A DNA stretch of 47,568 nucleotides from Spirogloea muscicola (taxonomy: Eukaryota > Streptophyta > Zygnematophyceae > Spirogloeales > Spirogloeaceae), in assembly GCA_009602725.1 (NCBI GenBank), contig WELB01000178.1, positions 128,451-176,018 of the forward strand, given 5' to 3'. Below are positions 1 to 47,568 of this stretch, piece after piece. A model generated the notes under the pieces. The model had not been told where the DNA came from and made no database searches. It saw only the letters and a program-made list of their open reading frames with translations. How positions within the stretch are numbered: the first letter of the stretch is position 1; every line of letters starts with the position of its first letter. The position numbers and the translations under genes were made by a program.

Positions 1-52
1 CCTCCTCCTCCTCCTCCTCCTCCTCCTCCTCCTCCTCCTCCTTCTCCTCTTT
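1..52. repeat. (CCT)n microsatellite
   Basis: An uninterrupted run of CCT triplets opens the window and grades into C-rich sequence up to about 110. The open frames over 115-1120 are proline and arginine rich because of this composition, so they are not gene evidence by themselves. Confidence 0.95.
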
Positions 53-331
53 CCCCTCCTCCTCCTCCCCCTCCGCCTCCCGCAGCCGCCACACCGCCCG
101 CCGCCACCCCATCTGTGCGCTCCCGATGCCGCCCCCGGAGCCGGAGCCCCGAGTGCCCCCCCGGCCAAGCTTGCCAGGCCGCAGCTCCCCCTCCCCACCG
201 CCCCCGACTCCGTCACCAAGCCGCCTCCGTCGCCACCCCCACTGCCAATCCCCTCCCCATCGCTATCATCCCCGTCTGCGCCCCTTTCGCCCCCTCCTCC
301 ATCCCCGCCGCCACCATCACCCCCACCAGCG

Positions 332-3300
332 ATGCCCGCGCGTGTGCAGTGCCCCGGCTATCCGAAAAGCTGCAAGAACAACAAGGGTCTCAAAATCCAC
401 GCGCACTCCTGCCCAGGGCGTGCCAGTCCCACCGGCACGGCGCCTGCTGTGGCCGTTGCGGCGTGCGGCCCTGCCCCTTCTGTCTGGGTTTCAGCGTAGA
501 AGCAACTCACGGAGGAGCACATATCGCCTCCCGTCCCTGAGACGCAAGGGGCACCTGCTCTTCCACCTCCGCCCTTGATGAGTGAAGGGCCCACAGAGGC
601 GCACCCGCTCATTCCTCCTCTGTCCATTGGGCGCGATGCTGGCCTTGATGATCCTGTGTGTGCGCCTCCCGTGGCAGAAGGGCCGCAGCTGCAACAACCC
701 GCCGTGCCGCCACCCCCCCCACCATCCTCATCTCCCGTGCCGTCCACACCCGCCCCGCCGTTGTCACCACCCTCACCCTCCCCGCCGCCTCCGACACCGC
801 CGCCGTCGCCGACGCCAGCGTCACCACCGTCGCCGCCGCCTCCCCCGCGCCCCCCGCCGCTGAGCCAGCCACCCGCCTCGTCCTCACCGCCGCTTTCTCC
901 GTCCGAGCCTTTACGGTGCCGGCACTGTCAGCGCCCCTGGCCAACCAGCGTGCTCAGACCTCGCACGAGCGCGCTTGCCGGCAGCAGGCCAATCGTGCTG
1001 CGCAGACGCGGGCCTCGTCCGCAGCGGGCGGCCGCGGCCGTGCTGGCAGCCCAGGCCGGCGTGTCCTTCAGGGCCGACCCCTCCAGGTCCTCACCACTGG
1101 CAATGGGCGGCGGACCTTAACCTGGATGTGGTCCACCGGCAGGAGGCTCTCCTACTCCTGCGCCATGTGCCGCAATGGGCGCGCCCACACGTGCGCCGCG
1201 CCCTCCGCCCCATTCTGCAGCGAATCGTGGTCGACCACAGGGACGCGGCGCCTGGAACTTCTTCACTCTCTTCCCCCCCCCTCAGGCTGCTGCTTGGGCG
1301 AGTACCCCTCCAGGGCCACGGCCAAGACAGCCAGCTGCTCCTGGACCGCATCTACCTCTTTGAGTGCGGGCGATGGGAGGAGCTCCTGGCGCGGCACGAC
1401 GCTGCAGTGGCTGCGGCCTCAACAGGCCGCCGCACTTCGCAGACAGCGCCTTCGCCTGACAGGGCGGCCAGTGTCCGCCGCGCTCTCCGGTATGGCCATG
1501 CTGGGGAGCTCTCCAGGGCCGTCCAGGCGCTCGATGATTCGGTGTTGGCTCCGGCGACTGAGGCCACGTGGGAAGCCCTCTCATTCCCCCACCCCCCGGC
1601 GCACTCTCCCCTGCCTTCGTGGTTGGCTTCCTACATCCCGCAGGCGGAGGTGGCCCTTGATGCGGCAGCCTTCCGCAAGGCCTTGCAGAGCAGCCGGTGC
1701 GCAGCTGCAGGCGGCCCCTCGCGCATGGTCATGGAGCATTTGAGGGAGCTCTTCCTCGAGGGGGACGAGGCGGACTTTCTGGCGCTGCACCAGGTGTGCC
1801 AACACATGGCCCGGGGTCACATCCCTGCCAGCATCCGCGGTGTGCTCTGCGCCAGCACCCTGCTAGCCCCTCAGCAAGGTCAATGGCGGCGTCCGCCCTA
1901 TCGCCATCGGCGAGGTTCTGTACCGCCTGGTGGGACGGGCACTCTGGCAACAGCACGCCGATGCGGCCCAGACACACCTGGCCCCACACCAGTATGGCGC
2001 AGGCCTGCGGAGCGGTGGCGAAGCAGTGGTTCATGGGGTGCGGGCTTCTCTCGACTTGCACTCCGAGTGGGTGGTGTTGGCAGTGGACGTCCGCAATGAC
2101 TTCAACTGCGTCGACCGCGCAGCTGTCGCCGAGGAGCTCCGTGACGCCTTCCCCACCCTGCTGCCGTTCTTCCGGCTGGGCTACGGCCAGCCCAGTGATC
2201 TGCTATGGCGGCTTGGAGCCGGAGGGGTGGAGGTCCTACAGTCTTCCACAGGCACGCGTCAGGGGGACCCGCTGGCGGGGTTCTTCTACGCGCTGGCTCA
2301 CGACCGCGCCCTGAAGGCCACGGCAGCTGCTCACACGGGCGTCCTCATGCCCACGTATGCCGATGACACCACCCTAGTCGGGCCAGCAGACGAGGTCTTG
2401 GCTGCCTTTGCCACCCTCAAGGAGCAGCTGAAAGAGATCTGCCTGGACATCCGCGCGTCAAAGTGCAGCGCTTGGTCCCCACAAGGGTTGCCAGCCCTCC
2501 TCCACCTACCCTCCGGCTGTCAGACACCAGCGGGGGGCCTCACACTCCTCGGGGTTCCCTTGGGCTCACCGGCCTTCGTGGACGAGCAGCTGCACGGCAA
2601 GCTGCAGGAGCACCTCAAGCCGGCGGCCCGCCTCCCTGAGCTGCGCGACATGCAGCTAGGGCCCGCCATGCTGACGCGCAGCATTGCGCAACGTCCCCTG
2701 TACCTGGCTCGAGCCCTCCCCCCCTCCCCGGCGGCGCAGGCCGCCTAAGCAACCTTCGATGCAGGTATCCTCGCCAGCACAGCGGCCCTGGTCCGACACC
2801 CGGCCTTCCTGGCGACGCCGGCTGCCGTGCACCAGGCTTCCCTGCCTGTGAGCCGCGGGGGTCTGGGCTGCTGTCCGCCGGCTCGTGCCTGCCGGGCAGC
2901 ACACCTGGGGAGTTGGGCGCAGGTTGCGGCTTCGGTGGCCCAGCGTTTCATCCGGCATGGGGGTCGCCTTCTGGAGCAGGCGGCAGCGGACGTGGAGACT
3001 GGCACGTTGCCCTTCCAGGCGGCTCTCCGCTCAGCCCGGGAGGCGCTGCTTGCAGATCACCCCGCCCTGGTGCCACGGGCTGTCCCATTCGCGCACCTCG
3101 CGCTCACGGCCGACCTCCGGGCCCAAGCTCGCTTCATGGCAGAGATAGATGCGGCCTCCTTCACCACAGCGATGGGGCTCTTGCCATCGGCCGACCTCTG
3201 GGGGCGCGCGCGGTTGCTCTCGGCATCCTCACCAGGGGCGGCAGCTTGGTTGTCTGCCCTGCCGATCCGCGACGCGCTCCGAATGCCCGATGACGCCTTC

Positions 3301-4175
3301 CGTACGGCGGTGCACCGCCTCCTCGGCCTCCACCCACCCTGCCTCAGTGGAGTACAGCAGTGTGAGTTCGGAGAGCGCAATTCAGACGCGGCATTGTTGG
3401 CAGCTCATATGCTCAGGTGCGCACGGGGCGGGGAGCGGACAGGAACACACGACCTGCTGCGGTATGCGATGTTTGGCATCTTTGTCGAGGCCGGTCACAC
3501 GGTGGCGCTCGAGAATACCAGCATCATGCCTCCGACCGCTGCGGCGGATGGCCGCATCCACACCCGGCGTGCCGATCTCGTCGCCAGCGCGCTCGGCGGG
3601 GGGCCTCGGCTCATCGCCGACGTTGTCACGACTGACTGCTTTGTTTCCAGCAGCGCCAAACGCTCATCGGAGGAGGCGGGCTACACAGTCCGCCAAGCGG
3701 CGGGCGCAAAGGAACGGAAATACTAGCACCACCCGGTGGGAGACGCGTTTGTTCCACTGGCAGTCGACGTGCACGGAGGCTTTGGCTCGAAATGGCTTGA
3801 CTTGCTCCACCTCCTTGCGCGGCGTGCAGCGGCCCGCCGCCTCGGGCAGCAGGGCGAGCAGCCCGGCTTCAATGTCGCCCGGTCCCTCGCTCAAGTCTTC
3901 CGAATGCCTTTGGCCATCTCGATGCAGCGGTCCCTTGCCTCCGCGGTTCACTTGCGCGCAGGCCGAGCTTTGGCGGCGGCCTCCAGCTTCCGTCAGGGCG
4001 ACGTCTTTCCGCCGGCTAGCTACTCAGACTTGCATCTCTTGACTAGAGGTTACTGAGCGTTCCCTGGCTGATGTCTGAGTCCTAGTCCTTCGTACTCCGG
4101 CTCCTTCAGACCTTGTCCATTCCTTAGGGCTGGCCTTTCCCAGCCACCAGTCAATCTGGCCGCTCTTCCTCTTTT
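332..4175 (+). mobile_element. R2-like LINE (RT + RLE), near full-length but decayed, subfamily A
   Basis: A non-LTR retrotransposon with the R2-type order: N-terminal zinc fingers, reverse transcriptase, C-terminal zinc knuckle and restriction-like endonuclease. A short ATG frame at 332-499 holds a C-x6-C-x9-H-x3-C finger and then stops. A second finger near 915-990 is split between two frames (CRHC in one, HERAC in another). The pre-RT region reads in one frame to about 1880, then the RT continues in another frame (about 1870-2748) with VDVRNDFNCVD (motif A), GTRQGDPLA (motif B) and YADD (motif C). In-frame stops fall at 2746 (TAA) and 3724 (TAG). The endonuclease region has R-A-D-L-V, then I-A-D-V-V, then K-E-R-K-Y, which fits the PD-(D/E)XK pattern with the distal K..KY. 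The knuckle reads CEFG where a sister copy has CECG, so one metal ligand is lost. The coding tail ends at 4056, followed by a 3' UTR with a GGCTGG/CCAGCC hairpin. It cannot be active as it stands. Confidence 0.85.
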
Positions 4176-4257
4176 GGGAGCTTTCCCTGGCCCCCTTGTC
4201 TTGCTTGCCTTTGTACTTGGCCACACATGGCCTCCCCATCTCTTAATATACACGCAT

Positions 4258-4398
4258 TTTCCTTGTCCATTCCTTTGAGCTAGCCTTTCCCAGCCACCAG
4301 TCAATCTGGCCGCGCTTCCAATCTTCTCGTACTCTGTTCATTCTGTTTTGGGCTGGCATTTCCAGCCCCTATCCTCAATGGGCGAGCACTCTCTCTTT
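4258..4398 (+). mobile_element. Two LINE 3'-UTR tails in series (A then B)
   Basis: Directly after copy 1 comes a second subfamily A tail (4258-4322, with the CCAGTCAATCTGGCCGCG end). It is followed by a subfamily B tail (4323-4398) with the hairpin GGGCTGG..CCAGCCC and the end ATGGGCGAGCACT. Neither has upstream coding sequence. They look like extreme 5'-truncated insertions landing near one another. Confidence 0.7.
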
Positions 4399-4399
4399 T

Positions 4400-4860
4400 G
4401 AGAGAGCCACTTTCTGACGCCGCGGAGGCCCGAATGCCGGACGGCCCGGTTCCAAGACCCCGCCTGGCTAACGACCGGGAGCTAGAGCCCACCCAGCTCC
4501 CCCGGCGCAGACCGGGGCCCAGTATGGCCCTGCGGCCGCTGCAGCAGGCGAGAGGCGCAGCGCCGCGCGCGCCTGCAGCCGCCGCCGCCGCCCGCCCCCG
4601 NGCGCTGCCGGCGCCTCGCCCGGCACCCGCCTCCACGACGCGGCCGCCGCTGCTCCCCCGGCACTGCTTGGGACGGCAGCAGTGCCGCCGGCGGGCCTAC
4701 CTAGCGTGGCGGCGTGGCGCATCCCGCGCCACAACTACTCCCAGGCTTGGCCCGTGAGCGCCGGGCCTGCTGCAGCCAGGCCCCCCCGCGCGCGACAGCC
4801 TTTGAGCTGCCGGCTGCTCATGAGCGCAACCCGCTTGCGCAGCCCCTTGATGTGCGGGAG
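4400..4860 (+). other. GC-rich 5' region of the TauE/SafE gene
   Basis: A very GC-rich stretch with one ambiguous base at 4601. It probably holds the promoter and first exon. An ATG at 4524 opens a frame, but I cannot connect it in phase to the exon at 4861. The ambiguous base means an assembly error is possible. Confidence 0.5.
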
Positions 4861-7794
4861 CCGCGACGATCGCTGCGACGATCGTGGGAGCCATCGGGGC
4901 CACGCTGGCATGCGCCGGCGGCGTCGGCGGCGGAGGCCTCTTCGTGCCCCTCTTCAACCTCCTTCTCCAGTTTGACGCCAAGACCTCCGCAGCACTGTCC
5001 AAGTGTGCGTGCTGCCAACTCCTCGGCTGGCATCCCTTCTCGCTTCCTCCCGTTGCTGCTCGCCCATCTGGCGTCGTGCCGAAAGTGGAACCCGATGAGA
5101 CGGCCGCTGAACCTGCAGCTCATTCGTGATGGCGCCTCCCAGCGATGATCTTTGGTGGCGCGGTCACGAGCTTCCTGTACAATGGGCGCCTGCAGCACCC
5201 CTCGCAGCAGCGGCCGCTGATTGACTACGACACCGTGCTGCTCCTGGAGCCGTGCCTGCTGCTCGGCATCTCTGCGGGCGTCCTGTGCAACATCGTCTTC
5301 CCCTCCTGGCTCATCATCGTCCTCCTCACAGCCATCCTCTCCTGTGAGCGTGCTTTCCACGCCAGACGTGCCTTGTCGCTACCACCTCCATCCTCCAGCT
5401 CCTGCAGTGGCGTGCTGTCAGCTACTATGCACTCCACCATTGAAGCCCTTGTGACAACTGCAGCCTCTACTCCTGCAGATGTGACTGCCAGAAGCTTCAG
5501 CAGCGCACGAGCTCTTTGGAACCGTGAAGATGCTGCATGCCTTACGAATGTAAGCCTTGCAGCTTACTAGTATCTCTCTTGTAGCTTGTATAGCACAACA
5601 CTTTACTCTTGTTGCTTCCGGGTCTTCTTGCACTCTAGCTGAGCAATTCAATTGTGACTCCCATCGCAGGGCAAACAGGATGGATCACTGACTGACGCTG
5701 ACGGCTGTGGCATTGAGAGCTTTGTCAGCTCTCCCACGTCAAGAGGTGCAGTATACTCGCTCAATTCTCTCACATGTACTTGCTGGGCCTGAGCTCTTCA
5801 ACAATGCCACATTGATGTGCTGCACGTACGGTATTCCTGCTGTTGCCAGGCCTTACAGTGCCGTGGCTGACATCTGTACACTCTGCGGAGAATGTATGGG
5901 CCAGCGAGAAACTAAGCCTTGCACAGAGTGGGCAACACTACACATCACAAGACCCGAGTGCTCTGGCAAACCTTGCCGAGCCCTTGCTTCCTCAAGTACA
6001 CACGGACCTGGTCTCTTAAACCCTGGAAAATGTGTCAAAATATGTGCTGCTTTTCAACCACGTTGGACTTGAATGTCGTAACATCTATTGTTGATTTCAC
6101 ATTCTTGTGTGATCGGAGGAGGCCATGCCATTTTTTGAATGAGGTTATCTTTCGCAGTGATTACAGAAGAATTATGCATCTGTAAGGTTGCAGTAAAGAA
6201 GGTCCCAGCACACAAGCATAATCCGGTGTGATGATCAGTGTTTGCCTTACCTGTGAGCAGGTCCGCAGGGAGCCACTGTTTCCTGCTCTGAAGATGCTGA
6301 TGCTTGGTCTTATCTGGCTATCCTTCTTACTTATCCAAATACTTAAGGTCTCCGCTCTCTCACCTGATACGCGACCATTTTAGGCAGCTCCTACTTGAGC
6401 ATTTGCAGGCCTGCTATTTATGTACATGTGAATAAATAGCGTATGTTGAACTCGGCGGCTGTGACGATTGTAGGGAGCACATGGTCCTCTTCATGCTCAA
6501 GTTTGTGGGCCTGCATACTGGATGCTGACCATGAGCCAAGTATGTCAACATGAAGGGCTTTGTGAGGCAACACAAGCGTACATTGCTTGCACTCCATGCA
6601 AACAGTATTATGAGTCTCTTGAGCACCGTGCAGTCAATCGATCATCCCATCAGCAAGTCTGATAGAAGGAAGCATAAGGCACAAGTGGAGTCTAGTAGAA
6701 ATTCCACCAAAGTGCTTGCTGATACAACAGGTGTCTCTCACGTTGATCGCCTGCAGATTCCTTTGGCTCTGGGGCTTACAGCATGGATTGTAAGCTTACT
6801 TTCTGGGGAGCACAGGCAGCGCCTGGCACAGGGTATTGAGTATGGAGAGGGTGATGTAGAATTTAGTCGGAAGCAGCTCCTGCTGCTACCTCTGAGCGCG
6901 TTATGCGCAGGGTGTATGGGTGGCCTGCTAGGCATCGGGGGTGGCATGGTCATCAGTCCCCTTCTTGTTGAGCTTGGTATGCTTCCCCAGGTATGCTCCA
7001 GTCCCATGGCTGCCTTTCTATATCGTAAGTGTGGCTGCTCCTAGATACGACACCTGGTCTACATGCCCTTGCAGGTGGTGGCAGCTACTGGGGCGTTCAT
7101 GGTGCTATTTTCATCAGCGATGTCTGTGTCCGAGTTTTACCTCCTTGGGCGTATACCTGTGGACTACGGTAAGAAAGTTCTTCACTGAGGGTTTCACTTT
7201 GTGCACCTGTTACATGCTTTTGCTTCAGGCGCCATTCGTACATGCTTGCATGTGCCAGGAAGCTTATGCTCAGATATGGTTGCAACAGCACGATGATAGT
7301 AATCTTGAATATACGAGATGGCACGTGGTCTTCGTGCTTACGACGTCTCTGAGACGGAAGAGCTGGCTCCAATGCTACTGAGTTTTGCTGGTTTGCAGCA
7401 ATCTATTTTGCAACCATCTGCATGCTATCATCCCTAGGAGGGCTCATCGCATTTCAGCGCGCCATTGTGAAATATGGCCGGGAGTCACTCATCATCTTTG
7501 CTGTCGCAGGAGTACTTGCGATGTCAGTGCTCCTCATGGGTACGAACTCACTAGCTACTCAAGCACTGATGGCCAGCAAAGCGGCGGAGCTACTTGTGGG
7601 GCAACATGCAAAGCTGAACCCTTTAAGAGCTATCATGAGTAGCATGTCGCATCACATGGAGAGGGCTTCCGTTATCAATTCTCACTGGTTTTCTGCTTGT
7701 TCTCTTGGCAGCTTTGTTCGGCACTTTGGATGTATACCAGCGCTATGTAAATGGTGAGGCCATGGGCTTTCATAGGCTCTGCATTTCAGACTAG
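4861..7794 (+). CDS. TauE/SafE-family membrane carrier (plant type), 5' end unresolved
   Basis: A multi-pass permease of the TauE/SafE family (sulfite, sulfonate or other anion export; the substrate cannot be read from sequence). Exons by phase: 4861-5004, 5143-5343, 5479-5549, 5670-5750 (or 5745), about 6541-6990, 7075-7168, 7399-7539 and 7664-7794 (TAG). This gives about 437 residues without the N-terminus. The first repeat has GGVGGGGLFVPLFNLLLQFD then K-T-S-A-A-L-S-K. The second repeat has GGLLGIGGGMVISPLLVELG, the matching half of the family's inverted repeat, followed by SMSV/AMSVSEFYLLGRIPV. A hydrophilic loop (exons 4-5) separates the halves, as in plant members. The stop codon follows MGFHRLCISD. 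An in-frame TGA at 4848 forces the first recognised exon to start at 4861 on a weak acceptor, so the start codon lies upstream. The acceptors at 6541 and 7664 are also weak. Confidence 0.85.
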
Positions 7795-8446
7795 TGTGCA
7801 CAGAGACACCAGCAGTATGTTGCGGAATCCGGCAAGCTTCATGGTGTGCTGTGCACAGAGAAACCAGCTTGCTGTAGACATGGCAGGCAACATCTTGCCA
7901 TGCATTGCCTCTTTAAATTCTGATAATTATTTCAGAGAATTTCAGCACACTCCACCATTGGCCATTTGGCCTACATTTGTATCTAATACACTGAATTCCC
8001 TCATTGACTCAGTGCGCCCTAGAGAGATCGCAGCATGTCGACACAACACTCCTTTGGCAATGACCCAATTGTCTTCCCAGAGTCTCGCTGTTTGAAGATG
8101 ACGGGTAGACCTGACAAGCAATATAATTTGGTGGAGACACCTGGCTCGTGGTTGTCAATGATTGCAGGCGTCACCAAGGAACCCGTTTACTGAGATAAAG
8201 GCCAGTTTGTACGCCCGAGGCAGGCAATCACTGGGAAGGTTCCCATGAGAGTACTGTACGGTCATCCAGACTCGTGTGCAACCCAGAATGCGCCTTTGGC
8301 TTTTCTCCAGTTCGTGACAAGCACGATGTTGCAGAGTCAGGGTCGTTGGATTATGCAGTCCAACCAAGAACTGACAAGATTTGGTCAGTCTTCTCTGCAC
8401 AAGCGCTTTAGGTCATGCTTGCAGGCTGCGTGCAACTTGTGCAGGC
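7795..8446. other. Convergent intergenic region, no gene seen
   Basis: This holds the two 3' UTRs of the convergent TauE/SafE and COX5B genes. Open frames here (for example 7751-8095) have no recognisable domain and overlap expected UTRs. I see no strong terminator or repeat. Confidence 0.5.
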
Positions 8447-9762
8447 TCAATGGTGGTGACCGCCTGGTATACCTCCTTCTCCTACAACCTTGAGCTGCAA
8501 CAAACGACCTAGTTGTGAACACCTAACACTCTTGCTAAGCCTCCTCAACTTAAAGCAGCCAGCCACCTCAAAAGAGCCTTCTCAACTGAAAGCACCCAGC
8601 ATGTGCTATTGACACACTTTCCATAAACCGCAGACCATTGACATCTAAGCAGCACATCAGAAAGGGACAACATAAGCATATCCGTTATCCGTTATGCACC
8701 CTTCCGAAGTCACCGCTGACTTCGCCAATAATGCACATCATATGAAGTCACAAGCACGCACCTGGAAGACTTGATCGCAGACAGGACAATGGTGGTCATT
8801 GTCTTTCTTCAGCTTGAACCACACAACATCGTGTTCGTATTCTGGTCCTCAGAAAATGCACCACAGCAATGTACTAGTCACAACTTACGACTTTGTAGCG
8901 AATTTGTGACTGGCATGTTGCAATCGGGAAGGATCGGCCTGACATATGTTGAAACCAGCTGCTTTGACTGTCAAGCATGGTCAAGCGGAGGCAGGAGTAT
9001 GAAGTCTCACCCCCAAAGCCTCCAGAGCAGCCCACTATTCGCTCGTCGAACTGAGACTCCACAAGAGCCGGGGCATCCTGCACAGCCAAGCACTTGACGC
9101 AAGCCAGCTGAAAGTCGCTCATGGAAGGCCAGGCGGCATGGAGTCGTCTCAAGAAGGGGGCAGGAGCTCATAGCAGCACAGGGTGCAGTGAGGATTTTGC
9201 CACGAGGATCAAGAGCGGCCTGCAAAGGAGCGGGGTAGGGGAGGGAGGGATGGAGGTTTTGCACGGCACCAGTGTCCCAAAGGGGCCCGAAGGCGGGCTG
9301 GTCTCAAAGCGGGAGGTGCCCTGCCAAGCGCAAGGGTCCAGCCGCGGCTCGCGCAGGTCAGGAGCAGGATGGGCAAGGTTGGGCCGAGCCGTGCGCAAAG
9401 ATGCGCATGGGCAGCCGGCAATGCGAGCGCGGGGCTACCTCAAGCTCGGCCTCCAGCTCCTCGCGCTCCAAGCCGGTGACATGCTCAAACTTCTCGGCAA
9501 TCGCAGTATCTGCATGGGCGCCAGCAGGCTGAGGCGGAAGGCGCGGTGGCCGCGCGAGGCGCCAGGAGGGCTCCAGATGGAGCGAGAAGCGGGGAGGAGG
9601 AGGCCTCGCCGAGGCGAGGCGAGGCGGGCAGGGTGGCACGGACCATGAGCGCCAGAGGGCGGGGCGGCGGAGCGGAGGGGCGGCGAGGCGCGCGGCCACG
9701 CGAGGGAGCTCAGCGCCGGCGGCGGGGCAGGCGCCGAGCCGGGCGATGGCGGCGCGGACCAT
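8447..9762 (-). CDS. COX5B: Cytochrome c oxidase subunit 5b, mitochondrial
   Basis: A nuclear-encoded zinc-binding subunit of respiratory complex IV, facing the mitochondrial matrix. Five exons, all in phase: 9439-9762, 9270-9320, 9011-9077, 8762-8841 and 8447-8494, giving 189 residues from an ATG at 9762. The first about 85 residues are Arg, Ala and Pro rich with almost no acidic residues, as expected for a mitochondrial presequence. The core follows: VTGLEREELEAELEG, then SPPSGPFGT, then ALVESQFDERIVGC, then EHDVVWFKLKK, then CPVC, ending KVVGEGGIPGGHHH. The CPVC pair and the upstream GC supply three Cys, as in plant forms; the animal site has four. The usual K-E after GPFGT is replaced by L-D at an exon junction. 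The 3' end faces the TauE/SafE gene, 652 bases away. Confidence 0.93.
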
Positions 9763-11720
9763 GGCGGGGGGCGGGGGGCGTCGTCTTCGCCTCGGGAGCG
9801 CGGCACTCCCAATCCGCCGCTCCCCAAAGGACCCCCTGCGAGAACCCTACAGCCCAAGGACCCCTGGACCCCAAACCCCCCATCACGCCTGGCCGGTGCC
9901 CTGCGCCTCGTTGCCGCTGCCGTCACGGCGCCCGCTTCCGGCCACACAGCCCGGCCCCCTCAGCCTGGAGGCTTGGGCCAAGCGGTCGCCAACGCTGCCC
10001 GGCATCCGAGGCTCGAGTGCGCGCCCTCCATTTCTGGAAGCTCTAAACGACCAACAAGTCTTTGGTGGCCCATGACACCATAGTAGCCCAGGGAGAGATG
10101 TCCCATGCTTTCCTCACTCTTAGAAGTGACCTGAAGGCATATCCGACAGGAACTTATTGCCTCCTACCTCTGGCAAAGGAGCCCCTCGACTTCGCTACCT
10201 GGGTACATCATTTCTGATATTAATCGATTTTCTTCCATCAATGCTGCAGGTGTTGTAGTCGATGGAACGGTGTGCGAAGTTCAGGGGATGCTCAGGGGGA
10301 TGCTTTTGGCCAAGCTCAGCTCCTTACTAATCCGTGTTGCTTGACGCGTCTGAGTGGTTGCTGGCCGTTCCTTTGTGGGCGGGCTGTTGATGGAAGCTCT
10401 GTTCTGCAACGCTATTTGCTGCAATCTTATCACTCTTTCCTATGCTTTGCAGGGGTGACTTTATGCAAATATGGTCTCTTTGAGGAGGATGCCATGGACA
10501 TGGGCACCTCATGCACCCGGGGCTCCTGAGGTAGCGAGGGCACTGGCTGTCACCACCTCTTGTGCAAGGGGCTCCTGAGGTAGAGAGGGCACTGGCTGTC
10601 ACCACCTCTTGTGCATTGCTGCGTGCTGCGTCGTGCGGGAGGTGGGTTATCAGGTGGCTCTGGAGTATACTGGGTGATTCTCATGGCACGCCCCCACAGG
10701 ATGAGGCATGTCAATCTGGAGGGCGTTCCTTTGGAAAGGTAGCAAATAATCCTCACGGACATCATGCATCCTGACGGCTTCTGCACGAAGGGCCCTGCCA
10801 GAGAATACTGGCCATGCTGTGAAACCGGCCAAGCAGTCAAGGAGCCAAGATCACAAAGTCCAAGCTGCCCTTGACACCTTCTACTCAAAGCCATGGACAC
10901 GGGTGTTGCTAGGTTCGGTGGAACTTGCTACTTGCGCTGCTGACCTCTCAAGCTGACCTGCAGGCAAGGCGAGCAGGGAGCAGCACTTCCTGGAGGCCCA
11001 TGCCTTCGGCTCTTGCGTCGTACTGCCAAATGCGTCCTTCTATGCCGTTCCAGCGTTTGGAATTGAAGTTGCTTGCCCTTAATCCATCGTGCTGGTTTCA
11101 GGCCTTCCAGCAGCCTCTGCCTTCTGCGAAGTATCCTCGCCCTCCAAGCGCTTCTGGCTTCGCATTGCTGATACAGGGCACTGAGCCGCTGAAGTGCCCA
11201 ACCTGATCTGATGATGTGGATGCGCTCCGAGCATTCCTTTATAAGTATCTGCATTCTGGCTGTGCCCTGGCTGCCGTCTCAGGCAATCAGCAGGCGGCTC
11301 CTTCTCTGCTGGTTACTGACGTCATTTTGCGGCTGTTGACTAGGGAGTTACTGAGTGGCCATCCGTAGCAGCTACTAATCGCCCCTCTAATGTATATTGC
11401 ACCTTCTGGGGTCTCCCTCTGTCTGCTGTGTTTTGGCTGCACTTCCATAGCCACCGCCTCCATTTCCTAGAGCTTCTCTATCTTTGTATGCACTTGGCTG
11501 GCATTTACACCCACCAAGTAATTGTCAGCAGCTGCTCCGTTCTTTTTACCGGGCGGCTGTATCCCTGCAGCCTGTGTCTTGGGCCGCTGACTGGGGTTCA
11601 CTTATAACAGTGTAGGACGGACGCTTAGCTCTAATGGGTTGATGAGCTCCATCAATTGGTGCTGCTCGCCTGCGCTTTCACACCCGTCCTTACTCCCGTG
11701 CCTGGCCTCTCTTCAGCCCC
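9763..11720. other. Region without a recognised gene
   Basis: Positions 9763-10020 are GC-rich and are probably the COX5B promoter and 5' UTR. The rest has only short frames without domains. It contains one tandem duplication (10519-10615) and passes into recognisable LINE debris at about 11722. Part of 10.3-11.7 kb may be older LINE sequence that I cannot align by eye. Confidence 0.5.
10519..10615. repeat. Tandem duplication, two copies of about 49 bases
   Basis: Two near-identical units beginning GGGGCTCCTGAGGTAG and ending ACCTCTTGTGCA, offset by 49 bases. They differ at one internal base (GCGAGG versus GAGAGG) and at the junction. Confidence 0.9.
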
Positions 11721-11721
11721 C

Positions 11722-11960
11722 ACCTATTGCGGACGTTGTGGTCACAGACGCAATCGGTTCCAAGAATCCAACAATGCTGGCGGAGGAGGCAGGGCACATG
11801 GACCTCAAGGAGCGAAAGTACGTGGATTTGCTGCCAATAAAGAATGCTTGCGCTGGCCATTCACGTCCACGGAGCCATGGGAGTCAATGGCCAGACCTCC
11901 TCCATCAGCTTGCATAGCGACGGTTATCGCAATGTCACGGCCAGCAAGGTGAGCAGCCCG
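11722..11960 (+). mobile_element. LINE fragment, endonuclease region, degenerate
   Basis: One frame reads IADVVVTDAIGSKNPTML, then E-E-A-G-H and KERKYVD. This aligns with the endonuclease core of copy 1 (IADVVTTD..SSEEAGY..KERKY). The following bases shift frame and resemble the next coding segment (DLLHQLA). It is too decayed to define either end. Confidence 0.7.
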
Positions 11961-12029
11961 GCTCAATGCCGTTGGGTGAGAGGCCAGCCCCAAACTTATG
12001 GACGGGATTGAAAGGGGCCGGAAAGAAGT

Positions 12030-12090
12030 AGGCGCGCGGCGCGCATTGAAATGAGAGGAGGCCAATGCAAGCCAGTATACACTGTAAGAA
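12030..12090 (+). repeat. Dispersed repeat E (GCGCGC..ATGAAAT..GGCCAATTCAAGCC)
   Basis: One of at least six dispersed copies of a short motif: a CG-rich GCGCGCGGCGCGCAT block, then GAAATG, GAGGCCAAT, CAAGCC and ATACA. Other copies are at about 20455-20530, 35345-35410 (reverse), 35915-35985, 36450-36530 and 37510-37590 (reverse). Confidence 0.75.
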
Positions 12091-12188
12091 GAGCAAAAAG
12101 GGGGAAATCAACAGGGGCGAAGGTAACAGAATGCAAAACCAACCGAAGGAGGACACTAACAGCCACGAGTGAGCCGGAAAGAGACGGA

Positions 12189-12515
12189 AACAGCTCCTCC
12201 ATGCAAGGCAATGGCTGTGAGATGCCAGCCCAACGGAATGTACAACGTCTGAGCCAGAGAGCGCAACAAGCACGAAAGTGCTATCCGTGACTTCTGCGAG
12301 TGTGCGCTCAACCACCTCTAGTTAGCAAATGCAAATGGAACAACTAGAGAAACAGCTCCTCAAATGCAAGGCAATGGCTGTGAGAGGCCAGCCCAAAGGA
12401 ATGTACAAGGTGTGATAGGGCCCGAAGGCGCAAAGAGCACGACATGAATCTTTAAGAGTCTGCGGTGGACGCTCAATAATTTCTGCTTAGCAAGTGCGAA
12501 TCAGTACCACTAGAG
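12189..12515 (-). repeat. Tandem pair of diverged LINE 3' tails, period about 162
   Basis: Two units start AACAGCTCCTC at 12189 and 12351. Each contains GGCAATGGCTGTGAG, GCCAGCCCAA and GGAATGTACAA, and each ends near CTAG/GCTTAGCAA. Read on the minus strand, each resembles the end of a LINE coding frame plus a 3' UTR hairpin, so this looks like a diverged subfamily tail that was tandemly duplicated. Confidence 0.7.
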
Positions 12516-12528
12516 TGAATAAGAGAAA

Positions 12529-13010
12529 GCGCGGCCAGATTGACTGGTGGCTGGGAAAGGCCAGCCCAAAGAGAAAGTGCTCGCCCATTGAGGATAGGGC
12601 TGGAAAAGCCAGCCCAAAAAAGAATGCCGCATTGGCTTGTTGCCTGGTAAGCTGCTGATATGCACAGAGTACGAGAAGGGGGCCCAGGGAAGCGCTAAGA
12701 AAAGCAAGCACACAGAGATAAAGCAGCTACGAAGCACTCAATAACCCCTGCTAAGCAGCCGCAGATTAGAGATGCTAGGCTCCTGGAAGTGGGTCCCGTG
12801 GCCAGAGCCAAAGGCAGCAGCGAGGGCTCTGCCAGCACGAAGGTGCAGCGCGCAGACCATAGACCTCTGCAGCCGATGTAACAGCCGATTCTTTAATCAG
12901 CAGCCGCATTCCTTTTCTTTCTGCAGCGAGACGGCCAGGCGCATGCGATACACTTGCGCCAGCGACCCAGCTGCAGGAATGTCTACCGGCTCCCCATGGA
13001 AGCGACGGGA
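12529..13010 (-). mobile_element. LINE subfamily B 3' fragment with A tail attached, minus orientation
   Basis: On the minus strand the order is: C-terminal coding piece (about 13010 to 12755, RMRLAVSL.. through LLSRGY and stop), the B 3' UTR (12755-12571, hairpin at 12588-12615), then an A tail (12570-12529). The coding piece carries a 46-base insertion at 12874-12919. The B UTR carries an unrelated insert of about 38 bases near 12626-12663. Confidence 0.75.
12874..12919. mobile_element. 46-base insertion with 8-base target duplication
   Basis: Against other B copies, where the sequence runs GACCTCTGCAGCGAGACGG, this copy has 46 extra bases. They are bounded on both sides by TCTGCAGC (12866-12873 and 12920-12927). 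The insert ends TTCCTTTTCTT, a pyrimidine end like the other tails here. Confidence 0.75.
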
Positions 13011-13013
13011 AGC

Positions 13014-13090
13014 CCAGCCCAGCCCCAGCCCCAGCCCAGCCCAGCCCAAAGGAACGGACAAGGTCTGAAGGAGCCGGAGTGCAAAGGACT
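13014..13090 (-). mobile_element. LINE A tail with expanded CAGCC hairpin arm
   Basis: The GGCTGG/CCAGCC hairpin arm has expanded into a short run of CAGCC and CAGCCC units (13014-13049). The usual subfamily A UTR follows (AAAGGAACGGACAAGGTCTG, then AGGAGCCGGAG). Confidence 0.65.
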
Positions 13091-13175
13091 AGGACTAAAT
13101 AAGACAGCAGCCAGGACTAGGAGAAAAAGAAAAAAGAGAGAAAAAAGGAGAAAGTGCTCGCCCTTGGAGAATAGA

Positions 13176-13498
13176 GAAAGCGCGGCCAGATTGACTGGTG
13201 GCTGGGAAAGGCCAGCCCAAAAGGGAGCTTGAGTGCGAACGACTAGGACTAAGACATCAGCCAGGGAACGCTCAGTAATCTCTAGACAGGAGATGCAGAT
13301 CCGAGTAGCTAGCTGGTGGAAAGACGTCGCCCTGACGGAAGCCGGAGGCCGCCGCCAAAGCTCGGCCTGCGCGCAAGTGAACCGCGAAGGCGAGGGACCG
13401 CTGCATCGAGACGGCCAAACGCATACGGAACACCTGAGCGAGGGACCCGGCTACGTTGAAGCCGGGCTGCTCGCCCTGCTGCCCGAGGCGGCGGGCTG
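13176..13498 (-). mobile_element. LINE subfamily A 3' fragment (coding tail + 3' UTR), minus
   Basis: The minus frame reads RRLGQQGEQPGFNVAGSLAQ, then RMRLAVSMQRSL, then GFRQGDVFPPASYSDLHLL and stop at 13272. The A 3' UTR hairpin follows at about 13195-13218. The 5' truncation is near 13498, where a B-type UTR (13500-13600) abuts it. Confidence 0.8.
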
Positions 13499-13499
13499 A

Positions 13500-13665
13500 G
13501 AATAGGGGCTGGAAAAGCCAGCCCAAAAAAGAACCAACAAAGGACGAGAAGGGGGCCAGGGGAAGCGCTAAGAGAAACAAGCACACAAAGAAACAAAGCA
13601 GCCAGGGGACGCTTAGTAACCTCTAGTCAGTAGATGCAAGTCTGAGTAGCTAGCCGGCGGAAAGG
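13500..13665 (-). mobile_element. LINE 3' tail, B-type UTR joined to A-type coding end
   Basis: The B-like UTR (hairpin GGGGCTGGAAAAGCCAGCCC at about 13505-13524) is joined to an A-like coding end (SDLHLLTRGY region, 13605-13665, minus). The mixed type suggests an intermediate subfamily or a junction of two insertions. Confidence 0.55.
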
Positions 13666-13794
13666 AAAGCGTCAATTGTGGCGGAGCGCGGCATGCTCGC
13701 TAGTGGACGGCGAACAGCAGCCCAAAACGCTCGTCGGAGGAGGCGGGCTACGCAGTCGGCCAAGCGGCGGGCGAGAAGGAACGGAAGTACTCGG

Positions 13795-13922
13795 AAGAAA
13801 GTGCTCGCCCATTGAGAATAGGGGCTGGAACAACCAGCCCGAAAAAGAATGAACAGAGTACGAGAAGGGGGCCAGGGGAAGCGCTAAGTAACAGAAACAA
13901 AGCTGCTACGAGACACTCAGTA
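13795..13922 (-). mobile_element. LINE B 3'-end insertion, TSD ACTCGG
   Basis: A B 3' UTR plus the last few codons, in minus orientation, inserted in the host LINE. ACTCGG occurs at 13789-13794 and again at 13923-13928. The uninterrupted relative in copy 1 reads straight through at 3720-3730. The 3' terminus (minus strand) is CGAGCACTTTCTT. Confidence 0.85.
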
Positions 13923-13983
13923 ACTCGGACCACCCGGTGGGCGACGAGTTCGTTCCATTGGCAGTGGACGTGCACGGAGCCTT

Positions 13984-14513
13984 GAAGAAGGGCTCGCCCA
14001 TTGAGAATATGGGCTGGAACAGCCAGCCCAAAAAAGAATGAACAGAGTACAAGAAGAGGGGGGGGGAAGCCAGGCGAAGCCCTAAGGCGAAGCAGCAGAA
14101 ATGACAAGCACACAAGAAAAAACAAAGCAGCTACTAACCACTCAGTAACCCCTGCTAAGCAGGCGCAGGTCGGAGAGGCTATGCTCCTGGAAGTATGTCC
14201 CCTGGCCAGAGCCAGAGGCAGCAGCAAGGGCTCGGCCATCACGCAGGTGTAGCGCACGGGCCATGGACCTCTGCAGCGAGACGGCCAGGCGCATGCGATA
14301 CACCTGGGCCAACGACCCGGCGGCGGGGAAGTCCACCGGCTCCCCATGGAAGCGGCGGGCAACGGCGTGACGAGCAAGTTGGTGGAGCAGTTCGAGCCAC
14401 CGAGCACCCAACGCCCCATGGGTGTCGATAGCCAGAGGGAAGAACGCGTCGGCTGGCGGATGGTCGGCGTACTTGGTCACCTTTGCGCGAGCGGCGCCTT
14501 CGACCGCATACCC
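13984..14513 (-). mobile_element. 530-base 5'-truncated LINE B insertion, TSD AGCCTT
   Basis: Minus orientation: about 125 C-terminal codons (AKVTKYADHP, ARWLELLHQLARHAVARRF, SLAQVYRMRLAVSLQRS through LLSRGY and stop near 14142), then the B 3' UTR with hairpin, ending GAGCCCTTCTTC at 13984. AGCCTT flanks it at 13978-13983 and 14514-14519, exactly where the host LINE reading is broken. Confidence 0.88.
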
Positions 14514-14709
14514 AGCCTTTGGCTCCAAATGGCTTGACTTGCTCCACCGCCTGGCGCGGCGTGCAGCGGCCCGCCGCCTCGGGCAGCGGGGCGAGCAGCC
14601 CGGCTTCAACGTAGCCGGGTCCCTACGCTTGGGTTTTCCGTATGCGTTTGGCCGTCTCGATGCAGCGGTCCCTCGCCTTCGCGGTTCACTTGCGCGCAGG
14701 CCGAGCTTT

Positions 14710-14809
14710 AGGGCTTCGCCTGGCTCCCCCCCCCCTCTTCTTGTACTCTGTTCATTCTTTTTTGGGCTGGCTGTTCCAGCCCATATTCTCAATGGGCGAG
14801 CCCTTCTTC
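14710..14809 (+). mobile_element. 100-base LINE B 3'-tail insertion, TSD GCTTT
   Basis: A hundred bases of B 3' UTR (hairpin at about 14764-14783, end ATGGGCGAGCCCTTCTTC) interrupt the host LINE codons for GRAL-AAAS. GCTTT is at 14705-14709 and 14810-14814; the undisturbed relative at about 3967 has it once. Confidence 0.88.
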
Positions 14810-14882
14810 GCTTTGGCGGCGGCCTCCGGCTTCCGTCAGGGCGACATCTTTCCGCCAGCTTGCTTCTCGGACCTGCATCTCC

Positions 14883-15064
14883 GGACCCACTTCCAGGAGC
14901 CCAGCATCTCTGATCTGCGGCTGCTTAGCAGGGGTTACTGAGTGTCTCGTAGCAGCTTTGTTTCTGTTACTTAGCGCTTCCCCTGGCCCCCTTCTCGTAC
15001 TCTGTTCATTCTTTTTCGGCTGGTTGTTCCAGCCCCTATTCTCAATGGGCGAGCACTTTCTTTC
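14883..15064 (+). mobile_element. LINE B 3' end running into the assembly gap
   Basis: Coding end THFQEPSISDLRLLSRGY with stop TGA at 14939-14941, then a full B 3' UTR with hairpin, ending GAGCACTTTC at the gap. The right-hand duplication is not visible because the gap follows. Confidence 0.8.
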
Positions 15065-15473
15065 NNNNNNNNNNNNNNNNNNNNNNNNNNNNNNNNNNNN
15101 NNNNNNNNNNNNNNNNNNNNNNNNNNNNNNNNNNNNNNNNNNNNNNNNNNNNNNNNNNNNNNNNNNNNNNNNNNNNNNNNNNNNNNNNNNNNNNNNNNNN
15201 NNNNNNNNNNNNNNNNNNNNNNNNNNNNNNNNNNNNNNNNNNNNNNNNNNNNNNNNNNNNNNNNNNNNNNNNNNNNNNNNNNNNNNNNNNNNNNNNNNNN
15301 NNNNNNNNNNNNNNNNNNNNNNNNNNNNNNNNNNNNNNNNNNNNNNNNNNNNNNNNNNNNNNNNNNNNNNNNNNNNNNNNNNNNNNNNNNNNNNNNNNNN
15401 NNNNNNNNNNNNNNNNNNNNNNNNNNNNNNNNNNNNNNNNNNNNNNNNNNNNNNNNNNNNNNNNNNNNNNNNN
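15065..15473. other. Assembly gap (409 N)
   Basis: A run of N immediately after a LINE 3' end, consistent with repeat-induced collapse or scaffold joining. Other single N calls are at 4601, 38048 and 44253, all within GC-rich sequence. Confidence 0.99.
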
Positions 15474-16578
15474 ATGCCCGGTGCAGGTCCGCGCCACCCC
15501 ACCCCTGCCCTCGCCTGCTCCCAGCCCTCCCAGCCCCTTGCCAGCCAATGCCAATCACTGCCACTTCCGCTCGATCGCATCGCGCTCGGCTCTCGCGGCG
15601 TCTTGCCCAGGCCATCCCCCTTCGCGGTCACCCGGGCGCTGCTTAGTACTGGCGTGCCCATCACCCTGGCATTGCTTCGGCCCCGGGGGCCCTGCGCCCA
15701 ATGCTGCTGCGTGGAAGCCGTCCGCTTATAGATCCCATGACTCGACTTGCGTGCTGAGGCCGGCACTGCACCTTGCTTACGCGATCGCAGGGTCTCCTCT
15801 GCTGCCGAGCGCTCTGGTAACGGCGATTGCTGTAGTTGCAGCGGTTGCACTTGCACACGCCACCCGCTTGGCAGCTTGAGCAATGCCAGACCTGGGGTCG
15901 GTCTTCTGTGCACCCACTTGAGACTGGAGGGCCGGCCCAGCCGGAGGCATTGCACAGATGTGTCCAAAGGGCACATCATGCAGCCTGGCTACTGGATGCA
16001 AGCCTTCCAACTAGACCACCTTTATTGGCAACCTCTCTTGCGCCAAGACTTGCTTAGCTTGCTCGAAGTCAACAAAAGGCCTTCAGCAATCAACTGTGCA
16101 TATATTACCATTCTTCTTAAGTTGTCACTTCTGTACTGCTGCTTTAAAAGTTGGCCTGGCAAGTCCATCTGCACAACTCGAGCCATGAAGGATCTGATTG
16201 CACGCAAACGTTTGAGTGGCAGCACTTGTGCACCAGAGCAGATGCGGATGGATCCAGCAGCTTCTTTGCTGTTGGTACCGACAAGTGGTCGTCGATGGGT
16301 AGGGTCGCTGATTTTGCACATGTACTTGATTTGTGACAGAAGCGGCTGCTGATATTAAAAAAATTGATTTGTGGGAGAGAGGGAGCATGGGAGAAAGTTT
16401 GCTAGGCTAGGTGTTTAATTCTGAAGAAACCTTGTGTTGACTTCCGATGGCCACAACTGCATGGCCCTTAATCATGCTTTTGCTCTAAGTCAACCACTAG
16501 CTTGTCTTGAAGATACAGCAGGGTTGAGTCTTAGAAGTATTACTATGCTGTTCATCTGGAAGTGAAGAAACAGCAACA
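15474..16578. other. Region between gap and CCT7, no confident gene
   Basis: A + frame over 15481-15879 ends with a hydrophobic, Ala/Val-rich stretch (SALVTAIAVVAAVALAHATR) before its stop. It could be the 3' exon of a gene whose rest lies in the gap, but it has no known domain. Nothing else here is convincing; 16400-16578 is probably CCT7 3' UTR. Confidence 0.35.
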
Positions 16579-19500
16579 CTATCGCCTTCGCATGCCCCTC
16601 CCCCGACCCCGCATCATCCCACCTCGTCCCCGCCCACCCATGCCCCGCATGGCTTGTGCGGCACCCTCCCCGGCTGCACTCTCAGACTGCAGCAACAAGA
16701 AATTGTGCATCAGTATGCTGCAACAGAGGAATAATCTGTTGCCCAGCAGGAGCACACAACTGCTGCCCAGCAGGAGCAAGCCTCTGTCAGTGTGACAGGA
16801 TCTTGACAATTACTGTGCCTCTGACTTCCTTTTAAGCAATGTCAAAGCTTGGTACATAGTGCACTGACCTTGGGGTTGCGTATTGTCTCGTCAACTCCAA
16901 GGACCAAGCAAGCTGCTTCTGCTGCAGCAGTCAGAGCATTTATCTACACAACAAAACACACGTGAGACCATCAGTGCTGAAATGATAGGCATTTTTGCAA
17001 GCCTTTCAATGTTACAAAGACTGTAACATGACTTCACTTGACAGAGTCTTGTAGAAGCAAAGTATGCGATAGCCTCACCTTCACAACTGCGGGCTCCCAG
17101 ACACAGCTGGCATAGGTATCTACAATACCCCCAGTGTTAATGTCAACACCATATAGAGCACCTTCACCTGCCAAGAGTCCGAAGTCAATGAGGTGAAACG
17201 AGTCTTTCCACTAGTGACACGACACTTGCTGCCTAGGTGCTCATTTGCAAGCGTGGGCTGAGCTGAGTCAGTCTGTCACTGCAACCGCTGATCCACCGCA
17301 GGATCTCTTGTGTGTGGGACCTCACCAGATGCCAATGCGTGCTTCTGTCGAAGCTTGTTCAGAACATCCGTAGCATCAAATCCAGCATTGTCACAGAGCT
17401 GGCGAGGGATGACCTGACAAAATGATAAGACATGTCGTGCGGCACTTTCAGAATGATCGCTTCTGCACGTGTGATGTGAACATGGACACAACCACACAAA
17501 GGCCGAGACTGAGTGAGAACAGCTATTACCTCCAGGGCCTTCGCAAATGAGTTGATGAAAAGCTGTGCCTTTCCAGCTATCGTCCTTGCATGCTGGCGCA
17601 AGTACCTACTCACTTCCATCTGCCGTCCACGACCCGTGCTAGTCAGATGCTTGGAATTGGTATGTCCAAATGAAAGAAGGAGGAGCACAACAGATAGGAG
17701 GTTTACTTGTCAATGGATCACATACATCAATAGCACCGCCTCCAGCCACAACAGCAGAGTTCTTCAGGGCTCTTCGCACAATCATGATCGCGTCATGCAA
17801 GCTGCGGTCTGCCTCCTCAATGAACTGCAAGGCAACAACAGCATCGTGCATGTCAGCCTACAAGCAAAGCACGCGGAACAAGGGTCTCTGCCAATATGTG
17901 CTGTATGATAACTGGTGTTCTTCTGGTTCTGATTCAAATCATCCGCTGCTGCCAAACTCTGACTACAGGCACTCCAGCGTGGCTTCGTCACCTGAGCGTA
18001 CCGATCCTCACAGCAAGCTGTTGAGTGAACCATACCTGGTCTGCCCCGCCTCGCAGAACAATGGTGGCAGTCTTTGCCTCTGGGCAGTCAGCAAAGATGT
18101 TGAATCGTTCACCACCTACTTGTCGCTCCTCGAAGTCACCGCATGTGCCAAGAACCTGAAGGAGTGCGAGCTTGCAATTGAGCCTTGGTCTTTCACTTCA
18201 CCTGCCCCAAATGCACCCATGCTCGTGTAAGCTCATGCAATGCCAGTCATGAGCAGGACTTGCAGGCAGAACCTCTGGTACAAGGTTGTTCACAGTTGTC
18301 TGCACGGCTCCGCCAGTGGCCACAGCTACTCTCTGCAGGTCTTCCTCCGCAACACGCCCCGCACAGAATACCTCTCGGTCTGCAAAGTACTGCATAAGCC
18401 AAATACGTAGAGGATGAGAGAACCACAGTGCTCGCAAGTAGAGCAATAATCTTTCCAGTTTTGATTACTTTGACCTTTTTGTCGACAATAATGAGCTAAG
18501 TGACCAAGAGCAACCTTTCACGTTATATCATACCTGCGTAGCAAGATCCCCAATGGCTAAGCGAGAGAGTACAATCTTTGCACCACTCTGTACACACTTG
18601 TCGAGCTTCTCGTAGATTATGTTCCACTCTGCATCGACAATAGACTGGTACTGGGTAGGGTCTGATAACCTGGACAATTGGGCAGGCGTGAGCTGCCGTA
18701 GATTGCCCTGTAGAAATAGGAGAGATTCACCAGTGTAGCTGCAGGAACACAGGCCCTGCTGACGCTTACCGAACTTCAGCATTCTCCTTTTCCGACTTCA
18801 GCTCCAGCTCCAGATTAAGGAGGAGTATTGAGGGATTCTTGAAGCTCTTGGGCTGCTGCTCGAAGCCTGCATACGAGAAGGTCTTCTTGAAAGCTACACC
18901 CTTGACCATAAAAGAGTCCCGCATGGTCCCTCCTTGCACCTGCCACGTTTCACATTGTTGTCGGGTCACTTTGAGCCTGTGTGCTCTTGAGATTTGGCTG
19001 AGCTGAACTTATAAGAAAGTTTCATACTGTACATTGTCACCTTTTTGATACCAATCATGTTGAGTGCCCGGTCCTCGTCGAGTGTTGTGACTGCATCAAC
19101 CACCATCTTTGCAAAGAAATCTTTCTCTCCGCCGACAAGCTTGGAGCTGAGAGTGGTCGCCGCACACTTTTGCAGCACCTCTATTTTCTCCTCCAAGCTT
19201 TTCCCCTCGATGCTGATAGCGAGATCCTTGACCCGCTGCACAGCCTGACATGCACGCAGGAGAGTATGCATGTCCTGAAACAACTGACTGTCAATTACCC
19301 TGATGCATGCACTTAAAAGGTCACGGCCAGACCGAGTGTACGAGCCTCCACGAATGAAAGTCAAGGAGGAGCAAGCAAGAGAAGCTGCTCAACAGAGCAC
19401 TCTGCCAAGTGCAGGCCCAAGCTATGTAAACTCTTGGGTTTGGGTGTAAGGATTGCCCAAAGAGTCATAGACGGCAGTTGCGTCTGCAAGAAGGCAGGCT

Positions 19501-20261
19501 GCATTTAGCAAAGTGCCAGTGACAACCGTCTGCACCTCCTGGCACTCAGCAGCTTGGCTCCAACAAGCTGCCAAATGCAAGCATTCATACCAGGTCGGCA
19601 GCCGCGCGGAAACTGCGGATTATGAGCTGCGGGTGCACGCCCTCTTCCACAAACGGCTTGGCCTCGCGCAGGAATTCCCCGGCCAGCAGCACCACGGTTG
19701 TTGTGCCATCGCCGACCTGCAAGGCGAGGCCACCAGGTGAGCTGATCCACTCCCACTCGAAGACGAGTTTTTGCACCTTCCCGAGGGCCATCAGAGGGCA
19801 CAGCTTGTGGCTGCGCACCTCGGAGTCCTGGGAGCGAGCAATGTCGGCGAGGGTCTTGGCGGCCGGGTGCACGATGTCAAGGAGGCGCAGAATGGTGGCG
19901 CCGTCGTTGGAGATTGTGGTGGCGCCCTTGTCGTCGTGGATGAGCTTGTCCATGCCGCGCGGGCCCAGGGTGGTGCGCACGGTGTCCACGACGGCCAGGC
20001 AGGCGCCGATGTTGCTCATCAGCTGCGCCTTGCCCTGCGACGTGTCCGTGCCCTCCTTGAGCAGGATAATCTGCGGCTGCTGCGCGCCGCTCCGCCGCCA
20101 CCACCACAGCCGCGCTCGCCGGCATCAGCGCATGGCCACAGCCGCGGCGCCGGAGCTGGGGCCGTGGTGAGCAGCAGAGGAGGCGGAGAGGGAGGCATGC
20201 AGGGGAGGGCGGGAGCGTGGCTGCGGCCGGGGCGCAGAGCACTGACGAGCATGGCGGCCAT
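16579..20261 (-). CDS. CCT7: T-complex protein 1 subunit eta (CCT7), complete
   Basis: A subunit of the cytosolic CCT/TRiC chaperonin, which folds actin, tubulin and other clients using ATP. Fourteen exons, all in phase: 20247-20261, 19819-20079, 19591-19716, 19041-19244, 18770-18939, 18534-18669, 18273-18389, 18036-18155, 17726-17824, 17530-17619, 17326-17413, 17079-17167, 16869-16943 and 16579-16686. They give 565 residues, close to the family's usual length. The equatorial ATP site shows [22 protein letters not shown] and [15 protein letters not shown] (GDGTT at about 94-98). The apical and late regions show [56 protein letters not shown] (about 411-416), [20 protein letters not shown] and WEPAVVKINAL. 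It ends in an Arg/Gly tail ([13 protein letters not shown]), as in plant CCT7. Exon 1 codes only five residues (MAAML), chosen because it makes the plant-like start before [12 protein letters not shown] and has a GTCAGT donor; this start is inferred. Confidence 0.95.
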
Positions 20262-20454
20262 GGCGTCGGCGCGCGGGCGCGGGGCCCGAAGCTGCGGCGG
20301 CGGCGGGGAGAGGAGAATGGCTGCTGTTACCACAAGAGCGGCTGTAGAAAGCCAGCCGGGTGCATGGAGAGGAGAGGGGGTTTTGCCGAGGCCCGGGCCG
20401 GGGGCGCGACGGTGGGAGACAGGCTCGCGGTGCGCATGCACCGAGATGGCAGGC

Positions 20455-20530
20455 GCGCGGGGCGCATGAAATGAAATGGAGGCCAATTCAAGCACTTTCT
20501 TCTAATTCAAGCCGATACATGGTTCAGGCA
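20455..20530 (+). repeat. Dispersed repeat E copy
   Basis: Contains GGCGCATGAAATGAAATGG, AGGCCAATTCAAG, CGATACATGGTTCAGGCAGA. It is split by the 11-base insertion at 20493-20503. It abuts a LINE 3' end at 20553. Confidence 0.75.
20485..20511. mobile_element. 11-base LINE 3'-terminus insertion, TSD AATTCAAG
   Basis: CACTTTCTTCT (20493-20503) sits between two copies of AATTCAAG (20485-20492 and 20504-20511) inside dispersed repeat E. Other repeat E copies have AATTCAAGCC once. The 11 bases are exactly the terminal bases of the B subfamily 3' UTR. Confidence 0.8.
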
Positions 20531-20552
20531 GAGTCTCGGGCAAACTAAACAG

Positions 20553-21590
20553 GAGAAAGTGCTCGCCCATTGAGAATAGGGGCTGGAACAACCAGCCCGA
20601 AAAAGAATGAACAGAGTACGAGAAGGGGGCCAGGGGAAGCGCTAAGAAACAGAAACAAAGCAGCTGCGAGACACTCAGTAACCCCTGCTAAGCAGCCGCA
20701 GATCAGAGATGCTGGGCTCCTGGAAGTGGGTCCCCTGGCCAGAGCCAGAGGCAGCAGCGAGGGCTCTGCCGGCACGAAGGTGCAGCGCCCGGGCCATGGA
20801 CCTCTGCAGCGAGACGGCCAGGCGCATTCGATACACTTGCGCCAGCGACCCGGCTGCAGGGAAGTCTACCGGCTCTCCATGGAAGCGCCGGGCGATGGTG
20901 TGGCGGGCGAGCTGGGTGAGCAGCTCGAGCCACCGAGCGCCCAGCGCCCCATGTGTGTCGATGGTCAACGGGAAGAACTCGTCTTCCCGCGGATGATCCG
21001 CGTACTTCAGCTCTTTGGCCCGAGCAGCGCAGGCGACCGCATACCCAGCCGTGGTGGCACAGTTAGCTGGGTGTGAGCGGTCATAGGCATCAGTAGTCAC
21101 CACGTCCAGGAGAAGACGTGGCCCGCCGGCCTGTCGGGTGGCCACCAGGTCTACACGCCTAGCGTGGAGACCGTCGGCCCTGTGCTGGATTGTCATGATT
21201 CCGGAGTGCTCTGCTGCCACAGAGAAACCAACCTCCAACAGGATGCCATGCATTACGTCGCGGAGGCGGTCGTGGGCCGCTGTCCGCTCTCCGCCGTGGG
21301 AACAGCGCAGAACATGAGCAGCCAGCTCTCCAGGCTCGGTCCCGCGCTCGCCACACTCACATTGACGCACACCCTGGAGACATGGCGGCAGCAGGCCCAG
21401 GAGCCGGTGGACGGCACTGCGGAATACCTCGTCCGGGAGGGTGAGGGCGTCGTTGAGGGGGAGGGCCTGGAGCCACGCCGCAGCCCCCAGGGAAGAGGCC
21501 GAGTGGAGTCTCGCGCGCCCGCGCAAGTCGGCCTCGGGGAGCTGCAGCACGGCGGTGGTGTAGGCGGCAGGGCTACATGATACGGAGACC
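20553..21590 (-). mobile_element. LINE subfamily B, 5'-truncated copy with intact endonuclease frame
   Basis: About 300 uninterrupted codons of the C-terminal half on minus (stop at 20675). They start near SPAAYTTAVLQLPEADLRG and include a full zinc knuckle (CECG, then H-V-L-R-C), HDRLRDVMHGILLEV, ARRVDLVATRQ, RLLLDVVTTDAYD and AKELKYADHP. It ends LLSRGY, then the 3' UTR and hairpin to 20553. This is the best-preserved endonuclease domain in the window. Without RT it is not autonomous. Confidence 0.88.
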
Positions 21591-21597
21591 GAAACCA

Positions 21598-21770
21598 AGG
21601 TGCCTAAGGTGACATCAGTACCCACGGGTGAGCACAAACAAATCCGACAAGCTAAGTTGTGGAGCTGGAGCGCCGCCACGAAAAGCCGGAGGCCTGACTT
21701 CAAGCGCGCCCTGCGCTTCTTTCTTCCTCCTGCACGTTGATGAAGAGCTTGCGAGTGCAAAAGAAGAAGA
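21598..21770 (-). mobile_element. LINE subfamily D 3' fragment
   Basis: The minus frame near 21640 reads QLSLSD, then VLTRGY and a stop. A UTR containing CCTTAGGCACCTTGG follows. The same UTR words recur at 35990-36040 after another copy of this subfamily. It lies between the two B copies. Confidence 0.6.
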
Positions 21771-21771
21771 A

Positions 21772-23550
21772 AGTGCTCGCCCATTGAGGATAGGGGCTGG
21801 AAAAGCCAGCCCAAAAAAAATGAACAGAGTACGAGAAGGGGGCCAGGGGAAGCGCTAAGAAAAACAAGCACACAGAGAAACAAAGCAGCTACGCATCACT
21901 CAGTAACCTCTGCTAAGCAGCCGCAGGTCGGAGATGCTAGGCTCGTGGAAGTGGGTCCCCTGGCCAGAGCCAGAGGCAGCAGCGAGGGCTCTGCTGGCAC
22001 GAAGGTGCAACGCCCGGGCCATAGACCTCTGCAGCGAGACAGCCAGGCGCATGCGGTACATTGCGCCACCGACCCGGCTGCAGGAAAGTCTACCGGCTCC
22101 CCATGGAAGCGACGGGCGATGGTGTGGCGGACGAGCTGGGTGAGCAGCTCGAGCCACCGAGCGCCCAGCGCCCCATGGGTGTCAATAGCCAACGGGAAGA
22201 ACTCGTCTTCCCGCGGATGGTCTGCGTACTTCAGCTCTTTAGCCCGAGCAGCGCAGACGACCGCATACCCAGCCTTGGTGGCACATTGGGCTGGGTGTGA
22301 GCGGTCGTAGGCATCAGTGGTCACCACGTCAGGAGAAGACGTGGCCCGCCGGCCTGTGGGGTGGCCACCAGGTCTACACGCCGGGCGTGGAGACCGTCGG
22401 CATGATGGATCGGCATGATGCCGGAGTGCTCCACTGCCACGGAGAAGACAGCCTCCAACAGGATGCCATGCATCGCATCGCGGAGGCGGTCGTGGGCCGC
22501 TGTCCGCTCGCCGCCGTGGGCACAGCGCAGAACATAAGCGGCCAGCTCCCCAGCTCGGCCTCTCGCTCGCCGCATACACACTGACGCACGCCCTGGAGAC
22601 ATGGAGGCGGGAGCCCCAGGAGCCGGTGGACGGCAGTGTGAAACACCTCAACGGGGAGAGCGAGGGCGTCATTGATGGGGAGGGCCTGAAGCCACGCTGC
22701 TGCCCCCGGGGAGGAGGCCGATCGAAGTCTCGCGCGCCCGCGCAAGTCGGCCTGGGGGAGCTGCAGCACGGCGGTGGTGTAGGCGGCCTTGTCGACCAAA
22801 GCCGCGAAGCGCGCTTGGACGCGCAGGTCAGCGGTGTGCGCGAGGTGCGCGAAGGAGACCGCCTGGCCTGCCAGGTCCGGGTGCGCTGCGAGCAACTCCT
22901 GGTGGGCGGAGCGAAGCGACACCTGGAACGGCAGCGGGCCCATGTCGACCTCCACCACCGCCTGCTCCAGTGCACGCCGGCCGTGGACCATGAAGCGCTG
23001 GGCCACGGAGGCGCCAGTCTGCGCCCAGCTGCCGAGGTATGCAGCCCGGCAAGAACGGGCGAGCGGGCGCAGGCCGAGACCACCGTGGCTGAGGGGTAGC
23101 GCCGCCTGGTGGATAGCGGCTGGCGACTGGAGGAGCCCTGGTGGCGGACCAGGGCCGCCAAGCTCGCCACCATGCCTGCATCAAAATCCGCGTACGCCGC
23201 CAACGCCCGTGGGGACGGCGGAGTGGCCCGCATCAAGTACTGGGGCCGCTGCCCAATGGCCTTGGTCAACATGGCCAATGACAGCTGCATGTCGTCCAGC
23301 TCGGGAAGCCGGGCCGCAGGCTGAAGATGCTCCGCAAGGCGGGCTCGCAGCTGTCCCTCCACGAAGGACGGCGCGCCGATGGGGAACCCCAGCAGGGTGA
23401 AGCCATCTGCTGGAGTCTGGCAGCCGGTGGGCAGCGTCAGGGTGGGTGGGAGGCCGCAGGGAGACCAAGCCGCGCACTTTGACGCCCGGGTGGACAGGCC
23501 GAGGTTGGCCAACTGCAACTCAAAGGTGATGGAGGCAGATGGGGGCAAGG
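21772..23550 (-). mobile_element. LINE subfamily B, longer 5'-truncated copy, frameshifted
   Basis: Begins in the RT thumb (RASKCAAWSPCGL, CQTPADGFTLLGFPIG, DMQLSLAMLTKAIGQRPQYL) and runs through the endonuclease to the end of the frame near 21896, then the B 3' UTR. The middle (about 23080-22370) is displaced into other frames: HTADLRVQARFAALVDKAA and CLQGVRQCVCG appear in a second frame, and GELAAYVLRCAHGGERTAAH in a third. The opening frame is regained at DVVTTDAYDRSHP. The 5' break is near 23550. Confidence 0.85.
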
Positions 23551-24115
23551 GCAAGGGGGGAAGGGTGAACAGCCAGCAGCCTCGGGCTTCTGGGCCCCTT
23601 CTTCGCCCGACGGCCGCCGCCCCCTCAGGCGATGCTCAACCGTCGTCCGCCCAGGTGAGCTCTTCCAATCTCTTCTTCTTTCTTCCAATCTCCCTCTGCA
23701 CCGTCTTGTACTTCTTAGTGTACTACACTTCAAAGTACTACACTACATTCTTTCTTTGGCTTTGAACATTGTCCATTCTTTTTGGGTTGGCTTTGCCAGC
23801 CCCTCTTCTCTATGGGCGGGCACTTCCTTCCAAAGCAAGTGGCTCTCCCCAACTAGCCCGACTGTTGTTGGGAACAGCCCAAAGCGGGGCTACAGCCTGA
23901 CGGGCTAAGCACCGAAGCCCGCCCGGCCCCGACCTTGCTGGCTCTCGCCACCGCCTTCCCCGCCGCCGCCGCCGCCGCTACCGCCGCCGCCGCCGCCGCC
24001 GCCACAGCCGCCAGCGCTGCAACGAGAAGACTGCGTCCTTGAAAGCAGTGCGCTCCTCGATGGTCAATGTGATGCCACTGCAGTCACCACGAGGGCTCGC
24101 TGCTGCCGCCGAGCT
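23551..24115. other. Intergenic with LINE tail and (GCC)n
   Basis: A LINE 3' tail of type C is at 23763-23835 (TTTTTGGGTTGGCTTTGCCAG, then CTATGGGCGGGCACTTCC). A (GCC)n tract is at about 23957-24012. The remainder is GC-rich and probably the promoter of the membrane protein gene at 24116. Confidence 0.6.
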
Positions 24116-26330
24116 GTGATGCCCCGCCCCCTCCAGCCGTCCCCGCCGCCGTCGCTGCCCCCTCTCCGTCTGGCAGGGCCTGCATTGGAGGCGGCCGCTG
24201 CCGCCGGTGGCGCTGCCGAGCCTGAGAGCCCCTGCTCCCCAGCCAGCCTGCGCTCACCGCCAGCGTCTGACGCTATTGCCACTGGTACTGCCATCGCGGA
24301 GCAGCATGCTGGTGGGGAGGTCGACCGCCAGGGAGTCACATCAGCGGTGCTGGGCCCTAGCTTAGGTCCCGAGCAGCACGGCACAGGGCGGAACGGCCAG
24401 TCAAGCAGCAAGCCTGGGGCCCCGAGCCCGACTGATGCTGCCGTGACAGCCGCAGATGCGCCGCTCTCTGTCGTCGTCCAGGTGAGAGCACCTTCTTCTC
24501 CCGGTTGCTGGTCAGGGGGTGTGGGACTATGGCTAGCCTCCTTGCTGAGCTTCCAGTACTGGTGCTCGTCTTCTCCTCTGTGTGCGCTTTGCTAACATGC
24601 ACAGCTGCTCCGTTGTGGAAAAGCTGCTGCTCTCTTATCCTGCGCTGGTGACCCCTTGACTCACTTGACAAGGCTGCTGCACCTGGACTTGAGACCCCGT
24701 AGTCAGGCCTCGACATAAGAAAAGGCCTCTACCTGAGAACTCGGTGAGAACTCGCGTGACATAACATATGTACTGAGTGGAACTGCAGGGGCCTGATGGT
24801 GCGCTGTATGTTGGCACGGAGACCATCCGATCCGGAAAACATGCTCCGGTGCCGTGTATGCTCAGCCGGCCCGACGCTGTCACAGCTTTCAACTTTGGTA
24901 CTTCTCTTCAATCCTCTTGCCACGCCCAAAGACATTGCTATTTGTGATAGCACCCCACAACCCAGGCGACCTGCTGTCTTGAAGGCCTTTAGCCTTAGCA
25001 GCAGCACTACGTCTGGCAAGGTAGTCAGAAAAGGACAACTCTCAGTCAAGCAACTTTAGTGCAAGTTTGTCTGAAATGCACCCAAGCTCACCGGTTGCAG
25101 CCTGTGAGGCTCGAGGCGCAACACCAGGGCTGGCTGCAAACCACGTAGTGCTGCCAAGGCCGCCTCCTGTATCGGGCAACGAGTGGGTTCCAACAAGGGA
25201 GGATATCTTACTCCTGCGGGCCTTGGCGTCGCCCTACAATACTGTCCTTCACCTCCGCTGCAAGCGGGCATTCATCTTCCTTCTCTGCCTTGGCACGTCC
25301 TTCTACATCCTTGTATTCATAGGTGAGCTTCCACAACAATGAGCCCAATAGAACTGCCAGCTTGCCTCCGTCACAGAATGCTGCTGTGGCTTGCGCTCAC
25401 CAAACGCTTTTTGATTACAACAACTTGGTACCCATGCAGTTGGCATCGTCTACAACCACCAGCATAAACATCAGACACCTGCAACTTCTACCAGCAGCCC
25501 CAAGAATGACTCCGCTCTCAGCTATCTCTCACATGCCATGCTCACCTCCTCCAACATCTGGCTAGCTATTGCCTACTTGTGAGCCCGAACCTTCAAGCAG
25601 GACTGCATGGCAAGCTGCACATGTTCCAATCCTCGCCGCACCCTCGTATCCTGACACAAGGTTTTCATGGCTACTAAGTGGCTGGTGCTTGCCTTCAGCA
25701 GTATGAGTCTGCAATACTTTCAGAAGCAACAATGAAGTGCAGTCCAGGCTAGATACTTATAAATGATACTCTGCATGCAGAATCATGTTCCTGTCCCTCG
25801 ACTTCATTGGCTTCACGGGCGCTGTGCTGGACAATCTGGTATAACCTCCACTCTCGCTATGGTCTACTGCTTCACATTCTTGGATGCTGGGAACAAATGC
25901 ATCTCATAGAGCAGAGTCAAATTTGAGAAGCGAGACTTGTTGAGAGATATCTGTGTCCTAATCTTTAGTAGCTGACTCACCATGTTTACCTTCTGGACAG
26001 AGCCTGGTAACCTTGCACATATTGGTGAACATTGTCATCACCTGCATATCGGCTGTGGCTGCCCTGCGGCCTTTCCTGGTTTTCAGGGTCATCGTCATCC
26101 TTGTTGGGATTCAACTCCGCTCCAGTATCATTGCTGTATGTATGGATGTGGCAACCTTTGGCTTTCAGGATTCATTCACTGCGAGTTGTGTCTGCTGCAC
26201 TGTTATCCGCTGATCCCATGACTTCTGCAGTTTACAAGCTGACACCGTCTATTACATTGTCATACTTGTGCTTGGTGACCGCTCCAATAATATGTCCACT
26301 TACGCGAGCACCTGCGCAATTGATCATAGT
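24116..26330 (+). CDS. Four-helix membrane protein, possibly TMEM107-like
   Basis: Not securely identified. Exons by phase: 24116-24481, 24789-24897, 24932-25020, about 25067-25322, 25440-25578, 25781-25838, 26001-26135, then a last exon near 26230 whose frame I cannot fix. The first three exons are low-complexity or unrecognised. The rest codes four hydrophobic segments: RAFIFLLCLGTSFYILVFIV, IWLAIAYLIMFLSLDFIGF, LVTLHILVNIVITCISAV and FRVIVILVGIQL. The pattern FIGFTGAVLDNLSLVTLHI (a charged residue before a G-F-x-G turn, then N and H in the next helix) resembles the ELxGFxxGV..FN..L..I..H pattern I recall for TMEM107, a ciliary transition-zone protein. This is a weak, by-eye match. The joint between exons 3 and 4 is not in clean phase. 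The protein could equally belong to another four-helix family. Confidence 0.6.
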
Positions 26331-26349
26331 TAGTCAGTTGTGCATTAGC

Positions 26350-27155
26350 ACCTAGGCCTTTCTTGCATACTTCACTGCAGGATTCTAACCGACAGACTGA
26401 TACCAGACCCTGTCCTACATTCAACAGATCCAAAGAGCGGAAATGTCATTTCGCTTTCGTTTCCTTGGATTGACACCTGCCCCTGGAATGCCACAAGAGA
26501 GTGTGAGCCATCCACCCCAGGCTGAGCTCCCCTACTGCTTCTGATGGTCGTTTGCAGCAGCCAAGGGCACGGAGGCTGAGCAGGGATGTTTGCAGGCGCA
26601 GGGCTTGGTGAGGTTGATGGCGAGCTTGTGGAGAGCCTTGCGCTGGAGAGGTGTACCATCGACAGCACTCTTCTCTCAGGCAAGCATGCGGAGAAGAGGC
26701 GCGCTTGTGAAGGCAGCAGTGTGTGGCAAGGCGGCATGGCAGTCTGCAGAAGCTGAACGGAGGAGTGGCTGAGCGCAGCCGGGTTGGGTGGCTTTGGGTG
26801 CAGGGCTCGGCAGCGAGGAGCGTGGGAGGTGCCGAGTTGTAGCCCAGAGGCAAGGGTGGCAGCTGGCAGCCACGTGCTTCGTCGGCGGCGCACACCACAA
26901 CGACGAGCTCCTCGCCCTGGGATACTCAGAGCCTCGTCAGTGTGCGGCTGGGAGGCGGAACAGTTCTTCGAAAGTGAGGCGATGATTGTCAGAGGGCAGA
27001 CCAGTTTGAAAGAACAAGGTCCCGAGAGGAGAAGCGTGCAGTGAGTGACTGCGGCCGGAGCGGCTCAGCCCAGAAAAGGAAGTGCTCGCCCTTAGAGAGG
27101 AGGGGCCCGAAGGCCAGCACAAGGGCAAAGGCAAGGGCGGGCGTGGCCCACTGGG
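26350..27155. other. No confident gene
   Basis: Frames exist on both strands (for example minus 26372-26893 and plus 26784-27044), but none has a recognisable domain, clean splice pattern or homologous motif. The right end (27076-27120) resembles a degraded LINE tail (AAGTGCTCGCCC). Confidence 0.4.
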
Positions 27156-27246
27156 CGCTTCCCCTGGCCCCCTTCTCGTACCCTGTTCATTCTTTTTCGG
27201 GCTGGTTGTTCCAGCCCCTATTCTCAATGGGCGAGCACTTTCTTCG
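27156..27246 (+). mobile_element. LINE B 3'-tail insertion, TSD CTGGG
   Basis: 91 bases of B 3' UTR (GCGCTTCCCCTGG to GAGCACTTTCTTC, hairpin at about 27198-27217) lie between CTGGG at 27151-27155 and at 27247-27251. It sits a few hundred bases upstream of the RING domain exon. Confidence 0.75.
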
Positions 27247-27519
27247 CTGGGTAGAGCTTCTGGGCGCAGCCTCGGCAATCGGCCATGGCAAGGCCTTGGT
27301 GGTCCCTCGGGCCGGGCCTCCCACACACTCGTGCCGGGCTGTCCACAGCCCCCGCCCCCTTTGAGAGAGCCACTCTTCTTCGTCTCACTGCCGCGGCCCG
27401 CTGCTGGAAGGGTCTTGCTCTCGTTCACAGCCGCGGCCCGACTGTGGCCGGAGCTGCTTCCGTCGCCGCGCTCCGGAAGCGCTGTGGCACCCCACCATCC
27501 CGCGCGCCCCCGCGCCCCC

Positions 27520-30500
27520 TGCCGCCATGCGCGGCCGCCGTGGCGGGCCCTCGGCCGCCCGGAGGACGCGGCGGCGGCGGCCGCGGCGGCGGAGGAGGAG
27601 GCGGCGCCGCACTGCCCGCTCTGCATCGAGCCGCTGGACGAGACCGAAGTGCGCTTCCGGCCGTGCCCCTGCGGGTGCGCGCCAGCCTCCCCCCCTCCGC
27701 CACCACCAGCGCTCCGCCAGCGCCGCCAGCGCCGGCCGCAGTAGCCTCAAGCCCCGCTCTGGCTCCGCTTGGGCCCACTGCTGCAGGTACCGCGTCTGCC
27801 TCTTCTGCTACGAGCGCATCAAGCTGCAGCTCCACGGCCTCTGCCCCTCCTGCCGCACCCCCTACGGCACGCCGCAGACCGCATCGCCAGCGGCCGCTGC
27901 CGCTCCCGCGGCGGCAAAGCCTGCGCCGCCGCCCGCGTCGCAGCAGCAGCCCCGGCCGCTGCCCTCCCACCACCACCAACGTCCATCAGCCCCGGCCCAC
28001 TTCCCCAGCGCCTCCGCCAACAACCACCACCTCCCGACCCCGCCGTTTTCGTCGCCCTCCTCGTCGTCCACAGCTCCAGTCAGAGCCGCCGCCGCCTGGC
28101 CCAAGGCGTCCGCTTCCGCTGCCGCCCCCTCGGCTGCTGCCGCTGCTGCGCCGCTGCCCATCCCGCGGCCTGCACCGTGGGCCAGCCACAGCCACGCCGC
28201 CTCGCCGCCCACTACTGCCACCACCTCGCCCAGCTCCGTCTCCGCCTCACCCCCCGTCTCCAGCTCGCGGCCCGCATGGGGTGGGAGCCCGACAGCGTCG
28301 GCTGCCGTCGCCGCTGCCAACAGGGCTCTGCTGGCTCGTCAGGCGGGCACACCGGCTGCGACGCTCGCCGAGGAGCCGTTGCCAGCTGTGCCCAGACAGA
28401 GGGAAGCTGATGCGGTGCAGGCGTCTGGCAGAGCGCAGCTTGCTACAGCACCTGCCAGCCGTTCCAACGGCTTCGCTCAGCCCGTGGGAGGGGTCCTCGG
28501 TGGCAGCAGTTCTGCGCCTGGCGGGCTGCAGCACCGGGACTGGAGCAAGCTTGGTGCTGCCGTACCTTCCAAGCCGCAGCCTCAGCCCGGCCACGTTCCC
28601 TTAGTGGGTCCAAACAGTGGCCTTGGTCAGCCGCCAAAGCCCGCGCTGCTTCCGTTGGGCCAGCTGCGCCCTGTTGACGGTTGGTCGGCAGAGGACATGC
28701 GGCGTGCCAGCGCCATGGTGGCGGCTGCTCGACTGGCGCAGCAGAGCCAGGTCTGTAGCAGTTCCGCTGCATATACAGAGATCTCTTGACCATGCTTGCC
28801 ACAGGTCTGTTGATTCAGCTGCTCTGGTTTGCTGCTGCTGTGAAGAAGATGCAAGTCAACATTGATTTCTTGACCTGTCATTCAGCTGTCAAGGAGATGC
28901 TCGCCGCTCGTGCTGATGGCTCTTGAGAGCCACGGTGGTCTGGCAGGGCCGATTTGGCGAGGCTTTGGCAGAGCTGCGGGGGCATACACAGGCTGCCACA
29001 ATCAGCGGCGCTGGCTCTCAAGTGGTGGCTTCAGAGAGTGTTGGCACAGAGCAGAGTGGCAGAGGAAGCCTTCTCAGGTAATTTGGCCGCCGACATTGCT
29101 ATGCGCACTGTCTCACATGTGGGTCCACAGAACGAGCTTTATTAAAGAGGAGCTTCTTCTTGTACCATCAGAATTGCTGATCTGGAGGTTCTGGTGCACT
29201 TGAGTTGAGTTGGACGATGGTAGTGACTGGGAGCTTCTTGCATAGCATTGCGCTGTGAATGTTAATCATGCTGGAGCTTGCTAACATCCTAACGAGGCAC
29301 CCACTTCTTGCATTGTGCTTCAGCTTATACTATATCTTTTTGCAACAGCACGCAGAGCAGGGCTGCTATGCGGCAGGTGGAGTCAGGGGCAGAGCTGTCC
29401 GGCGAGCGACTGCCCAAGTGGTCTTGGGAGGCACCCTCGCTTGGAGGCCGGGATCACGCGCTCGCTAATGGGGGAGGCATCTTAACAAAGGACGCACTTT
29501 TGATCAAGGCAGCACCCTCGCCGCCAGCGCAGCACTGTGTCGAAGGCGTGGGAAGCAGCAGTGAGCCCTGGGGGCAGGCTCAGCCAATGCCAACCTCCAA
29601 AGCAAGCAGCCAGGTGCTGGGCCACGCCGCTGTGGACTCGATGTCAAGGAGCTCGTCCTTGTCAGCCTCCGCGGGGGTGTTTGTGCCGCAGTCTCAGTCC
29701 CCAATCCGAGCTTCCTTACTTGCCCACCCCCCCTTCTCGCCGTCCCTCCTCTCCTTCTCCCCATCGCCTTTGAGCCCCGACGGTGTACCGAGCCTGCCTC
29801 ACAGCCTCTCCGTCAGCCCCGTGCCCGCCAATCTGCCGCCATCCCTCAACCTCCCCCTTCCCAGCATCGCGGTCGCGCCCCACCTCGGCCGCAGCCTCAG
29901 CCTTGGAGCCGGGCTGGGAAACAACATCTGGGGCCCGGTGTCAAGGGGCACGCCGCTCACCGACATGGCGGCCCACCAGCTACAGGTGCCCACATCAGGC
30001 GGCCTGGTGGCAGCCCCGTACATACAGAAGACATCGGCGGGACTGTGGGCGCCGCCCAAGCTTCCGCTGCCCCCAAGGACCAGCAGCACCTCCACCAGCC
30101 TGCCAGCACGAGCACCATCATCTGCGGCTGCCCCGCCAGGGTTCATGTACCGGCCATCAGACCTTGAAGCCAACGCGCTTGGCAATGGCCTGTCCTCCAG
30201 ACAGCAGCAGCAGCTCTGGAGTCCACCTTCCCTGGCTCATTCATCAGGGCCATCTCTACTTGGGGGCAAAGGGCGCGCTCCTGCTCCGTACAGGCCTCCA
30301 CTGGGGCCAATGACGTCACTGGGGCCATCAGCTCGAGAATCAGGCAGCCAACCAGGGGGCTATGTTATGACACTTAAGGGCCCCTACGGCAATGGCTTCA
30401 GTGTCAGGGATGGCGGGCTGCAGCAAGCCCTCCCAGCCCAAGCGGCCTTGGAGGCGTCCAAAGGGCTCGAATGCCCCGTGTGCCAGGCCTTCACCACTCT

Positions 30501-30564
30501 CTCTGCACTAGAGCTGAACGAGCACATGGACCTGTGTCTGCACGCTGCCAGCATTGTGGACTGA
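27520..30564 (+). CDS. RING (NOT4-type) protein with C-terminal UBZ-like zinc finger, putative E3 ligase
   Basis: Exon 1 ends at 27674 and exon 2 is 27787-28750; both are secure in phase. The RING spans the intron: CPLCIEPLDETEVRF, then PCPCG|YRVCLFCYERI, then HGLCPSCRTPYG. This is a C4C4 arrangement as in NOT4/CNOT4. A long Ala/Pro/Ser-rich, disordered stretch follows. One or more short exons lie between 28885 and 29074 (model uncertain). The last exon (about 29356-30564) is again Ser/Pro rich and ends with LECPVCQAFTTLSALELN and EHMDLCLHA, a CxxC..HxxxC finger like the Rad18-type UBZ that binds ubiquitin. I see no RRM, which CNOT4 has after its RING. The frame containing the RING has no ATG back to 27082, so the start is in an unseen exon or the GC-rich 5' sequence contains an error. 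Function as a ubiquitin ligase is inferred from the RING only. Confidence 0.8.
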
Positions 30565-31090
30565 CCAACACTGCCAACTATGCCTTGTGCAGCCGTCACC
30601 ACTCCTATGCCCCTCAAACCCCCCCCTTTGAGGTCATGCTTGCACATTAAATACAGTACAAGGTCCCGTTGCCATTGTTGTGTGATGCCTATCTCCTATG
30701 CATTGCCGTGCAACAGGTTGCTCGCACAAAGCATGGCCACTTTCTACAAGCCTTCATCATGTGTGGATGAAATCGACGTATATCCCTACTGGTCTACAAT
30801 CGCGAGCAATGGGGAAGCCACAGGTGTCTATGCATGCAAGGCACTTTCTGAGATCTGTCATGTGGGAGTCACACATCTCTCAACAAGAGTATGTCACTGA
30901 CGGGCAGACAAGGGAAGTGCAAAACATCGTGGCGAACAGTCAAATACAGGAACAGTGGCAAGTTCCAACCGTGAGTCCAAATTTGCCAAGCCTTGTATAC
31001 AGGTCCGCAGTGGCAGGCTGATTATGGACACTCTGCAACCTGGCTATTCCCGCTCCTCTGCTACTTTTCCATTGAGAAGCGGGAGGCTTC
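30565..31090. other. Convergent 3' region between RING-UBZ and kinesin genes
   Basis: 526 bases holding both 3' UTRs. No open frame with a recognisable domain and no LINE tail was seen. Confidence 0.5.
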
Positions 31091-34000
31091 TCAGAGGCTG
31101 ATGTGAATCGCTACATTTTCCGTGAAGATGGACTTTGCCTGTCAGTCAATGCCGCACAATGATGTCAGCTCCGGGAGGTGTTTTTGGTCACTTACATCAG
31201 ATTATGAATCCTTTGACCAGATGGGAGGCAATACAGTCTGCGTTTTTCACCTGCTTTGCTGTGACGCCTATTTTCTTTAGATCGCGAAGCTGCACAAAGT
31301 GTCATACATGTGAGATACTACCCCCACATTGAGTGCCTGACAGACATTTCCAGGAATTCAATGAGCTGGTCGCACTTGGCAGGCACGATTTAAGATATAC
31401 AATGACAGAACAGCAGGCATGAGGGGAGGTGTACACAGAGCCTCACCTCCTGAAAAGGATGAACCTCCTCCATTCGCATGGCCAAAATGTATTCAGCACG
31501 CTTGGGGCCAATGCCCTGCATTACATTACGTGTGTCCTCTGTTTCAGACGCCCTGCAGTGCAAGGAACTCACATGCAGTCGTGCGCTCATGACGGCACAA
31601 GCATCATTCTCCTCTGGGCAAGTATGGCCAGCGTGGCATCTACATCCCTGTCTAGTCTAGCTAGTCAAACGGATGTGGGTCAGAGATGAGCTGGACAAAA
31701 AGGGACAATCTTCCTGCCATACTCCTTACCTTCAAGGCAAGAAGCTGACCTCTGCACGTCAAGGAGGAGCCAGCAAGTACAGACAAAGAGTTGGCGCTCT
31801 CAGTCAGTAAGCTAACAACCTCTATCAGCTGATGACTTGCTTGATCATGCTCTGTCAAACCATGTATGCTTTGAAATGCTGCCTGCTAAGGTGCAAGCTC
31901 ACCCATCTCAGTATCAGCATTGCCATCGTGTCAGGTGAAAATTTTGTAAAGAGATGGTGTATGTACCTGTCAGCATTGTTCAGGAGGTGCAGGTACTCCT
32001 TCTCAAGCTTCCCCTGTTCATGTGCACTAGCAAAGAAAAGCTTAGTATTCTCGCCTCACCACTTATTGACATCGAGGTAGTAATTTCACTGTCTACTGAG
32101 ATGAAAAGAACCAAGTGGTGATAAATGTAGCATTTCGTCTTCAGGGTGTAGGGCTTGCATTCACCTTGGCAGCTCGATTTGCGTTAGCAAAGGCCTCCAG
32201 AGGAGTCCAGCCTCCCTCACAATGATCACGACCGGGAGTGCATACTGCTGCATTGTTTGCAGACAGTGGAGAAAGTGCCAACCTAACTTTTCCCGCACTT
32301 GGAGGAGGGGTGCAAATCCCGTCCACTCTTTTAGCCCACAAAGCCCCTTCCCTGTGGTTGCCTGGCTCCATGACCCCTTCCTCCAAACCCCCAACATCGG
32401 GGCAATCATTGCCAATGCCGCAAATCTTGATCTCAGTGAACAATGGCAATGGAAGCTCTGCGCACTGTACACTGGAGGGCAGGTCTGCTGGCTCTGCCAG
32501 CAGATTGCTTCCAGTATTCAGGCCTCTGCCGTCACGCTCGTGCCTTTGCGGTTGGTCTCTCTCTTCCCAAAGGCGCCTTCCAAGCTGGACAAAATATTGC
32601 CGAATCAGTATTAGCATGCTTACGGAATGCATTCAATTTCTCATATACAAGGCCACTAATTTTGATTATTTGCCTTCCTGGTCCTTCTGTAGGTGTGTGC
32701 ACTCACAGAGCTAATAATGACTTTCCTGGGCATACCTTGCGAGGAGCCTCAGTTGCTGGAGCCCTTGGTATTTTCGAGCATGGGCTGCATTCAGAAAAGT
32801 GAAATGCGGTCGTAAGATGAGAATTTCTGCATTGCAAAGATGATATGGCATGTACAAGGCAGGTGCTTGCACAGGCGGAGCTTCACCTTCTGATGGGACT
32901 GCGGAAAAGGGAAGCTGGAGACATCACAATCTGAGAAGCTCGTTGAGTTGCACATAAGGGCTTCCCTGACTGTCTATGGCGCCCTGTGGTTTCCTGCCAC
33001 GCTTTTAGCCTTGCTGCCATGTCGACAGATCTGCATCCAATGGGAAAAGGAATGCCTCAATACCTCCAGATCAACCACTTGATAATTAATGCTAAGACGT
33101 GTTATCAGCAAAGCATCAACGACATCCAGTCAGGTGAATTGTACCTGCTCAGACCCTGGTTGCTATCTCCATCTTCCAAGTGCACTATGTGCTGATTGTG
33201 CACCTGGCGCGATCTGATGGCTAGATTCAGTGTGTGCGCTGCTTCTTGGTAGTTGCCAGGGTTCTGTCAGCAAGAGAGGCAAACGCATCAGTCCACAACT
33301 ACAATGTGCACAGTGTCAACTGAATGAGTAGAAGCACACAAAGGCCCACAAGGAGCACAGAGCACAGAGCACGCAGTTGTGCATGATGCAGACTGAAAAT
33401 TTATTCCTGCAGTCGCCTTGTGGAGCAGCAGCGGAGGTGCTATACCAGGCAGGCTATCATCAGAGCACGGCTGCTGCCCCCTAGAGAGTCCTGGAGAAGG
33501 CGGGTGAGCTTGGAGTCCCTGTAGGGTACATGTTGGTCATTCGTGTTCAGTGCATGGATGACTTTGGATAGCGCAAATAGCGACTGATTGATGCCACTAC
33601 TCTCTGCCATGCGCAGGCCGTCATTGCCTGTCCTCCTGTTGTCCTCATTGCCTGCAACATCGGCCACAAGGGAGAGCTTGAATGTCAGGCTTTTACGAAA
33701 GCAGAAGCCTCGAAGGAGCGAGGAAAGGTACCTCTCTGCACAGAATGCTCATGAAATTTGTGCAGAAGATGTATGGGACGTGTGGTTCTAGGCATACACA
33801 CCTGCAAGGTCAATCAAGTGCAGCTTCCCCAGCAGCTTGCAGCCCGACCTCATATTGATCCTTGTCAAGGAGATCAGCAGGACCGCATGACTGCGACTGG
33901 ATGTGTCATTCAGGCTGGTGGCACCTGTGTGTCTCCTGTCACAACCACTGGCAAAGACGAGCCGAAACTCCTCTAGGGACTGGATGTGGACCTGGGACAA

Positions 34001-35106
34001 CCAGGACGAGACAAGGCTGGGTTTGAGCAGTCTACTGACGTACGTGAAGCCCCTATGCATGAGCAGGGGTGTCACATCCTGCTTGACTTGTGAGACCGCG
34101 AGCCACCGGGCTCACTATCTTGACAAACGAATGCTGGTTGACATCCAGCCTCATGATGTGCCGCAGATGCGAGAAGCAATGGCTGACTTGAGCAAGCTCT
34201 GGTATGTTGATCTGGCCGTTCCCATCGTCCAACACCGCAAGTTCAGCCTTGGGCTGCAAGAGGTCGTAGCACCGTTCTTTGTAGACCTCCATGTATGACA
34301 CTGTCACAGTACAGTGCTCGCCAAGCTGCGCTGCCTTCGCAAGGAGCCTTTCCATGGCCAGGAGCATAATCCCCGGCTCTTCTTCAGTACCCTGCAATCA
34401 ACGATAGACTCGTTGTCCCGTCACACCCTGGCCTGCCAGCTGCTTCTTGAGATCTGAAAGCACCTTGATAGATAGTGCCATTGCTCGGGCTCGCCATGCT
34501 TCGCGGCGCCGGCAGTAGCTGACCTGCATGGCATGGGTCTTGCCACTGCCAGTGGCCCCATAGGCGAACACGGTGGCATTGAGGCCACATGCAAGGCCCT
34601 CCAGGAGTGGCTCCACCTCGGCAGTGAAGATCCCGCTGGCACGGGTCGCCGCATCATAGCAAGCGTCCAGGGCGTAGAAGGTGTTGTTGCGGCTGCGGAA
34701 ACAACGAAGTGCAGAGCGCCGCCGCCTCCGGTGCCCGTCAGTGCATGTATGCAGCTGTGAGCGCTGCCACTGCCACAGCGAGCAATCTAGCAGTGGCACC
34801 GAGCAGCCGAAGCAGGATCGGGAACGGGCTCACGGCGGGTTTGGCAGGGAAGGCAAACCTGCTGAAGCCGTCGTGCAGGGTGAGCGTGTCGTGGAGGCCG
34901 TCGGGGCTCCTGGCGGCGGTGACGCAGGGGCGGGCGGCGGCGCGCTCGGCAGGCAGGAAGGGGCGCAGGCGCGAGACGACGCGGACGCGCGAGGAGCCGT
35001 GGGAGGGGACGCGCGCGGGCGGGCCGAGGCAGGGCCGGCGGCGGGGGGGCCCGGGCTTGCGGGGCGGGGTGTGTGGCGCTGCGGGGGTGATTCGGAGCGG
35101 CCCCAA
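31091..35106 (-). CDS. KIF22: Kinesin-10 (KIF22/Kid-like) with C-terminal helix-hairpin-helix
   Basis: A chromosome-associated spindle motor. Exons by phase: 34859 to about 35106, 34524-34692, 34188-34391, 33802-33991, 33446-33651, 33145-33263, 32887-33030, 32736-32784, 32165-32584, 31967-32013, 31730-31835, possibly 31671-31690, 31447-31552, 31251-31289 and 31091-31138, about 700 residues. The motor shows [11 protein letters not shown], the P-loop [14 protein letters not shown], switch [10 protein letters not shown], switch II LIDLAGNE (usual S replaced by N, across an intron), then [12 protein letters not shown] and [26 protein letters not shown] and the SRSHAVLL context are typical of kinesin-10. 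The tail has a short coiled coil and then [14 protein letters not shown] plus [13 protein letters not shown], matching the paired helix-hairpin-helix that lets KIF22 bind DNA. The first-exon frame lacks an ATG (stop just upstream), so the start is unresolved. Confidence 0.9.
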
Positions 35107-35207
35107 CGGTTACTGCCCGAGCCCGCGGGCACCCCCGCTGCGCTGCCGCTTCCTCGTTGCTGGCGGTGCGCCCCGCTACCGCCAACTACTTGCAGGTCGT
35201 TAAAGAG

Positions 35208-35310
35208 AAAGTGCTCGGCCATTGAGGATAGGGGCTGGAAAAGCCAGCCCAAAAAAGGATCAACACAGTCCCAGAAGGGGGCCAGAGGAAGCGCTAAGAA
35301 AAACAAGCAC
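35208..35310 (-). mobile_element. LINE B 3' tail, minus
   Basis: AGAAAGTGCTCGGCCATTGAGG, then GGGGCTGGAAAAGCCAGCCC (hairpin at 35230-35249), then a diverged CAGTCCCAGAAGGGGGCCAG. It lies just upstream of the kinesin 5' end and is only the UTR. Confidence 0.8.
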
Positions 35311-35323
35311 ACACGGAATCAAA

Positions 35324-35340
35324 GGCGAGCACTTTCTTCT
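35324..35340 (+). mobile_element. 17-base LINE 3'-terminus insertion, TSD TCAAA
   Basis: GGCGAGCACTTTCTTCT stands alone between TCAAA at 35319-35323 and TCAAA at 35341-35345. It equals the last 17 bases of the B 3' UTR. Confidence 0.7.
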
Positions 35341-35344
35341 TCAA

Positions 35345-35410
35345 ATGATCAATGTATTGGCTTAAATTGGCCTCCCTTTCAATTCATGCGCCCCGCGCGC
35401 CTTCTCTCTC
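35345..35410 (-). repeat. Dispersed repeat E copy, reverse
   Basis: ATCAATGTATTGGCTTAAATTGG, then CCTCCCTTTCAATTCATGCGC and CCCGCGCGCC. This is the reverse complement of the copies at 20455 and 36450. Confidence 0.7.
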
Positions 35411-35422
35411 TTCTTCAAAAAG

Positions 35423-35790
35423 AAGCGCGGCCAGATTGACTGGTGGCTGGGAAAGGCCAGCCCAAAGGAGTGGACAAGGTCTGAATCCTCAATGGGCGAG
35501 CCCTTTCTTCTTTCTTCTGAGGGAGCTCAGTGACCCCTGCTAAGCAGCCTCAGATCAGAGGTCAAACCCCCCCCCCCCCGCCTCCCTCGCGCCCGCCCAA
35601 GTCAAGATAGAAGAAGGTGCTCGCCCATTGAGAAGAGGGGCTGGCAAAGCCAACCCAAAAAGACAAGATAGGGGCTCAATGGGCGAGCACCTTCTTCTCC
35701 CAGACTGAGAGAAGAAAGTGCTCGCCCATAACGAAGAGAAACCGGCAAAGCCAGCCCAAAAAGAATGGACAAGGTCCAAAGCCAAAGAAC
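35423..35790. mobile_element. Cluster of LINE 3' tails (A, C types), both orientations
   Basis: A type A tail (minus) at 35428-35485 (GCGGCCAGATTGACTGGTGG). Type C tails at 35605-35665 (minus, hairpin GGGGCTGGCAAAGCCAACCC), 35666-35698 (plus, a bare end) and 35709-35790 (minus). A C homopolymer-like tract is at 35568-35579. All are UTR-only pieces. Confidence 0.7.
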
Positions 35791-35914
35791 GAGGAGCCGG
35801 AAATAGACTACACTACAAAAACACAAGACAATGCAGAGGGAAGCTCAGTATCCGCGAGTGAGCAACATCAGGTCTGAGTAGCTCGCTGCAAGAGAGAGAG
35901 AAGGCGAGCGGAGC

Positions 35915-35985
35915 GCATGAAGTACAAGCGTGGCCATTTTAAGCCAATACATTACTATTCAGGCACAGTCAGGCAGGATAAACCA
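35915..35985 (+). repeat. Dispersed repeat E copy
   Basis: GCGAGCGGAGCGCATGAAGT, then GTGGCCATTTTAAGCCAATAC and ATTCAGGCACAG. It lies next to a subfamily D LINE tail. Confidence 0.65.
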
Positions 35986-35999
35986 AGGCTACATATGAC

Positions 36000-36340
36000 G
36001 GAGCCCTATGCTAAGGTGCCTAAGGTAACAGGGTGACATTAATACCCACAGGTGAGCACATGCCAATCCGACAAGCTAAATTGGGGAGCCGGATCGCCCC
36101 CACGGAAGCCGGTGGCCTGACTTAGAGCGCGCCCTGCACGCTGATGAAGAGCCAGAGCTTGCGAGCGCTGCAAACCAAGCGAAAGTGGCACTCTATAGTA
36201 TGCAACTAATGCCTGCGGAATGCTGGTGTGGCCCAAGCTGCCTTCCGACTTCGACAACTAGCGGCAATCAGCCGGGCCAGGTGCTGGATGAGGAAGGACC
36301 ATTTCAATTCGTAGTCTCCGTAGATATCCTGGCACACGGA
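36000..36340 (-). mobile_element. LINE subfamily D 3' fragment, frameshifted
   Basis: Minus: DIYGDYELKWSFLIQHLARL in one frame, then SIPQALVAYYRVPLSLGLQR, then LALHQRAGRALSQATGFRGG and LSDWHVLTCGY with a stop at 36039 in another. This parallels the C-terminus of A and B copies but is clearly more diverged. The UTR with CCTTAGGCACCTTAG follows. Confidence 0.75.
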
Positions 36341-36449
36341 TAAAAGTGGTCTTCGTATGGGTGTCCTTGTAGTGTCGCTCCTTCTTGCGCTCCGCGCTGG
36401 ACGTGGCCCAGCCAGACACAGTTGACGTGGGTGCTCCAGCCTTGTATGC

Positions 36450-36530
36450 GTCAATGAGAGAAGGCGCGCAGTGCGCTTGAAACTGAAGCGAGGCCAATTC
36501 AAGCCAAAACATTGTTCAGGCAGAAAATGC
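36450..36530 (+). repeat. Dispersed repeat E copy
   Basis: AGAGAAGGCGCGCAGTGCGC, then TTGAAACTGAAGCGAGGCCA, ATTCAAGCCAAAACATTG and TTCAGGCAGA. Confidence 0.65.
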
Positions 36531-36654
36531 AGAAAGTGCAGTGAGGAAGAAGGAAGGAAGCTCGTCCAAATTAAGCTAGCGCAGGGAAGACCTGGGCAAA
36601 CAACCCGACAGCGTTGAAGCCGAGCAGCTCCCCTTGGGAGAGAGTGGCTCTCCC

Positions 36655-37170
36655 AAAGGAAGAAAGGGCTCGCCCATTGAGAAGAGGGCTGGCAAAGCCA
36701 GCCCAAAAAGAATGGACACTGTCCAAAGCCAAAGCAAGAGGTGCCGAAAAAGGACTACACTACCAAATACGACAACGCACTGGGAAGGGGGCAAGGGCTG
36801 TCAAAAGCCAGCCCGAAAAGGTTTGACAAGCTTCGAAGAGCCGAAAGGCGCCTAAAACACACAGCTACGCACGATCAGCGGAAAGAAAGCGCGGCCAGAT
36901 TGACTGGTGGCTGGGAAAGGCCAGCCCAAAGGAATGGACAAGGTCTGAAGGAGCCGGAGTGCGAAGGACTAGGATGAAGACATCAGCCAGGGAACGCTCA
37001 GTGACCTCTAGTCAGGAGATGCAAGCGGAGGGGAGCTTAGTAATACCGAGTTAGCAGCAGCAAGTCGGAGTAACTTGCAGCTGGAGAAGAGGCACGTCGA
37101 CGAGACCGTACAGCTCTTCCAATATAAGGGGGCTGTACATAGCCAGCCCAAAAGAAGGGACGAGGTTCGA
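36655..37170 (-). mobile_element. Series of LINE 3' tails (C, A and diverged)
   Basis: Type C tail at 36655-36740 (CTCGCCCATTGAGAAGAGGG, then CTGGCAAAGCCAGCCC). A diverged hairpin is at about 36800-36840. A full A tail with the last codons of the coding frame is at 36885-37030. A further diverged tail is at about 37125-37170. All are minus and all lack the body of the element. Confidence 0.7.
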
Positions 37171-37509
37171 AGGGCTGAAAGGCACCGAAATCTCACAGCT
37201 ATGCAAAAGATTACAGCGGATGGGAGCTAAAGTACACCGCATTGTAAGTACCACGAAGGATGGTCGCTTAGCACCTTCCTGCCCTTTGGACCTTGTCCAT
37301 TTCTCTATGGGCTGGCTTTTCACAGCCTTCGCCCCCTTTACTCTGGAAGAGCTTACTTCTCAGTTCCCCTACTTAGCAGTTTCCCCTACTGAGCAGCAGC
37401 AAGTCAGAAGCTGCAACGGGCCAGGCCACAGAAGAATGACCAAGTAGATGGGGGCTCCAGTGCTCTCTCTTTCTTTCTGCAAACACTCAGCCGGCTTCGA
37501 TACTCAGCC

Positions 37510-37590
37510 ATTGCCCCGTTACCAGGCCTTTGTAAGGCACATAATGGCCTCCCTTCCACTTCATGCGCACTGCGCGCCTTTCGTCTTACC
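37510..37590 (-). repeat. Dispersed repeat E copy, reverse
   Basis: ATAATGGCCTCCCTTCCACT, then TCATGCGCACTGCGCGCC. It has the same order as 35345-35410. Confidence 0.6.
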
Positions 37591-37789
37591 AACAGCCACT
37601 TGTCCTGATCAGATGCGCACTCGCATGGCCAGAGCCAGAGCAAGAGGCATCGTGTATTAGAGAGAAATGTAGGCCAAATGGCCAGGTACAAAGGCAAGCA
37701 CATCTAAAAATCTACATAACCTACAGCAGATTGACCCGCTCAATAACCACGGGTCAAAACATGAAGGTCACTAATCGATGCATGAATAC

Positions 37790-37860
37790 TAGATGCCAGG
37801 AACGGAAGCCTTTCTGCCACCAACTAGAGCTCGCCCAGCTTTCTGGTGCAAGGCACTAGC
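37790..37860 (-). mobile_element. Short LINE coding-end fragment
   Basis: The minus frame reads ACLQRAQASALHQKAGRALV. It matches the QRS..ALHxRAGRAL segment shared by all LINE copies here. The fragment is too short to subtype and lies just upstream of the methyltransferase gene. Confidence 0.55.
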
Positions 37861-37910
37861 CTGAGCACGCTGCAAACAGGCCGAAACTCGTCGTCGCAAG
37901 AGCGACAGAT

Positions 37911-40764
37911 ATGCAGCTGGCAACGGATGCGGAGACCGCGGCGGCGCCCCAGCCACCACGCCCGCGCCCAGTCCCGGCCACCATGAGCGCCACCCGCCGC
38001 GACGCGGCCTCCGACGACGACGACGGGGCCGGCGGCGGCGGCGGCGGNTCCGACGACGACGACGGCGGCGGCGGCGGCGGCGAGCTCCTGCCCAGCTGGG
38101 CGCCGGCGGCCATCTCCACGGGGCCCGGCAAGGCCCGGCCCTCCAGGCTGCAGGTGAGCCGGTTGCCGAGACGGCTCGCTCGGCAGGCCCACCCACCAGC
38201 TGCCGCTGCCGCCGCCGCCGCCGCCTCACTCGGCGGTGTCGGCCCTGCAGAGGCCGGAGGCCGCCAGGCACAGCCCCCGCTTCCGCCGCAGGCTCTCAGG
38301 CCGCTACCCCTCGGCGTTGCCTCACACAGGTCACACCCTGTCCCGAGCTCGTCGAGCCAGGCCCGAGTTCCAAGCCCAGGCCCGAGGGCTTGCCTGCCGT
38401 CAGCCGCCGGTTGGGCTGTCACCTTCCTCTCAGCTGGCCGCTTGAGCACACGCTGCCAAGTGCTGGTGGACCCAGTGTACCTACTTCATCTGACGCCCCT
38501 CCTGCTTGGTGCTGCCCAGCTCTCAGCACTTTGGACCTGATTCTGCTCGCCACCGTCCTGCTGCTGCTGTCCGAGCTCCAGAAGAAAGGCCCTCCCCGCT
38601 GTCAGCTGCATGAGCAGGACAAAGTGTCCTACGGGTCAGCAGATACTTCCAGCAGTCCACCTAGACACAGTGCGCAATGGGGGCCTAGTAGCACTTGAAG
38701 TGGGTGCTAAGTATCTACAACAGGATTTCACGCTCTGAATCTCGATGCTGCACACAGGCAAGAAATGGATCATGGTGCAGCAACTAAATCTTGGGTGTCT
38801 GAGAATGACCAGCACAGCAGTCAAGTGTATTGCATTGCCATGGCATTTCAGAGGCCCACTTTACTGGAGTTCAGGTTGCAAAGACTAGGCCATACAGTAA
38901 TTGCTCTTATCTGGCTGCAGAGATGCTTTGCTCCACTGCCAGAGTCAGCAAGCAGCTAGGAAGAAGCGCGCAAGGTAGGCACCTCTGGGGGCCAGTAGTC
39001 ACTGCATGCCGTTTCGGATTGCTGCGAGTATGCTGTGCACCAGAAGCTGCTTGTACCCTATTGTCAGTTGCCTCTCAGAATGACTTGGAGCAGCTTGATT
39101 GATTATAGCATCCTTTCCTACAGGGGACGGACATGGGCTGCCTGGGACACGTGCTCAGCTAGGTATCACGTCTTTTTTGACCTCACCTATTTCGTGTTGA
39201 TGCATTTCTAGGCAGGGGTCATGTAGGTCGCAACACAACAGGCTGATGTTGACCCAATCTTGATCTTGTCTGTTCAGTGTTGCAGACCTAGATGCCTACT
39301 TCTCGTATGAAGCCGGGGGCACTTGTCCCAATGATCGGAAGTTGGTCCAGAAGCTTATGTAAGCCGGAGATCCAAAACTGCTTGATCGCCATTAAAAGCC
39401 CTTCTGACCATCTGGCAGTGTTTTTGCGTGCCTCGCTATGTCTTTGTTGCTTCTCTACTAGCTTCTCTTCACTTGCTGAGTAAGCATTTAATACTGGCTG
39501 CTGAGCAAGACGTTGCTTGACAATATGTGGCTGTGGAGGTTGGTGACTCCAGCTTCAAGAAGGACTGCTTTGAGCTTCAGAAGCGGCGATGTTTGGCTCG
39601 TGTGCCTGAGGCTTATGTGGAGCCCTTGCCTCTGCCAGAATCACAGTGGACTCTTCCTGATGACAAGAACGTTCACTGGGCTGATTATGACTGCGATAGC
39701 TTCCAGTGCCTGGTTGACCGGAAGCGAGGCGATTGTCTCTCCTGTTTCAATCTCACACAGGTCAAGGCACCTCATGACTACAATCGTCATTCGGCTTAGA
39801 GCAGATCAGGCTTTTCAGTGGTCTTGTTTTTGACAGTGTTGACCTTGCAAAATTTGTGGCAATGCAGCTGCCTGCTCAATCTGTGCCGATTGAGCAGGAT
39901 TGTTGATGAAATGCGTCAATGGTCCTATTGTGATGACGCCATGTGTCAAGCAGGAGCTCAAAGACAGGTGGGAGGGCGGTTTTGTCAATGAGCAATTCAC
40001 AATGAAGCAGGTGCTGCAGCATAAACCACATGGCATCAGGATAGGGCTTGATGTGGGAGGCGGGACTGGCACATTTGCAGCCAATATGCGTGAGCGCAGC
40101 ATCACAATTGTGACGACAGGGATGAACTCAGGTATGCACCATGTCTGTAGGATAGTGCTCACACTCTGTTGAGGCAGGGGCTCCTGATATCATGCCTTTA
40201 TTTTGCACTAATCAGCCAGCGTGCCTATTTGAGGAGCACTTTTCATGCTATCTTTGCAGCAAATCTTATTAATGTCGATATCAGCAATAGCTGTCCAGTG
40301 CAGCTCCCAACATGCTGGAAGTTGGCTTAGGCCCTATGCTGTATGCTAGGTTGCAAACAACTGGAGCCAACTGATGTAGGCACTTGTTGTCAGGTGCTCC
40401 CTTCTTGGAGACAATAGCACTGAGGGGGCTTCCTGCCCTCCACCTGCCTCACAAACAGCGACTGCCCTTCTTTGATGGCACCCTTGATCTGATTCATCAA
40501 ATGCACAGTGTGCATGAACTACCCCAACCCGAACTCAAACTTCTCCTGCTAGATTGGGATCGAGTTCTTCGACCTGGGGGTCTCCTGTGGGTAGACAACT
40601 ATTACAAGTCAAAGCAAGAGATGCCATCATTCTTGGCAGTCTTTGAGATGCTCAGCTATGTGAAGCTAGAGTGGAGGGTGTTTGACAAGACCTCAGCAAC
40701 GTTTGCTGCTGAGGAGCAATACTTCTCGGCTGTCCTTGAAAAACCTCATAAACAAAAATCCTGA
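37911..40764 (+). CDS. Membrane-anchored SAM-dependent methyltransferase (plant-type family)
   Basis: Exons by phase: 37911-38153, 38251-38329, 38520-38600, 39286-39358, 39553-39760, 39954-40131 and 40394-40764, giving 410 residues. The N-terminus is low-complexity and acidic (runs of D and G; an N at 38048). A single hydrophobic anchor follows at about residues 113-128 (LDLILLATVLLLLSEL), suggesting type II topology. The conserved body reads FSYEAGGTCPNDRKLVQKL, then FELQKRRCLARVP, WTLPDDKNVHWADYDCDSFQ and CLSCFNLTQ. The SAM-binding motif I is IRIGLDVGGGTGTFAANMRE (about 257-276), followed by QRLPFFDGTLDLIH and LDWDRVLRPGGLLWVDNYY. This layout matches a plant family of putative methyltransferases with a Cys-rich segment before the fold. 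The substrate is unknown. A second ATG at 37983 has a better context (ccaccATGa) and could be the start. Confidence 0.85.
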
Positions 40765-41123
40765 CTGCTCAGAGCTGGCAAATGCAGGTTGCATATGGCC
40801 TTCAGATAGCATGTAGAAACAATGTTGGAAATATGCAAGATAGATAAATCTAGGTTGCTGGATTAAGAGTTCCATTGCCATGGTTACCGCAGATGACAAT
40901 TGACAGCAATAATGCATCACTTCATGGAAAAGTGAGCAATGCAAACAATCAAGAACACAAATTCGACAAAATGACCAATTCGGCACAGTAATGCAATGTA
41001 CTTGGCAGCATATATGTTGTCGCAGTACCCAGTATGCCAACAGTCTCGAGATTGTCGGATAAGCTTGTGGTTGCTAGAGCAACTTCAAAATTTCACCACC
41101 AAATATGCGTTACATTTGTGCTT
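40765..41123. other. Convergent 3' region between methyltransferase and PsbP-domain genes
   Basis: 359 AT-richer bases with both 3' UTRs. No feature was recognised. Confidence 0.5.
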
Positions 41124-43080
41124 TCAACCAACCCGGAAGGATGTTGCAATGTCTCGCAGATCAGGAGCATGCTTCTTCCACTGCCGGCCTGTATGAGCAC
41201 AGCACTTAGGCAACACATAATGAGCAGATGAACTTCCACGCATGATCACACGCACTTTGCCAGACTGGCTGCTATTGTGATGTGGAAATGTGGATACATG
41301 AGCACTATGGACATGCAATTGCATAATGCTATAATATATCATCGGCTAGCTCTATCACAAAGGCCAGAAGGAGCAGCTTGTGTCATTACGCCAGTGGTAA
41401 AAGAGTGCATCTTGATACTTGAAGTGAAAGGCATTGGTAAATGGTAGCCATGACTTACCGTTAGCAGTAACAGTCATGATGTAAAGCCGATTGCCAGCAG
41501 CAGTGGCAGACACCAAGGCATGCGGTGTCTCAAGCTCGTATTGGTAGTACTTCCGGCCATTGACTTCTCTCACCTCCATATCTTTCACCTTGCCCTCCAC
41601 ATTGCTACCAACCAACTCGGGCCCAAATGCATTGATGACCTTGTCTGGGGTGCCAATGTCCTCAATCTTAGCATTGTTTCCAAGCCCTGCCAGAAGAAAG
41701 CCCACATTCTTTCAGGCAGCTGTAAGTGTGGCGGCAGCACTGTACAAGTGCAAGCCACTCCGTCTTTCTCCACTGACTTGCCCAATTTCGACCAACTCAT
41801 CAAAAAATCTGAAACAGTCAGATGTAGGAGGAGACTTCTTGACACTTGAGAGGTGGATTCAGCTCTCAAGCATGTCGGATAGTTGCATGCAATCACGGCA
41901 AAATCTAAATTTCCGCAAGCTTGCTACAGCTTCTACGCGGGGTTGGTTTGAAAGTGTTGAGTGGAGAATTCAATTGCTCTGGTTGGCAGCCTGCACTAGG
42001 ACATGGAGTAGCTCAAATGGTATTGCGTCTCACTGTCAGAGAATCGCAGTACAGGAGCTACTGTGATACTCAGATTTCCTTCCTTCGCATTCTGGAAACG
42101 CAAGTCAATCTCAGTGCCTCCTAGGTCTGCAATAGAAACAGGGACCTGCACAGAAGGAAAAGCCTTGATCATAGGACCAACCTGCATTGAGTGCCCCAGT
42201 TTCGTCCAGGTCATGCGATTGACTGCTTGTGGGGCTTTCTCCATAAATGATAGCTACATACCTCATCCCATTCTTCCGGAACCTGGAAACTGTAGGGTAT
42301 CATCTCACTCCAGCCTACGCCATGCCCTCCAGATTTGCCCTCCGGTCTCTTATAAGTGCGTATACCTGCATCAGACACTATGTACATGATTGCACTGCTT
42401 CTATATCTGCATCAAGTGATGACAATTGCTCTAAGACTAATACTTCATCTCTGTTGCAGAAAATAGCAGCTGCCATAGCAGCCTGCATACACCGCTTGCC
42501 TACCTGCACGCAACAGGGCATCTGACCTCCTATTGATGGAGCTAAAGGTAAAAGCAACGAAGATGGGCTAGTAGATACCCGCAGGGCTTGGACAGTGCCC
42601 TCTGCTGAGCAGCATTAAGTCAGTGCTGCAGCTACTTGAAGCAGACTACTAAGTTACTCCTAGCTCAACGGTCTTACTGAAGGCAGGTGGGTAAGCTCCT
42701 AACCAACTAGTCTGGTAACCTCTAGCATGAATGGCAGCAATCCGTTGCTCCAACGCCTCATGTAAGGAGAAGATGGAGTCTGTGAGGAACGAGGATGCTA
42801 GCTGCTCACCGTTGTTATCTGGCTCAGAGAGGCCTGGGAGCCTGCCAGCTGTCATGCCCTGAGTCGCCTGAGCAGGCTCCTGCCTTGTAATCAGCGGCAC
42901 TGCGGCCCCAGCCAAGGCAGCACTTAATGTGGCTCGCCTCGAGAGAACTGCGGGGATTGCCGCGAAGTCAGACGACTTGACTGCGCCTTCCCCATGCTCG
43001 CGTCGCTGGGGAGACGAGGGTGCGTCCACGCCCTGGCAGCTGCACTCCGGTGCACGGACTGTGAGACTGAGAAGGCCCCC
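41124..43080 (-). CDS. PsbP-domain protein, thylakoid lumen (Tat-type signal)
   Basis: A relative of the PsbP extrinsic protein of photosystem II; most such PPD proteins serve photosystem assembly or unknown lumen roles. Exons by phase: 42678 to about 43080, 42262-42365, 42034-42145, 41459-41686 and 41124-41188. The first exon carries SRRATLSAALAGAAVPLI followed by an A-Q-A site. Twin Arg, a hydrophobic run and an AxA site are the expected lumen-targeting signal on the Tat route. The domain reads RPEGKSGGHGVGWSEMIPYS, then VPVSIADLGGTEIDLRF, VAPVLRF, IEDIGTPDKVINAFGPEL and YYQYELETPHALVSATAAGN. It ends with RLYIMTVTANG, RQWKKHAPDLRDIATSFRVG and a stop. It is shorter and different from PsbP itself. 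No in-frame ATG is present upstream in the first exon, so the start is unresolved. Confidence 0.88.
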
Positions 43081-43148
43081 CCGCTCAGTGGCTTCTTCTG
43101 CGATTTCGAGCGGACCGGCACAAGCACAGCCACGATGCAGACCAGTCG

Positions 43149-43158
43149 CTATATAAGG
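43149..43158. promoter_or_regulatory. Possible TATA-like element (CTATATAAGG)
   Basis: The only clear TATA-like word seen in the GC-rich gene starts here. As written it reads TATATAAG on +. On minus it reads CTTATATAG and lies 70-100 bases upstream of the PsbP-domain coding region. It could serve either direction. Position and sequence only; no other support. Confidence 0.3.
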
Positions 43159-43479
43159 ATTCGAGATCCGAGGCGCGGCCAGCCGTCATTGTGCCGCGTC
43201 AGGCAGCGGTACCTGACAATCCGGCCGGCGAAGGTCGGGCGCAGGCACGGCGGCGCGAGCTGGGGCCGTTGGAGGACCAGCGTGACCGGCTGCGGCAACG
43301 CGGCCGGGAGGGCGGCGGCCTGCGACAGCATTATGGCGGCGGCGCGCGCGCTCCCGGCGCTGGTGACGGCGGTCAGGCGGCACGGGCGCGGGCGCGGGCA
43401 GGCGGGGGACTCGACGGCGAGCACTCCAGCGCCACTGGGCGCCTAGTCAGTGACAACCGGCAGTCTCCGGTTGCCACTT

Positions 43480-43832
43480 TCCAGCCCGAAAGAGGGTGCT
43501 CGCCCATTGAGAAGAGGGGCTGGCAAAGCCAACCCAAAGAAAGGAAGTGGCTCTCCCTTTTCCCAAAAAGGGGGCGAGGGCTGTGAACAGAAAGCAGTTG
43601 ACAAGGTCCAAAGGGCCGAAAGGCGCGGAAACACACGAAGTAAGCGAATGCCATGCTCACTATCCTCGCAATAGTCATGGAGAGTGATACCGTGCATTGT
43701 TCTGCGCCCTTCAGACCGTGCACATTCGCGGTTTCTTAGCGCTTCCTCTGGCTTCCTCTGGCCCCCTTCTCGTTCTTTGTTCATTCTTTTTTGGGCTGGC
43801 TTGTCCAGCCCCTATCCTCAATGGGCACATTC
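43480..43832. mobile_element. LINE 3' tails of opposite orientation in the PsbP/acyltransferase promoter region
   Basis: Type C tail on minus at 43488-43640 (GTGCTCGCCCATTGAGAAG, then GGGGCTGGCAAAGCCAACCC and a longer diverged UTR). Type B tail on + at about 43738-43830 (GCGCTTCCTCTGG to the hairpin GGGCTGGCTTGTCCAGCCC and CCTCAATGGGC). They lie between two divergent genes. Confidence 0.7.
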
Positions 43833-44343
43833 CTCTCCAACAGCTGATGCCTTACATTGGAGGAGCTGTGATTTCATTCGCTAGCTTCACCCCATCGCCA
43901 GACGGCAGACGACGAGTGCACCCCCTGGCCGACGAGGCCGCCCCTGGGCGCCATCGACGTGTCAGCCCGAGGGCCGCCGCGCCGGGCCCGACACACGCCT
44001 GGCCACGGAACGGCAATGCCCTCAAGCGCGACGCCGTCGCGCAGCCGTCCGAAGCGACGGCCGGCGTTCCCGCGCGCGCCCGCACCCTCCCTCTGCGCCT
44101 CAATTTGCAGTGGGTAATGGACGTCATCAGATGTACTTTGCCGTTGGGTTGAGCCGCCTTGGCCTTCCATTTCCAACGCCCGCCGCCGCCGCCTGGCCCG
44201 CCGCCAGCCGCGGCCCCGCCACCGCCGCCGCTGCCCGCGCCATCGCCACCGTNTGCTCGGCCTGCGCCAGGCCTCGCGCCCGGCCGTCACCGGCGGTCGC
44301 TGTATCGCGCCAGCGGAGGAAGGCGAGCCTTGGTATAGGCCGC
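43833..44343. other. GC-rich 5' region of the acyltransferase gene
   Basis: Very GC-rich sequence with one ambiguous base (44253). Open frames on both strands are long because of composition. It probably holds the promoter and 5' UTR of the acyltransferase. Confidence 0.5.
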
Positions 44344-47300
44344 ATGGAGGTCCCCATGCCGGCGGCGGCTGGCAGCAGGCTGCCTCTCGTGGCCGCCTAC
44401 CACGATCACAAGCCGACCGGGCCGGACAGCGTCTCGCAAGCGGGCGAGTGCCAGACCCCCGCGAGGGAAGCTCTGGATGCGTCTTTCAGGGTCTCAGGTT
44501 TCAGCTCGGAGCGCCGGCCGGCCAGAACACTGTGGCCTGTGTCAGCGACACAGTTTCAATGGAGAAAGGGACGAAGTAAGGCGCGTTGCTGCCTGGGAGA
44601 CGCTGTCCTCGACAACCACGACTGGGATGGCCGCAACCAAGCAAGCCTGGACACTGCTCTGGCGCAGATATCAGGCGAGCCGGAGCAGCCAACATTGGGA
44701 GCTTTGACTGGTCTGAGGTGAGGTGACGGCCTTTCATCTCCTGCGCATTCCACGATGACCTCAATTCAGATTCTGAGAAGCAGATAGTGTCATTGCTCCC
44801 TTGTTTGGCAGGTCGAGAGCAAGCGCAACTTCACCAGCCGTGCCCTCTGCAAGAGCTCACGATGTGGCAGCTTCAGAACACCCGCAGTGTCAGCCTGCGG
44901 GCAATGCCTCAGATTTGGATCTTAGGCAAAGCTTCGGAACGCAAGCCAATGGCACTCAAGTAACAGGTCAAGAGGTGAAGCTGCTGGCAGTGGAGTCAGC
45001 AGGGCTGGCAGGTGAGCAAGGAAGGCCTCTGACCGAGAATGACCGAATACCTGACGGAAAGGAGCAGCGGAAGCGGCGGAGAAGTAAGCAGTTAGGCCGA
45101 GGGAAGGACGAGGGAGGCGTAGTCAGAGTGGATGGCCACAGAATTGGCCACCGAGGCATACTTCAGAAGCTCTTTTGGACTTTTGGTCGCTGGTTGTACC
45201 TCTTCTGGTTTGCACAGGTGAGATCACCTGAGTGTGAGCCTTGGTCCAGCAATCCCTCTCAGCTTTGCTGCAGTCTTTGTGTAAGCAAGCTGTCAAGCTC
45301 AATGTAGCAGGCTAGCATGCTTCTGGACACTCCTCCAGACTGACTAGGACAAGAGAGCGACATGTCAGACTTTGTTATCTTCTTTGCAACTCAGTCCTGG
45401 TATCTGTGACAATTTGGCAGGATACCACTGGACTCTGTAACCTACCAATTGACCGTGGATTTTTCCTACTTGCATCCAACCACTCCGTAAGTTGATATTT
45501 GAGTCCTTGAACTTCAATGTAGCTGACTGCACTGAGCATTATTAAGCTCAAATGTCAGAGTTATGGGCCTCGCCTGCTGTATTTCTGTTAGTGAATGGAC
45601 GTTCATGAGAAAACTCTTGCAGCCTTGCACAAGATTTATGCACATCGTCTGATAGGAGGACAAGCCAAGCCACAAAGTTGGGAGCTGTCTAACACACAAG
45701 CTCTCAAGTTGATGTTGACCTGCTCTTGTGCAGCACCGCTCCTCTTCTTCAACATTCCTAATTTTATGTGGCAATGTCTCTCTTGCAGAGTCATCTTGAC
45801 TGCGGTGCCATCTTCATGGGTGCCTGGGCAGGTGGCATTGACAAAGTCTACGCTTTAGGAGCCCAGGACTACTTCTTCAGACATCCTCTCAAGGTAAGGG
45901 AACTCAAGAAGAGCTTTTTCCAGGGAACAAAGAGCCAAGGGCAACCCTCCTCAAGTAATACATAGGGAGGGGCTGTTTATCAAGCTACAATGTCTTCTGC
46001 GATGTGGTATGAGGCCTGGTATCACAGCATCTACGTGGCATTGTCGTGAATACAAATTGGCAATTCCTGAATTTTCTGCAAATGTCGAGGAACTGAAGTT
46101 CAGGTAGTGGTTCTCCATAGGCTTGGTTTGTGACAACATTCATGAATGTCATACCATTTAATCGACGTGGCTTTTCTCAGCGAGAGGTGCGTAGCATGTC
46201 CTGTCGCCACCCACTATTATGATCTTATCCGTGGCTTCTGCCTTGGTACCTACCAACAAGTCCTTTCGTCTCTGCTCGAGCTCCAACTTGTCCACGCCTT
46301 GTCCAAGTGAGCTCCAACCATCACCTACTCTGCTAAGACTGTCTCTGAGACAAGATGCGGTACAGGTAGAAATTCTGCAGCGGATCCAAGATGCAAGCAG
46401 TGCGGAGTCCCCTGCAGCAGTTGTCATGTTTCCTGAAGGGACTCGATCAAAAGATGGTAGCTTACATCAGTTCAAGACCGGAGTCAGCTTCCTCGCGGAG
46501 ACACTAAACATGCCAATTGTTCCAGTCTGTGTCACTGTGAGTTGGTTTACCCACAACGACTGACCCAAGGAGAAATAGCTGTCACATTTTGAGGCTGTTG
46601 GAGCGGGTTACCTGATTGTGAAGATGGATTCTGCCTTCATCATTCAGCCATATCCTGCTCTCCAGTTGCCACAGATGCTTGCTCACAGGTCAATTGCTTG
46701 AGTGCTCAGGGTACCCTAGGAGCATTGCCAAAAGGACGGCTCGTGCCCTTCCGCCACAAGGTGGAAGTCGAGTTTGGTGCGCCCCTTTGGATGTCCAGCT
46801 CTTTGAAGGAGAATCCAGAAGACATTTTACATGCTGTGTCAGGAGCACAGCCTCTGGTTGGCAAGCACCATCGACTTGGAAAAGGTTTTGAGCCTGAGCT
46901 GCAGGCGAGATTGACTGACTTAGAGAGTCAGAATTTGGACCTCAGCACAAAGGTCACCACGGAGGGTGGTGAACCAGATAAAGCAGTTGCTGATGAGCGA
47001 GGACGTCGTAGGGCTCTTCAGGCAAAGTTTGCAAAGGACCTGCAGGCCTCTGTGGGAAGGATGTTGAGTGCAAAGCAGGCAAGAGCTAGCCGCAGCAAGC
47101 AGCTTGGCAGGGAGAGCCGCTTCTGGAACCTTGCAAAGTGGTTCCGCATTCTGACGGCCATAGGGACTGTCACTGCCCTTGGCATCCTGCAGGTATCATC
47201 AGGCACGCCACATGCATGGCTATCAGCAAGTATCTCTGCATATTCATCAATTTCTTCTTCAAGATTGGATGTTGGGGCCTGTGACATGTTGTTAGAAAGT

Positions 47301-47528
47301 AGAAGTCCAAATGTATTAGGCTACTGCTGTTGACAGCAATGTGTGGCCCAACTGCAGACTGTGCACCCTGGATCTGCAGCCAGCAGGTTGGCCAGCCTGA
47401 CACAGGGCACCATCCACAGGGGAGGTGCTGCGCATGTCATGCTGGTGTTAGCAGTCGTTACAATGGCGTCTTCATGGCTGCTGCAGTTGCTCGCCCCGTA
47501 CTTCGTCTTGACATCACCAGCAAGTTAG
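44344..47528 (+). CDS. PlsC-type glycerolipid acyltransferase (LPAT-like), 627 residues
   Basis: An acyl transfer enzyme of phospholipid synthesis or remodelling, membrane bound. Eight exons, all in phase: 44344-44717, 44812-45217, 45421-45486, 45789-45893, 46121-46186, 46366-46536, 46689-47192 and 47337-47528. Residues 1 to about 235 are polar and unrecognised. A membrane segment follows (LFWTFGRWLYLFWFAQ, about 244-260). The PlsC motifs are: block I NHSSHLD (280-286, split by an intron after NHS), block II-like VIPFNRRGF (about 328-336), block III FPEGTRS (about 361-367) and block IV MPIVPVCVT. GTLGALPKGRLVPFRHKVEV closes the domain. A coiled-coil-like stretch (ARLTDLESQNLDLS onward) and two C-terminal hydrophobic segments (AKWFRILTAIGTVTALGI and HVMLVLAVVTMASSWLLQLL) follow. 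Typical LPATs are 250-400 residues, so both extensions are unusual. The substrate is not determined. The exon 6-7 joint is the least certain. Confidence 0.87.
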
Positions 47529-47546
47529 TTGCTCAAATTTTCTTGC

Positions 47547-47568
47547 CTTCCCCCCCCCACCCCCCCCC
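47547..47568. repeat. C-homopolymer tract at window end
   Basis: Two runs of C separated by one A, just after the acyltransferase stop codon. It may be the contig end or a genuine short tract. Confidence 0.8.

Follow-up and report, generated by a model that had tools for sequence, protein, structure and literature searches.

A predicted RLE-type LINE clan with short target-site duplications at ten sites without an invariant base

The window analysed here is a stretch of 47,568 bases with about 58% G+C, which contains an N gap (15065-15473) and three single Ns. Its content, with LINEs and a chaperonin exon, is eukaryotic. It carries related RLE-type LINEs with distinct 3' tails that form at least three families, for which we coined the labels A, B and Y in the present analysis (Table 1). 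In the family B LINE at the beginning of the window, the C-terminal signature SDLHLLTRGY* ends at 4056, and the 3' limit was set by comparison with truncated copies. Scanning the window with a pattern built from families A and B, we found SDLxLLTRGY or a near variant ahead of a stop at ten places, which, read from these C-termini, may represent at least five subfamilies. Several copies are nested. Family Y sequence lies on both flanks of the family A copy with the 297-aa frame, as established by comparison and by eye; the pieces of the family B copy interrupted by family A insertions are colinear with 3648-4038; and the 142-bp family B insertion lies directly past the stop codon of its host, another clan member recognised by its C-terminal signature. 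In the frameshifted family A LINE, segment 22314-23502 is 68% identical to 2438-3635. Two likely host genes were also seen: an exon of a TCP-1 chaperonin subunit at 19600-20120 on the minus strand (by eye), and a frame at 6550-7044 on the plus strand with a weak TauE/SafE match under the Pfam cut-off.

Table 1. Clan copies and insertions in the window, with target-site duplications (TSD) and accepted uninterrupted paralogous sites
Element	Coordinates	Strand	TSD (positions of its copies)	Uninterrupted site; flank overlap in it	Remarks
Family B LINE	1..4175	+			5' end may lie beyond the window; frames broken upstream; RT reads in frame from 1876 on, then linker, CCHC-like cluster, RLE and stop (4054-4056); frame interrupted by stops at 2746 and 3724; hairpin in 3' UTR
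Family A in family B copy	12572..13041	-	CAGCCCAAAG (plus strand)	14 bases	470 nt, counting slipped repeats; apparent AGCCC slippage at 5' junction; newly added
Family B within 3' end of family A-type element	13175..13497	-	GAGAATAG (plus strand)	9 bases	323 bp; newly added
Family B copy	13715..14882	+			hosts three family A insertions nested within it and a fourth at its downstream border
Family A	13795..13922	-	ACTCGG, plus strand (13789-13794, 13923-13928)	3722-3724; 3 bases	128 bp
Family A	13984..14513	-	AGCCTT, plus strand (13978-13983, 14514-14519)	3777-3782; 6 bases	530 bp; 6-nt 5'-junction microhomology
Family A	14710..14809	+	GCTTT (14705-14709, 14810-14814)	13357-13361; 5 bases	100 bp
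Family A 3' end	14883..15063	+			N gap starts right after the 3' end
Family A micro-insertion	20493..20503	+	AATTCAAG (flanking)	36496-36504; 9 bases	11 nt; within family Y 3' region
Family A	20553..21568	-			5'-truncated; 297-aa open frame to stop (CCHC-like + RLE)
Family A LINE	21766..23502	-	not found		5'-truncated within RT; frameshifted
Family A	27156..27246	+	CTGGG (27151-27155, 27247-27251)		91 bp; adjoins older A remnant 27075-27150
Family A micro-insertion	35324..35340	+	TCAAA (flanking)		17 nt
Family A	35610..35663	-	CAAGATA (plus strand)		54 bp; newly added
Family Y	35893..36180	-			further RLE-LINE tail; C-terminus SDWHVLTCGY*; limits by eye
Family B	36882..37023	-	AGCGG (plus strand)		142 bp; newly added

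The initial annotation took these elements for RLE-type LINEs, and the protein evidence agrees: the RT is closest to R2 among solved sequences, the KX2KY motif is present and so is a CCHC-like cluster. Firstly, 1876-4035 on the plus strand is a single frame with two internal stops and matches Pfam RVT_1 with an E-value of 2.1e-12. A profile of the RT region, built from 1876-4035 and other copies and compared with the PDB up to an E-value of 10, retrieved only three R2 sequences (best E 2.9e-5) and no L1 chain, from a set that may or may not include L1 chains. A single RT sequence retrieved the same three R2 sequences without significance (E 0.9-2.3), the RT piece 1930-2745 alone gave a chance match only, and NCBIfam gave a weak match, well short of the cut-off, to a group II intron RT (8.8e-5). 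Secondly, KX2KY, which the available excerpt of PMC5678591 describes as catalytic in the LINE RLE and as following two acidic residues, is fitted by KELKY, KERKY and KVTKY in three copies, KELKY being that of 20553-21568. D-X14-D stands ahead of it in families A and B, with the first acidic motif reading V-D or A-D, not P-D. Thirdly, the CCHC-like cluster lies at the expected position with the spacing CX1CX12HX3C, against the published CX2-3CX7-8HX4C, and in the family B copy its second C is replaced by F. A low-confidence structure model of the RLE region shows the order H-E-E-E-H-E, which fits the RLE fold, at a mean pLDDT of 40 (32 for a second model); searched alone, this region had no match in Pfam or the PDB. 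On these motifs and matches the elements are predicted to be RLE-type LINEs.

An R2-like architecture complete with N-terminal fingers had also been proposed. Its RT and KX2KY are present and the CCHC-like cluster is there with non-canonical spacing, but for the fingers we found only candidate Cys/His clusters near 340-420 and 915-985, non-canonical and in differing broken frames (by eye), and no Pfam zinc finger in the upstream frames searched. No match to an APE family, the additional endonuclease of Dualen/RandI elements, was detected in the frames searched (three for 1-578, one for 900-1898), the 5' end being broken and possibly outside the window. Patterns from the 3'-end DNA had no match in viral_contigs or genome_contigs; protein patterns gave 7, 3 and 80 matches in viral_contigs and 68 in genome_contigs, none of which was confirmed as a relative by tblastn.

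All six insertions of the initial annotation were recovered at the coordinates given there, each with its flush duplication. We added four duplications (CAAGATA, CAGCCCAAAG, AGCGG and GAGAATAG), bringing the set to ten, with TSD lengths of 5, 5, 5, 5, 6, 6, 7, 8, 8 and 10; the duplications are thus short, as had been claimed, although the upper bound of the 5-8 range proposed earlier has to be raised to 10. Three cases call for a qualification. A flush CTGGG duplication requires one additional G at the 3' end of the element. AAGGCT, which is AGCCTT read on the plus strand, also precedes the truncation point in another copy, so one copy of this duplication could be derived from the element. GCTTT was not the top-scoring repeat in a scan of 21 candidate family A ends and was flush in two other analyses. 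In that scan, a clean flush duplication was found at 7 of the 21 ends, and one more (12572-13041) lies behind a slipped AGCCC repeat; the other 13 have no accepted TSD, eight being without any repeat and five having non-flush repeats of 5-7 bases. The 21 ends count the two halves of a single interrupted element separately (13147-13169 and 13497-13664) and leave out two family A copies, namely 14883-15063, which the N gap cuts, and 21766-23502. Family B ends were examined by eye at 4173, 4319, 12521, 13175, 35419 and 36882, and two of the six have a TSD. The copy at 20553-21568 was not taken as an eleventh case, CCTG being its only TSD by eye. A 47-nt insert at 12873-12919 (region 12866-12926) with the TSD TCTGCAG lies within a family A copy in antisense; it ends in CCTTTTCTT and also looks like a very small intron with CAG at its end. 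Having no assigned family, it was kept out of the main target test and used solely as an eleventh site for the GC block described below.

We then aligned the ten sites at the first nick, as inferred. None of the columns is invariant, in line with the earlier claim that the duplications share no sequence, and the total information does not significantly exceed that of random window sets, either for the ten sites (p = 0.13 at the first nick and 0.33 at the second) or when the eight of family A are taken alone (p = 0.17 and 0.47). Across the target alignments, p for the best single column is 0.37-0.78. The 13 family A ends without accepted TSD and four presumed chance matches (5990, 24498, 30287 and 14221) were excluded from this test. 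Ten sites with no common base or significant motif exclude a strict single target of the R2 kind. The proposal that insertion has no site preference holds to this extent; a total absence of preference is a stronger statement than ten sites with a borderline GC-rich block can carry. A weak preference of the enzyme, for GC-rich DNA just ahead of the nick, for instance, or for local structure, would be invisible at n = 10, and we regard it as conceivable, though rather less probable than its absence. At positions -5 to -2, 33 of 40 bases are G or C, which gives p = 0.008 against the window but p = 0.055 against clan sequence, in a test devised post hoc, once the sites had been seen; with the eleventh site these values become 0.016 and 0.12, and the column-wise tests are not significant. 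A precedent is the EhLINE1 endonuclease of Entamoeba, which, in the excerpt of PMC3118788, favours GTATT and still nicks plasmid.

The sites lie disproportionately in clan DNA. At 7 of the 10, clan sequence makes up at least 70% of both 60-bp flanks, against 25.5% of the window. In the other three, it reaches at least 70% on one flank (35610-35663), 20% and 53% at the DNA level (36882-37023), or 27% and none (27156-27246). These proportions would be expected if the elements preferentially nested in existing clan copies rather than inserting at random, and Zepp is described in the excerpted text of PMC8226300 as inserting into its own copies. We nevertheless consider such targeting unlikely. 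Selection purging genic insertions, together with the easier recognition of nested cases, could account for the excess without targeting; both orientations and several host families are seen, the intervals taken as clan sequence had been seeded manually, and Zepp, by its published description, belongs to the L1 clade.

Whether the duplications arose on insertion was assessed with mock intervals and with paralogues. In 3000 trials with intervals of the same lengths, a repeat of at least 5 occurred in 0.2%, 3.9% and 11% at a boundary slack of 0, 2 and 4 bases, respectively; the comparison at 0 slack is circular, since in the real cases it was the duplications that fixed the boundaries. The paralogue comparison is the stronger test. 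An uninterrupted paralogous site was found inside the window for six of the ten insertions (those with a flank overlap in Table 1), accepted from an HSP scan of 32 candidate rows, most of the remaining rows pairing different copies. In these within-window paralogues the repeat is single, in agreement with the duplications claimed earlier, and the flanks overlap by the duplication length or near it; the paralogue of the ACTCGG insertion differs inside the repeat, and the site of 12572-13041 is repetitive. For the CTGGG and TCAAA insertions, no uninterrupted paralogue was found within the window. The shortest insertions were compared with shuffled sequence: two of three exact truncated matches to the family A 3' end (9-20 nt) carry a duplication of at least 5, whereas 300 dinucleotide shuffles averaged 0.28 such matches, all of them without a duplication. 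These shuffles support both the 11-nt and the 17-nt micro-insertion, and the empty paralogue additionally supports the 11-nt one. That the duplications are partly due to chance or microhomology, many of the short pieces being rearranged fragments rather than insertions, is highly improbable: the 13 of 21 family A ends without accepted TSD, the double role of AAGGCT and the 11% of random intervals with 5-bp repeats at 4-base slack speak for it, but the single repeat in six uninterrupted paralogues and the shuffles without duplication speak against it.

Target-primed reverse transcription is recognised by 3' ends that stay constant while the 5' ends vary, by short duplications and by single-copy empty sites. 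The present clan of at least three families probably moves in this way, with loose nicking. Boundaries, duplications, empty paralogous sites, truncation, an excess of microhomology and the absence of an invariant target base are demonstrated; the enzymology and RNA recognition we infer. The protein would bind its own RNA through the conserved 3' stem-loop, and the C-terminal restriction-like endonuclease, judging from the sites, would nick the bottom strand with little or no sequence specificity. The exposed 3' OH would then prime the cDNA, starting from the constant CTTTCTTC-like end; reverse transcription would commonly stop early, seen as 5' truncation (inserts of 11-530 nt); a second-strand cut 5-10 bp off would produce the duplications; and the cDNA end would be joined to the upstream flank, often through microhomology. 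Several observations bear on these steps. The 3' ends are near-constant across the ten TSD-bearing insertions. Microhomology of 1-6 nt is found at 6 of 10 5' junctions (sum 14, p = 0.0003; p = 0.03 without the 6-nt case), the sum being slightly low as the 11-nt insert scored 0 and has 2 by eye, with 0 both ways for the 17-nt insert. At R2 5' junctions, according to the excerpt of PMC11331408, microhomology likewise exceeds chance, though many junctions are without any, and most lie at most 10 bp from the nick. In an alignment of 16 copies, a 7-pair hairpin stands upstream of the 3' end, any one pair being broken or gapped in at most 2 of the 16; no compensatory change was seen among them. Ten single copies fold better than shuffles, by margins that vary between z = -0.6 and z = -3.3. 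This hairpin may serve in RNA recognition.

The two micro-insertions show how early reverse transcription can halt and yet end in a normal insertion. We tentatively suggest, as an idea slightly more doubtful than not, that target-primed reverse transcription aborted after 10-20 nt is a regular outcome in this clan, leaving TSD-bearing micro-insertions such as those of 11 and 17 nt. If so, such scars would form a hidden class of mutation that shows up only when an empty paralogous or orthologous site is there for comparison.

The initial annotation set the clan against site-specific RLE elements, and the novelty implied by this contrast was overstated. According to the portion of PMC5035012 available, every other clade with target-specific non-LTR elements also holds some non-specific families, and two R2 families, R2NS-1_SMed and R2NS-1_CSi, are non-specific. 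Little is novel here: RLE LINEs without target specificity have already been published (HERO, R2NS, BLAG), and so has loose nicking in EhLINE1. The HERO clade, as excerpted in PMC4640811, comprises many RLE-LINE families without target specificity and so resembles the present clan in endonuclease and insertion; it is defined by RT phylogeny. The two R2NS families, as described in that portion, share an R2-type RT, an RLE and scattered sites with it, but are animal elements within the R2 clade, from which the present clan is remote (profile E 2.9e-5). R2 itself inserts at one 28S rDNA site, unlike the ten different sites without an invariant base seen here. BLAG 1-6 of Blattella germanica, non-site-specific R2-like elements in the excerpt of PMC7650587, are similar in their unique surroundings and 5'-truncated copies and, compared by that description, differ as cockroach elements carrying a special domain of their own. 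EhLINE1/EhSINE1 of Entamoeba combine CCHC, a PD-D endonuclease and loose nicking, in the excerpts of PMC3118788 and PMC3747384, but have the reported GTATT preference, are listed alongside R4-type elements and occupy a different host. Zepp of Chlorella and Coccomyxa is similarly nested, with strongly 5'-truncated 3' ends, but in the passages available (PMC8226300, PMC3446292) it is of the L1 clade and clustered about once per chromosome, whereas the present clan has an RLE-type C-terminus. Green-algal Dualen/RandI elements are mentioned in excerpts of PMC8226300 and PMC3747384; no description of a comparable green-algal RLE-LINE clan was found among the papers listed by a narrow literature search of incomplete coverage. 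In its excerpted text, PMC4640811 speculates that target specificity was an early state of RLE LINEs, most advantageous in the small genomes of unicellular eukaryotes. If the host is a unicellular alga, a non-specific clan of several families would be a useful counter-example to this speculation.

Some junctions show further peculiarities. The 5' junction of 12572-13041 holds about seven AGCCC units (13010-13048) beside the duplicated CAGCCCAAAG, which looks like slippage in second-strand synthesis. At 4261-4396, the 3' tails of families B and A are joined almost directly, TTTT standing on either outer side (by eye), possibly a template switch. A twin-priming inversion at 35205-35345 was ruled out, as what is inverted there is the 3' end rather than upstream sequence. 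A family Y copy has about 15 extra nt at 21711-21734 relative to 36112-36180, which resemble the family B 3' end and are flanked by GCAG (by eye). Finally, a TTTGAGAGAGCCACT-like repeat, taken for the end of another, unassigned repeat and present at 4396-4420, 23831-23850, 36633-36658 and 27358-27380, adjoins several family A 3' ends and once stands alone (by eye).
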